From positions 310,001 through 374,000 of the forward strand of contig NZ_JAGKQQ010000002.1 in assembly GCF_017939745.1 (NCBI RefSeq): 64,000 nucleotides of DNA. Reading direction: 5' to 3'. The notes below the pieces were generated by a model, which made no database searches, was not told the DNA's origin, and was given only the letters and a program-made list of their open reading frames with translations. The position numbers and the translations under genes are program-made. The DNA comes from Gemmata palustris (GTDB lineage Bacteria > Planctomycetota > Planctomycetia > Gemmatales > Gemmataceae). Positions 1-64,000 of this stretch are shown piece by piece. Position 1 is the first letter of the stretch; each line of letters opens with the position of its first letter.

Positions 1-1602
1 AGCCACCTCGTTCAGGTGCCGGTGGCGGGCAGCGCCGCCGAGTTCTTCGGGTTCCTCCAGTTCCCGGACCTCTCGCAGTTGGCGCGCCCGGCTGTTTACA
101 TGGCCGCCCTCACGCTGGCCGCCGTCGCGTCACTGGAAACGCTCCTGAACCTGGAAGCGGTGGACAAGCTCGACCCGCGCCGGCGGGCCTCGCCGCCGAA
201 CCGGGAACTGATCGCCCAGGGCGCCGGGAACGTGGTGTGCGGGCTGTTCGGCGGGCTGCCGGTCACCTCGGTCATCGTCCGCAGCTCGGTCAACATCCAT
301 GCCGGCGGGCGCACGAAGCTGGCGACGGTGGTCCACGGGGTTCTGCTCCTGGGCAGCGTCGCGCTCCTGGGGGCGTGGTTGAACCTGATCCCGCTGTCGT
401 GCCTGGCGGCGATCCTGCTGGTCACCGGGATCAAGCTCGCGAGCCCGGCACTCGTGCGCCAGATGTGGGCGGAGGGCCGGGCACAGTTCCTCCCGTTCGC
501 GACAACGGTGGTCGCCATCGTCCTCACCGACCTGCTCGTCGGCGTCGTGATCGGGCTGGGCGTCAGCGCCGCCTTCATCCTGTGGAGCAACGCGCGGCGC
601 CCGATCCGCGTCATCGTGGAGCGGCACCTGAGCGGCGACGTGGTCCGCGTCGAACTGGCGAACCAGGTGAGCTTCCTGAACCGCTCGGCGCTGGCGGACG
701 TCCTCGACGCGGTGCCGGCCGGCGGGCAGGTCCTGCTGGACGCGACCGGCACCGATTACATCGACCCGGACGTCCTCGAACTGCTCCGCGACTTCGCCGA
801 GCAAACGGGGCCGGCCCGGGGCGTGTCGGTCAGCCGGGTCGGGTTCCGCAGCCGCTACCGGCTCGCCGACCAGACCCAGTACGTCGACTATTCGACCCGC
901 GAGTTGCAGACCGCGGTGACCCCCGCACAGGTGGTGCAGATCCTCAAGGACGGGCACGAGCGGTTCCACACCGGGCGCCGGCTGACCCGGGACCTGGGGC
1001 GCCAGGTGGAGGCGACCGCCGCCGGGCAGCACCCGCTCGCCGTGGTCCTCAGTTGCATCGACTCGCGCACCCCCGCCGAGCTGATTTTCGACCTGGGGGT
1101 GGGCGACGTGTTCAGCGTCCGCGTCGCCGGTAACGTGACCAGTCGGAAGGTTCTGGGGAGCATCGAGTACGGGTGCGCGGTGGCCGGGGCGAAACTGGTC
1201 GTGGTGATGGGGCACACGCGGTGCGGGGCGGTGGGCGCGGCCGTGGACCTCATCTGTTCGGCTCAGACCGCCGCCGAAGCCACCGGGTGCCAGCACCTGG
1301 ACCACGTCATCACCGACATCCAGCGGTCGATCGACCCGCACACCTGTCGGGGCGTCGAGCGCCTGGCGCCGGCCGAGAAGCGGGCGTTCGTCGACGCGGT
1401 GGCCCGGCGGAACGTGCTCCGGGCGGCCGCGGAACTACTCGACCAGAGTGCGACGCTGGCCGAGCTCGTGAAGCAGGGGCGGATCGCGGTCGTCGGGGTG
1501 CTGTACGACGTCGCCACCGGCGGGATGGAGTTCCTGCCGGAGATTGGGGGCGCTGCGCCGCACGCAGAATCGGGGGCGCGGGACGAGACCCGGGAGAATT
1601 AA
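1..1602 (+). CDS. SulP-type anion transporter fused to beta-carbonic anhydrase (5' partial)
   Basis: The reading frame is open to the first base, so the N-terminal half of the transporter lies outside the window; the GTG at 16 is internal. What remains is several C-terminal membrane helices of a SulP/SLC26 permease, then a STAS-like cytoplasmic segment (around nt 640-870), then a beta-class carbonic anhydrase. The anhydrase shows the zinc-site pattern: Cys at 1054 in a CxDSR motif, and His 1213 and Cys 1222 in an HxxC motif. SulP-carbonic anhydrase fusions are a known bacterial architecture thought to couple bicarbonate movement with CO2/bicarbonate interconversion at the inner membrane; the actual substrate is inferred. 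Both catalytic motifs look intact. The gene ends at a TAA with no obvious terminator. Confidence 0.9.
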   Translation, partial: SHLVQVPVAGSAAEFFGFLQFPDLSQLARPAVYMAALTLAAVASLETLLNLEAVDKLDPRRRASPPNRELIAQGAGNVVCGLFGGLPVTSVIVRSSVNIHAGGRTKLATVVHGVLLLGSVALLGAWLNLIPLSCLAAILLVTGIKLASPALVRQMWAEGRAQFLPFATTVVAIVLTDLLVGVVIGLGVSAAFILWSNARRPIRVIVERHLSGDVVRVELANQVSFLNRSALADVLDAVPAGGQVLLDATGTDYIDPDVLELLRDFAEQTGPARGVSVSRVGFRSRYRLADQTQYVDYSTRELQTAVTPAQVVQILKDGHERFHTGRRLTRDLGRQVEATAAGQHPLAVVLSCIDSRTPAELIFDLGVGDVFSVRVAGNVTSRKVLGSIEYGCAVAGAKLVVVMGHTRCGAVGAAVDLICSAQTAAEATGCQHLDHVITDIQRSIDPHTCRGVERLAPAEKRAFVDAVARRNVLRAAAELLDQSATLAELVKQGRIAVVGVLYDVATGGMEFLPEIGGAAPHAESGARDETREN

Positions 1603-1774
1603 GGCGTGCGGACGGGTGTTCTGTTGCCGGGTCGGATGAACCCGCGTGTCAGGTGGAGTGGCCCGCGGTACGTGATCTCGTGTTCCTCGTACCGTGCGGC
1701 GACACAGCGGAACTGTTGAACCTGACGAAGAGAAGAGCCAGGAGCGCGAACCGTTCGCGAAACCAAAAAGTGAT

Positions 1775-1993
1775 TCAAGCGGCCCGGCGCAACAGGACGG
1801 CATCCCGTTTCTTGCGCCGGGTCGGGTTGGGACGCGGTTCGGAGCAACTGAGGGTATACGCCCCGCACATCGGACACGGCCGGGATTCGAGTGCCTGGCG
1901 TTCGTAGTCCGTCAGGTGTCCCGTTCGTTTCCACGTCAGGGTGCAAGATCCGCACGAAACAACCCAGTTTCCCACAGTGCCCACGGCAATCAC
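1775..1993 (-). CDS. small zinc-ribbon protein, unknown function
   Basis: A 72-residue frame with a GTG start. It contains a CGSC knuckle, about 22 residues of polar sequence, then a CPMC knuckle, followed by one more Cys and a basic tail with an RRKKR run. The paired CxxC motifs are what a structural zinc ribbon needs, and the rest reads like real protein rather than a translated shadow. It stands alone downstream of the GT39 gene on the same strand, 27 bases away. I do not recognise a named family; nucleic-acid binding is only a guess from the knuckles and basic tail. A start further upstream is not available in frame. Confidence 0.5.
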   Translation of the reverse strand: MIAVGTVGNWVVSCGSCTLTWKRTGHLTDYERQALESRPCPMCGAYTLSCSEPRPNPTRRKKRDAVLLRRAA

Positions 1994-2020
1994 CGCTTTA
2001 TTGTTATCCGCGTGCGCGGG

Positions 2021-3883
2021 TTAATAGCGTGGGCGCCCGGGCCAGAGCGGTTTATCGGGAAAACCCCGAAAATCGTGCCCGACCCACACCCACCAGACCG
2101 CCACCGGAACGCCCTCTTCGCGGTGAACTACTAAAGTTGGTAGTTCCACCCGCCCGAAGACCCCGGCGTCGGCGGGGAGTCCGTCCCCCACGAACACGAA
2201 CGTGCGCCCGCGGAAGGCTTGCGCGTCGGCCAGCGGGTTCGGGTGCCACACGTCGTACTGACTGTGCCGGTCGGCCATTGCCAGCCCGAACGAGTACGTC
2301 TCCGGGTGCCCCGTGCAGTACACCCCGAGTGCCCCGGGCACGTTCCACACGGTGCCGGCCACGAGCGGCTCCTCGCCCGTTTCCGCCTGAATGCGCGCGC
2401 GGATCGTGTCCACCTCGCGTGCGAGCGTTTTCCACCCGCGGAGGCGCGCGGTCGGGTCGAGTTTGCGGATCGGCGTCGGGTCTTTTTCCGTCGGCGGCCC
2501 CGCAGCCGAAGCGAGCGCGGAGCGCATCAGCCCCGGGTAATGCACGAGGGTCGAGAGCGCGAGGCCGACCGCGACCCCACCACTCACGAAGCGCGCAACG
2601 AACTTGTGATTCCGCCCCCCGAGCTGGTCGCGCACCCACGCGACGCACAGCACGAACCCGGTGACGTAAGCGGCGGCGGGCCAGTTGATCTGCCCGGACG
2701 CTTTGAAGCTCGCGACGGCGAACACGCACCACACCGGCACCGACGTCCACCACAGGAACGCGACCGCCGGGTCCGCCGCGCGCCGGGCGCGCCACGCGGC
2801 CGCGACCCACACTGTGAACCACACGCCAATTAAGAAACCCGCTTGACCGACCGCGAACGTGAGTGGACCGAACCAGCGGATGCCGCTCCCGCCGGTCCCC
2901 GCGGCTTGCGTGCCGACGTGCCGGAACGTCACCCAGTCGTTCGCCCAGTTCCACAACAGGACCGGTACCAACCCCGCAGCGGACCCGAGCGCGAACACCC
3001 AAAAACCGGGGTGCTTCAACTCGTCGCGCCGCGTGAACAACAAGTAACCGAACACCCCGCACGGGAGCAGTACCATCGGGTACTTCGCGAGCACCCCGAG
3101 TGCCGAACAGACCGCGGCGAGCAACCACCAGGGGAGGGGGAAACCTACCCCCCCGGCCCCCCTCCCTGAAGGGAAGGGGGAGCAGGCGCGCGATTTCTCT
3201 GTGCGTGCGGCTACGTCAGTCGATAATTCCTTCTCCCCCTTCCCTTCAGGGAGGGGGGCGGGGGGGGTAAGTTCCCCCCTCTCCAACCCCTTCCATACGC
3301 CGATCGCGGCCCAGCACCAGCACGCCAGGAACGGCGGGTCGATGGTCATTAGCACCGCGCCCGCGATCACGGGCGGGAGCGTCATTGCGAGTGCGACCGT
3401 AGCGAGTGCGGCGCGGTGGCTCTTGAGCGTCGAAGCAGTCAGGACGTACCACCCCGCGAGGAGCGCCGCGTGACACGCGATCGCGGGCAGGCGCACGGCG
3501 AGCATCAGAGACCCGGTGAGCGCCTCACTCGCGGGGCCGAACAGTTCACACGAAGCCCGGATCAGCCACGCGACCAGCGGCCCCTTGCTGTAGTAGCTCC
3601 ACGCGAGGTGGCGCGACCACTGCCAGTAGTGGGCCTCGTCGGGCGATAGATCGAGCGGACAGTTGAAGGCCAGGTACACGAGGTGGAACACGACCGACGC
3701 GAGGATCAAGCCGAGCGCGATCCGTTTACAGGCGCGGTCGGTAAGTTTCCCCGCGAACGAATCCGTCGCCCCGGCGGGCACCCGCACGGCGATCGGGTTC
3801 AGACTTGGCACCATCGGCACGGCCCCATTGTTGCAACTGCGCTCGGAACCGAAGTCGATAAACCCTGGGGCCGAAACCGTCAA
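2021..3883 (-). CDS. GT39 (PMT-like) membrane glycosyltransferase with in-frame palindromic insertion
   Basis: A 620-residue multi-pass membrane protein of the dolichyl-phosphate-mannose/ArnT-like GT-C class, which moves a sugar from a lipid-phosphate donor to an acceptor on the outer face of the inner membrane. The signature is an acidic first loop: a SPDEAHYWQW stretch about 80 residues in, followed by SKGPLVAW. About ten hydrophobic helices follow, and the soluble C-terminal part reads as periplasmic. Residues around 200-250 are odd: a hydrophilic, low-complexity stretch of Pro, Gly and Lys encoded by a large inverted repeat (3131-3281), which keeps the frame open. The start at 3883 gives a long leader; the Met at about residue 24 is an alternative. 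Donor and acceptor cannot be read from the sequence. Confidence 0.85.
   Translation of the reverse strand: MTVSAPGFIDFGSERSCNNGAVPMVPSLNPIAVRVPAGATDSFAGKLTDRACKRIALGLILASVVFHLVYLAFNCPLDLSPDEAHYWQWSRHLAWSYYSKGPLVAWLIRASCELFGPASEALTGSLMLAVRLPAIACHAALLAGWYVLTASTLKSHRAALATVALAMTLPPVIAGAVLMTIDPPFLACWCWAAIGVWKGLERGELTPPAPLPEGKGEKELSTDVAARTEKSRACSPFPSGRGAGGVGFPLPWWLLAAVCSALGVLAKYPMVLLPCGVFGYLLFTRRDELKHPGFWVFALGSAAGLVPVLLWNWANDWVTFRHVGTQAAGTGGSGIRWFGPLTFAVGQAGFLIGVWFTVWVAAAWRARRAADPAVAFLWWTSVPVWCVFAVASFKASGQINWPAAAYVTGFVLCVAWVRDQLGGRNHKFVARFVSGGVAVGLALSTLVHYPGLMRSALASAAGPPTEKDPTPIRKLDPTARLRGWKTLAREVDTIRARIQAETGEEPLVAGTVWNVPGALGVYCTGHPETYSFGLAMADRHSQYDVWHPNPLADAQAFRGRTFVFVGDGLPADAGVFGRVELPTLVVHREEGVPVAVWWVWVGHDFRGFPDKPLWPGRPRY
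3131..3281. repeat. imperfect inverted repeat inserted in frame within the GT39 gene
   Basis: Two G/C-rich arms of about 50 bases (3131-3184 and 3231-3281) are near-perfect reverse complements, with a 46-base loop between them. Both arms carry the core CTCCCTGAAGGGAAGGGGG or its complement. The element sits inside a coding sequence and is translated as an extra hydrophilic loop between membrane segments. Confidence 0.85.
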
Positions 3884-3969
3884 CCCGAATCGCGCCGCCC
3901 TCCGAGCTTCCCACCGCGCGCGAAACCACTTATCATTCCACTAGAATCACGAACCCGTGCGAACCGAGC

Positions 3970-3987
3970 CAGTGCCCGCGGGCACTG
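3970..3987. promoter_or_regulatory. perfect 18-bp palindrome upstream of the MoxR ATPase gene
   Basis: CAGTGCCCGCGGGCACTG is perfectly self-complementary and lies 38 bases before the MoxR start codon, in the gap between divergent genes. It could be an operator for a dimeric regulator or a stem in the leader RNA. There is no T tract, so it is not a typical terminator. Confidence 0.4.
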
Positions 3988-4025
3988 TTAATTCACCTCA
4001 TTTATTTCAGGAAGCCGACCCCGTT

Positions 4026-5063
4026 ATGCCGCCTGCCACAAAAGCTCCGTCCGTGAACCCCGAAGAACTCTCGCTGGGCGACCTGCAAGCCGAAGCCGAA
4101 ACGATCCGCAAGCGGATCAACCGGTTCCGCGAGTCGCTCGGCCGGTTCTTCGTGAACAAGCAAGAGATCATCGACCTGATGTGCGTGGCCGGTGTCGCGC
4201 AGGAGCCGCTCCTGCTCATCGGCCCGCCGGGGACCGCGAAGTCCGACATCGTGGTGAAGTTCAAGGACGCGCTCGGCATCGAGCAGGGCGACTACTTCGA
4301 GTACATGCTCACGCGGTTCACCGAGCCGAGCGAAATCATCGGCGCCATCGACATCAAGGAACTGCGCGACGGGAAGTACATCCGCCGCAAGGACGGCAAG
4401 CTGCCCACCGCGAAGCTCGTGTTCCTCGACGAAATCTTCAAGTCGAACTCCGCCATCCTGAACATCCTGCTCACGATCATCAACGAGCGGAAGTTCTACC
4501 AGGAGGGCAAGCCCGAACCGGTGCCGCTGCGGATCATGTTCGCGGCGACCAACGAGATCCCCGAACAGGGCGAACTCGCGGCCCTCAAGGACCGCTTCGT
4601 GCTGAAAGTGCAGAGCCGCAGCGTGCAGGAGGAATACTTCTCCGAACTCATTGACGCGGGTCTGCAGGGCGAAGCGTACAAGGGGCTGAACCAGAAGCCG
4701 TGGGTCGAGGGACACGCGACGCTCGACGACTTCCTGAAGGCGAACCGGTACATGACGCACCTGTTCTCGCGCAAGACCGGCGACGGGCGCGGGGAGGAGG
4801 AGAACGACCGGCACCGGTTCTTCCCGGCGGACGTGTTCAAGGAGTTCCAGCGCCTCGTGAAGACGCTCGTGCGCGAGGACAAGATCTTCATCAGCGACCG
4901 CAAACTGGTGAAGCTCTACAAACTGTTCCGCGTGCGGTCGTGGCTGTTCAGCGGCGGCGCGGTAACGAAAGATGACCTGCGCCTGCTCGCCTACCTCGGC
5001 GAAACGCACCAGGAAATCGAGCACCTGCGCACGAAGGTACCGGAATACCTCGGCGACGCATAG
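4026..5063 (+). CDS. MoxR-type AAA+ ATPase (RavA-like)
   Basis: A 345-residue AAA+ protein. Walker A reads GPPGTAKSD (residues 66-74), in the TAK form usual for MoxR proteins. Walker B is LVFLDEIF at 131-138, followed by a sensor-1 type FAATNE segment. MoxR ATPases typically remodel a partner protein carrying a von Willebrand A domain, as in RavA-ViaA. The ATG at 4026 is preceded by an AGGAAG ribosome site at 4009; longer in-frame starts lack one. The nearest VWA protein is the Ro60-like protein at 6415 on the same strand, separated by a small gene and an array of tRNA-like RNAs, so the ATPase may act on it. That pairing is inferred from context only. Confidence 0.9.
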   Translation: MPPATKAPSVNPEELSLGDLQAEAETIRKRINRFRESLGRFFVNKQEIIDLMCVAGVAQEPLLLIGPPGTAKSDIVVKFKDALGIEQGDYFEYMLTRFTEPSEIIGAIDIKELRDGKYIRRKDGKLPTAKLVFLDEIFKSNSAILNILLTIINERKFYQEGKPEPVPLRIMFAATNEIPEQGELAALKDRFVLKVQSRSVQEEYFSELIDAGLQGEAYKGLNQKPWVEGHATLDDFLKANRYMTHLFSRKTGDGRGEEENDRHRFFPADVFKEFQRLVKTLVREDKIFISDRKLVKLYKLFRVRSWLFSGGAVTKDDLRLLAYLGETHQEIEHLRTKVPEYLGDA

Positions 5064-5071
5064 GAACGCGC

Positions 5072-5500
5072 ATGGCCGAAGTCACCACGTTCGCTCACGG
5101 CTACCACTACGGTGATTACTCCGGCGTGATCTTCTACGGTCCACCCACGAACGGTTTTTGGGTGGACCGACTCGCGGTGAGTGACTGTTACATCTCCCCG
5201 CTATTCCACGCAGTTCTTGATCGTGCGTGGCGGGAAAGCGGCGGAGAATCCGTCCCGCGCGTGGCATCCGAGTGGAACACGTTAACCGGTTGGGCAAATC
5301 TCGGAGCGGGCGTTGTCCCCCTTCAATCCGTGGATGCAGAAGATATTGCTCGGGCATTTACGACCGTGAGCGAGTCGGACCTCGCACAACACGTCACGGG
5401 CTCGACGATTGAGGAGTGTTTGGCTTGTGCCTGGACTATTCAGGAATTCATTTGCGCGCGGCTGACCGAAAGCTCGATCGTTTACATTGAGAGCGACTGA
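5072..5500 (+). CDS. unknown 142-residue protein in the MoxR/Ro60 locus
   Basis: Starts 8 bases after the MoxR stop with an AGGAAC site just upstream, so it is probably co-translated with it. The protein is acidic and soluble, with no signal peptide or membrane segment. It is aromatic near the N-terminus (YHYGDYSG, FYGPPTNGFW) and has two Cys near the C-terminus. I do not recognise the family. Base composition is visibly lower in GC than its neighbours, which may indicate a different origin. A 7-bp stem (5491-5497 with 5507-5513) overlaps the stop codon and might attenuate transcription before the RNA array, but it lacks a clean U run. Confidence 0.6.
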   Translation: MAEVTTFAHGYHYGDYSGVIFYGPPTNGFWVDRLAVSDCYISPLFHAVLDRAWRESGGESVPRVASEWNTLTGWANLGAGVVPLQSVDAEDIARAFTTVSESDLAQHVTGSTIEECLACAWTIQEFICARLTESSIVYIESD

Positions 5501-5636
5501 GGCACCGTCGCTCAGTTGATTTTGCGAACGGCACGTCGCAAGCCGATTGACTTCCACCGCGACGAAACGCCACCGCCAAGAATTTCGCGAACCTCCCCCG
5601 CCCTTCCCTGTCCATTATCCCGAACGCCACGAGCGG

Positions 5637-5778
5637 GTCGCACCCAACGCGACGAGCTTACAAACACAATCCCTTGCTCAGGGAGAGGTCACAGGTTCGA
5701 CTCCTGTTCCGTCCACTTACGGGCGGGTAGCTCAGTGGTAGAGCGCTCAGTGCCAATTGCTCGCACAACTCGTGCGGC
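5637..5778 (+). ncRNA. permuted tRNA-like RNA 1 (YrlA/Y RNA-like)
   Basis: The unit runs outer strand, inner strand, tRNA 3' part, short loop, tRNA 5' part, inner strand, outer strand. T arm: ACAGG 5691-5695, TTCGACT loop, CCTGT 5703-5707. The 3' acceptor strand TCCGTCC (5708-5714) pairs across a 6-base loop with GGGCGGG (5721-5727), with two G-U pairs. The D arm is GCTC 5730-5733 with GAGC 5741-5744 and a GG-containing loop. Flanking helices: GTCGCAC 5637-5643 with GTGCGGC 5772-5778, and CGAGC 5653-5657 with GCTCG 5759-5763. An extra hairpin (5670-5684) replaces a normal anticodon arm. No CCA end is encoded. This order is that of YrlA-type Y RNAs; a permuted tRNA gene is the alternative. Confidence 0.75.
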
Positions 5779-5813
5779 GCGATCGCGGTGTTCACTTGCA
5801 CTTATTCGGGTAC

Positions 5814-5960
5814 AGCCCGTACCCCACTGTGGAAGCGTACAAACAGTTAACCCGACGGTCGCAGGTTCGACTCCTGCCCCCACGCCCTCAAAAGCGTGAG
5901 GTAGCTCAGTGGGTGGAGCTTCGGATCAAGTTTTCACCGCTTCACGAACTCGTGCGGGCT
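5814..5960 (+). ncRNA. permuted tRNA-like RNA 2 (YrlA/Y RNA-like)
   Basis: Same order as unit 1. Outer helix: AGCCCGTAC 5814-5822 with GTGCGGGCT 5952-5960. Inner helix: GAAGCG 5832-5837 with CGCTTC 5938-5943. T arm: GCAGG 5861-5865, TTCGACT loop, CCTGC 5873-5877. Acceptor: CCCCACG 5878-5884 with CGTGAGG 5895-5901 across a 10-base loop, one A-C mismatch. D arm: GCTC 5904-5907 with GAGC 5916-5919, loop containing GGG. A short helix in the anticodon-stem position pairs TCGG 5921-5924 with CCGA 5852-5855. The triplet GTT followed by AA lies just before it, as in tRNA-Asn, but no T precedes it as position 33 would require. Confidence 0.78.
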
Positions 5961-5981
5961 TATTTTGTGATTACTTCAGAG

Positions 5982-6142
5982 ATTGTCCGTACCCCACAAG
6001 GAAAGCGTACAAACCCTAAGTTTCAGCACGCGAAAGCGTATGCGGGTTCGAGTCCCGCCGTCGCCCGGGCACGGGCGATGTGGCGAAATGGCAAACGCAC
6101 TGAATAAAAAGTTGAACCGCTTCCCGAACTTGTACGGACGAT
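5982..6142 (+). ncRNA. permuted tRNA-like RNA 3, Leu-like with long variable arm
   Basis: Outer helix: GTCCGTAC 5985-5992 with GTACGGAC 6132-6139, extendable by about three pairs. Inner helix: GGAAAGCG 6000-6007 with CGCTTCC 6118-6124, one bulged A. Anticodon-stem helix: CTGAA 6100-6104 with TTCAG 6022-6026, fully paired. Variable arm: ACGC, GAAA, GCGT (6028-6039). T arm: GCGGG 6042-6046 with CCCGC 6054-6058, loop TTCGAGT. Acceptor: CGTCGCC 6059-6065 with GGCGATG 6074-6080 across an 8-base loop. The D arm GCGAAATGGCAAACGC is typical of tRNA-Leu, and TAA, a Leu anticodon, sits in the loop region. Position 33 would not be U, so normal decoding is doubtful. Confidence 0.8.
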
Positions 6143-6163
6143 ATTTTTCGATCACTGAAACCA

Positions 6164-6347
6164 ACCCGTATCCGATCTCAAACGGCGTACACACTTTTCC
6201 GGTCTTGAACCGGCAATCGGGCAACCGATTCGTGGGTTCGAATCCCACCTCCACCTCTGACGGTGGAGTGGCCGAGTGGTCGAAGGCAGCCGCTCCGCGA
6301 GGAGCAAAGTGTCCCTCACGGGACTCGCCGGTGGAACTTGTACGGGT
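6164..6347 (+). ncRNA. permuted tRNA-like RNA 4, Ser-like with long variable arm
   Basis: Outer helix: ACCCGTAT 6164-6171 with GTACGGGT 6340-6347. Inner helix: CGGCG 6183-6187 with CGCCG 6326-6330. Variable arm: ATCGG, GCAA, CCGAT (6216-6229). T arm: GTGGG 6232-6236 with CCCAC 6244-6248, loop TTCGAAT. Acceptor: CTCCACC 6249-6255 with GGTGGAG 6262-6268, perfect, across a 6-base loop. D arm: GCC 6271-6273 with GGC 6285-6287, as in tRNA-Ser. CTTGA, containing the Ser anticodon TGA, lies before CCGGC. Two additional hairpins (6293-6304 and 6311-6324) decorate the 3' flank and are absent from the other units. Confidence 0.78.
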
Positions 6348-6356
6348 GGATCTCTT

Positions 6357-6379
6357 ACGGCCGCGTCAGCGGCCGTTTT
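6357..6379 (+). terminator. intrinsic terminator closing the tRNA-like RNA array
   Basis: An 8-bp perfect GC-rich stem, ACGGCCGC with GCGGCCGT, closed by a GTCA tetraloop and followed by TTTT. It lies 9 bases after the outer helix of RNA 4 and 35 bases before the Ro60 start codon, so the RNA array probably ends here with some read-through into the protein gene. Confidence 0.8.
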
Positions 6380-6414
6380 CGTTGACACGCAGCGAGTTAG
6401 AAGGAGGCTCTCAC

Positions 6415-8013
6415 ATGACGATGACGAAGACCGAGGCGGATTTGCGGCTGTCGATGCTGAACAGCCTCCTCACCTGCCCGCACCGGCGGTTGGGCTTGGT
6501 TCACCCGCTGCACGCGGAACTCGTGAAGCAGGACCCGCGGTTCTACGTGCGCCTCGCGGCGTGGTACGCGGACCACGGCGACGTGCGCGACCACAAGGAA
6601 ATGTTCATCGTCACGCTCGCGTTGAGCGACTTCCCGGGCCACCGCGACACCGGTCTGGCGATGCTGCGTGAGCTGCCGCCGTACCAGGTCGGCCGCGTCA
6701 TCGACTTCATCCACGGTCGCAAGGAAGACGTCGCGATCGAAGTGGACCGCAAGCCAGACGACGTGCCGGCGACCGCGTTCCGCCCGAAGATCGACCGGAA
6801 GGCGTCGCGCGGCAAGAAGCCGGGCAAGCCGAAGCTCGCCGAAGGCGGAACGGTTACGCTCACGGACACCTTCGGGCTGTTCCGCAACGTGCCGCGGTCG
6901 CTGAAGACGGAGGTCGTGCGCTACCTGCGCGAGCGGGAGGCGGACGCCGACTGGTTCGATTCCACCGCGATCACCGCGCGCAAGACGCTGAAGCGGCTCT
7001 ACGCGCTTCTGCACGTCAAGCCGGGTCCGCGTGCGCAGGCCGTGTTGTTCGACGAGCGCCCGCCGGAGGGGTCGAAGCTCGCGGGCCTGAAGGATCTGGC
7101 GAAGGCCGAGACCGCGGACGAGCAGGCCAAACTCATCGCGATCCACAACATCCCGTTCCGGGTGGCGATCGGGCTGGTGAAGGCGGTCAACCCGAAGGTG
7201 CTGACGGCGCTCGTGGGCCGGATGTCACCGCAGGAGGTCATCAACAACCTCGACATGCTCCGCAAGCGCGGCGCGTTCGAGGACACCGGCGTGAAGGCAC
7301 TCATCGAGTCGAAGCTGGAGTCCGCGAAGACGGCGACCCGGGTCAGCGCGTTCAAGGCCGAGAAAGCGCTGGAGTCGGTCCCCGTGAGCGCGGCGGTTCG
7401 GCAGAAGCTCGAAGCGGTCGCGGACTCGCAGGTGAAGGCGCGCGGGCGGATCGCGCGGCCGACGGCGCTGCTGATCGACAAGTCCGGTTCGATGAGCCAG
7501 GCCATCGAGATCGGTAAGCGGCTCGGGTCGCTGTTGGCGGCGGTCGCGGACAAGGAGCTGTTCGTGTACGCCTTCGACTCGATCGCGTACCCGGTCGAAT
7601 CGGCCGGGCCGGAACTGTCCGCGTGGGAGCGGGCACTGACGGGCATCACGGCGGGGGGTAACACCTCGGTCGGGGTGGGCATCGACCAGCTGCGCCGGAA
7701 GAAGCAGCGGGTCGAGCAGATCGTCGTCGTCACGGACGAGGGCGAGAACGCGGAGCCGCGGTTCGTGCCAGCGCTGTTGAAGTACCGCGAGGAACTGAAG
7801 ACCGATCCCACTATTTGCTTCGTGAAAGTTTCGGGGGCGACCACGCAACTGGAAGACGAGTGCAAGAAGGCGGGGATCGCGGTGGACGCCTACCAGTTCA
7901 ACGGGGACTACTACGCGCTGCCGAACTTGGTCCCGCTGCTCGCCCGCCCGAGCAAGCTGGAACTGCTCCAGGAAATCCTGGAGTACCCGCTCCCGGTCCG
8001 CCGGGCGGGATGA
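6415..8013 (+). CDS. Ro60/Rsr-like TROVE-VWA RNA-binding protein
   Basis: A 532-residue protein. The N-terminal two thirds is helical and repeat-like, with the order of segments seen in TROVE domains. These include a DPRFYVRLAAWYADHGD stretch near residue 40, an ALLHVKPGPRA segment, and a central PFRVAIGLV...MSPQEVINNL block resembling the 'MPLTALIRNL' region of Ro60. The C-terminal third is a von Willebrand A domain with a MIDAS: DKSGSM (Asp355), Thr417 after GGN, and Asp441 in VVTDEGE. Ro60 proteins form rings that bind Y RNAs and misfolded RNA ends and work with 3'-5' exonucleases. An AAGGAGG ribosome site at 6401-6407 fixes the ATG at 6415, although the frame is open further upstream through the RNA array. 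The adjacent Y RNA-like array strongly supports the call; the sequence itself is divergent. Confidence 0.8.
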   Translation: MTMTKTEADLRLSMLNSLLTCPHRRLGLVHPLHAELVKQDPRFYVRLAAWYADHGDVRDHKEMFIVTLALSDFPGHRDTGLAMLRELPPYQVGRVIDFIHGRKEDVAIEVDRKPDDVPATAFRPKIDRKASRGKKPGKPKLAEGGTVTLTDTFGLFRNVPRSLKTEVVRYLREREADADWFDSTAITARKTLKRLYALLHVKPGPRAQAVLFDERPPEGSKLAGLKDLAKAETADEQAKLIAIHNIPFRVAIGLVKAVNPKVLTALVGRMSPQEVINNLDMLRKRGAFEDTGVKALIESKLESAKTATRVSAFKAEKALESVPVSAAVRQKLEAVADSQVKARGRIARPTALLIDKSGSMSQAIEIGKRLGSLLAAVADKELFVYAFDSIAYPVESAGPELSAWERALTGITAGGNTSVGVGIDQLRRKKQRVEQIVVVTDEGENAEPRFVPALLKYREELKTDPTICFVKVSGATTQLEDECKKAGIAVDAYQFNGDYYALPNLVPLLARPSKLELLQEILEYPLPVRRAG

Positions 8014-8014
8014 T

Positions 8015-8033
8015 GCTTGGCGAAATGCCAAGC
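8015..8033 (+). terminator. stem-loop just after the Ro60 stop
   Basis: GCTTGGC and GCCAAGC form a 7-bp stem with a 5-base loop two bases after the stop codon. No T tract follows, so termination is uncertain; it may be part of the adjoining repeat. Confidence 0.35.
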
Positions 8034-8042
8034 CCAACAAAC

Positions 8043-8166
8043 ACCAGGGGTTGAAACCCCTGGCTATTACCGGTGACCCCGTTGGGGTCCGAAGACAACG
8101 CACGTGACGTTTTCTTGCTGACCCCGAAGGGGTCACCGGTAATAGCCAGGGGTTTCAACCCCTGGT
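8043..8166. repeat. large inverted-repeat element with internal palindromes
   Basis: Arms 8043-8089 and 8120-8166 are near-perfect reverse complements of about 47 bases. Each arm itself holds two small palindromes (CCAGGGGTTGAAACCCCTGG, and GACCCC...GGGGTC). The element lies between the Ro60 and DUF1080 genes. It has no coding capacity of its own and looks like a REP/MITE-type dispersed element. Confidence 0.85.
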
Positions 8167-8240
8167 CCGTTTCCGCGCGCTGGTGTACCATCTCCCTCAC
8201 GTCTCCTCCCGCCTCATCCGCCTTTCTCGCAAGGTGCCTC

Positions 8241-8957
8241 ATGGTCCGTTCGTTCGTAACCGCCCTCGCGGTCGTACTGGCGCTGCTCCCGGGTTCGCGC
8301 GCGGCCGACCCCAAGCCCATCGAACCGTTTAACGGTAAGGATTTGAAGGGCTGGAAACTCAAGGACGAAAAGAGCAACAAGTGGGAGGCGCTCGCGCTCG
8401 GTGCTGTGGACCTCGACCCGAAGAACCCGTCGCAACTCGCTCACACAGGTGTGTCCAACACGGTCACCAAAGACACAGTGCTGGTAAACATGAAGGGCGG
8501 CTGCGACATTTACACCGAAGCGAAGTTCGGCGACCTCACGCTCGAACTCGAGTTCATGGTGCCGAAGGGGTCGAACTCGGGCATCTACCTGATGGGCGAG
8601 TACGAGGTGCAGGTGCTCGACAGCTACGGCAAGCCGGACGACAAACTCACGCAGGGCGATTTGGGCGCGCTCTATAGTGCGGCAGCGCCGAAGAAGAACG
8701 TGAGCAAGAAGCCGGGCGAGTGGCAGAAGTTCGTCATCGAGTTCCAGGCGCCCAAGTTCGAGGGCGACAAGAAGACCGCGAACGCGAAGTTCGTCAAAGT
8801 CACGCTCAACGGCACGGTCCTTCACGAAAACGTCGAGATGAAGCAGCAGACGCCCGGCGGTTTGACCGGTAAAGAACACGCAACCGGCCCGCTGATGTTC
8901 CAGGGCGACCACGGCCCCGTCGCGTTCCGCAACATCAAAATTACCCCGAAGAAGTAA
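8241..8957 (+). CDS. secreted DUF1080 (3-keto-disaccharide hydrolase-type) protein
   Basis: A 238-residue protein with a clean signal peptide ending ...GSRAA. The mature part follows the DUF1080 pattern: an EPFNGKDLKGWKL opening, a FGDLTLELEFMVPKGSNSGI strand-rich core, YEVQVLDSYG, a WQKFVIEFQAP strand, and a closing GPVAFRNIKI. This concanavalin-like fold is greatly expanded in planctomycetes and is linked to hydrolysis or binding of oxidised sugars in the periplasm; the exact substrate is unknown. The start was placed at the Met directly before the signal peptide. The frame extends upstream only because it reads through the inverted repeat. Confidence 0.88.
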   Translation: MVRSFVTALAVVLALLPGSRAADPKPIEPFNGKDLKGWKLKDEKSNKWEALALGAVDLDPKNPSQLAHTGVSNTVTKDTVLVNMKGGCDIYTEAKFGDLTLELEFMVPKGSNSGIYLMGEYEVQVLDSYGKPDDKLTQGDLGALYSAAAPKKNVSKKPGEWQKFVIEFQAPKFEGDKKTANAKFVKVTLNGTVLHENVEMKQQTPGGLTGKEHATGPLMFQGDHGPVAFRNIKITPKK

Positions 8958-8975
8958 GGTACGAGAGATGGGAGA

Positions 8976-9018
8976 TCGGGCCGATCGGGGGAAAACCCTC
9001 GGATCGGCCCGACTTTTT
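8976..9018 (+). terminator. intrinsic terminator after the DUF1080 gene
   Basis: TCGGGCCGATC (8976-8986) pairs with GATCGGCCCGA (9002-9012), followed by a run of five T. The loop is G/A rich. Confidence 0.8.
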
Positions 9019-9102
9019 CCATCCGCCCTCGCCCCTGACCCCTGACCCCCGCCCGCCATACATTTCCAGTACGCATCCCACCCGCCGCCAATCGAGACCG
9101 TC

Positions 9103-10251
9103 ATGAGCACCGAAGTCGAATACAAACCGGGCCTTGAGGACGTTCCGGCCGCGAAATCCGCGGTCAGTTTCCTCGACGGCAAGAAAGCGGTGCTGGAGTA
9201 CCGCGGCATCCCGGTCGAGGTGCTCGCGAAGGAGAGCAGCTTCGAGGAAGTCTCGTGGTTGCTCATCAAGGGCGATCTGCCCACGCAAAAGCAACTCGCC
9301 GAGTTCGATCACGACCTGCGCCAGCGCCGGGCCATTCACTTCCGACTCAAAGACCTCATCAAGTGCATGCCGGCCGACGGGCACCCGATGGACGCGCTGC
9401 ACGCGACCGTCGCCGCGCTGGGCATGTTCTACCCGTCGCACACCGTGGGCGACCCGGCCAAGAACTGGGAAGCGTCGTGCCGGCTGATCGCGGCCATGCC
9501 GACGCTCGTCGCGGCGTTCGCCCGCACGCGCCGGGGCGAAGAAATCATCGACCCGCGGAGCGACCTCGACCACGCCGGCAACTTCTACTACATGCTCTTC
9601 GGCAAGGAGCCGTCGCCCGCCACCCGCAAGGTGCTCGATGCGTGCCTGATCCTGCACGCCGAGCACCAGATGAACGCGAGCACGTTCACCGCGCGCGTCA
9701 CCGGGTCCACCCTGGCGACGCCGTACCAGACGATCGCGTCCGCGATCGGGTCGCTGTCCGGCCCGCTCCACGGCGGCGCGAACGAGGAGGCATTGCGGCA
9801 GTTCGAGGAGATCGGCGGCCCCGAAAAAGCGAAGCCGTGGATCGAGGCCAAGCGCGCCGTGGACCCGAAGTACAAGGTGATGGGGCTCGGGCACCGGGTG
9901 TACAAGGTGAAGGACGCCCGCGCGACCGTGCTGCAGGAGATCGCGGAGCACGTGTTCGCCGAAACGAGCCGGCCGAAGGCCTACGAAACGGCCCTCGAAC
10001 TGGAGCGCATCTGCGCCGGCATCTACGGGCCGAAGGGCATCTACCCGAACGTGGACTACTACTCCGGCGTGGTGTACCAGGCGCTCGGCATCCCGACCGA
10101 CGTGTTCACGCCGATCTTCGCCATCGCCCGCGTCGCGGGGTGGCTCGCGCACTGGACGGAACAGCTCGTCGGCAACCGCATCTTCCGCCCGGAACAGATT
10201 TCCATCGGCAAGACGGACGTGAAGTACGTCCCGCTCGAACAGCGCGCGTGA
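9103..10251 (+). CDS. gltA: citrate synthase
   Basis: A 382-residue short-form citrate synthase, which condenses oxaloacetate and acetyl-CoA at the entry of the TCA cycle. Family hallmarks are visible: LSGPLHGGANE with the first catalytic His, MGLGHRVYK with the second His, and the downstream PNVDYYSG carrying the catalytic Asp. The length matches the shorter Gram-positive/archaeal-type enzymes rather than the 427-residue allosteric E. coli type. A 2-methylcitrate synthase cannot be excluded from sequence alone, but no prp genes are nearby. It appears monocistronic, with stem-loops on both sides. Confidence 0.93.
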   Translation: MSTEVEYKPGLEDVPAAKSAVSFLDGKKAVLEYRGIPVEVLAKESSFEEVSWLLIKGDLPTQKQLAEFDHDLRQRRAIHFRLKDLIKCMPADGHPMDALHATVAALGMFYPSHTVGDPAKNWEASCRLIAAMPTLVAAFARTRRGEEIIDPRSDLDHAGNFYYMLFGKEPSPATRKVLDACLILHAEHQMNASTFTARVTGSTLATPYQTIASAIGSLSGPLHGGANEEALRQFEEIGGPEKAKPWIEAKRAVDPKYKVMGLGHRVYKVKDARATVLQEIAEHVFAETSRPKAYETALELERICAGIYGPKGIYPNVDYYSGVVYQALGIPTDVFTPIFAIARVAGWLAHWTEQLVGNRIFRPEQISIGKTDVKYVPLEQRA

Positions 10252-10259
10252 TGATCCAG

Positions 10260-10326
10260 TGAACCCCGCCCGCAAGGGCGGCGGGTCGTGGCCAGACTAA
10301 CCCACCGCTCTTGCGGGCGGGGTTCA
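10260..10326. terminator. 17-bp inverted repeat after citrate synthase
   Basis: Arms 10260-10276 and 10310-10326 are perfect reverse complements (TGAACCCCGCCCGCAAG), separated by 33 bases. A terminator or repeat role is likely; no T tract follows. Confidence 0.6.
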
Positions 10327-10384
10327 TTCACGAAGGAATTCGCCCCGATCGCGTTTCGCCGGGGCGCTCGCAGGATTCCGAGCC

Positions 10385-10879
10385 ATGTCTCGTCTGTCAG
10401 AAGCGCTCGAACAGATCGATTTCGCCCGGCGCTACACGCGCGAGCGCGTCGATACGGTTCCGCTCGCGGACTGGTTCACGGTCCCGCCCGGTGGCGTTTC
10501 GCACATGGCGTGGCAGGTCGGGCACACGGCGTCGTCCGAGTACCGGCTCTGCCTCGAGCGGCTCCGCGTGCGCACGACAGGCGATGAGGTGCTGATCCCC
10601 GACGGGTTTCTCAAGGTATTCAGTCGGGAATCACTGCCCGCAGCCGTGACCGGCTACACCGCTGAAGAGATCCGCGCCGTCTACGATCGCGTTCATGCCC
10701 GCGTGCTGGAAGAGTTGGCGGGCTACCCGGACGCGGACCTCGATTTGCCGCCGCTGAAACCGCACCCGCTGTTCCACACGCGGATCGCGGCACTGCGCTA
10801 CGCCCCGCTGCACGAGATGATCCACTGCGGGCAGATCGCGATGATTCGCCGGATGCTCGGCCAAGCGCCCATCTGGTGA
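10385..10879 (+). CDS. DinB-like four-helix metalloprotein
   Basis: A 164-residue all-helical protein. Its conserved His sites match the DinB/YfiT superfamily: a WQVGHTASSE segment near residue 47, and the late APLHEMIHCGQIAMIRR helix with two His spaced as metal ligands. DinB-type proteins bind a divalent metal and often act as thiol-dependent S-transferases; the substrate here is unknown. The ATG at 10385 is the best start, giving a full-length domain. It stands alone between repeats, upstream of serS. Confidence 0.8.
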   Translation: MSRLSEALEQIDFARRYTRERVDTVPLADWFTVPPGGVSHMAWQVGHTASSEYRLCLERLRVRTTGDEVLIPDGFLKVFSRESLPAAVTGYTAEEIRAVYDRVHARVLEELAGYPDADLDLPPLKPHPLFHTRIAALRYAPLHEMIHCGQIAMIRRMLGQAPIW

Positions 10880-10904
10880 ACCCGGAGCGATCCCCGCATA
10901 TCTT

Positions 10905-10959
10905 GTAAGGTGGGCACGGTCCACCGTTTTTCGTTTCTGGTGGGCCGCGCCCACCTTAC
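10905..10959. repeat. palindromic repeat upstream of serS
   Basis: Arms 10905-10925 and 10939-10959 match at 19 of 21 positions when reverse-complemented, around a T-rich loop. It lies directly in front of the serS start codon (10971), so it would form a strong hairpin in the serS leader if transcribed. Confidence 0.75.
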
Positions 10960-10970
10960 GGAACCCTACC

Positions 10971-12266
10971 ATGCTCGACGCCGGATTCATTCGCGATAAC
11001 GCCGACGCGGTCAAAGCCAACTGTAAGAACCGCGGCGTGTCCGAGGTTCCCGTTGACCGCGTGGTCGCGTTCGAGACGAAGCGCAAGGAACTCGCCCAGA
11101 AGCGCGGCGAAACGGCGGCGAAGAAAAACGCAATTAGCGCACAGTTCGTTCACGCCAAGACGCCCGAAGCGAAGCAAGCCCTCAAGGACCAGGCTGCAGC
11201 CATCGATAAGGAAGTGGGCGTCATCGACGACGAGTTGAAGATCATCGAAGGCGACCTGCTGCTGAACCTGTACCAGATCCCGAACATGACGCACCCGGAT
11301 GCACCGATCGGGGGCGAGGCCGCGAACAAAGTCGTCACCCAATCCGGCGAACCGCGCACGTTCGACTTCAAAGCCAAAGATCACGTCGCGCTCTGCGAAT
11401 CACTCGACCTCGCCGATTTTGAAGCCGGAACCATCGTCGCGGGGCAGAAGTTCTACTTCCTCAAGAACGAAGCCGCGCTACTCGAAATCGCTCTCGTGCA
11501 GTACGCGATGCAGACCGCGGTGAAGGCCGGGTACACGCCCGTCATCACCCCGGACCTCGCGCGCGTCGCCGTGCTGGAAGGCATCGGCTTCATGCCGCGC
11601 GACCCGAACCCGGAAACGCGCCAAGTCTACACCGTCGCTGATACGGACCTGTGCCTCGTGGGGACGGCCGAGATCACGCTCGGCGGGATGCACATGGGCA
11701 AGGTCTTCGACGAGTCCGAGTTGCCGAAGCGCTACGTCGGGCTGTCGCACTGCTTCCGCACCGAGGCCGGGGCTGCCGGGCGCGACACCCGCGGACTGTA
11801 CCGCGTCCACCAGTTCACGAAGGTGGAAATGTTCGCGTTCTGCACACCTGAGAACAGCGACGCGATCCACCAAGAGATCCGCGCACTCGAAGAGCAGATC
11901 TTCAACGGTTTGGGGCTGGCGTTCCACGTGATCGACACCGCAACCGGCGACCTCGGCGGACCGGCGTACCGCAAGTACGACCTCGAAGCGTGGATGCCGG
12001 GGCGCGGCGAGGGCGGGGCTTACGGCGAGATCACCAGCACGTCGAACTGCACTGACTTCCAGGCGCGCCGACTGAACATCCGGTACAAGGGGAAGGGCTT
12101 CAAGGGCACGCGCTTCGTTCACACGCTGAACGGCACCGCCGTCGCGTGTACGCGGGCACTGGTCGCGATTCTGGAGAACTACCAGCAGGCCGACGGCTCG
12201 GTGGTGATCCCCGAAGCGCTCCGCCCGTGGGTCGGTAAGGACGTGATTACTGCGCGAAAGGCGTGA
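10971..12266 (+). CDS. serS: seryl-tRNA synthetase
   Basis: A 431-residue class II synthetase that charges tRNA-Ser with serine. The N-terminal 100 residues are a charged coiled coil (ETKRKELAQKRGETAAKKN and following), the arm that grips the long variable arm of tRNA-Ser. Motif 2 is FRTEAGAAGRDTRGLYRVHQF. The C-terminal active-site region includes EITSTSNCTDFQARR and a motif 3 of the LNGTAVACTRALVAILE type. Length and domain order are normal. The start ATG at 10971 opens with the MLDAGFIRDN sequence common at SerRS N-termini. Confidence 0.96.
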   Translation: MLDAGFIRDNADAVKANCKNRGVSEVPVDRVVAFETKRKELAQKRGETAAKKNAISAQFVHAKTPEAKQALKDQAAAIDKEVGVIDDELKIIEGDLLLNLYQIPNMTHPDAPIGGEAANKVVTQSGEPRTFDFKAKDHVALCESLDLADFEAGTIVAGQKFYFLKNEAALLEIALVQYAMQTAVKAGYTPVITPDLARVAVLEGIGFMPRDPNPETRQVYTVADTDLCLVGTAEITLGGMHMGKVFDESELPKRYVGLSHCFRTEAGAAGRDTRGLYRVHQFTKVEMFAFCTPENSDAIHQEIRALEEQIFNGLGLAFHVIDTATGDLGGPAYRKYDLEAWMPGRGEGGAYGEITSTSNCTDFQARRLNIRYKGKGFKGTRFVHTLNGTAVACTRALVAILENYQQADGSVVIPEALRPWVGKDVITARKA

Positions 12267-12289
12267 GCCATCAGGTGCGGAACACGTTC

Positions 12290-12313
12290 GCGCCGCGGAC
12301 CGATCCGCGGCGC
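12290..12313. terminator. stem-loop after serS
   Basis: GCGCCGCGGA pairs perfectly with TCCGCGGCGC around a CCGA loop, 23 bases after the serS stop and between convergent genes. There is no T run, only AAATGGCTAAATAATT downstream. Confidence 0.55.
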
Positions 12314-12345
12314 AAATGGCTAAATAATTCGATGTGCGCGACCCG

Positions 12346-13383
12346 TCACTTGGGCGCCCGGCGAATGCCGTTCTCGCCCGCCGACTCGCGCCGGCCGACT
12401 ACTTCTTCTGGCCCCCGGCGCGGATCGGCCGGCGAGCCGACCGGCACGGGCGCCGGAACTGGAACCGGCGGTTCCTTCGGCTGCGTACCGCGCTTCAACG
12501 ATTTAATGTACGCGACCATTGCGTTCAGATCCGCGTCGCTCAACAGTTCCGCATCGTAAGCGGGCATGACCGCGTCCCAGCCCTCCACCACCTTCGCGCG
12601 CGGCTTGCGGATCGACTCGACGATGTACGTTTCATCCACGAGTTGCGTCCCGCCGCCCTTGATCGCCACTTTCGTTTCATACAGACCTTCGAGTAGCGGC
12701 GCTTTGGCCGTCGCCGTTGCACTATGGCAGTTCACGCACTGAAACTTCAGGAAAAGCTGCCGCCCCTTGAGAGCGAGCGTTCCGTCAACGGGAGCGGGAA
12801 CTGGAACTGGAACGACTGGGCTCGCGGCCCCGTCCTTCGCGAACCGCTCGTACTCGGCCGCGGCCGTCACGAACGCGGTGCCGATGCGCTCGCGCGAGTT
12901 CCACAGCCCGAAGGCACCCGCGCGCATCGGCTTGATTGCGGCGGTCTTGTCGCGGCCGTCCCCGACCGTGAACGGGAACGCCGGTATTGCGAGTTGGTTT
13001 CCCCCAACGGATAAGCCCTCTTCCCCTTCGCGCGCGAGGGAGAACTTTACCGCTCGGCCGACGGGCAAGTGGAGCTCGTTGCGCTCGCGCCGGCCGCTCG
13101 GGTGCTGGAACGTCCACGCCTCGTTCGCGCCGGCAATTGCGAGTACATTGAGCGCGTTCGGGGCGCCCGCGTCGATGGGTTCCGCGGCCGGTAGAACGGC
13201 CCGCGGCGCGGGGGCGGTATCGGTGGCGATTTCAACGAACGTCATCGGACCCGACGACGGGGGAATGACGAACCCCGACGTCGAGATTGGTGCTGACGCT
13301 GTCGTGGGAGATTGCTTGGCACAAGCCGGCACAAAGGCCAGAAGAGTGGGAAGGAGTACGCAAACGGGTCGGAGCCTGGCCAT
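12346..13383 (-). CDS. COX2-like cupredoxin fused to cytochrome c, lacking CuA ligands (lipoprotein)
   Basis: 345 residues. A lipobox ending at Cys21 predicts a membrane-anchored lipoprotein. Residues about 75-175 follow the subunit II cupredoxin pattern (EAWTFQHPSG, ELHLPVGRAVKFSL, IPAFPFTV), but the CxxxC, His and Met ligands of a CuA centre are absent. A class I cytochrome c follows, with heme motif CVNCH (216-220) and a likely axial Met in AVMPAYD. Pro-Val runs flank the heme domain, and the tail is basic. It probably carries electrons in the periplasm, perhaps as a divergent subunit of an oxidase, but no oxidase subunit I is nearby. It lies downstream of the thioredoxin-fold gene on the same strand, with a hairpin between them. 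Confidence 0.75.
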   Translation of the reverse strand: MARLRPVCVLLPTLLAFVPACAKQSPTTASAPISTSGFVIPPSSGPMTFVEIATDTAPAPRAVLPAAEPIDAGAPNALNVLAIAGANEAWTFQHPSGRRERNELHLPVGRAVKFSLAREGEEGLSVGGNQLAIPAFPFTVGDGRDKTAAIKPMRAGAFGLWNSRERIGTAFVTAAAEYERFAKDGAASPVVPVPVPAPVDGTLALKGRQLFLKFQCVNCHSATATAKAPLLEGLYETKVAIKGGGTQLVDETYIVESIRKPRAKVVEGWDAVMPAYDAELLSDADLNAMVAYIKSLKRGTQPKEPPVPVPAPVPVGSPADPRRGPEEVVGRRESAGENGIRRAPK

Positions 13384-13413
13384 GTGCGCTCCTCAAGAAC
13401 TGAGTAAATAGTA

Positions 13414-13442
13414 ACCCCGTTGTTTATAGCACGCAACGGGGT
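13414..13442 (-). terminator. stem-loop between the thioredoxin-fold and cytochrome genes
   Basis: ACCCCGTTG (13414-13422) pairs with CAACGGGGT (13434-13442) around an A/T-rich loop, just after the stop of the thioredoxin-fold gene on the minus strand. Confidence 0.6.
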
Positions 13443-13474
13443 ACTGCGCAACAACTTACCTATTCTTCTTCTCT

Positions 13475-14569
13475 TTACTTATCCTTTTTTTCTTCCTTCT
13501 TCTCTTCATCGTACCGCTTGACGCGCGTTTCGATGTCTTGCTTCAACGGCCCGTCAGCGCTGGCCACGGCTTTCGCACCGAAATCCTTCGCCTTCGCCTT
13601 ATCGCCGTTGAGGAAATGGGCTTCGGCCAGGAAGAACAGCGCGACCGGATCTTTATCGCCGGCCAGTTTCAGTCCGGCCTCGGCCGCCTTCAGCGCGGTC
13701 GGGTGCAGATCCTTGTTGGCGGTCGCGTCCGGGAATAGCACCAGCGTGCGGGTCACGGTGTTGACCAGCCCGGTGTCGTCGGCCTTGATCGCCTTCGCGA
13801 TCAGCTCCTCGGAGACCTTCTTCACGTCTTCGGTCTTCTTCGACTTCACCAGCGAGCCGAGTCGCGCGCTGTGGAAGTACGGGATCGCGGACAGCGCCGG
13901 GTGCTTCTTCTCGAACGCGCCTAGCGCCTTGAGGAACGCCTCGGGGTCTTTATCGCCGGTCGCCTTGAACACCGCGTTGACATCCTCCTCGATGGCCTTG
14001 ATGCCCTCGAGATCGGCCGCGGCCCACGTGCCGGCGACGACCTTCGGCAGAACCACGTCCAAGTACATCGGGTGCCCGATGTACGCGATCTTGCCGGCCT
14101 TGTCGACGACGAAGCAGCACGGGATGCCGCTCTGCCCGGCGGCCGTCATCCACGCATCGTAGGTCTCGCGGTTATCCGCGAAGGCAAAGGTGTAGCCCAA
14201 CTTCGGGCCGCGCTTCTCGACGAGCGCCTGCACCTTTTCGAGCGGGTTGTTGGCGTCCTTCGCGCTGAATCCGATGAACGTGACGCCCTTGTCCTTGTAC
14301 TGCGTTTGCAGTTCGCCCATGTGCGGCATCATGACGATGCACGGCCCGCACCACGTGGCCCAGAACTCCATCACGTAAGTCTTGCCCGCGGCGAACTCCT
14401 TCACCTCGGCGCCCTGGAGCCACTTGGTGGCCTTGATCGTCGGGGCCTTGTCACCGACCTTGAGCACCGCTTCCGGCTTCTTCGGCGGATCGGCCTTCGG
14501 CTTCGTGTCCTGTCCCGAAACGGGAGCAACCAGCCCCGCGATCGCGGCAAGAGCGAACAGTTTACGCAC
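13475..14569 (-). CDS. secreted thioredoxin-fold (TlpA/ResA-like) protein with helical C-terminal extension
   Basis: 364 residues. A signal peptide ends near residue 19 (APVSGQ). A redoxin domain follows at about 38-175, with an intact WCGPC site (Cys74, Cys77) and a cis-Pro region GIPCCFVVD. The remaining 190 residues are Lys/Ala-rich helices resembling tetratricopeptide-like repeats, ending in a highly charged EEKKEEKKDK tail. TlpA/ResA proteins reduce disulfides in exported proteins, classically apocytochrome c. The cytochrome c gene lies immediately downstream on the same strand, so a maturation role is plausible but inferred. The start is the only Met that gives a signal peptide. Confidence 0.87.
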   Translation of the reverse strand: MRKLFALAAIAGLVAPVSGQDTKPKADPPKKPEAVLKVGDKAPTIKATKWLQGAEVKEFAAGKTYVMEFWATWCGPCIVMMPHMGELQTQYKDKGVTFIGFSAKDANNPLEKVQALVEKRGPKLGYTFAFADNRETYDAWMTAAGQSGIPCCFVVDKAGKIAYIGHPMYLDVVLPKVVAGTWAAADLEGIKAIEEDVNAVFKATGDKDPEAFLKALGAFEKKHPALSAIPYFHSARLGSLVKSKKTEDVKKVSEELIAKAIKADDTGLVNTVTRTLVLFPDATANKDLHPTALKAAEAGLKLAGDKDPVALFFLAEAHFLNGDKAKAKDFGAKAVASADGPLKQDIETRVKRYDEEKKEEKKDK

Positions 14570-14620
14570 GATGACACCCCTTGTGATGTAAATCGGGAGA
14601 GGGACACGAGTAAGTGTACA

Positions 14621-15310
14621 TTAAGCGAGAACCCGGGGAAGATCGAAAGCGGGTACCGGCCCACCGCGGGTCCACAGGCGCGCGGAGAGGAACCCGCTCA
14701 ACCGCTCCACCTCACTCACGCACCCGAAGCCCTCGGCGGCGAGGAGCGGGGCCGGATCGATGAGCGCGCCCGCGGGTAGCCGCGTGGCCAGCCGAAAAAA
14801 GGCGTACATCCCGGCGAGCGCCAGGCGCGCAACGGGTCGCGCCCACCCCGTTCGCGGAACGCGGAAGTCACCGTCGATCCACACCGCGTCGGCTGCACAC
14901 GAAGCCGCAACGCGACGCACCACAGCAGCGAGTTCCGCCCGGCGGAAGCAATCGAGAACGAAGTTGGTGACGACGAGATCGTACCCGATCGCGGGGAGCG
15001 CGTCCGTGCGGGCGTCGGCCGCCACGAATCGCACACGGGCCGCAGCCCCCGGAATCGTCGCGATTCTGCGGCGCGCGAGCGCGATCATTCCCGGGCTGAT
15101 ATCGAGGCTGTCCACATCAACGTTCGGGTTCGCGCGCAAGAGATCGGCGAGGAACCGACCGTCGCCGTCGCCCAAAATCAGTGCCCGGCGGCACCCGCGG
15201 AGGTGGTCCAGGTGAGCCGTTCGGCACCAGTGCAGCAGCCCGCCGAACGTGAGCCGTTCGAGGGTCCGGTAGACCGGCGCGAGCCGGTCGAACGACGGGC
15301 GCGGGGTCAC
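14621..15310 (-). CDS. class I SAM-dependent methyltransferase
   Basis: A 229-residue Rossmann-fold methyltransferase. Motif I reads LILGDGDGRFLADLL, motif II has an acidic VDSLDISPGM, and the motif IV region is YDLVVTNFVLDC. The opening PSFDRLAPVYRTLERLTFGG resembles UbiE/COQ5-like enzymes, which often methylate quinones or lipids, but the acceptor cannot be read. The GTG start at 15310 overlaps the stop codon of the upstream membrane protein (GTGA), so the two are translationally coupled. A longer frame exists upstream but would run through that gene. Coupling to a prenyltransferase-like membrane protein favours a lipid or quinone substrate. Confidence 0.8.
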   Translation of the reverse strand: MTPRPSFDRLAPVYRTLERLTFGGLLHWCRTAHLDHLRGCRRALILGDGDGRFLADLLRANPNVDVDSLDISPGMIALARRRIATIPGAAARVRFVAADARTDALPAIGYDLVVTNFVLDCFRRAELAAVVRRVAASCAADAVWIDGDFRVPRTGWARPVARLALAGMYAFFRLATRLPAGALIDPAPLLAAEGFGCVSEVERLSGFLSARLWTRGGPVPAFDLPRVLA

Positions 15311-16083
15311 AGTCCCACCGCCACGAGAATCGGTGTGAGCAGGACGGCATCGACCAGTACGCGCTTCGCCCGGTCGGAGAATCGTGCTCGCAGTAAGTGA
15401 AGTACCGCGAGCGCCACAGTGCTGGCAATAATTGCGACCGCTACCGGCATCGGCGCACCGAGCGCAACACCGGCCGCGAGTCCACCAACGAGGACCGCGA
15501 GCCACAACGGGTGCCCGCGATCCGCGCCGTCTTCCCACCGGCTAATGAGGGCACAGTTGAGCCAACACAATCCGGCAAACGCGACCACGCCCGGCAGCCA
15601 GTTCACATAAGGTTCTGCATCGGCAATGAGCGGAATCGCCACCCCCGCGGCGAACACGACACCGACCGATGCTTCTTTCAACCCGCGTCCGAGTATCTTC
15701 TTGGCGCCACTGAGGTGGACCGCGGCGAAATAGCCGATGGTCGCGCCAAGAACAACGAACCCCACCGTCAAGTGCGCACGCGGAAGAACCGTGAACGCCA
15801 CTACGAACGCGGAAATCAGCGCCGCGACCGCACCCAGCATCCACGCGATCGGGTTCCGGCCCGCAGCGCGGTGCCGGTCCGAACCGTCCGCGCCCCGATG
15901 GGCATCGAGTCCGCGATCGATGAGGTACGCGCCCCAAACGACCAGCGCCAACACGACCGACGCCGCGAGCGGCACCGCGATCCCGGCGACGGACGCGAGG
16001 AACACTTGCCACGTAACCGCGACCGCGGGCGCGTCGAGCGACAGCACGTTCGGCCACAGCCACCACGGACGGGAATCGTTCAC
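15307..16083 (-). CDS. multi-pass membrane protein, UbiA-like
   Basis: 258 residues with about seven or eight hydrophobic helices. A loop after the second helix carries YLIDRGLDAHRGADGSDRH, an Asp/Arg-rich motif placed like the first prenyl-diphosphate-binding loop of UbiA-type enzymes. A further polar loop (SGAKKILGRGLKEA) occupies the position of the second conserved loop. The canonical NDxxDxxxD is not present, so assignment to UbiA is tentative. It overlaps the methyltransferase gene by 4 bases. Together they may modify an isoprenoid lipid. Confidence 0.65.
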   Translation of the reverse strand: MNDSRPWWLWPNVLSLDAPAVAVTWQVFLASVAGIAVPLAASVVLALVVWGAYLIDRGLDAHRGADGSDRHRAAGRNPIAWMLGAVAALISAFVVAFTVLPRAHLTVGFVVLGATIGYFAAVHLSGAKKILGRGLKEASVGVVFAAGVAIPLIADAEPYVNWLPGVVAFAGLCWLNCALISRWEDGADRGHPLWLAVLVGGLAAGVALGAPMPVAVAIIASTVALAVLHLLRARFSDRAKRVLVDAVLLTPILVAVGL

Positions 16084-16182
16084 CGCAAGTCACGCGCGGG
16101 GTAGAAAGCGGGCGTCCCGGTGAATGGTACGGCGAAGCGCGGCGAGGAGAAGTGCCGCCCGCGCCAATCGCGCAACGACCAC

Positions 16183-17442
16183 TCACGCGATAACGCTGAA
16201 GTTCACGGCTTCGATGTCGCAGCGACCGGATTTCTTGAACGGGCGCGGCATCGGCTGTGCTTGGCCTTTCACATCAATGGTGCGGCAACGGAGCGTGTAC
16301 TCTCCCGCGGGTAAGCCCGGCAACAGTGCGGCCCAGTGCGATTTCGCGAGGCGCATCGGCCACGCCTTCGGTTTGCCGGCCGCGTCGAAACCGATCGTGT
16401 CTTTCGGGATCGCGTCGTTGGGTAGGTCGCCGCCCCACGTCTTCGGTGGTGCAAGAACAGTCGCATCACTCCACGGCGCGGTGGTGAAGTACGGGTCGTC
16501 CGCGCTCCACCCCTTCCCCACCGGCGCCACCCACACCTGAACTTTCGAGAGCCCGGAAATGCCGGCCTGAGCGTAACCCGTAATCGGCAGTGGCGCGTTC
16601 GCCTTCGCGTTGGCGGGAACGTGCAGCGTCGCGGCGAACGTCTTCATCGGACTATCGACGTCGTTGTTCTGCGTGCCGTAGGTGTCGTTCGCGTGGTACA
16701 GGTTGCTCAACACAAGGTGCGTGAGCCACTTCACCGACTTGTAGCCGTAGTGCTCGGGTACCACAATCCGCACCGGGGCGCCGCGCTCGGGGGTGAGCCA
16801 CGCGCCGTTGAGCTTGTAGCACGCGATGACAGGTGGCAGGTCGTCGTAGTCTTCGAGGACGCGACCAACGGGGAGCGAACTGCGGAACTGCTGCTTCGGG
16901 TCGTCGTTGTGGTAGCCGTAGTAGAACACGCGGCGCAGGTTCTCTTTCGGTTGCGTGAGCCACACCAGTGTGCGCAGCGGAACGCCCTCCCAGATGCCCA
17001 TCCCGAGCGGGCACCCGAGGTTCAAGCACGTCATGATCTTGGGGAACCGCACCGCGTGCTTCTCGCCGAGTTTCACGAGCGCGGCGAAGTCGAGCGCGGT
17101 ATTGTCCTTCTTCGTGAACTGCTTGCCGAGCTTGGCCGGGTTCTCCGGGTCGGCGATGATTTCGAGGCTCCAAGTTTCGCGCGTGAGCCCCACTTCCTTC
17201 TTTTTGTCGAGCGGCAGCGTGTGCGGAATCGGGCGCCCGCGTGAAACGTCCTCAAACTTGGACGGCGCGGTGAAGTAACTTTCGAGCTTCTCCAGTATCG
17301 GTGCGAGTTCCGCGGGGAGCGGATCGGCCGCGCGTGCGTTCGTCGCGACCGCGGAACCCACCGCGAGTGTGGCCCCGCGCTGAAGGAAGAAGCGCCGCGT
17401 GAGGGCATCGTGCTCGGCCAAGTAATCGCGCGCGTCGCTCAT
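16183..17442 (-). CDS. Tat-exported sulfite-oxidase-like molybdopterin enzyme
   Basis: 419 residues. A twin-arginine leader, TRRFFLQRGATLAVGS, begins near residue 15. The body follows the sulfite oxidase/YedY-like fold: a molybdopterin-binding segment KIMTCLNLGCPLG with Cys139 as the likely molybdenum ligand, GAPVRIVVPEHYGYKSVKWL, and a C-terminal Ig-like domain (AQAGISGLSKVQVWVAPVG). Family members oxidise sulfite or reduce sulfoxides in the periplasm; the substrate is unknown here. No cytochrome partner is directly adjacent. The start at 17442 was chosen because it places the RR motif correctly; a longer frame upstream adds a Cys-containing leader with no sense for export. Confidence 0.85.
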   Translation of the reverse strand: MSDARDYLAEHDALTRRFFLQRGATLAVGSAVATNARAADPLPAELAPILEKLESYFTAPSKFEDVSRGRPIPHTLPLDKKKEVGLTRETWSLEIIADPENPAKLGKQFTKKDNTALDFAALVKLGEKHAVRFPKIMTCLNLGCPLGMGIWEGVPLRTLVWLTQPKENLRRVFYYGYHNDDPKQQFRSSLPVGRVLEDYDDLPPVIACYKLNGAWLTPERGAPVRIVVPEHYGYKSVKWLTHLVLSNLYHANDTYGTQNNDVDSPMKTFAATLHVPANAKANAPLPITGYAQAGISGLSKVQVWVAPVGKGWSADDPYFTTAPWSDATVLAPPKTWGGDLPNDAIPKDTIGFDAAGKPKAWPMRLAKSHWAALLPGLPAGEYTLRCRTIDVKGQAQPMPRPFKKSGRCDIEAVNFSVIA

Positions 17443-17953
17443 GACGCCCCTCACAAACGGGCATTGTTGGAACGATGATCTCGATACCCGGACGCAGGCT
17501 ACAGTAATCGCACACCCGTCGGCTAACAATTGCTAACATTTTGGGGCTGTGGGGTCAGTGATCGGACACGGCACGCGCCAACTGCTGGTATTTCTGGGCT
17601 TTAGACAATATCAGGCGCGTTCTAAGTCTGCGTCTGTTACCCACAAAGGCTAACATGTCTCCATTTTTGGCGGTCCCCGAGCTTCTTTATGGGGTGTTGC
17701 AGTAGCGCGACACCAACTTACAACCACACACCGCTCCACTCATCACGCGGCTACTCGCAGAATTATATCATAGTGAACACAGGATCACAAGCGATTTCGA
17801 GGACGCGCTGCGGATTTCCGCGGAAAATCATTTCCGCTCCGCACAAGCTCGAAGGGTCACTTCCCCCGCGCACTCTAGCCGCAAGTAGGCCCCAAGCCTA
17901 CGCCCTTCTCAGTAGATTGTTCACTACGGTAACCGCAATTCGGAGTTTGGCAC
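17443..17953. other. intergenic region, no gene seen
   Basis: 511 bases between divergent genes. It is less GC-rich than its surroundings, with scattered short repeats of GCTAACA. The frames present lack ribosome sites and protein-like composition. It presumably holds promoters for both neighbours, but I cannot place boxes with confidence. Confidence 0.5.
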
Positions 17954-19051
17954 ATGGCGTCGTCTATTTGTCGGTGGGGCATCATGGGCGCGGCGAACAT
18001 CGCGCGCAAGAACTGGAAGGCGATCCGGTTCGCGGAGAACGCGACTCTCACCGCGGTGGCGAGCCGCGAACCGTCGCGCGCGAAAGAGTGGCTCGACGCG
18101 AACCAGGCCGAGTGCCCCTTCGCGACCGTGCCGACCGCGTGTACTTATGACGAACTGCTGAAGCGCGCGGACGTGGACGCGGTCTACATCCCGCTCCCGA
18201 CCGGAATTCGGCGCGAGTGGGTGGTGAAGGCCGCGAACGCCGGGAAGCACGTCCTGTGCGAGAAGCCGTGCGGCCCGGACGCGGGCGAACTGCGGGCGAT
18301 GATCGACGCCTGCAACGCGAGCAAAGTGCAGTTCATGGACGGCGTGATGTTCATGCACGGCAAGCGCCTGCCGCTGCTGCGCTCGACGATCGACGACGGC
18401 GAAACGGTGGGGGAACTCCGGCGCATCGCGACTCAATTCAGCTTCGCGGCCGGTGACGACTTCCTGAAGGGTAACATCCGCGTCAGCAACGCACTCGAAC
18501 CGCTCGGCGCGCTTGGCGACCTCGGCTGGTACAACATCCGCTTCTCGCTGTTCGTGATGAAGTACCAACTCCCCACGAAGGTGAGCGGCCGGATGCTCAC
18601 CGAACACGGCCCCGCCGGTGCCACGGTGCCGCTGGAGTTCTCCGGCGAACTGTTTTGGGATAACGGTGTCTCGGCGTCCTTCTATTGCTCGTTCAACACC
18701 GAACTGCAGCAGTGGGCACACGTGAGTGGCACGAAGGGCAGCATCGCGGTGCGCGACTTCGTGCTGCCCTACTACGGGTGCGAAGCCGAGTTCGTGGCCG
18801 ACCGCCCGGTGTTCAACGTGAAGGGCACGAGCTACCACTGGGAGAGCCACCCGCGCCGGTTCGCGGTGACCGAGTACAGTGACGGCGCGCCGGACGCCCA
18901 GGAAACGAACATGGTCCGCACGTTCAGCGGGCTGGTGCTGTCGGGTAAGGTCGACCCGATGTGGCCCGACGTCGCGCTGAAGACGCAGACGGTGATGGAC
19001 ACGTGCCTCGCTTCGGCCCGCGCCGGCGGGGTGCTGATGGACGTGAAGTGA
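17954..19051 (+). CDS. Gfo/Idh/MocA-family NAD(P)-dependent oxidoreductase
   Basis: 365 residues. The N-terminal Rossmann domain has a WGIMGAANIARKNW dinucleotide loop. It is followed by the family's AVASREPSRAKEW strand and the catalytic-type EKPCGPD motif (Lys of the EKP), then the alpha/beta substrate domain with GALGDLGWYNIRF. These enzymes oxidise or reduce sugars, inositols and related polyols, and are abundant in planctomycetes. The substrate is not predictable. The gene stands alone between a long leader and a palindromic repeat. Confidence 0.9.
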   Translation: MASSICRWGIMGAANIARKNWKAIRFAENATLTAVASREPSRAKEWLDANQAECPFATVPTACTYDELLKRADVDAVYIPLPTGIRREWVVKAANAGKHVLCEKPCGPDAGELRAMIDACNASKVQFMDGVMFMHGKRLPLLRSTIDDGETVGELRRIATQFSFAAGDDFLKGNIRVSNALEPLGALGDLGWYNIRFSLFVMKYQLPTKVSGRMLTEHGPAGATVPLEFSGELFWDNGVSASFYCSFNTELQQWAHVSGTKGSIAVRDFVLPYYGCEAEFVADRPVFNVKGTSYHWESHPRRFAVTEYSDGAPDAQETNMVRTFSGLVLSGKVDPMWPDVALKTQTVMDTCLASARAGGVLMDVK

Positions 19052-19056
19052 CAGCA

Positions 19057-19161
19057 GGCGAACGGCCGGCGTGAGCCGGCTAGTTGTATTTGCTTCCCTG
19101 GCCGTGTTGTGAGCAGACAGATTGGGGCACTCCACCGGCCGGCTCACACCGGCCGTTCGCC
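19057..19161. repeat. inverted repeat with GGCGAACGGCCGG-type arms
   Basis: Arms 19057-19080 and 19138-19161 are reverse complements at 23 of 24 positions, 57 bases apart. A related sequence occurs at 42632-42660, so this belongs to a dispersed family. Confidence 0.85.
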
Positions 19162-19205
19162 CAGAGCGGCTGATCCTGTTCGACTTCTTCTTCGCGGATG
19201 TGCGG

Positions 19206-19715
19206 CTACTTGCCCTTCGCCGGAACGTGCTTCTCGAAGTTGTCGATGAGTTCATTCAACTCCTTGACGAACTCCTTGGGGGCTCCGGGTGGGTACTTGA
19301 TGTGAGTGTACAGGTGAGCGTCCAGTTTCTTGGAGTAAGGCGCAAGGACGAGCGTTACGAAGTACCGCTTGTCGAATGCCTGTGGTACAGCCGCTTGGCC
19401 ACCGTACTTACCGGAGCACAGCACGATACCGCCCATGACTCCGCCCTTTTGCGGCCCCACTTCCTCGAACGCATCCTGCCACTCACCGGTCAGTAGTGGC
19501 TCGTGGATCATGAACTTGCGGGTATTGAACTCGAAGGAAATGGCCTGATCTTTCAGAGTGACTTTGCACTTCGGGTAGTGCTTCTCGACCACCTTGCGGA
19601 CCGCTTCGGAGAGCGGCTTCAGGTCCGGCGCCGGCGCATCATCTGCTGAAGCGCGCCCCGATCCGACGAAGAGCCCACCCACCGCCGCTACCAGCGCCCA
19701 TGATCGTAGAGCCAT
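19206..19715 (-). CDS. secreted protein of unknown function
   Basis: 169 residues from the ATG at 19715, which has a GGAGG ribosome site 6 bases upstream and begins a signal peptide (SWALVAAVGGLFVGSGRASA). The mature protein is small and mixed alpha/beta, with a KFMIHEPLLTGEWQDAFE stretch and a glycine-rich VGPQKGGVMGGIVLCSGKYG turn. I do not recognise the family. A longer frame to 19769 exists but lacks a ribosome site. Confidence 0.7.
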   Translation of the reverse strand: MALRSWALVAAVGGLFVGSGRASADDAPAPDLKPLSEAVRKVVEKHYPKCKVTLKDQAISFEFNTRKFMIHEPLLTGEWQDAFEEVGPQKGGVMGGIVLCSGKYGGQAAVPQAFDKRYFVTLVLAPYSKKLDAHLYTHIKYPPGAPKEFVKELNELIDNFEKHVPAKGK

Positions 19716-19824
19716 CGCACACCTCCGCGTCACGAATGGAACGACCGCGGAAGCTATACGGCGGGGCACCTGCGCCGCAAGTTCATCTGGCCAGCCGCGC
19801 AGGGCCTTTTCGTGTGCGGAAGTA

Positions 19825-19895
19825 CCACCCGCTCGTTAACACTCGCGGTTCGCCGGGAATCTCTTGGCGAACCGCGAGTGTTAACGAGCGGGTGG
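19825..19895. repeat. perfect 30-bp palindrome, copy 1
   Basis: Arms 19825-19854 and 19866-19895 are exact reverse complements around an 11-base loop. The same 30-base arms recur exactly at 48407-48476 with a different loop. Confidence 0.92.
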
Positions 19896-19959
19896 AGCAA
19901 ACGCAATTACCAGAACTCAACGACCCTGGCCGGCACATTATCGGCGCTGCGCTGGTGGG

Positions 19960-21516
19960 CTACTTCTTCGGGTTGAGTAGCTTTTCGATTTCCGCGCTGG
20001 CTTGTTTGATGTCGCGAGCGCCGAACTTGCCAACGACCTTGCCCTCGCGGTCGATCAAAAGGCATGTCGGGTAGCTCTGAATGCCGTACTGCGCGATCGG
20101 TCCGCCCCGCTTCTCGTCGTCGCCCGTGCCGACCCGCGTTCCGGGTACCAGGGCGTTGGGGAACGGGATCTTCTTCCCCTTCCATTCGTCCTTCACGTAC
20201 CCGGCGAGCCTCGCGTCCAGTTTGGCGACCGTGTCCACTTCGCCATCAATGTCCATGTGAACGCCGACGATCGCCAGCCCCTTGCCCGCGAACTTCTCGT
20301 GCAACTCGATCAGCACCGGCATCGACCCGACGCACGGGCCGCACCAGTAGCCCCAGAACTCCAGGAGGACGTACTTGCCCTTCAGATCGGCGAACGTCAC
20401 CTTTTCACCGCTCCAGGCCACCACGCCTTCCAGTTCCGGCGCGGGGCGCCCCTTGAGGAGCGCGAACGCGCGGGCCGAAAGCGGAATCGGATCGAGCGCG
20501 AGTTCGGTGCGATCCGCGGGTACGGTGACGTCTACGAATTCGCTCCCGACCTCGGACCCGTAAGGGTTCAGGACGTACTTTCCCGGCGGGGCCACGAACT
20601 CGAACTTGCCGTCCTTCGACCCCCAACTCGCGACCGGCGTGCCACCGGCCATCAGGTACACGTTCGTCGGGCCGATCGGTTGGCCGGCTTTTGTCAACTC
20701 GGCACAGGTGAGCGTACCGGTAATTTTGCACTCGCGTGCGAGCGCCGCGCGGAACTGTCCGTTCGCGCGCTTGGCCGGCGACACGGGCACGAACGCCATC
20801 GTCCCGTTCGCGGCATCGCGGACAACCAACTGTGCGCCTTGAACGGTCTCGGCTTTGATCGTGATCGAGCCATCGGCCCCCGTTTTAACCGGGTTGGAAT
20901 ACTCCCACACCGGCGCCGCGTTTTTCTGTTCCGGGGTGTTGCGCTGGTACATGAACCCGCCGACCGTCGCGCCCGCGGCGGGCGTCCCGTCCGGTCGGGT
21001 TACGGTCAGCACCAATTCTTTCGGGAACTCTTTGAATCCGACCGGGGCGCGACGGAGTGTGGCAAGGAACGTTTCGGCCGACGACGCGAACGCGGTCGGC
21101 CGCTTCCCCCTATAATCGCGGGGGAAACAGAGCGTGAGTCGGTCGCCATCGAGTTTGTAAATCGCCGGGAGCGTGCCCGCGGAGAGTTTGTAGTCCGGGA
21201 GCAATTCGGAGAGATCGAGGGCCGCGATCTTCAGGTCTACGGCCTTCGGGTCCGCGGGGTCGAAGACCAGCGCCCCCTTCAGATCGGCCTTACAACCCAT
21301 CAACTGCGAGAGCGTGAACGCATCCCCCTTCACCGTGACGACCGAGTCCCACACGCGCCCGAGTTCGCTGCGCTTCTTGTGCATCGCCTCATCGAACAAC
21401 CACGTGCCTTGAAGCTGTTCGGTGGGGTTGGCCGCCGCTTTTGGCTTGGGTTCTTCCGCGAGCGCAGCGCTCGGGGCAAGCGCTACCACCAGAGCAATCG
21501 CGAGTGCGCGCAGCAT
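19960..21516 (-). CDS. secreted multidomain TlpA-like thiol-disulfide protein
   Basis: 518 residues. The start at 21516 has a GGAG site and a good signal peptide (ALAIALVVALAPSAALA). Residues about 30-160 resemble the planctomycete lipocalin-like repeat (LQGTWLFDEAMHKK). The middle holds carboxypeptidase-regulatory-like beta domains (ELVLTVTRPDGTPAAGATVG). The last 150 residues are a thioredoxin domain with an intact CGPC site at about 392-395 and a later QSYPTCLLID cis-Pro segment. It probably exchanges disulfides outside the cytoplasm; the client is unknown. A start at 21552 is possible but has no ribosome site. Confidence 0.87.
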   Translation of the reverse strand: MLRALAIALVVALAPSAALAEEPKPKAAANPTEQLQGTWLFDEAMHKKRSELGRVWDSVVTVKGDAFTLSQLMGCKADLKGALVFDPADPKAVDLKIAALDLSELLPDYKLSAGTLPAIYKLDGDRLTLCFPRDYRGKRPTAFASSAETFLATLRRAPVGFKEFPKELVLTVTRPDGTPAAGATVGGFMYQRNTPEQKNAAPVWEYSNPVKTGADGSITIKAETVQGAQLVVRDAANGTMAFVPVSPAKRANGQFRAALARECKITGTLTCAELTKAGQPIGPTNVYLMAGGTPVASWGSKDGKFEFVAPPGKYVLNPYGSEVGSEFVDVTVPADRTELALDPIPLSARAFALLKGRPAPELEGVVAWSGEKVTFADLKGKYVLLEFWGYWCGPCVGSMPVLIELHEKFAGKGLAIVGVHMDIDGEVDTVAKLDARLAGYVKDEWKGKKIPFPNALVPGTRVGTGDDEKRGGPIAQYGIQSYPTCLLIDREGKVVGKFGARDIKQASAEIEKLLNPKK

Positions 21517-21978
21517 GGCCGTCAGCTCCAGAAGGGAAGGAACCGGTGCCATGAAAACGTCGTACTCGTGTTCCCGTTTCACGCTTTTCGCGGTGACTGC
21601 CACCGGGCGACGCCCGGGCTGAGGGGCGAACGCCAAAATCCGAAGCCCTGTAACGGGCGCGTTACTCGCGCTGCGCGGGAGCGTTCGGGGCCAAAAATGT
21701 TAGCAGGTGTTAGCGCGGGCGCGTTCAGATGGGTCGGGAGGCGCGCACCGGTTCCGGTGCTCGGTGAATCTGGCCGCGTACCGCCGGTCCCGGCGGGTGA
21801 GGCGAAGTATCGCGGCTCGGCAGATGGGTAGGCGCTCGCACCGCGGTCCGATCTCGTTCCCGAGACCATCGCGCGGTGCCCGCTCGTGGTCACGATCTCC
21901 GGCGGGTCGCGCCCGGGGGCGCGCACTTGGGGTTGTCGAGGGTCTTCGATCACAGAGTTCGTTCGCGGCCCCGTTCGA
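21517..21978. other. intergenic region, no gene seen
   Basis: 462 bases between the TlpA-like gene and the end of the cheX gene. It contains a TGTTAGCAGGTGTTAGC direct repeat near 21699, but no convincing coding frame or terminator. Confidence 0.45.
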
Positions 21979-22497
21979 TCAGGCGCCGGGGCGCCGGAAG
22001 TTGAGGCCGTCGGTGCGGGTGCCCACGAGGTTGAACCAGCACGAGCCGCCCGGCCCCGAGAACACGAGCCGGGTCGTGGAGACCCCGGAGGGCACGAGCA
22101 GCGAGACGCTGCCCCCGCGCACCACCGTGGGCAGCGACATCACGGCCTTGATCCCCTTTTTCGCGAGGCGGGCGCTGATGTCGCCGGCGATCACGTTGGC
22201 GATCTCGCCGACCAGGTCGCCCATGTCGGGGCTCTCGAACTCGATCTCGAACCCGGCGAACACTTTCGCGACCGTCACCGCCGACTCCTCCGGGAACGCC
22301 AGTGCGAAGGCCCACGGCGGGTCGCCCATGAACGAAATGGTGCTCATGATGCCCGCGCTCGGGGCGTCCTCATCAACCTTCCCGTTGGGAACGTGCGTCA
22401 TGTTGCACGACGTCTTGAAGAACGCGGTCGCGGCCTCTTCGACGGCTTTACTCACGGCGGGCGGGAACGCAATTGTGGGAGCGAGAATCTGTGCCAT
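21979..22497 (-). CDS. cheX: CheX-like chemotaxis phosphatase
   Basis: 172 residues. The key helix reads DMGDLVGEIANVIAGDISARL, matching the E...N signature by which CheX/CheC/FliY proteins dephosphorylate CheY-P. It is the last gene of the minus-strand chemotaxis run, 53 bases after a cheY. There is one phosphatase helix as in CheX, rather than two as in CheC. The C-terminal half has GGSVSLLVPSG and ends in a short basic tail. Activity toward the upstream CheY is inferred from position. Confidence 0.8.
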   Translation of the reverse strand: MAQILAPTIAFPPAVSKAVEEAATAFFKTSCNMTHVPNGKVDEDAPSAGIMSTISFMGDPPWAFALAFPEESAVTVAKVFAGFEIEFESPDMGDLVGEIANVIAGDISARLAKKGIKAVMSLPTVVRGGSVSLLVPSGVSTTRLVFSGPGGSCWFNLVGTRTDGLNFRRPGA

Positions 22498-22550
22498 GTA
22501 GTCGTCTCCGGGTTGAGGCAGAAAAGCCCGCGGCGGGCGCGGGCGCGGGC

Positions 22551-22997
22551 TTAGCTAAACAGGCCCCCGAAGAACCCGGCGGACTGCTGCTCCGCCGGCG
22601 TTTTGGTTTTCAGCACCTTGTTCACGAGCTTCTCGAGCTTGACGCGCATGTCGTCGGGCGTGAACGGCTTGCAGATGAAGGAGTCGGCGCCGGCCTGGTT
22701 GAGGGCCTCTTCGATCTTCGCCATCGTCTGTTCGCTGGTCACCATGACCATCGGGATGTGGAACGCGGTCCCGCCGGCCCGGGCCTTCTTGACGAACTCG
22801 ACCCCGTTCATGTTGGGCATGTTCCAGTCCACGAAGCACATGTCGAACTTCGTGGGGTCGAACTTGGTCAGGGCGTCGGCCCCGTCCACCGCTTCGGTGA
22901 ACTCGAACGTGGCCAAGCGGGACTGCTTGAGCGCGTTCATCACCATGTTCCGCATGATGCGGGAGTCGTCAACCACCAGGGCGCGTAACGTCGACAT
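22551..22997 (-). CDS. cheY: CheY-like response regulator
   Basis: 148 residues, a stand-alone receiver domain. The acidic pair is at 10-11 (VVDD), the phospho-acceptor Asp57 lies in FVDWNMP, a Thr/Ser switch sits in MVTSEQ, and the Lys is in CKPFTPDD. A 20-residue Ala/Gln-rich tail follows the domain. The start at 22997 has a GAGGAG ribosome site. It is placed between cheB and cheX, consistent with a motor or output regulator reset by CheX. Confidence 0.9.
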   Translation of the reverse strand: MSTLRALVVDDSRIMRNMVMNALKQSRLATFEFTEAVDGADALTKFDPTKFDMCFVDWNMPNMNGVEFVKKARAGGTAFHIPMVMVTSEQTMAKIEEALNQAGADSFICKPFTPDDMRVKLEKLVNKVLKTKTPAEQQSAGFFGGLFS

Positions 22998-23201
22998 GAG
23001 TTTCTCCTCGTTGCGTGGGCTCGGGTCCAAGAGCTACAGGGGTCGCGCGAAGGGCCGTGCGAGTGGGCACTTCAAACCCTCCGTCTATCATCGAACGGGT
23101 TCCTCGGTTTTTGCCTCGGTTCCCAAGTTTTTCGGAACCCGTTTTCGGGTCCCCGGGCGGGCCGCCCGGGGGCGCGCCGGACCGCTTTTTGTGGGGCCGC
23201 G

Positions 23202-24254
23202 TCAGCTAATCATGGCCGCGCTGCGGAGCAGTTGGTCCGGGATCCGGTGGAGCGGGAGCACCTCGTCGGCCCCGCCCATCGCGATGGCCTCTTTGGGCAT
23301 CCCGAACACGACACAGGTGGCCTCGTCCTGGGCGTAGGTGCGCGCCCCGGCGCGGCGCATGGCGACCAGCCCGCGGGCGCCGTCGTCGCCCATCCCCGTC
23401 AGGATGGCCCCGGTCACGTTGGGGCCGAGTTCGCGGGCGCACGAGTGGAACATCACGTCCACCGACGGGCGGTGCCGGTTCACCGGATCCCCCGGGCGCA
23501 CCCGGACCGTCGTCATGGCCCCGCTCCGGGCCACCTCCAGGTGGAGGCCCCCCGGCGCGATCAGGGCGTGCCCGGGAACGACCCGGTCCCCGTCCCGGGC
23601 CTCGGACACGCGGACCGCGCAGCTCTTGTCGAGCCGCGCCGCGAAGGACTTGGTGAACCCCTCGGGCATGTGGATCACGGCCACGATGCCGGGCGCGTCC
23701 GCGGGCAGCGCGCCGAGCACGTTCGCGATCGCCTCGCACCCGCCGGTCGAGGCCCCGATCGCGATCACCTTGTGCGTGGTCCGGAGCCCGCCCCCGCCGG
23801 CCGCGGGGCGCACCGCCGGGTTCGCGGCCGGGCGCGGGGCGCCGGGGCGCACCCGCGCCCGGCTCGCGGCCTTCACCTTCGCGACCAGCTCGCTCGCCAG
23901 CGCGACGGTCTTGGTCGCGACGTCGAGCTTCGGTTTGGTGACGAAGTCCACCGCGCCCAGCTCGAGGGCCCGGAACGTGGTGTCGCAGTTGCGCTCGGTG
24001 AGCGACGACACCATGACCACCGGGATCGGCCGGTGCCCCATGATGCGCTCCAGGAACGTGAGGCCGTCCATGCGCGGCATTTCCACGTCGAGGGTCAGCA
24101 CGTCGGGGGAGACCTGTTTGATCTTGTCCCACGCGGCATACGGGTCCCCGGCCGAGCCCACGACCTCGAGGTCGGGGTCGGTGCGCAGGATGTCGGTGAG
24201 CAGTTGCCGCATGAGGGCCGAGTCGTCGACCACGAGCACTTTTGTCCTTGCCAC
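23202..24254 (-). CDS. cheB: CheB protein-glutamate methylesterase/deamidase
   Basis: 350 residues in the classical order: a receiver domain (acidic VVDD at 8-11, Asp56 acceptor), a Pro/Ala/Arg linker (130-155), then the methylesterase domain. The catalytic triad is visible as Ser169 in GASTGG, His195 in IHMPEGFT and Asp290 in GMGDDG. It removes methyl groups from chemoreceptors for adaptation. It lies 15 bases after the cheR-cheD fusion, so writer and eraser are co-transcribed. Confidence 0.95.
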
Positions 24255-24269
24255 AGCGCCACCTTGCTT

Positions 24270-25793
24270 TTAAAAGAGGGTGATCCCGTCGTCCGCCGGT
24301 GGGGCCTCGGCCCGCTGGTCGAGCTCGCGCCCGAACTTCGTCTCGCTCTCCACCACCTGGGTCTGCTCGCGCCCGGCGAGGTGCTTCGCCAGCGCCTGCC
24401 CGGTGTGCGGGCGGAACCGGACCAGGCGCCCGCGGTTGCCGCCGAGCGACTGCCCGACCACCGGGATGCCCTCGGCCTCCAGGTACTTGAGCACGAACTC
24501 GGCGTTCCGCGCGCCCACGTTCAGGTGCTCGGAGGCCACGTCGAGCACCTTCCCGCCCCCGAACACCTTCGCGCGGAGCCGGTTCCGGTCCCCGCCCTTC
24601 TTCATGATCGCGGTGACCAGCAGCTCCATCGCGTGCGCGCCGTACCGGGCGCTCGTGCCCTCGTCCGACGAGCCCGGGAGCGAGAAGTGGTTCATCCCGC
24701 CGACGCCCGTTTCGGGGTCGTAGAGGCACGCGGCCACGCACGAGCCGAGCAGCGTCTTGATGACGGCCGGGCCGCGCGTCGCCTGGACGTCGCCCAGGAT
24801 GATGTTGTGCTCTTCTTCCTTACCCGCCGGGGCCGCGGCGGCCGGGACCGCGGGGACCGGGGCCGGGGCCGCGGGGCGCGCGGCGGTCCGGGGCAGCGCG
24901 CCCCGCGGCGGGGGCGTGTCGGTCGAGCCGCGGATCTTGTACACGGTGGACCCGAGCGGCGCGAACGTGTCGGCCAGCCAGTGGATGTTCTCGGAGTGGC
25001 CCAGGAACAGGAACCCGTTGGGGTCGAGTTGGGCGGCGAACCGCGTCAGGAGCTTGTGCTGGGTGTCGCGGTCGAAGTAGATCACCACGTTGCGGCAGAA
25101 GATCACGTCGAACTGGGCGCGGATCGGCCACGGCTCCTTGATCAAGTTGATCTGGCGGAACGTGAGCAGCTCGCGCAGCTCGGGGCGGGCCGAGATCTTG
25201 CCGGCCTTCGCGCCGGTGCCGCGGAGGAAGTACTTCCGCAGGAACTCGGGCGGGATGTCCCCGGCCCGGTCCGCGTCGTACACGCCGCGCTCCGCGTGCG
25301 CGAGGACGGTGGTGTCGATGTCCGACGCGAGGATGCGCACGTCCCAGCCCTCGGAGGCCGGGCAGTGCTCGCGCAGGGTCATGGCCAGCGTGTACGGCTC
25401 CTCGCCGGTCGAGCTCGCCGCGCACCAGAGCCGCAGGCGCTTGCGCCCGGTCGCGCGGATCTGCGGGATCACCGTGTCGCGGAGGAAGTCGAAGTGGTGC
25501 GGCTCGCGGAAGAAGTCGGTCTTGTTGGTCGTCAGGCAGTTGATGAACTCCTGGCGCTCGGTGGGCGGGTCGCCCGCCTGGACGCGCCGCAGGTACTCGC
25601 CGTAGGAGCTCAGCCCGAGGTGCCGCAGGCGCTTCGCGAGCCGGGAGCACACCATGTCCCGCTTCCCGTCGCTCAGGGAGATCCCCGCTTCATCGTAGAG
25701 GTACTTGCGGAGCGCCGCGAACTCGTCGTCGCGGATCGCGGGGCCGTTCGCGGGGCCGTCGGAGTCGTGTCGTTGAGCCACGGGCGTACTCAC
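24270..25793 (-). CDS. CheR methyltransferase fused to CheD deamidase
   Basis: 507 residues. CheR occupies about 20-290: a helical N-domain, the TTNKTDFFREPHHF segment, SAM motif LWCAASSTGEEPYTLAM (122-138) and FCRNVVIYFD. A Pro/Ala linker (293-325) leads to CheD (about 328-475), with TLLGSCVAACLYDP (Cys352) and GGMNHFSLPG (His369), the expected catalytic residues. CheR methylates receptor glutamates; CheD deamidates receptor glutamines and, in some bacteria, interacts with CheC. The two are normally separate genes, so the fusion puts two receptor-modifying activities in one protein. Both active sites look intact. Confidence 0.93.
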   Translation of the reverse strand: MSTPVAQRHDSDGPANGPAIRDDEFAALRKYLYDEAGISLSDGKRDMVCSRLAKRLRHLGLSSYGEYLRRVQAGDPPTERQEFINCLTTNKTDFFREPHHFDFLRDTVIPQIRATGRKRLRLWCAASSTGEEPYTLAMTLREHCPASEGWDVRILASDIDTTVLAHAERGVYDADRAGDIPPEFLRKYFLRGTGAKAGKISARPELRELLTFRQINLIKEPWPIRAQFDVIFCRNVVIYFDRDTQHKLLTRFAAQLDPNGFLFLGHSENIHWLADTFAPLGSTVYKIRGSTDTPPPRGALPRTAARPAAPAPVPAVPAAAAPAGKEEEHNIILGDVQATRGPAVIKTLLGSCVAACLYDPETGVGGMNHFSLPGSSDEGTSARYGAHAMELLVTAIMKKGGDRNRLRAKVFGGGKVLDVASEHLNVGARNAEFVLKYLEAEGIPVVGQSLGGNRGRLVRFRPHTGQALAKHLAGREQTQVVESETKFGRELDQRAEAPPADDGITLF

Positions 25794-25880
25794 AATCGAA
25801 AGGGAAGATGAACCGTCGTTCGCGCCACAAGAGCCGACCGCGGGTTCCCCGATCGGGGCGCGCGGCCGGGAGAACTGCGA

Positions 25881-27836
25881 TCAAAAATCCGTAAACCCGT
25901 CGTCGCTAGAATCGACCGCCGCGCGCGCGCTCACCGGACGAGATTTGGGAGCCGAACCGCGGCTCCGGGTCGATTTCGGTACAGCGTGTTCGTCGCTGAG
26001 CTTGAACCGGGCCACCAGGTCGCGGAGCTGACCCGCCTGATCGGTGAGGGTCTGAGCGGTCGCCGACAGTTCCTCGGTCTGGGCCGCGTTGCGCTGCGTC
26101 ACCGTGTCCATCTGCGACACCGCTTTGTTCACCTGGTCGATGCCCGTCGACTGCTCCTTGCTCGCCGACGCGATCTCCGTGATGATGTCCGTCACGCGCT
26201 TCACGCTCGTCACGATCTCGCCCAGCGTCGAACCCGAGCGGTTCACCAGCTCCGTACCCGCGTCCACCTTCTTCACCGAGTCCTCGATCAGACCCTTGAT
26301 CTCCTTCGCCGCCGTCGCGCTACGCTGGGCCAGGTTACGAACCTCCGAAGCCACCACCGCGAAACCACGACCCTGTTCGCCCGCACGAGCCGCCTCCACC
26401 GCCGCGTTCAGGGCCAGCAGGTTCGTCTGGAACGCGATCTCATCAATCGTCGTAATAATGTCCGCGATCTTCTTCGAGGCGCCGTTGATCTCACTCATGG
26501 CTTCGACCGCGTTGCCCACCACCGACCCGCCCTTCTCCGCCACTTCCTTCGAGCTGCTCGCCAACTGACGCGCCTGCTGCGCGCTGTCCGAGTTCTGCTT
26601 CACCGTCGCCGTGATCTCTTCCAAACTGCTCGCCGTCTCCTCCAAACTGCTCGCCTGGTCCTGGGCGCCCATCGAGATCTCCTCGGTCGCGCTCGACAAC
26701 TGACCCGACGCATCCGCCAACTGCACCGACACCTCGCGCACGCCCTCGAGTGCGGTCCGCACCGAGAGGATCGCCTTGTTCAGTGAGCGGGCCATCTGGC
26801 CCACCGCGTCGGTGCCCAGGTCGGGTACTTGCTGGGTGAAGTCACCGGCGGCCAGCGCGTTGACGCCGACGAGCATCTGGTCCACCTTGCGGCGCAGTTC
26901 CTCCGCGGCCTGCTCGCGCCGGGCCGCTTCCTCGTGCTCTTTTTCGGTTTCGCGCCGGAGCTGCTCGGCTTTTTCGTGCTCGCGCGCCGCGGTCTCGCGG
27001 AACTCCTTCTCGGCCTGCTCGCGCTTGTGGACCTCGGCCGCACGCAGGGAGCCGATCGCGGTGTTCAGGGCCACCGCCATGCGCCCCACCTCGTCCCGCG
27101 TCGTCACCTCGGCCGTCGGGGTGAGGTCCCCGTGGGCCACCGTTTCCAGCACCCGAACCGTGTCGCCGAGCGGGCGCGTGACCGACGCGGACAGCAGGAA
27201 CCCGAGCCCGATGGCCGCGACCGTCACCACGCCCAGCACGGTCCACATTTCCGCCCGCAGCGCGACGTAGCGCTCGCGGGACGTCGTCCGCTCGCGCTCG
27301 GCCATCTTTTGTTGAACGTTCATCATCTGGGTCAGCGTGCTGTTCAGCTTCCCGGCGGAACTGGCCCACTCGCGCAAGCACGCTTCCTCGGCCGCTTTCG
27401 CGTCGCCCGCCTTCGCGTGGCGCACGATCGTATCGCTGTCGACCTTCCACGCCGCGAGCGCGGCAACGAGCTCCTGGTAGAGTTTCGCCTCTTCGTCTTC
27501 CATCGGTAGCGCCATGTACGCGGCCATGCCCTTGTCGATGTCGTGCCACCCCTCGTCGATCCGGCCGTACAGGTCCTGGCACCGCTTCGCGTCTTTGCGC
27601 AAAAGGGCCAGGACCAGCGTGCGCTCGGACCGCTGCGCCGCGACCGCTGCGGTCCGGATCGTGTCCAGGTTGATGACGGACGGGAGCAGGTTCCCGGAGG
27701 TGTTGTCGAGGGCCGCGTTCGTCTCGGCGTTGGCCGCCAGCCCGCGCAGCCCGACCATAAAACAGGCGATGGTAACGATCAGGAACCCCGCGATCAGTCG
27801 GGGGCCGATGTTCACTCGGGAAACGAACCGCAACAT
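25881..27836 (-). CDS. methyl-accepting chemotaxis protein, 4HB sensor
   Basis: 651 residues. A membrane helix at about 10-30, a periplasmic four-helix-bundle type domain to about residue 190, a second membrane helix, then HAMP. A long charged coiled coil (KEREQAE-type repeats) and the receptor signalling domain follow, with the tip [35 protein letters not shown]. Two further receptors in this island have almost the same tip sequence. The last residues (GFTDF) resemble the C-terminal pentapeptide tethers used by CheR/CheB and recur as GFTEF in the other two. The ATG at 27836 has a GAGGAT site. Confidence 0.93.
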
Positions 27837-28214
27837 CAGATCCTCGCTCGGCCGGGCTCAATCGAGCTGGGAATTCCAGCCAATCAAGATATTTATCGCA
27901 CGAGTTTCGCAATAATTGCTCAACGGTCACCGAAACTTTGGAGAACGTGCCGTTTCTGGGTAACCCTGCACCCCTGCGCAAAAAAGTCTAGAGCGGGAGA
28001 CGCGGCGTGCCGATTTTAATCCTCGTTCCGGTTTTTATCTTCGCGCGGAAGAATCCGAATTATGCTCGGTTCTCAGTTTTCGTTTAAAGCTGCGGACGAT
28101 CGAGGTTCGGGCTCCTAAAAGTCGGTCCACGAATTCGATCCGGGGAACGATCGGAAGAAAACGACCATGTACATGTGATTTGAGATGTTCAGCACTCGCA
28201 AAGGTGTTTCCAAT
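27837..28214. other. divergent promoter region between a receptor and the porin
   Basis: 378 bases with no coding frame. It is A/T-richer than its surroundings (about 28000-28110) and must contain promoters for the divergent receptor and porin genes. I could not place -10/-35 boxes reliably. Confidence 0.45.
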
Positions 28215-29978
28215 ATGCCCACGCTTCCATTTTTTGACGCGCTCGCCCCCCGCTCTCCATCGCGACGGATCGGGGCAATTATTCTCGGGTGTGCCCTTTT
28301 AACATTCGCGCGCGCCAATGCGGAGCAACCCATCGGGGGGCCGTTGCCCCCGGAGCAGCAACGCATCGGACCGCCGTTACCCGGGGAACTGCCAGCCGAT
28401 CCGAGTGCCGGGGGGCTGGACCCGATGGGCGCGCCGCCCGCCGGTGCCGCCCCCGGCACGCCAAAAGCAGACGCCCCCGGGGGCTCGGCGAACCCGGCGA
28501 GCAAAGCGTCAGAAGAGAAGAAAGTGGACTGGAAAAAGGTTCCGGTCGTCGCCAAGCGCCCGCCGACCGGGTGGTGGTCGGTGCCGCAGTCCGGCCCGGG
28601 GTACTATTCGCTGTGCGACGCCGTGCAGGGGAACTACCGGGACGCGCCGCCGAAGTTCCCGCGCGGTCAGTTCAGCCTGAACTCGACCCCGTACTTCGAC
28701 TACGACTATCGGTACCTGGAGGACCCCAAGAACACCCAGCACGAATGGTCCGACTGCTACAAGCGCCTACACTTCGGCCCGGAGGGCAACTGGCTGTTCT
28801 CCACCGGCGGTGAGGTGCGCGACCGGTACATGAACGAGCTCAGCAGCCGGGGCAGCGGGACGAACAATTTCTACAACAACTTCCGGGTCCGGGCCTACGG
28901 CGACCTGTGGTACAAGGACCAGTTCCGGGTGTTCGTGGATTTCATGGACACCGAGATCTTCGGTAACAGCCTGCCCCCGAACCCGAACGACGCCAGCGGG
29001 CCGGAACTCCAGAACGCGTTCGTCGAGGCGAAAGTCGGTGACCCGTTCGGGGGTCCTCTGTCGGTTCGGGTCGGCCGCCAGGAACTGCTCTACGGCTCGC
29101 AGCGGCTCATCTCCCCGCCCGACTGGGCGAACACGCGGCGCACGTTCCAGGGGGCGAAGGCGTTCTGGTCGACCGAGCAGTGGAGCGTCGATGCGTTCTG
29201 GGTCCAGCCGGTGGTTCAAAATCTGGACAAGTTCGACTCGGTGGACAACAACCGGAACCTCTTCGGGCTGTGGACCACGTACCGCCCGAAAGCCGGGACG
29301 TTCTTCGACCTGTACTACCTCGGACTGGCGCAGGGGAACACCACGACCAATAACGGGGATATCCACACGTTCGGGAGCCGGTACACCGGGGACGTGGACA
29401 AGCACTTCCTCTACGACTTTGAAGGGGCGGTGCAGTTCGGCGAGCGCGGGACGCGGCACAACTTGGCGAAAATGATGGTGGCCGGCCTGGGCTGGCGGTT
29501 CACCGAGGTGCCGTGGACCCCGCACGTGTGGGTGTACTACGATTACGCCTCCGGTGACAAGGATCCGACCGGGCGGGCGGGGAGCAACCGCACCTTCAAT
29601 CAGTTGTTCCCCCAGGGGCACAACTACTTTGGTTATCTTGACTTGGTGGCTCGGCAGAACATTCACGACCTGAACCTCCAGGTCAGCGTCACCCCGCAAC
29701 CGTGGATGAACCTGTCGATGCAGTACCACTCCTTCAACCTGGATTCGACCCGCGACGCCCTCTACAACGCGCGCGGGCAAGCGATCCGACAGGACCGGAC
29801 CGGGCGGTCGGGGAACGCCGTGGGCGAGGAACTCGACCTACTCGCTCTCTTCCATTTGACGGCGCACCAGGACTTCATGATCGGGTACTCGAAGTTCTTC
29901 GGCGGCACGTTCTGGAAGCGGACCGGGAACCCGAACAACGTCGAGCTCTTTTACGCTCAGTACAGCCTGAAGTGGTAA
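28215..29978 (+). CDS. alginate-export-type outer-membrane porin
   Basis: 587 residues. A signal peptide (IGAIILGCALLTFARANA) is followed by a 90-residue Pro/Gly/Ala-rich spacer and then a beta-barrel. The barrel shows alternating aromatic strands and the family-type segment VRVGRQELLYGSQRLISPPD, ending in the terminal aromatic YAQYSLKW expected for outer-membrane insertion. Alginate-export family porins pass anionic polysaccharides or small organic acids; the substrate is unknown. The start at 28215 has an AAAGGTG site. It is the only plus-strand gene inside the chemotaxis island. Confidence 0.83.
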   Translation: MPTLPFFDALAPRSPSRRIGAIILGCALLTFARANAEQPIGGPLPPEQQRIGPPLPGELPADPSAGGLDPMGAPPAGAAPGTPKADAPGGSANPASKASEEKKVDWKKVPVVAKRPPTGWWSVPQSGPGYYSLCDAVQGNYRDAPPKFPRGQFSLNSTPYFDYDYRYLEDPKNTQHEWSDCYKRLHFGPEGNWLFSTGGEVRDRYMNELSSRGSGTNNFYNNFRVRAYGDLWYKDQFRVFVDFMDTEIFGNSLPPNPNDASGPELQNAFVEAKVGDPFGGPLSVRVGRQELLYGSQRLISPPDWANTRRTFQGAKAFWSTEQWSVDAFWVQPVVQNLDKFDSVDNNRNLFGLWTTYRPKAGTFFDLYYLGLAQGNTTTNNGDIHTFGSRYTGDVDKHFLYDFEGAVQFGERGTRHNLAKMMVAGLGWRFTEVPWTPHVWVYYDYASGDKDPTGRAGSNRTFNQLFPQGHNYFGYLDLVARQNIHDLNLQVSVTPQPWMNLSMQYHSFNLDSTRDALYNARGQAIRQDRTGRSGNAVGEELDLLALFHLTAHQDFMIGYSKFFGGTFWKRTGNPNNVELFYAQYSLKW

Positions 29979-30007
29979 GCGCGGCGCAACACAGGATGTA
30001 AACACGG

Positions 30008-30039
30008 CGAGCGGCGGGGGTTTCTTACCCCGCCGCTCG
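30008..30039. terminator. bidirectional terminator between the porin and receptor 2
   Basis: A perfect 12-bp stem, CGAGCGGCGGGG with CCCCGCCGCTCG, around an 8-base T-rich loop between two convergent genes. Confidence 0.75.
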
Positions 30040-30066
30040 AATCGTTGATACGCTCGCAATTGCCGA

Positions 30067-32451
30067 TTAGAACTCGGTGAACCCGTCGTTGCCACCGAGC
30101 CGGTCGAGCTCGTGCTTGTGCCCGTTGCCGTTGGTGTGGCCGTTCTTCATCGCGCGCGTGACCGCGGGTCGGGGCTTGGCAGGCGCCCCCTTGCTCCGGG
30201 CCGACTTGGGCGCGAGCTTGTGGGGCGCGGGAGTTCCCTCACCTTGTGTGAGTTTGAATCGGGCCACCAGGTCGCGCAACTGATCCGCTTGGCTCGTCAG
30301 CGTCTGGGCCGTCGCCGACATCTCCTCGGTCTGGGCCGCGTTGCGCTGCGTCACCGTGTCCATCTGCGACACCGCCTTGTTCACCTGATCGATACCCGTC
30401 GACTGCTCCTTGCTCGCCGCCGCGATCTCCGTGATGATGTCCGTCACGCGCTTCACGCTCGTCACGATCTCACCCAGCGTCGAACCCGAGCGGTTCACCA
30501 GCTCCGTGCCCGCGTCCACCTTCTTCACCGAGTCCTCGATTAACCCCTTGATCTCCTTCGCCGCCGTCGCGCTACGCTGTGCCAAATTGCGGACCTCCGA
30601 AGCCACCACCGCGAAACCCCGACCCTGCTCGCCCGCACGAGCCGCCTCCACCGCCGCGTTCAGCGCCAGCAGGTTCGTCTGGAACGCGATCTCATCAATC
30701 GTCGTAATAATGTCCGCGATCTTCTTCGACGACTGATTGATCTCGCTCATCGCGCCCACCGCGCTGCCCACCACCTGACCGCCCTTCTCCGCCACTTCCT
30801 TCGAGCTGCTCGCCAACTGGCGCGCCTGCTGCGCGCTGTCCGAGTTCTGCTTCACCGTACTCGTGATCTGCTGCAAGGTACTGGCCGTCTCTTCGAGGCT
30901 CGAGGCCTGCTCCTGAGCGCCCGTCGAGATCTCGTCGCTCGCCGCCGACAGTTGGTTCGACGCATCCGCCAACTGCTCCGACACCTCCCGCACGCCCTCG
31001 AGCGCGGTCCGAACCGAGACGATCGCCTTGTTCAGCGAACCCGCCATCTGACCGACCACGTCCGTCCCGAGGTCCGGTACTTGTTGCGTGAAATCCCCGG
31101 CCGCCATCGCGCCCACCGAGGTGGTGATGGTGGTGATCTTCTGGTGCAGTTCGGCCGCTTGCGCCGCGTCGTGCTCGGCACTATCGTTGAGTTTCTTCTC
31201 GAGAGCCAGGCGCTCGGTGATGACGGCCCAGGTGACCATCGCCCCGATGTAGGTCCGGTTCTGGTCGAACACCGGGCTAAGGTTCAGTTCCAGGGTTTCC
31301 GCTCCGAGGAGGATGTTCGCCTTGTGGGGCAGGTTCTTCGGGTCACCTACCAAGCGCCGCGGGTGCTCCGGGCGCTTGTGAAAGATGTCGATGGACTGGC
31401 CGATGAGCTGGTCCGCCTTGATGGGCAACAGGTGCTCCACGGTCTTGAGGGTTTTCAGTGTCGATCCGTTGGCGTACCGGATCTTGAACTCCCGGTCCGC
31501 GAACATCACGTTGATCGGGGCCGAGTCGAGCATGGCTTGTACCCGGGCCATGTCCGTGACGTTGGTCTGCATGTTGCCGATCGCCGTGTTCAGCGCCGCC
31601 GCGAGCCGCCCGACTTCGTCGCCGCTCGTGATTTCGACGCGCTTCGACAGGTCCCCGGCGCGGACCGCGTCCAGGACGAGTGCGGTGCGTGCCAACCCCT
31701 GGCGGACGCCCCACAGACAGAACACAATCACCCCCAAAATTACCAGACTGCCACCGATAACGACGCCGCTAATCTGCTTGGAGAGCTGGGCCGAATGAGC
31801 CAGTTGCTTCCCGATCGGAACGTCCGTTTCCAGGACGCCCCGCACCTCACCGAGTTGCCAGTCCTTTTTGGGGCTCTCCGGGTGCTGATTGTGGCAGGTC
31901 ACACACGCCTGGCTGGTCATGCGATCGGGGATCGCGACCCGGACCGTTTCTTCGCCGTTCACCTGCTCGACCCGGGTGAACGTCTCGGCTTGCGGGTTCG
32001 CGTTGAAGTGCGCCAGGGCGTCCTTACCGAACGGATCGAGGACGCGACCGTTCCGGTTGGGGAACGGGTGCGCGCTGTACAGGCGCAGCTTTAAACCGCT
32101 CTCTCGCTGGGAAAGTTCCGCTCCCATATCGTGGATGAAAGTGGCGGGAAGCGGAATCGTATCGGCCTTATCCTTGTGGTCGTAGGACACGCGGAGCTTG
32201 GACCCGGCGCTGACCTTCTGGACCACGTTATTCGTGTAGTAAGACCGGAGCGCTTTGAACTGCTCGATGTTGTTCCGCGCGTTCGCGATACTGTTCGTGA
32301 TAGTTTCGTCCCGGGTGCCCTGCCACGTCTGGTAGACGACCACGGCCGTAGTCGCACACACGACGAGCACCACGGGGGCGAGCACTTTCGTCGCTCTTCC
32401 CAGGTTGCGGACCCGTGGCAAAGCACTTTGATTAGGCATTCTATCTCGCAT
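30067..32451 (-). CDS. methyl-accepting chemotaxis protein with c-type heme sensor and PAS
   Basis: 794 residues. After one membrane helix the periplasmic domain (about 45-215) has the DUF3365 pattern and carries a heme motif CVTCH at 183-187, suggesting a redox or gas sensor. Then come a second helix, HAMP, a PAS-like segment ([25 protein letters not shown]), and a signalling domain with the same tip as its neighbours. It ends in GFTEF. The start may be the ATG at 32451 or the one four codons inside; neither has a strong ribosome site. Cytochrome maturation would be needed for the sensor to work. Confidence 0.9.
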
Positions 32452-32520
32452 CGCTTGCTATGTTTGTGCAGCGAACCGCGTTATGCGCCCTGTCGCACCG
32501 GCGGCTCGCGTTGGTAGCAT

Positions 32521-34791
32521 TTAGAACTCGGTGAACCCGCCGGCCCCATCCCCACCACCGAGCCGGTCGAGCTCGTGGGTGTGCCCGTTCTTTAGTGCGC
32601 GGGCGACCGCGGGCCGGGGCTTGGGCGCCGGGGACTTGGGCGCCGGGGCGCGGTCCCGGGCCGACTTCGGAACGGCGTGCCCTTCGCCCTGTGTGAGCTT
32701 GAACCGGGCCACGAGGTCGCGCAACTGGGCCGCCTGGTCCGTCAGCGTCTGGGCCGTCGCCGACATTTCTTCGGTCTGGGACGCATTGCGCTGCGTCACC
32801 GTGTCCATCTGCGACACCGCCTTGTTCACCTGATCGATGCCCGTCGACTGCTCCTTGCTCGCCGCCGCGATCTCCGTGATGATGTCCGTCACCCGCTTCA
32901 CGCTCGTCACGATCTCACCCAGCGTCGAACCCGAGCGGTTCACCAGCTCCGTGCCCGCGTCCACCTTCTTCACCGAGTCTTGGATGAGGGACTTGATCTC
33001 CTTCGCGGCGCTTGCACTCCGCTGGGCCAAATTGCGGACCTCCGAAGCCACCACCGCGAAACCCCGACCCTGCTCGCCCGCACGAGCCGCCTCCACCGCC
33101 GCGTTCAGCGCCAGCAGGTTCGTCTGGAACGCGATCTCATCAATCGTCGTAATAATGTCCGCGATCTTCTTCGACGACTGGTTGATCTCGCCCATTGCGT
33201 CGACCGCGTTGCCGACTACCTCACCGCCCTTCTCCGCCACTTCCTTCGAGCTGCTCGCCAACTGGCGCGCCTGCTGCGCGCTGTCCGAGTTCTGCTTCAC
33301 CGTCGCCGTGATCTCTTCCAAGGTACTGGCCGTCTCTTCGAGGCTCGAGGCCTGCTCCTGAGCGCCCGTCGAGATCTCGTCGCTCGCCGCCGACAGTTGA
33401 CCCGAGGCGTCCGCCAGTTGCTCCGACACCTCCCGCACGCCCTCGAGCGCGGTCCGAACCGAGACGATCGCCTTGTTCAGCGAACCCGCCATCTGACCGA
33501 CATTGTCGGTGCCCAGGTCGGGTACTTGTTGCGTGAAGTCCCCCGCCGCCAGTGCGCCCACCGAGGCGGTGATGGCCGCGATCTTGTGCTGCAGTTCGGC
33601 CGCCTGAGCCGCGTCGCGTTCGGCGCCGTCCTTGACCTTCTTCTCGAGGGCGAGGCGCTCGGTGACGATCGACCAGGTGACCATCGCCCCGATGTAGGTC
33701 CGGTTCTGATCGAGCACCGGGTTGATGTTCAGTTCCAGCGTTTCCGGCCCGAGGGGGATGTTGGCCGAGTGGGGCAGGTTCTTCGGGTCGCCCAGGAGGC
33801 GCCGTTGGTGCTCCGGGCGCTTGTGGAAGATGTCGATGGACTGGCCGATGAGCTGGTCCGCCTTAATGGGGATCAGGTGCTCCACGGCTTTAAGTGTCTT
33901 GAGCGTCGCGTTGTTGGCGTAGCGGATCTTGAACTCCCGGTCCGCGAACATCACGTTGATCGGGGCCGAGTCGAGCATCGATTGGGTTCGGGCCATGGCC
34001 GTGACGTTGGTCTGCATGTTGCCGATTGCCGTGTTCAGCGCCGCCGCGAGGCGCCCGATTTCGTCCCGGGTATCGATCTCCGCCCGCTGAGCCAGGTCGC
34101 CTTTCGCCACCCCTTCCAGAACGGCCACGCAGCGGGTCAATGGGCTGGTAATGAGTTGGGCGATCACGTACCCCAAAACCAGCCCGCCCGCGATGCCCCC
34201 GATGACCATGCCGATCGTCGTGCTCCGCGCCGCGCGGTACGTTTCCGTCGCGCTCTCGAACGATTGCTGACTGACCTTGAATTTTGCGTCCCTCAGAGCC
34301 GCCATGCCCGCGACGAGTTGACCGGCCCCCGCGACCGAACTTTGGAGCACCTCGAGGGCCTCTTTGTCGCGCCCGGCCTCGGCCAGGGTGTTGGCCCGGC
34401 CCAGGCGCTCGATCCACGGCGCGAGAAGGGGCTTGACCTCCGCCAGCTTCTGCTTCGCCTCGGGGGTGACGAGCGTTTTTTCCACGTTGTCCATGTTGGC
34501 CTGGACGTCTTTGAGGTACTGGCGCGTTTGGTCCGCGTTCTTCCTGCGCTCGTCCGGGGTCGGTGACAGGATCGTCATCCGCACGCCCCGCCCCGAGAGC
34601 GCGACCGAGGTGCAGGTCTCGTCGACCGCGTGCATCCCCTTGAGGTGCTTCTCGTAGAGCGTTTCCGTGTTGTCCTGGAGCGTTCCCATGCTGGAGAGCG
34701 CCATGTACCCCATACCGGCCATCAGGGCCGAGAGGACCGAGAAGCCAAACAGCAACTTGGTCATCGTTTGGCGGTTGCGTAACCAGTTCAT
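32521..34791 (-). CDS. methyl-accepting chemotaxis protein, 4HB sensor plus PAS
   Basis: 756 residues from the ATG at 34791 (a TTG 5 codons upstream is the alternative). A membrane helix, a four-helix-bundle periplasmic domain, a second helix, HAMP and a PAS domain nearly identical to that of the preceding receptor ([16 protein letters not shown]) precede the conserved signalling tip and a GFTEF tail. The sensor half differs from receptor 2 while the PAS and tip match closely, so the two look like mosaic duplicates. It sits just downstream of cheW in the transcript. Confidence 0.92.
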
Positions 34792-34836
34792 GGGCGCGTC
34801 TCTCAATGCTGGTGAAGCGGGAGAATTCGGTTGGGG

Positions 34837-35325
34837 TTATGCGGTGAGGGCCGGGCCGGGGGTGTTCCCGACCAGCCGATCGACGTTGAGGAGGGACACG
34901 AGGCGCTCGCCGGTGCGGGCGATGCCGGTGAGGAACGAGGTGTCCACGCCCGCGCCGAGGTCGGGTGTCGGGACCATTTCTTTGGCCTCGACGTTGAGCA
35001 CGTCGGACACCGCGTCCACGACGAGCCCGACGATCTTGGCGCCCACGGTGACCACGATAATGACGGTGAACGGCGTGTACTCGGCCTCGCGGAGCCCGAA
35101 CCGGGTGCGCAGGTCGATGATCGGGACCACGGTCCCGCGCAGGTTCATGACGCCCTTGATCTCGCGCGGCGTGTTGGGCAACGGGGTGATCTTCGAGTAC
35201 CCCTTGATCTCCTGGACCCGCAGGATCTCCAGCCCGTACTCTTCGTCCTGCAGCAGGAAGGTCAGGAACTGGCTCCCGTCGGGGGAGCCGGTCAGGTCGC
35301 TCTTGTCGGGTGCGTTCATGCTCAT
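34837..35325 (-). CDS. cheW: CheW coupling protein
   Basis: 162 residues of the CheW SH3-like fold: FLTFLLQDEEYGLEIL, then VQEIKGY, MNLRGTVVPIIDLR and the KIVGLVVDAVSDVL strand. It links receptors to CheA. The ATG overlaps the cheA stop as ATGA (35322-35325), so translation is coupled to cheA. A second Met two codons later is also possible. Confidence 0.94.
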   Translation of the reverse strand: MSMNAPDKSDLTGSPDGSQFLTFLLQDEEYGLEILRVQEIKGYSKITPLPNTPREIKGVMNLRGTVVPIIDLRTRFGLREAEYTPFTVIIVVTVGAKIVGLVVDAVSDVLNVEAKEMVPTPDLGAGVDTSFLTGIARTGERLVSLLNVDRLVGNTPGPALTA

Positions 35326-38300
35326 GCTCCAAAGAAGTTGTCGGAACCGACGGAGGCGAGGGCCGGTTCCGGCGCGCCCCTGCCGAACTGGGTGTGCAAC
35401 TGAGCGAGCCCGTGGATGTCGAGGATCATGGCCACGCGCCCGTCGCCGAGGATGGTCGCACCCGCGAGCCCCTCGACGCGCCGGTAGTTCGCGTCGAGGC
35501 TCTTGACCACCGCCTGCATCTGGCCGAGCAGCTCGTCCACCAGGACCGCGTGCTTCTTGCCCTGGTCCTCGACCAGCACGACCAGCCCGCGGCACGGGTC
35601 GGTGATCTCGCTCGGGCGCCCGAGGATCTCGTGGAGGCGCAGGAGCGGGACCACCTCGCCGCGGACCGTGACCGCCTCGCCGCGCCCGGCGACCCGGTGG
35701 ACGTCGGTCGGGCGCGGGCGGAACGACTCGACGACCGACAGGAGCGGGAGCACGTACACCTCGCCCCCGAGCCCGACCACCAGCCCGTCCATGATCGCCA
35801 GCGTGAGCGGCAGGCGGATGGTGAACGTGGTCCCGTGGCCCAACTGGGTGCGGATCAGGATGTTCCCCTGGAGCGCCTCGACGTTCCGCCGGACCACGTC
35901 CATCCCGACGCCGCGCCCGGACACGTCGGTCACGGCCTTCGCGGTCGAGAACCCGGCCTCGAAGATCAGCGCGTAGATCTCGGAGTCCATGAGGCGCTGG
36001 CCCTCGGCGATGATGCCCTTTTCCACCGCCTTGCGCAGGATGCGCTCGCGGTCCAGGCCCTTGCCGTCGTCGGTCAGCTCGATGAACACGCTCCCGCCCT
36101 GGTGGTACGCGCGGAGGGTGACGCGCCCCGCGGTCGGCTTGCCGGCCGCGGCCCGCTCGGTCGTGTCCTCGAGCCCGTGGTCGATCGCGTTGCGGACCAT
36201 GTGCATGAGCGGGTCGCCGAGCTGGTCCACCACCGTCTTGTCGAGTTCGGTCTCCTCGCCGTGCAGCTCGAGCTCGACCGGCTTGTCCATCTTCCGCGAC
36301 AGGTCGCGGACCAGCCGGGCCATCTTCTGGAACGTGCCCTGCATCGGGACCATCCGCAGCGACAGGCTCAGCTCCTGGAGGTCGCGGGAGATCTTCGACA
36401 GTTCGGGGAGCGCGAGCGAGAGCACGCCCTCCCCGGCGTTGAGCTCGTCGAACTCCTGCTGGGCCATCGACTGGGCGATGACCAGTTCGCCGATGGTGTT
36501 GATGAGCTTGTCGAGCCGGTCCTTGTCCACGCGCACCGTTTCCTTGTCCGGGGCGCGGCGGGCGGCGGGCTCGGGGTGGGCGTCGGCTTTTGGCGCGGGC
36601 GCCGGGGCCGGGGCGCGTTCGGCGGGTTCGGGGTGGGCGTCGGTGGCCTTCGGCGCGGGGGCCGGGGCCGTCGGGGCCGCTGCGGCCGGGGCCGGGGGCG
36701 CCGGGGCTACGGAGCGCGGGGCGTGTGCCGACGCGGCCGGCTGTCCGCCCACCGAGGCCCGCAACTCGGAGAGGAGCTTCGGCAGGGCCGGGTCCTCTGT
36801 GAGTTTGCCCCGCTCGATCGCCCACTGGCGAATGAACTGCACCTGGCGCTTGAGCCCGTCGGTACTGGCGAACACCAGGTCCATCGGCTTGCCCTGCAGC
36901 ACCACTTTGCCCTCGCGGGCCAGGTTCAGCAGGTTCTCGGCTTCGTGGGCCAGCATTTGAACGGCGCTCAGGCCGAGCATGCTGGACACGCCCTTGATCG
37001 TGTGGAACCCGCGGTACACGGCGTTGAGCGCGGACGCGTTGGTCGGGTCGCCGTCGATCGTCAGCAGGTGCCGGTCGGCGGTCTCCAGGTGCTCGCTGGC
37101 CTCGGCGCAGAAGTCGCCGATCATCGCGCCGTTCTCGTCGAGGAGCGATTCCCCGGGCGTGCGCGGCATCTCCACCGGGGGCAGCTCGCTGAAGCTCGCC
37201 GCGGGGGTCGGGGTGGTCGCGGCCTGCGTGTGGTACGCCGCGAGCTCGCGCGCCAGTGCGTCCCCGCTCAGTGCGCCGCTCGCGGTCAGGCACTCGCTCA
37301 GGGGCGGGGCGGTTTGCTCCTGCCGCAGGAGGATGCGCCCGAGGTCGTCGGCGGTCAGGTACTCGAGCCGGACCGCGGCCTCGCCGAACCCCTCGTCCGG
37401 CCCCATCCACTCCACCATGTTCTTCAACTGTTCGACCGTCATGTGCCCGGTTTGCACCGCGACGGCGGCGGTCGTCGGGCGCCCGTCGCGCTGGCGGACG
37501 AGCGCGTCGAGGCCCTGGTCCGCCGTGATCGCGCCGCGCTTCGCGAGGAACGAGGCGAACCGCACGGGGTCGGGCACCGGGAGCCGGCGCTCGAACGACC
37601 CGAACAGTGAGGCCCCGGGGTTCTCGATCCGGGGCGGCATCGGGGCCGAGTGTTGAGACGGTGGCGGGGGCGTCGGTGCCGGGCGCTCGGGTGCGGGGGG
37701 CGGTGGGGCCGCCGGTGCCGGAGGGGGCGCCGCGGCCGATGCCGGCACGGGGGCCGGGGCCGCGGGCGCAACGGTCGCCGAAATCATGTCCGGGGAAAAC
37801 GCAAACACGTCGGCGAGCGCGCTGAGCGGTTGTGCGGTTTCGAGGTGGACCTTCCAGGAGAGGTAGCACCGCTCCGGGTCCAGGTCGGCGAGCGCCGGGA
37901 GCTCGGAGAGGTTGAGCTCGACGCGCCCGAGGGTGCCGAGTTGGGCCAGCTCGCGGAGCAGCGGGAGCGGGTCGAGGCCCGAGCGGAGCGCTTCGGGGTG
38001 GGGCGTAACGGTGACGGTGTATGCAGCCACGCGGGGTTCCGCCGGTTCCGGTTTGAGGAGGTCCAGTTCTTTCGGGGATTCCCACCACGATTTCGACGCG
38101 CGCGCCCCCGCCCCGGCACTTGTGGCCTCGGGCGCGGTCTCGGTCTCGGCTGCGGCCTCGGCCGCGAGCCGGGCGACCAGTTCTTCGGTGCCCTCGGGCG
38201 GCGGCTCGTCGTGGCGGGCCGCGCTCACCAGTCGGGCGAGCACGTCCGTCGCCTCGAGCAAGAGGTCCAGGCCCCGGCGCGGGATCTGCCCGCCGGCGCG

Positions 38301-38525
38301 GAACCGCTCGAGGAACCCCTCGACGGAGTGCGTGAATTTCGCGATGTGCGGGAACCCGACCGCGTCCGCGCCGCCCTTGACGGAGTGGGCCGCCCGGAAC
38401 GCCTCGTCCACCGCGGTGGAATCGGCGCCCTTCTCCAGCCGGAGGAGGGCGCCCTCGAGGGCCGCGAGGTGGTCGATCGCCTCGTCGAAGAACGTTTTTC
38501 GGTATGCTGTAGGGTCGATCCGCAT
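35322..38525 (-). CDS. cheA: CheA histidine kinase with two Hpt domains
   Basis: 1067 residues. The first Hpt domain has His47 in AAHSVKGGADAVGF. A ferredoxin-like regulatory region follows (about 168-250), then a long Pro/Ala linker (253-300). Next comes a helical region (315-435) with two repeats of an 'ITADQGLDAL / MTVEQLKNMV' type, and a second Hpt domain with His508 in FHTIKGVSSMLGL. After another Pro-rich linker come the dimerisation helices (664-725), the HATPase (VDQLGDPLMHMVRNAIDHGLE, DDGKGLD, GRGVGMDVV) and a CheW-like domain. Both His motifs look active. A double Hpt and a middle repeat region make this larger than standard CheA. Confidence 0.94.
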   Translation of the reverse strand: MRIDPTAYRKTFFDEAIDHLAALEGALLRLEKGADSTAVDEAFRAAHSVKGGADAVGFPHIAKFTHSVEGFLERFRAGGQIPRRGLDLLLEATDVLARLVSAARHDEPPPEGTEELVARLAAEAAAETETAPEATSAGAGARASKSWWESPKELDLLKPEPAEPRVAAYTVTVTPHPEALRSGLDPLPLLRELAQLGTLGRVELNLSELPALADLDPERCYLSWKVHLETAQPLSALADVFAFSPDMISATVAPAAPAPVPASAAAPPPAPAAPPPPAPERPAPTPPPPSQHSAPMPPRIENPGASLFGSFERRLPVPDPVRFASFLAKRGAITADQGLDALVRQRDGRPTTAAVAVQTGHMTVEQLKNMVEWMGPDEGFGEAAVRLEYLTADDLGRILLRQEQTAPPLSECLTASGALSGDALARELAAYHTQAATTPTPAASFSELPPVEMPRTPGESLLDENGAMIGDFCAEASEHLETADRHLLTIDGDPTNASALNAVYRGFHTIKGVSSMLGLSAVQMLAHEAENLLNLAREGKVVLQGKPMDLVFASTDGLKRQVQFIRQWAIERGKLTEDPALPKLLSELRASVGGQPAASAHAPRSVAPAPPAPAAAAPTAPAPAPKATDAHPEPAERAPAPAPAPKADAHPEPAARRAPDKETVRVDKDRLDKLINTIGELVIAQSMAQQEFDELNAGEGVLSLALPELSKISRDLQELSLSLRMVPMQGTFQKMARLVRDLSRKMDKPVELELHGEETELDKTVVDQLGDPLMHMVRNAIDHGLEDTTERAAAGKPTAGRVTLRAYHQGGSVFIELTDDGKGLDRERILRKAVEKGIIAEGQRLMDSEIYALIFEAGFSTAKAVTDVSGRGVGMDVVRRNVEALQGNILIRTQLGHGTTFTIRLPLTLAIMDGLVVGLGGEVYVLPLLSVVESFRPRPTDVHRVAGRGEAVTVRGEVVPLLRLHEILGRPSEITDPCRGLVVLVEDQGKKHAVLVDELLGQMQAVVKSLDANYRRVEGLAGATILGDGRVAMILDIHGLAQLHTQFGRGAPEPALASVGSDNFFGA

Positions 38526-38586
38526 TTCCGCTCCGCTTCTGGTCCGGGGCGCGCTGTGGGTACGGGCGCCGGGAGAAGGTGAATGG

Positions 38587-38952
38587 TCAGGGCACGAGTC
38601 GTTTCACGACCTGGACGAGTCGCGTCGGGTCGAAGGGTTTGGTCACCCAGCCGGTCGCGCCCGCGGCGCGCCCCTGGTTCTTGCGCGCCATCTCGGTTTC
38701 CGTGGTCAGCACCAGGATCGGTGTGAACCGGAACTCGGGCTTCGCGCGCAGGCGCTCGATCAGGACGATCCCGCCCATGATCGGCATGTTAAAATCAGTA
38801 ATCACTAATTGGACGGTCCGGTTGGCGACCTTGCGCAGGGCGTCCTCGCCGTTGATCCCTTCGACCACCGCGTACCCGGCGCCGCGGAGCGTGTCGCCCA
38901 CCATTTGCCGCATCGTGGGCGAGTCGTCCACGATCAGGACGGTCTTCGTCAT
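38587..38952 (-). CDS. cheY: CheY-like response regulator
   Basis: 121 residues, a single receiver domain with VDDSPTMRQ, acceptor Asp53 in ITDFNMP, a Thr switch in VLTTET and Lys in TKPFDP. It sits immediately upstream of cheA in the transcript, the usual place for the CheY phosphorylated by that kinase. The start at 38952 is preceded by a purine-rich AGGGGAA. A longer frame extends upstream into the neighbouring gene and was not used. Confidence 0.93.
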   Translation of the reverse strand: MTKTVLIVDDSPTMRQMVGDTLRGAGYAVVEGINGEDALRKVANRTVQLVITDFNMPIMGGIVLIERLRAKPEFRFTPILVLTTETEMARKNQGRAAGATGWVTKPFDPTRLVQVVKRLVP

Positions 38953-39025
38953 CGGTTCCCCTTCCCGAGTTCGCAACCCGGTCCGACACTGGACTTGGAC
39001 AAGTGCGGTCTGTTTAAAAACAAAA

Positions 39026-39337
39026 CTACGCCGGAGCGCCGCCCAGCCCCACGAGGCGGAAGTCCGCCGCCAGGGGTCCGGTGACGCCAACGATGTCGCA
39101 CCGCCGGCGCTGCTTCATGAGCTCCCGGCCGAGTGCCAAGAAGATTTGGATGGCGGACACGTCGAAGAACTCCGCCCCTTCGCAGGACACCCGGACGTTA
39201 GTTGTGCCGGCCACCAGGTCGCGAGCGACCGTGTGGAACGTGCGGGCACATTCGACGGTGATGCGCCCCTTGAGAACGAGGTTCGACGTACCCGTCTCCG
39301 GGTCAACAGTCACGTGAATCGGTTCGTCACTGACCAT
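39026..39337 (-). CDS. STAS-domain protein
   Basis: 103 residues with the anti-anti-sigma-like STAS fold: a TGTSNLVLKGRITVE strand pair and GAEFFDVSAIQIFLALGREL, where Asp-Val-Ser sits at the position of the phosphorylatable Ser of SpoIIAA-type proteins. It is the first gene of the minus-strand chemotaxis run. Single STAS proteins at the head of receptor clusters may serve as regulatory or scaffold elements; no kinase of the SpoIIAB type is nearby. Confidence 0.8.
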   Translation of the reverse strand: MVSDEPIHVTVDPETGTSNLVLKGRITVECARTFHTVARDLVAGTTNVRVSCEGAEFFDVSAIQIFLALGRELMKQRRRCDIVGVTGPLAADFRLVGLGGAPA

Positions 39338-39864
39338 TCGCCGCGCCCCTATCTCAGTGTTTCTTGCCGCGTCTCAAACGACCTCTTCTCTTATCGAGGC
39401 AACCCACAAATATTTGCCTGATAATGACCAGATACCCTGCGCCGCGGATCGCGCAGTCAATCGGTGCCCGGTGCGGAGAGGCGGTTAGTGTTAAAGTGGG
39501 TTAACGAGCTAATCTGTAAACACACCTGTTATGGCGAGCCCACAGTGCGCTCCTAACTTCAGAACGCGGGCCGGGTGAAGTCAAATTTTGCGCGGGCCGC
39601 TTAACGCGGTTTTGCCAACAAAATTGGCTCTTCGCGTTTGTAGACGTGTTCGAGCCGGATCAGGAGATGCGCCGCGCGCGGAGCGCGCTGACGAATTTGT
39701 AATGGCGGCGGTTCGCCCGCAGATTCGATGTGTGTGCTACATTAAAATACAGTTCTTGAAACACACTCGGCACCCGATTGGGGCGGTGCGCTTCGCCGAG
39801 TATCTCGGGAGCTTTTTCGTCGGGCGAGAGACGAAAAATTCGGTCCCGCATCACACGAGTGCGC
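39338..39864. other. intergenic region, no gene seen
   Basis: 527 bases with relatively low GC. It separates the chemotaxis run from the fhcA-PII operon, both on the minus strand, and must hold the promoter for the STAS-cheY-cheA run. Short frames here lack ribosome sites and protein-like composition. A small inverted repeat, TTTTTCGTC and GACGAAAAA, lies at about 39813-39839. Confidence 0.45.
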
Positions 39865-40212
39865 TCATATTGCTTCGGGACCGCGCTCGCCGGTTCGGAT
39901 GCGAATGCAATCTTCCAGTGGTAGAATAAAAATCTTGCCGTCGCCGATGCGCCCCTCCGGTCCGGTGCGAGCCGCGTCCATGATCGCGTTCACGGTCGGT
40001 TCCACGAAGTCCTCGTTCACCGCGATCTGTAACTGGACCTTCCGCAGCATGTTCACCGTCAGTTCGTGACCGCGGTACACCTCCGTGTGGCCCTTCTGTC
40101 GGCCGAACCCGAGTACGTCCACGATCGTGAGCCGGAACACCTCCACCTTATTCAGCGCTTCCTTGACGGCGTCGAGCTTCGAGGGCTGAATGATCGCGAG
40201 AATCAGCTTCAT
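39865..40212 (-). CDS. PII signal-transduction protein lacking Tyr51
   Basis: 115 residues with the PII fold: MKLILAIIQPSKLDAVKEAL, the T-loop entry GFGRQKGHTEVYRG, and the C-terminal TGPEGRIGDGKIF followed by IRIRTGE. PII trimers bind ATP/ADP and 2-oxoglutarate and control nitrogen or carbon enzymes. In the T-loop the uridylylation site Tyr51 is Leu, while Tyr46 is kept, so GlnD-type modification of Tyr51 cannot occur. The ATG overlaps the stop of the metallophosphoesterase as TAATG, and the third gene in the operon is fhcA rather than amtB or glnA. Confidence 0.93.
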   Translation of the reverse strand: MKLILAIIQPSKLDAVKEALNKVEVFRLTIVDVLGFGRQKGHTEVYRGHELTVNMLRKVQLQIAVNEDFVEPTVNAIMDAARTGPEGRIGDGKIFILPLEDCIRIRTGERGPEAI

Positions 40213-40856
40213 TATGTCGGTTCCTCGCGCCGGGGCAGGTTGCGCGGTTCGATGATCCCGCGGTCGGTGTCCAGGACCGCGAACGCCCCCCTGAACAGCG
40301 GGGCCACTAACACAAGATACCGTTTGTCCGGCTCGAAGTGCAGCGGGACAGCGCCGTCCCACGCGACGCGGCCTGTATCCGAGAGCGCGAGCCACCGGTG
40401 AAAGTGCCCCAGGATCGCGGCGCGATGCGGGACCGCCGCGAAACTCTTGGCCGTGCGTTCCTCGTCTTCCGGGCGCCCCTCGAACGTCCACAAGTCATCC
40501 GTTCGTTCGGGGTCGAGAAACGGCTCGATGTGACTGAAGTGACAGCCACCGAGTTCGAGACGCGGTTGGAGCGTCGCGAAGTAATCGAGGGTCTTGCGCA
40601 GGAACCGGAACTGGGTTTCTTCCGGTACGTTGCGGCACAAACCGAAATCGTGGTTGCCCCACACACCGACCGCGCCGGCCCCGCGCAACAAATCCGCGAC
40701 CCCATCGGCCTTGTTCCACTTCCCGAACAGGTCCGTGTTGTCGCCGAGCGTGACGATCGCGTCAACGGCTTCGGCGCGCAGTATCGCAAGCACTTCCGCG
40801 AGGATCTTCACCTGATCGTGAATATCGGTGACGATGCCGATTCGCACGGCGTTCAC
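40212..40856 (-). CDS. metallophosphoesterase
   Basis: 214 residues of the calcineurin-like fold. Metal-site motifs are visible in order: TDIHDQ near the N-terminus, TLGDNTDLF, WGNHDFG, a SHIEPF His and GHFHRW. The GTG start at 40856 overlaps the fhcA stop as GTGA. The substrate is unknown; some relatives are nucleotide or phosphoprotein phosphatases. Its tight coupling with fhcA and PII suggests a shared regulatory role. Confidence 0.85.
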   Translation of the reverse strand: MNAVRIGIVTDIHDQVKILAEVLAILRAEAVDAIVTLGDNTDLFGKWNKADGVADLLRGAGAVGVWGNHDFGLCRNVPEETQFRFLRKTLDYFATLQPRLELGGCHFSHIEPFLDPERTDDLWTFEGRPEDEERTAKSFAAVPHRAAILGHFHRWLALSDTGRVAWDGAVPLHFEPDKRYLVLVAPLFRGAFAVLDTDRGIIEPRNLPRREEPT

Positions 40857-42508
40857 TCCCGGCACGGCACGACAATTTCGCCGTGCGAAGCGTACTCCGG
40901 GCCGACCGCGTAGTTGTCGAACGCGAGCGAGTACGCACCCTCGAACCACTCGCGGATGTGCGGGATTGCGGCCTCGTCGAACGCCGGCCGGACCGCGAGC
41001 GACGGGCCAAAAGGGACGACGCGGATTTCGCCCTGTTCGACCACCAGTTCCCCCGCCTTGAACACGTACCGCGGCAGCTCGAACATTAGCTTGAAGTCGC
41101 TGCCCGGGGTGTACACAGTGACGTCCGCATCGGCGCCGGGTCCGAGGTGCCCTTTATGCGGTAGGCCCAGCATCCGCGCGGGGCCGGCGCGTGTCACGAT
41201 CGCGATCTCCGAGAGCGTGTACTCGCGCTCGAGGTCCGGGAGCGTGCAGACCGTGCGCAGGCGCTCGGGCAGGCGCTTCAGCACCTCGCGCCGGTAGTCG
41301 CGGCTCAAGAGCAGCGCACAAATTTCCGGGTACGCGAGGAACGACCCGCCGTTCGGGTGGTCGGTGCTCATCGCCACCCGCCACGGGTCGTTCACGAGCA
41401 GGTACCATTCGAGCCCGATGGCCCACTGGAGCGCGTGAACGAAGCTCTTTTCCTTGTACTCGATGGGCACGATCCCGCACCCGCCCTCGCACTCGGTCTC
41501 CCCGTTGAACCACTTCCGGCCCGTCACTTTGTGCAGGAAGTGGCCGAGCGGTCCGTCGCCGGTCATTGAAGTCGTGTCGCCGAACATCACTTGGCCCACA
41601 TCGACGGTCAGGTTCGGGTGGTCGTTCACCCACTCCGCGAGCGCGGGCACCTTGGAACAGAACGTCCCCTGGTCGTCGGGACCGCCACCGTAGCTGTGGA
41701 ACTGAATGTGCGTGAAGTGCGCGCGGTGGCCGTCCACGGCCTTCATGGTGTCGAGCGTCGTCTGCCAGTTGCCCGGCATCCCGAGTTGGTTGCAGTGAAT
41801 GTGTGCCGGGTGCGGCAACTTCAACTCGTCCGCGGTGCGCGCGACCGCAGCGACAATCGCGCGCGGCGACACCCCGAACCCGGGAACGACGTCGTCGAGC
41901 CCCGCCATTCCGCTGCGGCCCTGCTTCCACACTTCGACGCCGCCGGGGTTCACCACTTTCAGTGCGTACCCGCGGGTCGCGTTGAGGAGCCACCCGCAGA
42001 ACGCCCGCACGCGCTCGGATTCGCCGCGCCCGAGCTGGTCCATCAGGTAGTGGTTGTTGCCGACGAGGACGAAGAACCCTTTGTCGATGACCGGGGTGTC
42101 GTGGAACTCTTCGTGGGTGTGGCGCGCGCCCAGTGGGGGGATCGCGGCGTCGAACACGGTCGTGTAGCCGAGGCCCGCGTAGAGGTAGCCGGTCGTGAAC
42201 GTGGTCGGCGTGCTGCCGCGTGTGCCCGATCGCAGGAGATCGGTGCGGAAGAAGGGCGGGTTGTCGCGCCGGTCCTCGGGCCGGAGCTTGCGCGCGACGT
42301 TCACCTTCGGACCGGCAATGTGCGCGTGCATGTCCACGCCGCCGGGCATCACGACGAGGCCCGAAAGGTCGAACGTGCGCGCGGGGAGCGCTGCGTCGGC
42401 GGGCGGATCGACGATCTTCCCGTCGGCGATCCACAGGTCGCGAACTTCGCCGTAAACGCCGTTCGCGGGATCGTAGACGGTTCCGCCGGCTAGCTTGGTG
42501 AGAGGCAT
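40853..42508 (-). CDS. fhcA: formylmethanofuran dehydrogenase/formyltransferase-hydrolase subunit A
   Basis: 551 residues of the amidohydrolase superfamily, closely following FwdA/FhcA. Features are metal ligands His61 and His63 in GVDMHAHIAGP, the family-specific NVARKLRPEDRR, TTFTTGYLYAGLGYTTVFD, a KVVNPGG Lys, HFTHIQFHSYGG and the catalytic Asp in STDHPNGG. In the tetrahydromethanopterin-linked C1 pathway, FhcA hydrolyses the formyl group from formylmethanofuran to formate as part of the FhcABCD complex. Such genes are known in planctomycetes. Only subunit A is here; B, C and D are not in the window. Confidence 0.92.
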   Translation of the reverse strand: MPLTKLAGGTVYDPANGVYGEVRDLWIADGKIVDPPADAALPARTFDLSGLVVMPGGVDMHAHIAGPKVNVARKLRPEDRRDNPPFFRTDLLRSGTRGSTPTTFTTGYLYAGLGYTTVFDAAIPPLGARHTHEEFHDTPVIDKGFFVLVGNNHYLMDQLGRGESERVRAFCGWLLNATRGYALKVVNPGGVEVWKQGRSGMAGLDDVVPGFGVSPRAIVAAVARTADELKLPHPAHIHCNQLGMPGNWQTTLDTMKAVDGHRAHFTHIQFHSYGGGPDDQGTFCSKVPALAEWVNDHPNLTVDVGQVMFGDTTSMTGDGPLGHFLHKVTGRKWFNGETECEGGCGIVPIEYKEKSFVHALQWAIGLEWYLLVNDPWRVAMSTDHPNGGSFLAYPEICALLLSRDYRREVLKRLPERLRTVCTLPDLEREYTLSEIAIVTRAGPARMLGLPHKGHLGPGADADVTVYTPGSDFKLMFELPRYVFKAGELVVEQGEIRVVPFGPSLAVRPAFDEAAIPHIREWFEGAYSLAFDNYAVGPEYASHGEIVVPCRE

Positions 42509-42578
42509 GCGGAGATTCTAAGAGGCGCGCGGCCGGCCGGGAACGCGAAGCCGCAACACGCGAGCCGATGAAACAAGG

Positions 42579-42690
42579 AACGCTCTGTGACCTTCGGGCA
42601 AATCCCGAGGGTCACAGAGCGTCACGTTCCACACCGGCCGGCTTACACCGGCCGTTCGCCAAACTTCCGGCTCACACGGGGCGTTCGCAT
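42579..42690. repeat. compound inverted repeat between fhcA and a secreted-protein gene
   Basis: CGCTCTGTGACC (42581-42592) pairs with GGTCACAGAGCG (42610-42621), extended inward by TCGGG/CCCGA. Directly after it lies a GGCCGG...CCGGCCGTTCGCC segment (42632-42660), related to one arm of the repeat at 19057-19161, and a degenerate second copy to 42690. Confidence 0.75.
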
Positions 42691-42692
42691 TT

Positions 42693-44333
42693 TCACTTCA
42701 CGATGGCGCAGAAGTCGATCTGGTACGGGGCCAGTTCCTTTTGGCGGCTGATGTCGGTGACGAGTTTTTGGGCCTCGGGCGCGGTCCGCACCTCGAAACT
42801 CACGATCAGCTTCTTCGTACCGGTCCAGCGGACCTCCACAAAAGTGGCCCGCCCCTGGCACACCTCGCGAATGAGAGTCGCGATCGGGTCCGGGGTGTTG
42901 TCGTTCATTTGTGCCCGGGCCACGATGAGCTTGGCGTTCGCCGCACCCGACTTCCACGCCGGCACATCGTTCGCGGGCGGAGCCGGGGCTGCGGCCGGCG
43001 CGGGTGGCGTGCTGCTCGCCGGTGCCCACGTTCCGGGCGCGGGTTGTGTGGACGCGGGGGCCGTCTGCCAGTGGTACTCCTCGCGCTTCGGCGCTTCCGG
43101 CGGCTTCACGTCCTTGACTTCGACGCGCGCGGGTTCTTCCGGCTTGGGCTCTTCCGTCACAGAGATCGGGAGCGCGCCGGGGGGGGGCTGCGGGGTCGCG
43201 ACCGGCTTCGTGGGTTCCATCGCCGGGAGAATGGACGGGGCCGAGATCCGCGGACCAACCGGCGGCAGTTCAGCGGCCGGTTCCGGCTTCATTGCGGGCG
43301 GGAACGGGATCGGGGCCGGTTCCTTGACCGCGACCGCGGTCGGCTCGGGAACAACGGGCGGCGCGATCGCGACCGGAGGTACGATCGGCGGCGCGGTGAT
43401 TCGCGGGATGTTCACCGGTACGGACGGCTTCTGAACGGGCGCGGGCGGGCTGGGCGGGCTGCCAACGTCCGGGCCGGGCGAGAACTTCGATTCGCCCGTC
43501 GGGTTGAACTTCGGCGGCTCGGGGCGATCCGCGCCCGGCGTGTTCGGTTGCGGCGTCTGCGGTTGCAGCCGCGGCTGGAATTGCGGGGCCGGCGGTAATT
43601 GTGGTTGCAGTTGCGGCTGCGACTGCGTTGCGACCGGTACGACGGATTGCGGAGGGGCCGCGGCGCGGCTCGTGCCGTAGCTCGGCGGTTCCGTGCCGGG
43701 CGGCGTGCGGAGCGGGTTCATCACGGGCACGGGGAACGCGCCGGGCGTCGCACCGGTAATCGAGTACCAGTTCGCGGACGCCTTCGGGTACTGGCCCGTC
43801 GGGGCGAACGGGTTCGCGCCCGGGGTCACAGTCCCCCACCCGTACCAGCGGTACGCGGGCGGCCCGGCGAACACCGGCGATCCACTCGCGCTCGTCCCGC
43901 GGAACGGGGTCGAGGCCGTCGGTTCGGGTTGTTGCTGTTGGGGGGCCGAAGAGCCTTTCGGCCTTTCAAAGCCCTTCGACGAAAGTGCCGGATCGTCCTT
44001 CGGTTGTGGCGTGAGCTGGCGCACGTCCCCGCGGCCGCGCGTCAAACTCCCGGCCGCGGGAACGACGCCCGGGTCCGTTCCTGGCCCGGAGAGCCACGCG
44101 GGGCCGGCCACGCCCGGGCGCCCGGAGCCGGTTCCCGTACCCGACCGCGTTACCGGTGTAGTCGGGAACGACGACGGCGGGAAATCGTCCGCAGCGCCCC
44201 GCGCGACCGGAGCCTCACCGGGTTTCAGCGCTTCGGGTGGTCGGAAGGTCGCGCCGCGCTCGCGCGGTGGTTGCGCCACCGCCACCGTGACGGCCAACCC
44301 CAGCACCGCGATCACGCCCACAAATGTCCGCAT
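42693..44333 (-). CDS. secreted proline-rich protein with small C-terminal domain
   Basis: 546 residues. A signal peptide ends ...VTVAVAQ. About 380 residues of Pro/Gln/Thr-rich low-complexity sequence follow, including a PQLQPQLPPAPQFQPRLQPQ tract. A compact C-terminal domain of about 85 residues (AKLIVARAQMNDNTPDP, then VEVRWTGTKKLIVSFEV) could be a BON-like fold. The layout suggests an envelope protein with a flexible spacer. I do not recognise a function. It has a similar style to the protein encoded just upstream on the same strand. Confidence 0.75.
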   Translation of the reverse strand: MRTFVGVIAVLGLAVTVAVAQPPRERGATFRPPEALKPGEAPVARGAADDFPPSSFPTTPVTRSGTGTGSGRPGVAGPAWLSGPGTDPGVVPAAGSLTRGRGDVRQLTPQPKDDPALSSKGFERPKGSSAPQQQQPEPTASTPFRGTSASGSPVFAGPPAYRWYGWGTVTPGANPFAPTGQYPKASANWYSITGATPGAFPVPVMNPLRTPPGTEPPSYGTSRAAAPPQSVVPVATQSQPQLQPQLPPAPQFQPRLQPQTPQPNTPGADRPEPPKFNPTGESKFSPGPDVGSPPSPPAPVQKPSVPVNIPRITAPPIVPPVAIAPPVVPEPTAVAVKEPAPIPFPPAMKPEPAAELPPVGPRISAPSILPAMEPTKPVATPQPPPGALPISVTEEPKPEEPARVEVKDVKPPEAPKREEYHWQTAPASTQPAPGTWAPASSTPPAPAAAPAPPANDVPAWKSGAANAKLIVARAQMNDNTPDPIATLIREVCQGRATFVEVRWTGTKKLIVSFEVRTAPEAQKLVTDISRQKELAPYQIDFCAIVK

Positions 44334-44427
44334 GGCCTCGTCCTTGAGAGCTTCGATAGTGCTGCGGAGAACGTGCCGGGGACCGCGTTAAGAATCCGTT
44401 CTTGCGCGAGAACCCGGCACTCGGAAC

Positions 44428-44922
44428 TCATTTCTTTTGCGCCGGCGCCGGCGGGCGCGACGTCCCGACTCCGGCCAGCCCGGACCGGGTACCACCGCGG
44501 TTGCCGAACGGCGACGGGAAGTAACCCAGCGTGTTCCCGAACACGACCGCGTGCCCGGCCGGGGGGAGCACGGAGCCGGGGCCGACCTCATACGGCTGCA
44601 ACGGGTCCGCAGCGTTCGCCAGTTGCGGGAAGAACAGCGTCCGGTTCCCGCCCGGCGCCGTAAACGGCGCCCCCGAGCCCTGGTTCATCATCCCGCCCAC
44701 GGTTCCCGGGCGCACGCCGTAGTAGTAGTTCACGCCCGGGTTGCCGCCCCGCAACAAATTCAAGTACGGGCTGAGCGGCTGGTTCTGCGGGTTGTAGATG
44801 TTCGGCATCACACCCCCCGGCGGGTACTGCTGTTGCTGTTGGTACTGTTGCGTCGGGTACTGGGCTGTCGCGGCCCCGGCGGTGCCGAGGACCGCAACCA
44901 CCATCAACAAGAAGCGCGTCAT
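44428..44922 (-). CDS. secreted Gln/Gly/Pro-rich protein
   Basis: 164 residues. A signal peptide (LLMVVAVLGTAGAATAQ) is followed by a Tyr/Gln-rich segment (YPTQQYQQQQQYPPGG) and an Asn/Gly/Pro-rich body with the repeated theme LFFPQ...GHAVVFGNTLGYFP. No catalytic motif is visible. It belongs to the kind of small surface protein common in planctomycetes, but the family is unknown to me. Confidence 0.7.
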   Translation of the reverse strand: MTRFLLMVVAVLGTAGAATAQYPTQQYQQQQQYPPGGVMPNIYNPQNQPLSPYLNLLRGGNPGVNYYYGVRPGTVGGMMNQGSGAPFTAPGGNRTLFFPQLANAADPLQPYEVGPGSVLPPAGHAVVFGNTLGYFPSPFGNRGGTRSGLAGVGTSRPPAPAQKK

Positions 44923-45004
44923 GTCGTGAATCCTCCGTGTTGAGTGCCCACCTACAGCCTAACCTTCACATCGCCGCATTTCGCGTTCCGAAATCCGCGT
45001 CAGA

Positions 45005-45961
45005 TCAGTTGTTGTTCCCGAACCCGTTGCCGCGCCCGGCGATCTGGTTCACAGTGCTCGACCCGAGGAGCGTGATCCCGAACACCCGCTCGACGGGCGC
45101 GATGAGGCGTGCGAGCGTGCGGTCGATGGTCACGAGGCGCTGGGCCTTCACGTAGATGCGGTCCCCCGGCATCACCTGGTAGTTCGTGTACGTGATGCCG
45201 TGTTGACTCATCCCGACCCAGTCCACGGGTAGAATCTGCCACGGCTGCCCGGCGTGCGGCGTGCGGCGTGCGATCCAGATGTTCCGGCGGCTAGACACGT
45301 CGGACAGGCCCCCGATATTGGAAATCGCGTCCAGCACGGTTTCGCTGCCGGTGATGGGGAACGACACGACCTGCTCCCCGGCGCCCTGACCTCCGCCGTC
45401 GACAATGATGTAATACCGTTTGCTGTTGTACGCGATCACGTCCACGATCACGATGATGCTCTCCGGCTGCGTCTCGAACTTGCTCAGCGTGAATTGCTGA
45501 GCGAGGTGCGTGCGGATCGCTTCGGCCGCTTGATCGAGCGTCAGACCCGCGACCGGCACCGCGCCCCAGAACCCGAGGCCGACGGACCCGTCGAGCCGAA
45601 CCTGGAACGGCCCCGAGACCGGCTGGACCGTGAGCGGGATGGTCACGTCCTTCATGCGGTCCTTCCCGTCAATGCCAGTGATCACTTTGCCGCTTACCGG
45701 ATCAAAGTCCGGCACCTTGGTCCGCTGCACGACTTCGATGAGCAGTTGGTCCGGCGCTTCGATGACGTAGGGCGGGAGCGTGATCTTCTTCATTTCACGC
45801 GGAACGGCGTCTTCCGGCGGCACCTGGATGTGCGCGTTCGCGTCATTGGGCATCGGGGGCGTTCCGAAGTAGCCCGCGTGCGACCCGTGCATGCAGCCGG
45901 TGGCGACCATTGCGAGTCCGGCGACGACGAACAAGAGCTTGCACCGACGCGCCGCTGTCAT
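45005..45961 (-). CDS. Wza-like polysaccharide export lipoprotein
   Basis: 318 residues from the ATG at 45961. A lipoprotein signal ends VATGC. The polysaccharide biosynthesis/export domain is recognisable by YVIEAPDQLLIEVVQ, then LDGSVGLGFWGAVPVAGLTL, TLDQAAEAIRTHL and an SLBB-type segment (YYIIVDGGGQ to VLDAISNIGG). The late motif YQVMPGDRIYVKAQ is typical. Such proteins form the outer-membrane or periplasmic channel of capsule or EPS exporters. No glycosyltransferase or Wzc partner is adjacent. Confidence 0.88.
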   Translation of the reverse strand: MTAARRCKLLFVVAGLAMVATGCMHGSHAGYFGTPPMPNDANAHIQVPPEDAVPREMKKITLPPYVIEAPDQLLIEVVQRTKVPDFDPVSGKVITGIDGKDRMKDVTIPLTVQPVSGPFQVRLDGSVGLGFWGAVPVAGLTLDQAAEAIRTHLAQQFTLSKFETQPESIIVIVDVIAYNSKRYYIIVDGGGQGAGEQVVSFPITGSETVLDAISNIGGLSDVSSRRNIWIARRTPHAGQPWQILPVDWVGMSQHGITYTNYQVMPGDRIYVKAQRLVTIDRTLARLIAPVERVFGITLLGSSTVNQIAGRGNGFGNNN

Positions 45962-46089
45962 AACCGCTCCCCCGCACGAAACGCTCCCCGGCAACCGCCG
46001 GTATCGCTTGTGTTATCGGCGCGGCCGGAACCGTTCGTGAACCAAACCACACGAATCGCACGGGTTTGATTCAAGTCCGGGGGACTGGG

Positions 46090-47103
46090 TTACGTGAGCA
46101 AACGAGCGAGGTTGAAGTACGCGAGCAACGCGGCCACGTCCGCGCAGGTCAGGGCGATCGGTCCTGCGGCGACTTGCGGGTCGCGCTTCAGTAGCCGGAG
46201 GACGTGCGGCACCGCCATTCCCGCGACCGCAGCACACGTGACTCCGATCCCGATTCCACCCAGCACGATCAGAAACAGCACCGCGAGGTTCTGCCAGATG
46301 GCGGCAATCACCCCCACCAGAAGGCCCGTGGCGAGACCGAGCAGCAGTCCGGTCAGCGCTTCGGGGCGCAGCCGGCGGAAGAGCTCGCGCCAGGAGGGGC
46401 CGGCCTCGCGGAACGCTTCGAGCGCGAGCGTGACGGACTGAATCGCGACGCTCTCCGCGAGCGCGAGCACGACCGGGATGAAGAGCGCGAGGACCGCGTG
46501 CTGCCAGTTCAACTCGGCGTGGTAGATTTCCACGAGAACGGCCGCGAGCGTGCCGCCCGCGACGTTACACAGCAGCCACGGGAACCGCCCGCGGAACGCG
46601 ACCAACGGGCGCGCCTGTTGCGACCGCGTGAGGCGCACACCGATTAACTGGAACACGTCGTCGCGCGGGCCGGGGGCGACCGGGGCCGGGTTGGAATCAC
46701 CGGTTTCGGCCAGCTCTTCCGCGTAGGCCTCGATGTCGATGACGCCGATCAGCCGGCGCATTTCGTCCACCACCGGGAACGCGAGCAGCCGGTGCATGGT
46801 GAAGAACTCGCACGCATCGAGGAGCGTGGCCGAAGACGGGATCGCGATCACGGACGCGATCATGACATCCTTGACGCGCGTCTCGAGGGCGGCCAGCAGG
46901 AGCCGGCGCGTGGGGACGACGCCGACGAGCCGGAGCGCGGAATCGACGACGTAAAAGTAGATGATCCGGCCGGGCGGCGGGTACTTGCGCATGTGCGCCA
47001 GAGCCTCGCCCACGGTCCACTCCGGGTCCAGCGTGGCGAAGTCGGCGCGCATGTACGTGGTCACCGGCTCGTTCAGTTGGGCTTCGGTCAGGTGTAAGGG
47101 CAT
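46090..47103 (-). CDS. CBS-pair MgtE-like divalent cation transporter lacking the N domain
   Basis: 337 residues. Two CBS domains (about 15-130; MRADFATLDPEWTVGEAL and VIAIPSSATLLDACEFF) precede a five-helix membrane domain of MgtE type, with LCNVAGGTLAAVLVEIY and PVVLALAESVAIQS. MgtE Mg2+ channels use the CBS and N domains to sense Mg2+. Here the usual helical N domain before the CBS pair is absent, so gating would differ. The acidic N/C-terminal contacts cannot be checked without modelling. Confidence 0.85.
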   Translation of the reverse strand: MPLHLTEAQLNEPVTTYMRADFATLDPEWTVGEALAHMRKYPPPGRIIYFYVVDSALRLVGVVPTRRLLLAALETRVKDVMIASVIAIPSSATLLDACEFFTMHRLLAFPVVDEMRRLIGVIDIEAYAEELAETGDSNPAPVAPGPRDDVFQLIGVRLTRSQQARPLVAFRGRFPWLLCNVAGGTLAAVLVEIYHAELNWQHAVLALFIPVVLALAESVAIQSVTLALEAFREAGPSWRELFRRLRPEALTGLLLGLATGLLVGVIAAIWQNLAVLFLIVLGGIGIGVTCAAVAGMAVPHVLRLLKRDPQVAAGPIALTCADVAALLAYFNLARLLT

Positions 47104-47360
47104 CGCGCTCCACTCTCACTTCGATACGCCGAACAACTCCCGCCCGAATCTCGCTGCAGTTTACCCGCGCGCCGGGCACAACCCGGGCCGCGCCCACCCG
47201 ACCCGCGAGAAATCGTGCGCCCCCAGCGCCGCGAAACCGGAATCAGTTACCGCGAGCGGCGTCTTTCGTGGGTGCCCGCCCTTTTTGAGGAAGGGGGTTG
47301 GGTGGCTCGATTCTGGGCGTAAGCTGAACACTCGGACCCGCATCTATTTCGGAAAGCCTT

Positions 47361-48341
47361 ATGTCTACCGACGTGGCGGGCATCGCCAACCGCATCATTG
47401 CCAACATCGAGAAGGTCATCATCGGCAAGCGCCCGCAGCTCACGCTCGCGGTCGCGGCGTACTTCTCGGAGGGGCACATTCTGCTCGAAGACGTGCCCGG
47501 CGTCGCGAAGACGATGCTGGCCCGGGCGCTCGCGCGGAGCGTCGGCTGCACCTTCAAGCGCCTCCAGTGTACGCCGGACCTGCTCCCCACCGACGTGACC
47601 GGCGTGAGCGTGTTCAACCAGAAAACGGCCGAGTTCGAGTTCCGCGCCGGACCGGTGTTCGCGCAAACGCTCCTGGCCGACGAAATCAACCGCGCGACCC
47701 CGCGCACCCAGGCCGCGCTGCTCGAGGCGATGGGCGAGCGCCGGGTGAGCGTGGACGGCCAGACCTACGTGCTGAAGCCGCCGTTCCTCGTGATCGCGAC
47801 GCAGAACCCGGTGGACCAGGAGGGCACGTTCCCGCTCCCGGAGGCCCAACTCGACCGCTTCCTGATTCGGCTGAGTCTCGGTTACCCGAGCATGGAAGAA
47901 GAGGGCAAGATGCTCTCGCGCTTGCAAATGGGCCACCCCATCGACGACCTGAAGACGGTCGTGACAGCCGAGGACGTGATCGCGTGCCAGGAAGCGGTTC
48001 GCGGCGTTCACGTGGACGACAAGGTGAAGCGGTACATCCTCGAAGTGGTCCACGCGAGCCGCGACAACGAGGACGTGCTCCTGGGTGGTAGCCCGCGTGC
48101 ATCAATCGCGCTGTTCCGCACGGCCCAGGCACTCGCCGCGGTCACCGGGCGCGACTTCGCGCTCCCCGACGATGTGAAGCGCATGGCACAGCCGGTTCTC
48201 GCACACCGGCTGATCCTGAAGCCCGAAAGCCGGCTCCGCAAGCGGACCGCAGCGGCCGTAGTAAAAGACTTGGTTGATGACGCGAAGGTACCCATCACCG
48301 ACAAGATGAAAGCGACCCAGCAAGATTACTTCGACGATTGA
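47361..48341 (+). CDS. MoxR-family AAA+ ATPase
   Basis: 326 residues. Walker A is EDVPGVAKTMLA, in the GVAKT form of classical MoxR. Walker B is TLLADEINRATPRTQAALLEAM, and sensor 1 is VIATQNPVDQEGTFPLPEAQLDRF. It is followed by a DUF58 protein and a UbiA enzyme on the same strand, the usual MoxR-DUF58 pairing in which the ATPase acts as a chaperone for a VWA-like partner. It is a different subfamily from the MoxR protein at 4026. Confidence 0.93.
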   Translation: MSTDVAGIANRIIANIEKVIIGKRPQLTLAVAAYFSEGHILLEDVPGVAKTMLARALARSVGCTFKRLQCTPDLLPTDVTGVSVFNQKTAEFEFRAGPVFAQTLLADEINRATPRTQAALLEAMGERRVSVDGQTYVLKPPFLVIATQNPVDQEGTFPLPEAQLDRFLIRLSLGYPSMEEEGKMLSRLQMGHPIDDLKTVVTAEDVIACQEAVRGVHVDDKVKRYILEVVHASRDNEDVLLGGSPRASIALFRTAQALAAVTGRDFALPDDVKRMAQPVLAHRLILKPESRLRKRTAAAVVKDLVDDAKVPITDKMKATQQDYFDD

Positions 48342-48343
48342 CC

Positions 48344-48600
48344 TTCCTGGGACCGCGGGCGTCCCGCAGGGCTGTTTAATGTGTGGAAGTGAACAGGTAC
48401 GGGCACCCACCCGCTCGTTAACACTCGCGGTTCGCCAAAAGGCTCAGGCGAACCGCGAGTGTTAACGAGCGGGTGGAGTGACGCAACCGCGAGAATTCAA
48501 CGGCCTTGGAGCGTCCCGCCCGCACCTTCCCGGGTCTGTGATTCGTTTGTGACGTTCGTGTACCCAGCCCGAGCGGGCGAGACGCCCGCGGTCCCAGGAA
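48344..48600. repeat. nested inverted-repeat (MITE-like) element in the moxR-DUF58 operon
   Basis: Outer terminal arms of 20 bases (48344-48363 and 48581-48600) are exact reverse complements. Inside lies the perfect 30-bp palindrome also found at 19825-19895 (48407-48436 with 48447-48476). It spans about 257 bases with no coding capacity and ends 8 bases before the DUF58 start codon. Confidence 0.9.
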
Positions 48601-48608
48601 AGGCTCCC

Positions 48609-49979
48609 GTGCGTTGGTTTCTCGTAATCGTCGCACTCATCGGCGCCGCGATCGCGCTCCAGGCGGGGTTGGTCGCGTTCGCGGGGTACGTGCTGCTCGG
48701 CGTGTACCTGCTGTCGCGTTATTTAGCGCGCAGATGGGTGCGCGACCTCAGCGCGACGCGCGCGTGCGATTCGGCCCCGCGCGAAGTGGGCGAAACGACC
48801 GAAGTCACCGTGACGCTCACGAACACCGGGGCGATTCCGATCGCGTGGGTGCTGGTCGAGGATCTGCTGCCGGACTTCGCGGTGAAGGCGCGCACCCCGC
48901 GCATCACGGTCAAAGGCAAGCGCGTTCACGTCGTGACCCTTCGCGGAAAGCAAACGAAGACGATCAAGTACAAGGTCACGTTCGCGCTGCGCGGGTACTA
49001 CCCGCTCGGGCCGACACTGCTCGAAACGGGCGACGTGTTCGGGCTGCACCGGCGCCACCGCGTGATCGGGAAGCCGATTTACGTGATGGTGTACCCCAAG
49101 GTCGTGGACCTACCCAAATACAACTTCGCGTCGGAGCGGCCAATTGGGGAAGTGCGACTCCAGAACCGGCTCTTTGAAGACCCGACGCGGACCGCGGGCG
49201 TGCGGCAATACGTCATGGGCGACCCACTCCAGCGCGTTCACTGGAAGGTGACGGCGCGCACGGGCCAACTCCACTGCCGCATTTACGAGCCCACGACGCT
49301 CGCCGGCGCAACGATCCTCGTGGACTTCCACCAGGACGGCTACCACAAGCGCGGCGAACCGCACCGCTCGGAACTCGCAGTCACCACCGCCGTGAGCATT
49401 GCCTACGCGGTGTCCGTACTGAACGTGCAGGTCGGGTTCGCGAGCAACGGGCGCGACGCCGCCGACCGCATTCGCGAAGAATCGCTCGCGGCGGAATCGC
49501 CCGAGGCCCAAGTCGAGGGACACGCGACACGCGACGAGGCCCGCGACCGGTTCGAGATGAACGACGAGAGCAACCGTATGCGACCGGTCGTGGTGGACAC
49601 GCGGCGCGGGTTCGATCAGTTCCAGCAGATCCGCGAGGCACTCGCGCGGCTCGAATTCACGGACGCCTTCACCTTCGCGCAACTCGCACTCGAGATGGCC
49701 GCGCGCATGCCGCGCGACGCGACGGTGATTGCCGTACTCCCACGAGTGCCGGTCGAAACGGCCATCGCCCTCGGTACGCTGCGCAGACAGGGGTTCGCGG
49801 TGAGCGTGATCCTCATCGGCCTCGACGAGAACCACAAGCTCGAAGCGCACGGGCGCCTGCTCGCCGAAACGATTCGCGACATCCGGTACGCGAACACCGT
49901 GGAAGAACTGGCCAACCTCGGCGCGAACACGACCGCCTACAGTCCGGCGGCGTATACGGTCGATATACCACTTTCATGA
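48609..49979 (+). CDS. DUF58 domain protein
   Basis: 456 residues from a GTG with a GGAAAGG site. Two N-terminal membrane helices (RWFLVIVALIGAAIAL, VAFAGYVLLGVYLL) are followed by a cytosolic or periplasmic beta-rich domain and the DUF58 core with RLFEDPTRTAGVRQYVMGDPLQRVHWKVTART, the family signature. It partners with MoxR proteins and may contribute to envelope assembly. The stop overlaps the ubiA start (ATGA at 49976-49979). Confidence 0.9.
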   Translation: MRWFLVIVALIGAAIALQAGLVAFAGYVLLGVYLLSRYLARRWVRDLSATRACDSAPREVGETTEVTVTLTNTGAIPIAWVLVEDLLPDFAVKARTPRITVKGKRVHVVTLRGKQTKTIKYKVTFALRGYYPLGPTLLETGDVFGLHRRHRVIGKPIYVMVYPKVVDLPKYNFASERPIGEVRLQNRLFEDPTRTAGVRQYVMGDPLQRVHWKVTARTGQLHCRIYEPTTLAGATILVDFHQDGYHKRGEPHRSELAVTTAVSIAYAVSVLNVQVGFASNGRDAADRIREESLAAESPEAQVEGHATRDEARDRFEMNDESNRMRPVVVDTRRGFDQFQQIREALARLEFTDAFTFAQLALEMAARMPRDATVIAVLPRVPVETAIALGTLRRQGFAVSVILIGLDENHKLEAHGRLLAETIRDIRYANTVEELANLGANTTAYSPAAYTVDIPLS

Positions 49980-50905
49980 ACCGCGACCGACTGCTCGCCT
50001 TTGCTCAGCTCCTCCGCATCCCGAACGTGTTCACCGCGTTCGCCGATATCGCGCTCGGCGCGTGCGTGGGCGCGGCACTGCTCCCTTCGGCGCCGGCCCA
50101 GTTTTGGGGCGCGTACCTCATCCTCGCACTCGCGTCGGGGTGCCTGTACCTCGCGGGTATGGTCTGGAACGACTTCTTCGATTTCGCCGAGGACAAGAAG
50201 AATCGCGCGTTCCGACCGCTCCCGTCGGGGCGCGTGAGTCGGGGAACTGCGGTCGTGCTCGGCGTGCTGCTGTTCGCGGCCGGGATCGCACTCGCTGGGA
50301 CAGCCGGGTTCGTGGCGCAAGCCGAATGGACCCACGAGCCGCTGGTGTTCGCACTGGGCCTGATCGCGGCGGTGCTCATTTACGACGGTGGGGCGAAGCG
50401 CACGCCCTTCGGCCCGATCGCGATGGCCGCGTGCCGGTTCCTGAACGTGCTGTTCGCGCTGTCGCTCGTTCCCGATGACGTGCTCGAGATGGAAAAGCGC
50501 ATCCACCTCGCGGGCGTCGTGGGCGTGTACATCGTGGGCGTGACGTGGTTCGCCCGCACCGAAGAGGGCAAGAGCCGGCAGCGCGACCTCGCGCTCGCGG
50601 CCGGTGTCATCGGGCTGGCGCTCTTACTCGCGCTGCTGCTCCGGGTGAAACTCGGGAGCAGTTTGGGCACGTTCGCGTTCCCGTACCTGTTGGTCGGGTT
50701 CGGGTTCCTGGTGGGCCTGCCCATCTCGCGTGCGATCGCCGACCCGGGCTCGCGCAACGTGCAAGCGGCCGTGAAGCGGTGCGTGCTCGGGCTCGTGTTT
50801 CTCGACGCGGTGCTCGCGACGATGTTCATCGGCTTGCCCGGGTTGCTCGTGCTTTTGTTGTTGCCCCCCGCGCTCTGGCTCGGAAAATGGGTCTACTCGA
50901 CTTGA
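49976..50905 (+). CDS. UbiA-family prenyltransferase
   Basis: 309 residues with eight or nine membrane helices. The first Asp-rich motif is NDFFDFAEDKKNRAFRPLPSG, a full NDxxDxxxD. The second polar loop, YDGGAKRTPFGPIAMAACR, matches the other conserved loop. These enzymes attach a prenyl chain to an aromatic or other acceptor in quinone, heme or lipid synthesis. The acceptor is unknown. It is translationally coupled to the DUF58 gene. Confidence 0.88.
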   Translation: MNRDRLLAFAQLLRIPNVFTAFADIALGACVGAALLPSAPAQFWGAYLILALASGCLYLAGMVWNDFFDFAEDKKNRAFRPLPSGRVSRGTAVVLGVLLFAAGIALAGTAGFVAQAEWTHEPLVFALGLIAAVLIYDGGAKRTPFGPIAMAACRFLNVLFALSLVPDDVLEMEKRIHLAGVVGVYIVGVTWFARTEEGKSRQRDLALAAGVIGLALLLALLLRVKLGSSLGTFAFPYLLVGFGFLVGLPISRAIADPGSRNVQAAVKRCVLGLVFLDAVLATMFIGLPGLLVLLLLPPALWLGKWVYST

Positions 50906-50916
50906 GTCAAATGCCG

Positions 50917-51105
50917 GAAGAAGAAGAACCGCGGATCACGCAGAGAACGCAGATCAATGCAAAAAGCAGCGAACGGCGCGGCGTCAGCCCGCCGGCACTG
51001 GCCGAAAACCATCGGCGGGTTGACGCCGCGCCGTTCGCCCGCACCATGATCCAATGCCTCGCAGTATTTGATCGGCGTTCTCTGCGTGATCTGCGGTTCT
51101 TCTTC
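50917..51105. repeat. second nested inverted-repeat element
   Basis: Outer arms of 31 bases (50920-50950 and 51075-51105) are reverse complements with a single mismatch. An inner pair of 24-base arms (50971-50994 and 51013-51036) is also nearly perfect. It lies between the ubiA and peptidase genes. Confidence 0.88.
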
Positions 51106-51131
51106 GCTCAACCTCAAACCTAAACACCACC

Positions 51132-52829
51132 ATGCACGACCGTCGCACGTTCCTGCTCACCGGAGGCGCTACCGTGGCCGCTACACTGATCCCCGACGCG
51201 CTCTCGGGCGCGGACGGCAACGACGAAGCCGCGGCCGTTATCAAGGCCCACGTCACGAAGTTGCAGCCCCTGGAGGTCGCGAGCGGGATCGCGTGGTGGA
51301 CCGCGAACACCACCGGCAAGGACGAGGACTTCCAGAAGAAGGAAGAGGCGCAGAACAAGATCGACGCGGCGCTATCCGACAAGAAGATGTTCGACCGCGT
51401 GAAGGCGCTGAAAGCCGCGGCCGATAAGGGCGCCATCAAGGACGCACTGGTCGCGCGCCAGATCCAACTGCTGTACCTGCAGTACCTCGAAAAGCAGGTC
51501 GCGCCGGAACTGCTCAAGAAGATCACCTCGAAGGCGAACGCCGTCGAACAGGCGTTCAACGTGTTCCGCGCGAAAGTGGACGGGCAGGAGATCCCGGACA
51601 GCAAGGTGCGCAGCACGCTCAAGGAGTCCACCGATTCGGCACTGCGGCAGAAGGTGTGGGAAGCGAGCAAGGGCGTCGGGGCCGCGGTCGAAGCGGACTT
51701 GGCCGAACTGGTGAAGCTCCGCAACGAGGCCGCCACGCAGCTCGGGTTCAAGAACTTCCACGCGCTGCAACTCACGCTCAACGAACAGGACGGCCCCGAA
51801 CTCATCAAGCTGTTCGACGACCTCGACAAGCTCACGAAGGAGCCGTTCACGAAGTCGAAGGCGGAAATCGACGAGCGGCTCGCGAAGAAGCTCAAGGTCG
51901 GGGTCGCGGACCTGCAAGCGTGGCACTACTTCGATCCGTTCTTTCAAGAATCCCCCGCGGTCTTTGATGCGAACCTCGACGCGCCGTACACGAAGGCCGA
52001 TCTGCTCAAGCTGTGCCGCGACTTCTACGCGGGCATCGGGCTCCCCATTGATGACGTGATCGCGCGGAGCGACCTGTACGAGAAGAAGGGCAAGTCGCCG
52101 CACGCCTTCTGCACCGACATCGACCGCGAGGGCGACGTGCGCGTGCTCGCGAACATCGTGCCCAATGAATACTGGATGGGCACGATGCTCCACGAACTGG
52201 GGCACTCGGTGTACTCGTCGAAGAACATCCCCCAGACGGTGCCGTACCTGCTCCGGGCCGAAGCGCACATCCTCACGACCGAGGGCGTCGCGATGCAGTT
52301 CGAGCGGTTCAGCAAGTCGCGCCCGTGGCTCGAAAAGATGGGCGCGAAAGTCGAAGCGCCGGCCGAGTTCGATGAAGCCGCCAAGAAGGTGCAGCGGAAC
52401 CAACTGCTCATCTTCAGCCGGTGGTGCCAAGTGATGCTGCGGTTCGAGAAGGCCATGTACGAAGACCCCAAGCAGAACCTCAACAAGCTCTGGTGGGATC
52501 TGGTGGAGCAGTACCAGCAGGTGAAGAAGCCGAAGGACCGCAACGCCCCGGACTACGCGAGCAAGATCCACATTTGCAGCGCCCCGGTGTACTACCACAA
52601 CTACATGATGGGCCAGTTGTTCGCCTCGCAGGTCCACCACGCGCTCTCGAAAGCCGTGTTCAACGCGGACCCCAAGACAACCATCTACATCGGCGAGAAG
52701 AAGGTGGGCGCGTTTATGAAGGAGAAGGTGTTCGAGCCGGGCCGCACGAAGACGTGGAAGGAACTGACCAAGTTCGCGACCGGCGCGGAGCTGAGCCCGG
52801 CCGCGTTCGCGAAGGACTTCGAGGGGTAA
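51132..52829 (+). CDS. exported HExxH metallopeptidase (M3/M2-like)
   Basis: 565 residues. A signal with RRTFLLTGGATVAATL suggests export. The large helical domain holds the zinc motif HELGH at 354-358 (MLHELGHSVYS), with a third ligand Glu384 in TTEGVAMQF, the gluzincin arrangement and spacing of M3/M2 peptidases. Later AFCTDIDREGDVR and HICSAPVYYHNYMMGQL segments fit the C-terminal substrate region. M3 peptidases cleave short peptides; M2 are ACE-like dipeptidases. Which of the two this resembles more cannot be settled by eye. A nested repeat precedes the gene. Confidence 0.85.
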   Translation: MHDRRTFLLTGGATVAATLIPDALSGADGNDEAAAVIKAHVTKLQPLEVASGIAWWTANTTGKDEDFQKKEEAQNKIDAALSDKKMFDRVKALKAAADKGAIKDALVARQIQLLYLQYLEKQVAPELLKKITSKANAVEQAFNVFRAKVDGQEIPDSKVRSTLKESTDSALRQKVWEASKGVGAAVEADLAELVKLRNEAATQLGFKNFHALQLTLNEQDGPELIKLFDDLDKLTKEPFTKSKAEIDERLAKKLKVGVADLQAWHYFDPFFQESPAVFDANLDAPYTKADLLKLCRDFYAGIGLPIDDVIARSDLYEKKGKSPHAFCTDIDREGDVRVLANIVPNEYWMGTMLHELGHSVYSSKNIPQTVPYLLRAEAHILTTEGVAMQFERFSKSRPWLEKMGAKVEAPAEFDEAAKKVQRNQLLIFSRWCQVMLRFEKAMYEDPKQNLNKLWWDLVEQYQQVKKPKDRNAPDYASKIHICSAPVYYHNYMMGQLFASQVHHALSKAVFNADPKTTIYIGEKKVGAFMKEKVFEPGRTKTWKELTKFATGAELSPAAFAKDFEG

Positions 52830-52846
52830 GGAAATGACGGCGAGTG

Positions 52847-53018
52847 GCTCTCGATCGAGCCACCCGCTTGCATCAATCCCAGTTCGTGGGGCTACGATCC
52901 GCCTCACGAGCCCAACCACGCCCCGATCTTCGCCTCCAAATCCTTCACGAACTGGCTCCGCGGAAGCACGCGATCGCACCCCGCGTGCCGGTCGGCGCGC
53001 AGCACGTCCACCTCGACC
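52847..53018 (-). pseudogene. 3' fragment of the receiver-like gene at 55137
   Basis: A minus-strand remnant coding the last 30 or so residues of the protein at 55137-55514 (DRVLPRSQFVKDLEAKIGAW), with substitutions, then diverging. It has no start codon and is part of a roughly 190 bp direct repeat whose intact copy is at 55064-55250. Confidence 0.75.
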
Positions 53019-53095
53019 GTCGCGATGGGCGACGCGGTGATCCGCTTCGCCCCCGGTGATGGCGACGCGGCAGGCGCCGGCGGAAGTGGGGGCCG

Positions 53096-54904
53096 TCAGT
53101 CGCTCAGCTTCCACACCTTCGCCGTCTTGTCCACCGACCCGGAGATCAGCCGCCGGCCGGCCGGCCCGAACGCCAGCGCGGTCACCTTGTCGGCGTGCCC
53201 GGCGACCTCGCCATTCGGCTTCCCAGCTGTGGCGTCGAACACCCGCACCACGCGGCCGCACGCCGTCGCCACCCGCTTGCCGTCGGATGAGAACGCCACC
53301 GCGACGACAGTACCGTCGTGGCCCTTCAGCGCGCACAGCTCGGCCCCGGCGCAGTCGTACACCCGGGCGAACCCACCCGCGCCGACCACCGCCAACCGCC
53401 CGCCGTCGTCGGTCAGTCGCACCCCGGTTACGGTCGCCTCCTTCTTCAACTTGATCGCGTGCAACTCCTTCAGCGTGGCCGCATCGAACACGCGGACGGC
53501 CGCGTCGTCCCCCGCGACCGCGAGCCGCTTCCCGTCCGCGGACAGGTCGGCGTGCAGCACCGCGGCGCCGCCCGGGTACTCGAACACCGCCCGGTGGTTG
53601 AGGTGGTTCTTCTGGTCGGTCCACGGATTCCCGTGCAGGTGGAGCTGATCCTTTCGGACCGGCTGATTGGGCATCGGCAATTTCCGATTCACGAACGTGG
53701 TCAGGTCAGCCGAGAAGGCTACGGCGTCGAATCCACTCATGGTGTCACCGACCAACGCTTCCGGGATCCGCCGGTACCGAACCGTTCCGCCGGACGGCTG
53801 ATCGAAGAACGTCTCCGGGAAGGTCATGAGCAGGTGTTCGTCGCCCTTGGTAAACCGCAGTGCGCGGGCGGGGGATTTCGGGAACCACGCGCCCCGAACT
53901 TCCAGCGGTAACGGCTTCCCGTCGATCGCGTTCCACACCCGCGCACGGGGCTGGGCGCACTCGACTTCGAAGGTCGCGAGTGCCTTCTCCCCGAACGCGA
54001 CCGCCGACACCGCGGACGTGTGCTCCAGGGCGAACTCCTCGACCCACTCGACCTTCCGCGCCGGCACCGGGGCGGCTGCCCGTACCGCGACCGCGGGCGG
54101 CCCGACCCGCGCCGCAGCCGGCAGGTCGGAGTCGCCCGCCCACCCGACCACCGCGACGGTCAGAGCCAGAACCGCCACAGGCACGAGACGCAAGTTCGAA
54201 GCAAGCATTGTTCGCAGTACCCCGTTCGCGAGTTCCAGAACCGTCCCGGACGCGCGTCCGTCGGCCCGGGCCGACGCGGCCCCCGCCAGGGCGACCGGGA
54301 CGGCCGCCACCCCGCCGACCGCCGGGGCCAGCCCGCGCCGCCGCAACCGCTCGGCCAGCACCTTCCGGGCCTTCGCCAGCCGGCTGCTGAGCGTCCCCTC
54401 GGCGATCCCCAACCGTGCCGCGGCCTCGGCCCGCGGTAGCCCCTCGATCTCGCACAGCAGCACCGCCGCGCGGAGGGCCGGCGGCAGCGCGGCGACTTCG
54501 GCGTCTACCGCCGCGGCGGTGTCATCGGGTTCGGCACCCGGAGCCGAGCGGTCCGGGAGCGAGCCGGGGAGCAATTCGCGGTGCTTCCGTCGCCGCATGG
54601 CTGCCGCCTCCGCCGCCGCCTTCCGGGCCACCCCGAACAGCCACCCGCCGACCGCCCCCGGCGGGCGGACGGTGTGCGCCTTGCGGGCGAGCACCACGAA
54701 CACCGCCTGGAACGCGTCCTCGGCCAGGTGGTGGTCGCCGAGCGCCCGCCGGCACACCCCGAACACGGCCGGCCCGTACCGCCGCGCCAGCTCCTCGAAC
54801 GCCGCTTCGCTCCGCTCGGCCGTGTACCGGCGCACCAAATCCCCGTCCGCCTCGTCGCGGGCGGAGAGGCGGCGAACGAAGTTCGTTAGGATGGGGAGCG
54901 ACAT
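53096..54904 (-). CDS. ECF sigma factor fused through a membrane helix to WD40 repeats
   Basis: 602 residues. Sigma region 2 (about 25-90: YTAERSEAAFEELARRYGPAVFGV, AEDAFQAVFVVLARKA) and region 4 (about 140-195: LPPALRAAVLLCEIEGLPRAEAA, LGIAEGTLSSRLAKARKVL) form a standard ECF core. A hydrophobic helix at about 245-265 follows. The C-terminal half has WD40-type blades (ALAFGPAGRRLISGSVDKTAKVW and similar). Fusions of this sort are typical of planctomycetes: the sigma part would be in the cytoplasm, and the WD40 part could sense periplasmic or bound ligands. It is flanked on both sides by copies of a direct repeat. Confidence 0.92.
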   Translation of the reverse strand: MSLPILTNFVRRLSARDEADGDLVRRYTAERSEAAFEELARRYGPAVFGVCRRALGDHHLAEDAFQAVFVVLARKAHTVRPPGAVGGWLFGVARKAAAEAAAMRRRKHRELLPGSLPDRSAPGAEPDDTAAAVDAEVAALPPALRAAVLLCEIEGLPRAEAAARLGIAEGTLSSRLAKARKVLAERLRRRGLAPAVGGVAAVPVALAGAASARADGRASGTVLELANGVLRTMLASNLRLVPVAVLALTVAVVGWAGDSDLPAAARVGPPAVAVRAAAPVPARKVEWVEEFALEHTSAVSAVAFGEKALATFEVECAQPRARVWNAIDGKPLPLEVRGAWFPKSPARALRFTKGDEHLLMTFPETFFDQPSGGTVRYRRIPEALVGDTMSGFDAVAFSADLTTFVNRKLPMPNQPVRKDQLHLHGNPWTDQKNHLNHRAVFEYPGGAAVLHADLSADGKRLAVAGDDAAVRVFDAATLKELHAIKLKKEATVTGVRLTDDGGRLAVVGAGGFARVYDCAGAELCALKGHDGTVVAVAFSSDGKRVATACGRVVRVFDATAGKPNGEVAGHADKVTALAFGPAGRRLISGSVDKTAKVWKLSD

Positions 54905-55063
54905 GCGCTGGTGCCCTCAGATCGGTCACTCTGTTATCTGCACCCCGGGCGGCCGCGCGTCGCGCAAATCCGGAGAAAAGACGAAAGTGCCGCTGCGTCC
55001 GGGGAGGCCCGTGGGGACGCGGTCATGAGAACCCCGCGAACGGGGCGTGGCAAACGCTCAAAA

Positions 55064-55250
55064 GAAATGGCGACGGGTGGCTCTCGATCGAGCCACCCGC
55101 TTGCATCAATCCCAGTTCGTGGGGCTACGATCCGCCTCACGAGCCCAACCACGCCCCGATCTTCGCCTCCAAATCCTTCACGAACTGACTCCGCGGGAGC
55201 ACGCGATCGCACCCGGCTTGTCGGGCGGCACGCAGCACATCCGCCTCGAC
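55064..55250. repeat. direct repeat, intact copy (other copy 52832-53018)
   Basis: The sequences from 52832 and from 55064 match closely over about 187 bases, nearly identically between 52847-52981 and 55079-55213. They bracket the sigma-WD40 gene, and this copy includes the 3' end of the receiver-like gene. Confidence 0.88.
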
Positions 55251-55514
55251 GTGCGACCCGTAAGCGGTCACACGCGGCACGACCTCGCACACCGTTTTCA
55301 GTTCCGCTAGCAGCCCCGGGAGATCGAGGCCCGGGTTGTGAACGTCCAGAATGATCCCACCGGGCGCGGCAGAGCGAGCCGCGACGAGAAGATCGGTCTG
55401 CGTGCGGACCATGCGCACGGTCAACCCGGCCGCGCGTGCGGCGCCCGATACGCGGCTGAAGAAAATCAGGTCGTCGCACAGCATCAACCCGTGCGGTCCG
55501 GCACTCGCGGTCAC
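55137..55514 (-). CDS. receiver-like protein with degenerate phospho-site
   Basis: 125 residues. The pattern resembles a response-regulator fold (MLCDDLIFFSRVSGAA, then GGIILDVHNPGLDLPGLL) with an Asp in ILDVHNP at the acceptor position. The acidic pair and Thr/Lys switches are poorly kept, so phosphorylation is uncertain. The GTG start overlaps the stop of the protease gene (GTGA), so it is translationally coupled and probably regulated together with it. Its 3' end has been duplicated at 52847. Confidence 0.65.
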   Translation of the reverse strand: MTASAGPHGLMLCDDLIFFSRVSGAARAAGLTVRMVRTQTDLLVAARSAAPGGIILDVHNPGLDLPGLLAELKTVCEVVPRVTAYGSHVEADVLRAARQAGCDRVLPRSQFVKDLEAKIGAWLGS

Positions 55515-56767
55515 TTTTTCTCCCCCAATCCCTTCGCTTCGAGGGTCATGTCGATCACTTTCGCAAGGCCCTCATCGAACTTGTTCTCCTTGAAACTCGC
55601 GAGCAGCGCGGACTTGAGCTTGGGTCCGAGGTCGGCCGGGAGATCCTTCGAGACTTCGATGTACAGGGTTGCGGGCTTCTTGCTCACCAGGACGTACACG
55701 CCGTGCAGTTTGAGTTCCTTGGCCCGCGCGTCCACCATCTCCTTGAAGAACTTCTCGCGCTCGGCCGGTTTCAGCGCGGCGATTTTGTCCGCGTCGCCCT
55801 TCGGCGGGGTCATGAACGTCTCGACGACGAAATCGGTGTTCTTCTCCTTGAGCAACTTCTCCGCGGTGGGCGCGACTCGCTTCCACGCGGTCTCACCGAA
55901 GAACTTGCCGTCGTCCTTGCTCTCGAGTGCCTTCTCGCGTGGCGCTTTGGGCGGATCTTTGGGCTGAGTGGCCGGGGCCGCGCCCGCGCGGAGCAACTGA
56001 ACCGAGCGCCGGTTCACGAGCCGCTTCACTTCGGAGAGATCGACGAAGATGCTGATCGATTGCGCATCGAGCGCACCGCCCTGCGTGACCCCGACCAGTT
56101 CGCCCTTATCGTTCACGAGCGGTCCGCCGCTGTCGCCCGGATTGGTGGGCGAATCGGTCTCGATCACCTTTGCCTCGAAGGACACCGTGGTCCGCTCGTC
56201 GAGCTTCACCTTCCACTTCTTGCTGTACACCTGGCGCACCTTGCCCGGCGTGTACACCCACAGCGCGCCACTCTTGCCCGGGTTGCCGATGGAGTGGACC
56301 GACTGACCCGGGTCCGGGCTCTCGGGCGCGAGCGGCAGCTCCGTTGCCCCGTCCGGAACGCGGTCGATGCGGATCAGCGCGAGATCGGCCTGCTTGTCCA
56401 GTTCGAGCACCTCGCCCGTAATACCGAGCTTACCGGCCCGGTCGGTGTAATACTTCCGCTCCGAGATCGTCTTCTTCCCCTCGCGCCCCTCGAATTCCGG
56501 GAAGTACACGGTCGCGGCCTTCACGTCGCCCACCACGTGGTAGTTGGTGAGGACGAGCCGCCGCCCCTTATCCACGAGCGACCCGGTACCGGTCGCGAGC
56601 TTACCGCCGCCCCGATCGGAGTGGACCCACACCGTCGAGCGCACCACTTTCTGGTACACCGACGAGCCCGCGTCCACCGTTTGCGGCGCGGGTTCGGTCT
56701 TCGGCTGGCCCAGCGCGGTCGGCGCGAACAGCGTGAGCAGCAACAGAGCGCATAGGGTTCGGCGCAT
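55511..56767 (-). CDS. secreted trypsin-like serine protease with C-terminal extension
   Basis: 418 residues from the ATG at 56767, with a GAGGT site and a signal peptide ending ...PTALGQ. The S1C fold has the catalytic triad His77 (TNYHVVGD), Asp128 (DKQADLALIRID) and Ser213 (NPGDSGGPL). A linker of about 60 Pro/Lys-rich residues follows. Then comes a second domain (about 290-418) with LHGVYVLVSKKPATLYIEV, which resembles a TPM-type fold. A role in quality control of exported proteins is plausible by analogy with DegP-like proteases; no PDZ domain is seen. Confidence 0.88.
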   Translation of the reverse strand: MRRTLCALLLLTLFAPTALGQPKTEPAPQTVDAGSSVYQKVVRSTVWVHSDRGGGKLATGTGSLVDKGRRLVLTNYHVVGDVKAATVYFPEFEGREGKKTISERKYYTDRAGKLGITGEVLELDKQADLALIRIDRVPDGATELPLAPESPDPGQSVHSIGNPGKSGALWVYTPGKVRQVYSKKWKVKLDERTTVSFEAKVIETDSPTNPGDSGGPLVNDKGELVGVTQGGALDAQSISIFVDLSEVKRLVNRRSVQLLRAGAAPATQPKDPPKAPREKALESKDDGKFFGETAWKRVAPTAEKLLKEKNTDFVVETFMTPPKGDADKIAALKPAEREKFFKEMVDARAKELKLHGVYVLVSKKPATLYIEVSKDLPADLGPKLKSALLASFKENKFDEGLAKVIDMTLEAKGLGEKK

Positions 56768-57040
56768 TGGCGACCTCGCGAGCGGTAAGGGAGCGTTCCC
56801 AATTCTACGCACCTTGCCGGGTTGGTGGAACTGTCCCCCGCCCCGTGGTCGCCGCGGTGTGTCGGGAAGTGTCCGGCCAGCCCGTGACCGGCACGGAGCG
56901 GGTGTACTGCATTCGTTGCCGTACCCCAATACTTGAGAGATTTCGGCGGTTTTCCTCTGGCGTCCGCCGCGGCGCAACGGTATTTCCCCACACACAAACG
57001 CAAAACAGTTCGCACCGGTCCACACGCACGGGGGAAGTCC

Positions 57041-58453
57041 ATGCGCAAGAAGGCGCTGTTGGGGGTCGGTCTGGCGTTGTTCACGGGGAGCGCGGGGACG
57101 GCGCAGTTCGCGTCGGAGCGCCCCGTCGGGGCACCGGCGGGGTTACCGGCCGCTGCACCCAGGGCGCAGCCCGCGACCCTTCCGCCCGGTCTATCGCCGG
57201 TCGGACCCGGGAGCGCCGCCCCGCAACCCGGCCGCAGCCCGTTCGCGCCCGCACCCGTGGTCCCGGCCGGCGGTGCCTACGTGCCCCCGACGAGCGGGGT
57301 CCAACCGGCCACGTACAACACGATCCCGCGCCCGGAGCCGCTCCCGACGAACCTGGAAATCAAGACCGCGCTCGAGCCCAATCACGAGTGGCGCATCAAG
57401 CCGGAGCACGGGGCGTTCTTCATCATGGTGAAGAGCTACGTGCGGCCCGCGAAGGGCTCGAAGGACGCGGTCGAAGACAAGGGGCTGAGCGCGCGCGAAC
57501 TCGCCGAGGGCTTGGCCGGCGAAATCCGCGAGCAGTACAAGGTGGGGGCGTGGCTGTTCGAGTACGTTTCGGAAGAGCGGAAGGCCGAGATGCGGCAGAT
57601 CGCGGCCGCCCGACAGAAGGCCGCGATCTACGCCGAACAGCTCAAGGTCTTTCAGCAGAAGAGCCAGGTCCAAAACATGGAGTTCCTGGCCCCGGACAAC
57701 AAGCTCCACATCATGACGCACAACCACCGCGACCAGATCGGCGTGCTGGTCGGCGGGTTCCAGACCGAAGCGGACGCACTGAAGGCGCTCGTGAAACTGA
57801 AGACGTGGCCGACCCCGAAAAACGAAGTGCTGCTCGATAAGGGGCTGATCCTGAGTACCGTTGAGGGCAAACAGGTGGCCGAGTCCGCGGCCATCAACCC
57901 CTACGCGACGGCGTTCGTAGTACCCAACCCGTCGGTTCCGCGGGCCGCCGGCCCGCAGGGGCCGAGAAAGCTCGACCCGTTCATCGTGAAACTCAACGAG
58001 GGGCAGCCGTACAACCTGCTGAAGGCGACGAAGGGGTGGACGCTCGCGGTGAAGTCGTTCACCTCGCCGGTGGAGATCGTGAACAAGAACTCCGACCCGA
58101 GCGTGATGCGGAAAATGGGGTTCAGCAAGGGCACGGACGTGCTCGCGGCCGGGGCGGAGCAGGCCGAATCGATGGCGAAGGCGCTGCGCTCCATGAAGGG
58201 GCCGGCCGGGGTCGACGGGCGCGGCGGGCAGCCGCTCAACCTCGAAGCGTTCGTGTTACACACCCGCAGCGCGAGCCTCGTTACGGTCGGTCAGTTCGAC
58301 GGGCCGGACGACCCCGCCCTGGTCGCCGTCAAGCGGGTACTCGTTGCGATGACGGTGAAGGTGACCGAGGACCAGCACGGGTCGCGCCCGGCGATGAACG
58401 CCCCCGCGCTGTTCGACGATATCATCGCGATGCCGATCCCGAAGCGGGACTGA
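57041..58453 (+). CDS. secreted protein of unknown function
   Basis: 470 residues from the ATG at 57041, after a GGGGGAAG site. The signal peptide ends AGTAQ. About 75 residues of Pro/Ala-rich spacer lead to a compact region with HGAFFIMVKSYVRPAKGSKDAVEDK, a helical KAEMRQIAAARQKAAIYAEQ stretch and two beta-rich parts (ILSTVEGKQ; LNLEAFVLHTRSASLVTV). It resembles other large exported proteins of planctomycetes with a proline-rich stalk. No catalytic motif stands out. Confidence 0.75.
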   Translation: MRKKALLGVGLALFTGSAGTAQFASERPVGAPAGLPAAAPRAQPATLPPGLSPVGPGSAAPQPGRSPFAPAPVVPAGGAYVPPTSGVQPATYNTIPRPEPLPTNLEIKTALEPNHEWRIKPEHGAFFIMVKSYVRPAKGSKDAVEDKGLSARELAEGLAGEIREQYKVGAWLFEYVSEERKAEMRQIAAARQKAAIYAEQLKVFQQKSQVQNMEFLAPDNKLHIMTHNHRDQIGVLVGGFQTEADALKALVKLKTWPTPKNEVLLDKGLILSTVEGKQVAESAAINPYATAFVVPNPSVPRAAGPQGPRKLDPFIVKLNEGQPYNLLKATKGWTLAVKSFTSPVEIVNKNSDPSVMRKMGFSKGTDVLAAGAEQAESMAKALRSMKGPAGVDGRGGQPLNLEAFVLHTRSASLVTVGQFDGPDDPALVAVKRVLVAMTVKVTEDQHGSRPAMNAPALFDDIIAMPIPKRD

Positions 58454-58459
58454 GCGACG

Positions 58460-58528
58460 CGCGGTGGCGCCGGGCCGGTCCCGCGTTCGCACAGAGGTGC
58501 AGCGCGGAAGCGGCCCGGTGCCACCGCG
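58460..58528. terminator. inverted repeat between convergent genes
   Basis: Arms 58460-58477 and 58511-58528 are reverse complements with one G-T mismatch. It lies between the stops of two convergent genes, so it may terminate both. Confidence 0.65.
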
Positions 58529-58552
58529 CCCGGTTGGTTCTCGAACGGGCAC

Positions 58553-59032
58553 TCAGTCCGGGGCGCGAAGCAGCCGGAAAACTTCGGCGAGAAATGCGGT
58601 CACGAACGCTTCGATGCCGGGCGCAGTGCGCTCGGAGTTCCCGGCCACGTTCAGCACGCGGACGTTGTTTCGCGCGAGCCAATCGACCACGTCCGCAGGC
58701 GCGATCGAAGCATCCGGGGCGACCGCGAAGTGCGGGCGCCCGTAGCGCTCGCACAATTCTCGGGTGAGTTTTTCGCCGGGCGAATCCCAGTCGGTCGCGA
58801 ACCGGAGCGTGGCGTCCGATTCCTTCACGTTGAGTGCCGTGCGAGGCGGGTACCGGTCGCTCGCGTGCTCGCGCACACCGTAGAGACCGGCGAACTCCGG
58901 GCGCGCGCCGTCCAGCGCGCGAAACCCCTTCGGCATCCACCCCCCGGTCGCGATCCCGGCGGCCCGCGCCGCCACCAAACCGGCGCGATCCGCCCCGGTC
59001 TGCCCGCCGGAAATCACGCGCTCCAGTTTCAT
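58553..59032 (-). CDS. putative molybdenum-carrier/SLOG-fold protein
   Basis: 159 residues starting with the nucleotide-binding-type sequence VISGGQTGADRAGLVAA, then TGGWMPKGFRALDG and the conserved T...NVKESDATLRFA. This matches the family named after a molybdopterin carrier and related to the YpsA/DprA SLOG fold. Ligand binding is at the GG loop. The function is not established in general; some members bind molybdenum cofactor, others nucleotides. Confidence 0.8.
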   Translation of the reverse strand: MKLERVISGGQTGADRAGLVAARAAGIATGGWMPKGFRALDGARPEFAGLYGVREHASDRYPPRTALNVKESDATLRFATDWDSPGEKLTRELCERYGRPHFAVAPDASIAPADVVDWLARNNVRVLNVAGNSERTAPGIEAFVTAFLAEVFRLLRAPD

Positions 59033-59089
59033 GCCCCCTCCGCGGTCGCGCCCCCTCGCATCTTATCAGCTCGGCGATGCGCGGGGCGG

Positions 59090-62000
59090 TCAGGCCACGG
59101 CGCCGACGGGTTGAGCGCACACGTCCGGTTCGGTCGGCGCCGTGTCCGGCCGCGACCCGCCGCGCCGCGGGAGCGCGTCCTCCACGGCCAGGACCAGTTC
59201 GTTCGGGCGGTACGGCTTCTTCACGAACCCGGCCATCCGCTCCTTTTCCAGGTCGGAGAGCTGCTCGACCGCGTACCCGCTGGCGAAGAGCACTTTCACG
59301 CGCGGGTTCATCCCGAGGAGCTGCCGGAACGCCTCGTGCCCGGAAAGTACGGGCATGGTCAGGTCGAGCAGCACGAGGTCGATTCGGTCCCGCTCCTTCG
59401 CGTACAGTTCGACCGCCTCCCGGCCGTCGGCCGCCTGGAGCACGCAGTACCCGCGGCTCTGGAGGGTCATAACGGCGAGTTTGCGAATGAGTTCCTCGTC
59501 GTCCACGACGAGCACCGTTTCCTTGCCGGCCCGGTTCGAGGGGGCCGGGGTCGCGGGGGGGGCGTGCGCCTTCACCGCCTCGCCCCGCGGGAGGTAAATG
59601 TCGAACCGCGTCCCCGTGCCCACTTCGGAATGGCAGTCGATCCAGCCCTTGTGCTGGCGCACGATCGCGAACACCATCGCGAGCCCGAGCCCGGTCCCCT
59701 TGCCCACGTCCTTGGTGGTGAAGAACGGCTCGTAGATGCGGGCCTTCACCTCCGGAGCCATCCCGGCGCCGGTGTCGGTCACCCGCAGGCGCACGAAGTC
59801 GCCGCGCTTCGCGGCCGGCCCGTCGGCGACCGCGGCGCACGACGTTTCGATGGCGATCCGCCCGGCGCCGCCGATCGCGTCGCGGGCGTTGATGCACAGG
59901 TTCATCAGCACCTGGTTGAGCTGCGTCGGGTCCGCCTGCACCGCCCACAGGTCGGCCCCCAGGTGCGTCTCGATCCGGGTGAGCGGGTCGATGGTGCGCT
60001 GGAGCAGCGCGACGACCTCGGTGATGATCCCGTTGAGGTTGGTGGGGCGCCAGTCCAGTTGGTGCCGGCGCGAGAACCCGAGGAGCCGCTGGGTCAGGGC
60101 CGCGGCCCGCACCGCGGCGCTCTGGGCGGAGACCACCAGCCCGTGGTCCGGGTGCCCGGGCGCGAGGTCCGCGAGCATCATCTCGAGGTTACCGAGGATG
60201 ACCGTGAGCAGGTTGTTGAAGTCGTGCGCGATCCCGCCGGCCAACTGGCCGATCGCGTCCATCTTGCTGGCCTGGTGGACGTGGGCCTCGAGCTTGCGCT
60301 GCTCGGTCACGTCCCAGCAGATGCCGAGCACGCCGGTGGTGCGCCCGGTCGCGTCGCGGACCGGGGTCAGGACGCGGCGCACGCACGTCCGGCGCTCGCC
60401 CACGAGCACCTCGGACTCGCTCTCGACGCTCCGGCCGTCGGCGAGCACGGTCCGCACCTCTTCGGTGTGCGCGCGCGCGGGGTCGGGGTCGTACAAGTCG
60501 AGTTCGGTGGCCCCGATGACTTCGGCCTCCGCGCGCCCGACGCTCTTACAGAACTGTGCGTTGGCCGCGACGTAGCGGTGCTCGTGGTCCTGGAGGAAGA
60601 TCCCCTGGCCCAGGTTCTCGATCAGGGTCCGGTACTTCTCCTCGCTCTGGCGCATCGCGCGCTCCGCGAGCTGGCGCTCGCGCACCTCGTTCTCCAGCGC
60701 GAACGTGCGGCGCCGGGCCGTTTGCGCGAGGTGCGCGGCCAGCGCCAGGAGCCCGGTCGTGAGGAGCCCGACCAGGAGCGCCAGTTTGGGCAGCGCCAGG
60801 TTCTCCCGGGCGAGCGCGTCCGGCGTGGGCCACACCGTGAGGCGCCACTCGCGCCCGCGGAAGGTGATCGGGAGGCTCTGGCTCCACCGGCCCCCGGCCC
60901 CCGGCTGCGCGCCGTAGCGGGTGAAGACCTCCTCGTCGCCCTCGGAGATGGTCACCCCGTAGCCGGCCGCGGCATTGGCGTTGAGGACGTTGGCGTAGAA
61001 CTGCTGCACGGAGATCGCGCTCACCATCCCGCCGCCCGCCCCCTTCGCCCGGCCGGGCGCGAACAGGAGCATCACGCGCTGGCCGCGCCAGCACGAGCGC
61101 GGGGGCCGGACCAGCGCGAACTGCCCGGTCGCCACGGCCCCGGCCAGCGCCTCGCCCCCGCCCAGGTCCGCGAACGTCGCCGGGTGCGGCGCGCCCGACT
61201 CGATCCAGACGAGCCGGCGCTGGGCGTCGAGGCACGCGACCCCGAGGCACCCGGGGATCTGCCCCAGGTAGTTGCCCGCGTCCAACTTCATCGGCTCCGG
61301 GACCGGCCCGTCCGCGGGCGCGTCGGGCCAGCGCTCGGCCAGTTCGACGAGCAGGGTCATTTCCGTCGGGACGCGCTCCATCACGAGGCGCTGGATGTGC
61401 GCGGTCTCGAACTGGACCTGGCGGTGCATGCGCTCGTCCTGCTCCGCGTCGAGGACCAGCCACAGCGCGACGGTGAGCGCGGCCCCGGCGCCCCCGAACG
61501 CGAGCGGGACCGCGTGCCCGAGCACGACCGCCGGGGTGCCCCTGCGGACGCCGGAGGCGAGCAGCGCCAGCCCGCCGACCCAGACCCCGACGATCCCCAG
61601 TACCGACGGCCCCGACGGGAGGACCACGAACCCGCCCGCGCGGACCGTTACCAGAAGGGCCGGTGCGCCGAGTACCAGTACCGCGCCGATCAGGGTGCCA
61701 CCGATCGCCTGGAGCAGCGCCCGCCCGCGCAGCGTACCGAGACCGATCGCGAGCGCGGCGAGGCAGAACCCGGCCCCGGTGCTCGGGGCCGACCCGCCCG
61801 GTCCGGCCGGGACCGCGTACCGCGACGGGGTGAACGCCCAGCGGTCGAGGGGGAGGCCCGCGCCCGGAACGGACGCGAGGAGCACGAGCGCCCCGATCAG
61901 GAACAGCCCGCCCGCGCACCCGCGCGCGACCCGGTTCCGGCCCCGCACCAGGGCCAGGTACCCCGCGCCCCACAACACGAACCCGAGCGTGCCGTTGTAG

Positions 62001-62206
62001 TGCAGCGGGGGCCGGCCCGGTTCGATCTGGAGGTAGTCTTGCTCCCCCAGTGCCCAGGCGAACAGGCCCAGGGCACCGAGGGCGCTGAGGAGCCACCCGC
62101 CGGCGGTGAGAGCGCACCGCCAGGCGCGCGATTCGGGGGGCGTGTCCCGCTCCCCGGTTCCCGCGGTCGGCGCGTTCGCGGCGGTGGCTGCGCGTTCACT
62201 GATCAT
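59090..62206 (-). CDS. membrane hybrid histidine kinase
   Basis: 1038 residues. An N-terminal set of about seven hydrophobic helices, a large extracytoplasmic segment (about 255-490) between membrane helices, a PAS domain ([21 protein letters not shown]) and a PAC-like segment are followed by HisKA with His661 in [11 protein letters not shown]. The HATPase has [17 protein letters not shown] and [10 protein letters not shown]-terminal receiver has acceptor Asp948 (LVLLDLTMP). The start overlaps the stop of the lipoprotein gene (ATGA), so it is coupled to the pilin-like/lipoprotein pair. The signal is unknown. Confidence 0.93.
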
Positions 62207-62658
62207 TGTTTCAGATCGATGTCATAGGTCACGTGATCGCGGTCGACGACCACGGCGAGTCCGGATTCTTCGGGCAGCGCGTACCGCGGCGGCAGCGCGA
62301 CCTTGGGGGCGTCGGTGGGGTCGGCGGCCGGGGGGACCGGGCCGCCGGTCGAGGGCGGCAACTGTTGCTTCATGCGGAACCCCTCGGGCACCTTCATGTG
62401 CGACTGGACCGTGACGACCGCGGTCCCGGTTCCGGTGGGGACGTTCGGGATCGTGTACTTCCCGTCGGTCCCGATCAGCCCGCGGACGATCTGCTTGTCG
62501 GCGCAGTAGAAGACCACCGACCCGCCGGTGACCGGTTTGCCCTTGTAGGTCACGTGTCCGGTAACGGTCGCGGTTTTAGCCCCGCACCCGGCCGCCAGCA
62601 GGCACCCGAGGGCGACGGCCCCCCACGGGACAACGAACGAACGAACGGGGCGGCGCAC
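62203..62658 (-). CDS. lipoprotein with carboxypeptidase-regulatory-like fold
   Basis: 151 residues. A lipobox ending LLAAGC predicts a lipoprotein. The mature part begins TVTGHVTYKGKPVTGGSVVFY, a transthyretin/CarboxypepD-regulatory type beta-sandwich that is common in planctomycetes, and ends in a Pro-rich tail. It lies between the pilin-like protein and the hybrid kinase and overlaps the kinase start. Confidence 0.82.
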   Translation of the reverse strand: MRRPVRSFVVPWGAVALGCLLAAGCGAKTATVTGHVTYKGKPVTGGSVVFYCADKQIVRGLIGTDGKYTIPNVPTGTGTAVVTVQSHMKVPEGFRMKQQLPPSTGGPVPPAADPTDAPKVALPPRYALPEESGLAVVVDRDHVTYDIDLKQ

Positions 62659-62673
62659 GAGAGGCCTCCGGGG

Positions 62674-63591
62674 TCAGTACGAATCGGGGGCGATGACCTC
62701 GCCGCCGGCGGGGGTACACAGGTACCACCAAGTGTAAGGGGTGATTCCGGACGAGAGGAACCGCACGCTCCCGTCCGCGAACGCGGTCTGGATGCCGCCC
62801 GGGTGCGGCGACGAGGCCATCGTCGGGTCGCACCCGCCGTTGTACGGCTGCGGTTGGGCGACGAACTTCGACGCCGGGCCGTAGCTGTACCCGTTCCACG
62901 AGACCCCGAACCCCGGGTGGTACGGCTGGAGCCCCGAACCGGTGAAGTAGTAGGCCCACAAGTTGCCCCCGGCCGGGTAGCTCCCGTTGAAGCACTGCGC
63001 GTACTTTTCGGCCATCAGGATCGTGTTCGACGCCCCGTCCGGGAACGTCGCGAGGAGCAGCGCCCGGTTGTCGGGCGCGTTGATCCGCCCCTCGGGGCTG
63101 ACCCGCGCCACCACCTGCACGTTCACCGCGTAGCTCGCGACGCCCCAGAAGTTCCCGGCCAGGTCGCTGGCGCGCCCGTCGGCGGGCACGCTCGGGTCCG
63201 AGGGGCACAGGTACGTCTTGACCGGTTGCGAATAGACCTGGTTGTTGGCCGCGAAGTGGCACCCGAGGGCGTAGGACCGCTCGTACAGGGCCTCTTCTTC
63301 GATGAACGGCAGCAGGTGAAAGTGGTACGTACCGTAGTTGCTGTCCGCGGGCCAGTACCCCAACCCCGGCGGCAGCGCCCGGTGGGTATCGTGCGCCATC
63401 TGGGAGCCCAGGCCGATCTGTTTCAGGTGGTTCCCGCACTTGATCCGCGCGGCAGCGGCTCGAACCTTCTGAACGGCCGGGAGGAGCAGCCCGATCAGGA
63501 CCGCGATGATGGCGGTGACGACGAGCAACTCGATCAGCGTGAAGCCCCGGCGCGCGGCGCGCGGGAATTGGGGGCGGGGCGTTCGATTCAC
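62674..63591 (-). CDS. DUF1559 pilin-like protein with type IV prepilin N-terminus
   Basis: 305 residues. The prepilin motif [21 protein letters not shown], cleaved after Gly by a prepilin peptidase, is followed by the helix and the DUF1559 domain ([38 protein letters not shown]). The large copy number of this family is a mark of planctomycetes. Its biological role is unclear. It is the first gene of the minus-strand set with the lipoprotein and kinase. Confidence 0.94.
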
Positions 63592-64000
63592 GATCGTGGC
63601 TCCGAAGTTGGGCGCGACCCGGTGCCGGTGTAATGGAAGTGCTCGGCTCTGAAGCCCGACGATCTGGCGAACAACGTATTTATTTTCGTCAGTGCGGAGA
63701 GCGGGCGACGCCCCACCCCGTGGTGGTTCGTTAGAGGTTCCGGTGGCAAACGGGGACTGTGCGAATCTAGGTCGCGATGAGGTGGTTCACAAGGCGCCCG
63801 CGCGGTACTTTTCGGGTATTATTTCAATATCGCACGAAAATCACTCTCGTGGATGGTTCGATCGTAAGCTCGTTAGGGGTTCTACGGACGGGAGTTCTTG
63901 CGGGCACGTAATATTCGAGCACCAGTTCAACGCGGTGTTCTTGAACAGTCGCACCGAGGGGCGGCGCTCTCGGGCTCCACTAGCACCTCGTCGTTGCTCA
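63592..64000. other. end of window, no gene seen
   Basis: 409 bases upstream of the DUF1559 gene, A/T-richer in places. It probably contains that gene's promoter; no coding frame or RNA gene is evident. Confidence 0.45.

What the first reader, a model, noticed from the sequence alone, without database searches (positions are those of the whole stretch)
5637..6379. Tandem array of four permuted tRNA-like RNAs
Between 5637 and 6347 there are four units in which a T arm plus 3' acceptor strand comes before a 5' acceptor strand plus D arm. Each 3' acceptor strand pairs with the 5' acceptor strand that follows it across a 6-10 base loop, not with one before it. All four keep the TTCGA T-loop and the GG of the D-loop, so the tRNA elbow should form. 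An intrinsic terminator closes the array. Known bacterial YrlA RNAs have this permuted tRNA-like module; a four-member array mimicking different tRNAs is, as far as I know, not described. True permuted tRNA genes are known in archaea and algae.
Basis: partly seen in the sequence, partly recalled or inferred. Interest (0 to 1): 0.95.

Follow-up and report, generated by a model that had tools for sequence, protein, structure and literature searches.

The report
Ro60-linked array of tRNA-mimic RNAs
Next to a very diverged bacterial version of the Ro60 protein lie four small RNA genes in a row, each carrying a scrambled-order tRNA-like part on the same kind of stem, and relatives show that this stem can carry many different tRNA-like heads.

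Summary
Window 5635-6348 has four tandem units with T arm and 3' acceptor before 5' acceptor and D arm; a terminator-like hairpin follows (6357-6376). Relatives confirm the structure: 21 of 29 base pairs show changes on both sides (shuffled mean 14.4; 0 of 500 shuffles reach it). Each unit is a whole Y RNA: a two-part basal stem carries the permuted tRNA-like head. The next gene (6415-8013) is a Ro60/Rsr protein that Pfam's TROVE model misses but whose predicted fold matches Ro60 over 439 residues. So this is a bacterial Y RNA/Ro60 locus, not a set of real permuted tRNA genes. What is unusual is the diversity of heads. Unit 3 is Leu-like and unit 4 Ser-like with long variable arms; units 1 and 4 keep an anticodon-like hairpin. 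On the same scaffold elsewhere, heads are permuted tRNAs, normal-order tRNA-like RNAs (also in this genome), short hairpins and once a piece matching the 23S rRNA core; one Phycisphaeraceae locus has ten units. Best mechanism: Ro60 holds a panel of tRNA mimics that dock tRNA-handling enzymes. Binding and function are inferred; there are no expression data.

The parts
5635..5780 (+). Y RNA unit 1: class I tRNA-like head, permuted. Anticodon-like hairpin 5669-5685 (loop TTGCTCA, 4 of 5 pairs), T arm 5691-5707, 3' acceptor 5708-5714, linker 5715-5720, 5' acceptor 5721-5727, D arm 5730-5744; outer stem 5635-5643 with 5772-5780
   Evidence: model R1 120.0 bits (the model was built partly from this unit)
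5814..5960 (+). Y RNA unit 2: class I head (Asn/Lys-like in orthologues, read by eye), permuted in the anticodon loop. 39-43 strand 5851-5855, T arm 5861-5877, acceptor 5878-5884 with 5895-5901, D arm 5904-5919, 27-31 strand 5921-5925 (4 of 5 pairs); outer stem 5814-5822 with 5952-5960
   Evidence: R1 121.5 bits (in the model)
5984..6140 (+). Y RNA unit 3: Leu-like class II head, permuted in the anticodon loop. 39-43 strand 6022-6026, variable-arm hairpin 6028-6039, T arm 6042-6058, acceptor 6059-6065 with 6074-6080, D arm 6083-6098, 27-31 strand 6100-6104
   Evidence: fold z -4.80; R1 126.4 bits (in the model)
6163..6348 (+). Y RNA unit 4: Ser-like class II head, permuted between D arm and anticodon arm. 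Anticodon-like hairpin 6199-6213 (5-base loop), variable arm 6216-6229, T arm 6232-6248, acceptor 6249-6255 with 6262-6268, D arm 6271-6287
   Evidence: fold z -3.74, though the minimum-energy fold of this unit alone does not form the T arm; R1 110.2 bits (in the model)
6357..6376 (+). Intrinsic terminator-like hairpin followed by a T-rich tail
6415..8013 (+). Diverged Ro60/Rsr protein (532 aa): helical region plus C-terminal vWA domain; D355, S357 and S359 invariant in 23 homologues

Best explanation
This is a bacterial Ro60 (Rsr) ribonucleoprotein locus. The four RNAs are Y RNAs: the two-part basal stem with its conserved internal loop is the Ro60-binding handle (inferred), and the permuted tRNA-like part is a head that folds into a tRNA acceptor-T-D elbow (secondary structure shown by covariation; the L-shaped fold is inferred from the kept T- and D-loop bases). 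The array is probably made as one transcript ending at 6357-6376 and cut into single RNAs (inferred; no terminator-like site was found between the units on the + strand). Ro60 then holds a set of tRNA mimics of different structural classes, which gate the ring and dock tRNA-recognising enzymes such as modification enzymes, PNPase or nucleases, so that Ro60 is tethered to them or they are titrated. The heads are not charged tRNAs.
For: Covariation on 32 units: 91.1% of cells paired against 72.6% shuffled and 36-45% when slid; 21 of 29 pairs change on both sides, 0 of 500 shuffles reach it (the structure was read from these sequences, which favours it in the slid control). Acceptor 7/7 in 33 of 41 distinct units with the linker re-maximised, shuffled mean 3.0, maximum 9 of 500 shuffles. 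The neighbour is Ro60: the ten best structural matches by Z are all Ro60/TROVE (2NVO Z 19.5, rmsd 4.4, 439 residues), profile-profile with ten planctomycete TROVE-type proteins 99.1%, E 1.3e-18. Linkage: full-length scaffold hits of 45 bits or more in 21 of 83 family genomes, 20 of them among the 22 with this Ro60 (counted by hand); the one other, G042, has an Rsr-type gene, YrlA and rtcB together. Searching with the RNA alone, 21 of 29 hit loci elsewhere in the phylum have a Ro60 gene within about 1.5 kb. Known RNP: passages of PMC8394870 and PMC7790460.
Against: No binding or expression data. Rfam's YrlA gathering score (69) is not reached by any window unit. The protein has no match to Pfam TROVE or the NCBIfam Rsr model, and some of its 23 family members match VWA_CoxE (best 7.9e-6, 5 members) better than vWA_Ro60 (best 0.00054, 7 members). 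No scaffold hit in the stretches held for nine loci with this Ro60 (L073, L074, L076, L077, L079-L083; L073, L080 and L082 reach contig ends) nor in 6 of 23 loci, three of which are the same genomes. One four-unit array has no Ro60 in its 5 kb stretch (L164). G011 and G018 have the Ro60 but no full-length hit of 45 bits. Single-sequence folds do not form all arms: no T arm in unit 4, no proper D arm in unit 3.
Confidence: 0.82

Rival explanations
1. Decoy panel: the different heads are baits for tRNA-cutting toxins or phage nucleases, with Ro60 protecting or presenting them. Isotype variety would then be the point of the array.
For: Heads keep features a generic elbow does not need: a variable region of 15 bases in 9 of 9 Leu-like units, an anticodon-like hairpin in 9 of 12 Ser-like units, 8 of them with an 18-base variable region, and in 9 of 12 unit-1-type units. 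Competitive inhibition of an anticodon nuclease by YrlA has been suggested (PMC7790460, passage). Arrays vary in head content.
Against: Anticodon-position triplets are not kept between orthologous units: unit-4-type loops read CTTGA, CTCGAAA, CTCAAAA, CTCCAAA, CTTTTAA, CTGAAAA. In the same paper YrlA fragments were not detected, so it was not a substrate of that nuclease. No PADLOC match for the Ro60 or the small ORF; the MoxR has only a weak AAA match (E 0.0028).
Confidence: 0.25
2. True circularly permuted tRNA genes, matured through a circular intermediate as in algae and some archaea.
For: Rejoined in normal order in silico, 62 of 64 constructs (40 of 42 units) are called as tRNAs by ARAGORN, against 0 of 42 as they stand and 64 of 300 mixed-half controls (constructs had their joint chosen by pairing and CCA added, controls had fixed joints). 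27-31 pairs with 39-43 across the opened anticodon loop in units 2 and 3.
Against: Discriminator and triplet not kept between orthologues; unit 4 has T where I read G in host tRNA-Ser genes. ARAGORN's own isotype calls for the rejoined window units (Ser, Met, Val or none, Gln) do not fit their bodies. All 20 amino acids are served by canonical tRNAs. The flanks form a conserved basal stem instead.
Confidence: 0.03
3. Decayed debris of tRNA genes scrambled by recombination or mobile elements, with no function.
For: Y-scaffold units also sit inside tRNA arrays, and one unit in a relative is split by a transposase-like ORF.
Against: Strong covariation, and conservation of order and class of units across species.
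Confidence: 0.03
4. A MoxR-vWA (bpMoxR) conflict system in which the 3996-5060 ATPase acts on the vWA protein 6415-8013.
For: 3996-5060 matches PF20030 at 2.7e-62 and lies upstream.
Against: Neither the ATPase nor the small ORF 5072-5500 was found in any of the 23 other loci examined (in four of them, L072, L073, L087 and L093, little or no sequence that far upstream was held). The vWA domain ends the protein, so there is no C-terminal beta-propeller.
Confidence: 0.03

Closest known systems
Bacterial Y RNA YrlA (Rfam RF02553) with Rsr, as in Salmonella and Deinococcus (RYPER, rsr-yrlBA-rtcBA)
   Same: Gene next to Ro60; basal stem from 5' and 3' ends; permuted tRNA-like head in the order T arm, 3' acceptor, 5' acceptor, D arm
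   Different: Four units here; basal stem with its own conserved loop (CCCNAC opposite GAACTT); heads of different tRNA classes with long variable arms and anticodon-like hairpins; all below Rfam's gathering score
Ro60 / Rsr / TROVE proteins
   Same: Predicted fold over residues 9-514 and a DxSxS motif in the vWA domain
   Different: About 15% identity; not found by Pfam TROVE or NCBIfam Rsr models
Circularly permuted tRNA genes of algae and archaea
   Same: Order of halves; opening in the anticodon loop in units 2 and 3
   Different: Sit in a Y scaffold; discriminator and anticodon not kept; no sign here that a mature tRNA is made

Membership tests
Bacterial Y RNA (YrlA kind) | Encoded next to a Ro60 orthologue | tested here: met
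   20 of 22 Ro60 genomes of the family have full-length scaffold hits of 45 bits or more
Bacterial Y RNA (YrlA kind) | 5' and 3' ends form a conserved basal stem | tested here: met
   outer helix 91.7% and inner helix 85.9% of cells paired, 6 of 9 and 4 of 6 pairs with changes on both sides
Bacterial Y RNA (YrlA kind) | Permuted tRNA-like module with T loop and D loop of tRNA | tested here: met
Bacterial Y RNA (YrlA kind) | Length of 90-150 nt (given in PMC8394870, passage) | tested here: inconclusive
   units 1 and 2 are 146 and 147 nt by my borders, units 3 and 4 are 157 and 186 nt; true ends unknown
Bacterial Y RNA (YrlA kind) | Binds Ro60 | not testable with these tools
   no biochemical data
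Rfam RF02553 YrlA as curated | Gathering score 69 bits | tested here: not met
   best 36.2 bits
Ro60/TROVE | Helical ring plus vWA fold | tested here: met
   2NVO Z 19.5, rmsd 4.4, 439 aligned; predicted model, pLDDT 81.7, pTM 0.63
Ro60/TROVE | Pfam TROVE PF05731 cut-off | tested here: not met
   no match in protein or genome
True permuted tRNA gene | Isotype elements kept between orthologues (discriminator, anticodon) | tested here: not met
   unit-1-type discriminators are A in 11 of 12, but unit-4-type are T in 7, A in 3 and G in 2 of 12, and triplets vary in both
True permuted tRNA gene | Splice motif (BHB) at the junction | not tested
   not searched for
MoxR-vWA-beta-propeller ternary system | vWA protein with C-terminal beta-propeller, linked to MoxR | tested here: not met
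   vWA ends the protein; MoxR not syntenic; definition from PMC7159879 section 22

The most novel reading that the evidence does not exclude
A modular Ro60 display system: one near-invariant Y-RNA scaffold is repeated up to ten times beside a diverged Ro60 and has repeatedly captured different heads from translation RNAs (permuted and normal-order tRNAs of several classes, and once the 23S rRNA core), so that Ro60 presents a changing panel of mimics to enzymes or toxins that act on tRNA and the ribosome.
Probability: 0.35. Interest if true: 0.88.

Novelty: new variant of a known kind. Interest (0 to 1): 0.72.

Why it matters
Bacterial Y RNAs are known as tRNA mimics, but what the mimicry is for is open. 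Here one stem is reused with many heads, in two topologies (permuted, and normal order). That is a natural experiment: it separates what Ro60 would need (the stem, which is kept) from what a partner would need (a tRNA-like elbow, of whichever class). It also gives a covariance model that finds Ro60 loci missed by protein models, and suggests that some RNAs called as tRNAs in tRNA arrays are heads of Y RNAs.

Tried and rejected
Rejected: MoxR ATPase and small ORF as parts of the system. Rejected: recent copies of host tRNAs; against 82 distinct host tRNAs the best matches of the 5' pieces share 23 of 25 (unit 1), 19 of 26 (unit 2), 22 of 26 (unit 3, Leu) and 24 of 27 bases (unit 4, a Pro tRNA, then Ser with 22, 21, 21), and the four best matches of each 3' piece only 27-34 of 41-47. 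For the unit 3 3' piece a tRNA-Ser scores best and three tRNA-Leu follow. Rejected: true permuted tRNAs.

Limits of the counts. In one search the T- and D-stem counts are circular, since units were chosen by those stems, and its outer-helix count was off by one base; one search replaces the outer-helix and acceptor counts. Alignment A2 used 32 of 42 units: seven near-copies of the window (L084, L085) and L088_u1, L091_u2 and L078_u2 were left out; unit-4 D stems are misaligned in it, so helix 5 reads 65.6%. The split anticodon stem was listed for 16 chosen units (4 or 5 of 5 pairs in all 16); L091_u2, left out, has 2 of 5, and unit-1 heads have 3 or 4 of 5 that way. One search examined 24 of 26 loci held (L080, L082 left out). 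Alignment A3 took 10 of 21 loci, those with an ORF of 400 aa or more and a D.SG.M motif. One search examined the 29 loci that one search gave beside the window's. Several records are the same contigs as earlier G-handle loci. The D-arm flag is loose and not used.

Papers: Chen et al. 2014 (RNA), Sim and Wolin 2018 and Wang et al. 2018 are not held. That Chen et al. report Y RNAs near Ro60 in many bacteria, with at least one tRNA-like Y RNA per species, is recalled, not seen. Seen: passages of PMC7790460, PMC8394870, PMC8058203, PMC7159879 (plus its section 22) and PMC3978253. The search listings showed no title or abstract start about such arrays; that is weak evidence of novelty.

Full report
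What is there. The strict pattern (5-bp T stem with TTCRANY loop, 3' acceptor directly after it, 5' acceptor a short linker on, D stem) is found four times in the window, all between 5691 and 6287, and nowhere else; 60 dinucleotide shuffles gave 10 hits in total. A terminator-like hairpin is at 6357-6376.

The units are Y RNAs. Each module is enclosed by a two-part stem. In unit 2, AGCCCGTAC (5814-5822) pairs with GTGCGGGCT (5952-5960), then comes a conserved internal loop (CCCAC opposite CGAACTC), then GAAGCG pairs with CGCTTC. Units from relatives (32 of 42) give 91.1% paired cells and 21 of 29 pairs with changes on both sides; 0 of 500 shuffles reach this and slid versions drop to 36-45%. 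RNAalifold, left free on the same alignment, finds the outer, inner, T and acceptor helices (24 pairs, 17 with changes on both sides; not the D stem). Rfam's YrlA model matches units 1 and 2 at E 5e-6 and 9e-5, below its gathering score, and units 3 and 4 no better than chance.

The neighbour is Ro60. The protein 6415-8013 has no Pfam, NCBIfam or PADLOC match at E 0.01; at looser E it matches only VWA_2 at 0.023. Its family profile hits two PDB TROVE sequences at E 0.004. Of 23 members, 7 match Pfam vWA_Ro60 (best E 0.00054), 19 VWA_2 (best 0.00021) and 5 VWA_CoxE (best 7.9e-6). The predicted model (pLDDT 81.7, pTM 0.63) has Ro60/TROVE chains as its thirteen best Foldseek matches and the ten best by Z, 17.2-19.5 over 418-439 residues, against 15.6 over about 160 residues for the next rows, which match the vWA domain only. 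hhalign against ten planctomycete TROVE-type proteins gives 99.1%, E 1.3e-18.

Conservation and linkage. This Ro60 occurs in 22 of 83 family genomes; 42 units were read in 15 of 24 loci examined, 1-4 per locus. A covariance model of the units (R1) gives full-length hits of 45 bits or more in 21 of the 83 genomes; 20 are among the 22 with this Ro60 (my count; hits need not be adjacent to it, and some lie in tRNA arrays). G011 and G018 lack such a hit, although G018 has a 40.1-bit short-headed scaffold beside its Ro60. The one hit without this Ro60, G042, lies beside an Rsr-type gene (vWA_Ro60 1.2e-15; TROVE 19.4 bits, under its cut-off of 23), a YrlA above gathering score and rtcB. In the phylum, TROVE is found in 32 of 392 genomes and R1 hits at E 1e-6 in 53 of 392, including 28 of the 32 (my count). 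Of 29 such loci looked at, 21 have a Ro60 within about 1.5 kb, 2 of the diverged and 19 of the TROVE type. The diverged Ro60 is also in records named Phycisphaeraceae, Desulfococcaceae, Desulfobacterales and Deltaproteobacteria; the best named relative is Gemmata sp. IIL30, 97%. R1 hits at E 0.01 lie in 17 of these 23 loci.

What the heads look like. Rejoined in normal order, 62 of 64 constructs (40 of 42 units) are called tRNA by ARAGORN, against 0 of 42 as they stand and 64 of 300 mixed-half controls; its isotype calls follow whatever the loop reads and are not consistent. In units 2 and 3, 27-31 pairs with 39-43 across the opened anticodon loop, 4 or 5 of 5 pairs in 16 of 16 units listed, with compensatory changes (L091_u2, not listed, has 2 of 5). 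The nine Leu-like units place that strand exactly 15 bases before the T arm, and the 5' piece of window unit 3 is closest to host tRNA-Leu (top four). Of 12 unit-4-type heads 9 keep an anticodon-like hairpin, 8 with an 18-base variable region; three of the four closest host tRNAs for the 5' piece are Ser, the top one a Pro tRNA. Triplets in the loops and discriminator bases differ between orthologues, which speaks against charged tRNAs and against anticodon-specific decoys. Labels such as Leu-like rest on body shape and host similarity, not on an anticodon.

Heads are swapped on one scaffold. In eight R1 units Rfam's normal-order tRNA model matches inside the unit: this genome C1:7843433-7843567, L167, L169, L170, L171, L212, L220, L225. 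Six of the eight matches lack the ends of the model, so the acceptor stem is short or missing there. L078 looks alike by eye but ARAGORN calls nothing. L212 (Phycisphaeraceae) has ten R1 units, eight upstream and two downstream of its Ro60. Of 30 units from eight loci, 9 have a permuted acceptor of 6-7 pairs with a D stem, and 12 have no T arm by my criterion. One L212 head (1796-1987) has a 19 of 19 match to the 23S rRNA of this genome; a single case that I noticed by eye.

Mechanism. Shown: structure, linkage, head diversity. From passages read: Y RNA tethers Rsr to PNPase in Deinococcus (PMC7790460, PMC8394870), YrlA is a substrate of DusA and TruB (PMC8394870), and a competitive-inhibitor role has been proposed (PMC7790460). 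Inferred: Ro60 binding, processing of one transcript, docking of tRNA-handling enzymes. Most likely reading: a Ro60 RNP with several interchangeable tRNA-mimic heads.

Novelty. Bacterial Y RNAs with permuted tRNA-like heads are known. I found no description of arrays with different tRNA classes and two head topologies, or of this Ro60 branch, in the listings; key papers were not readable here.

Noticed in passing
L120:1884-2018 (-), own genome C1:7843433-7843567: A Y scaffold inside a tRNA array carries a normal-order tRNA-like head; the tRNA model matches it, so it could be annotated as a plain tRNA.
   Followed up: partly
L154:1300-1650 (-), own genome C1 about 985.2-985.55 kb: Two more permuted tRNA-like modules in tandem with a different scaffold, near an ORF that by eye looks like a CCA-adding/poly(A) polymerase; no Ro60 in the 3.1 kb stretch; similar pairs in L157, L159, L160.
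   Followed up: partly
L212:1796-1987: Y-scaffold head with a 19-base exact match to 23S rRNA.
   Followed up: partly
L080:2718-5435: The Ro60 ORF of this relative carries an intein with LAGLIDADG domain, inserted around the position of window residues 351-357, at the vWA DxSxS motif.
   Followed up: partly
L075:3067-4449: An ORF that by eye looks like an IS66-type transposase sits between T arm and D arm of a Y RNA unit.
   Followed up: partly
L164:1966-2699 (-): Four-unit array without a Ro60 gene in the 5 kb stretch; that genome has Ro60 genes on other contigs.
   Followed up: partly
L217:1-2423: Y-RNA units follow directly on a stretch with ten Rfam tRNA matches and one tRNA-Sec match, just before Ro60.
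   Followed up: no
L074, L076, L077: Ro60 relatives in long open frames (833-865 aa), with no scaffold hit in the stretches held.
   Followed up: no
window 3996-5060: bpMoxR-type AAA ATPase upstream, not found next to the array in relatives.
   Followed up: yes
L168:333-3867: A Gemmataceae genome with an Rsr-type gene, YrlA (74.7 bits) and rtcB together, a useful contrast.
   Followed up: yes
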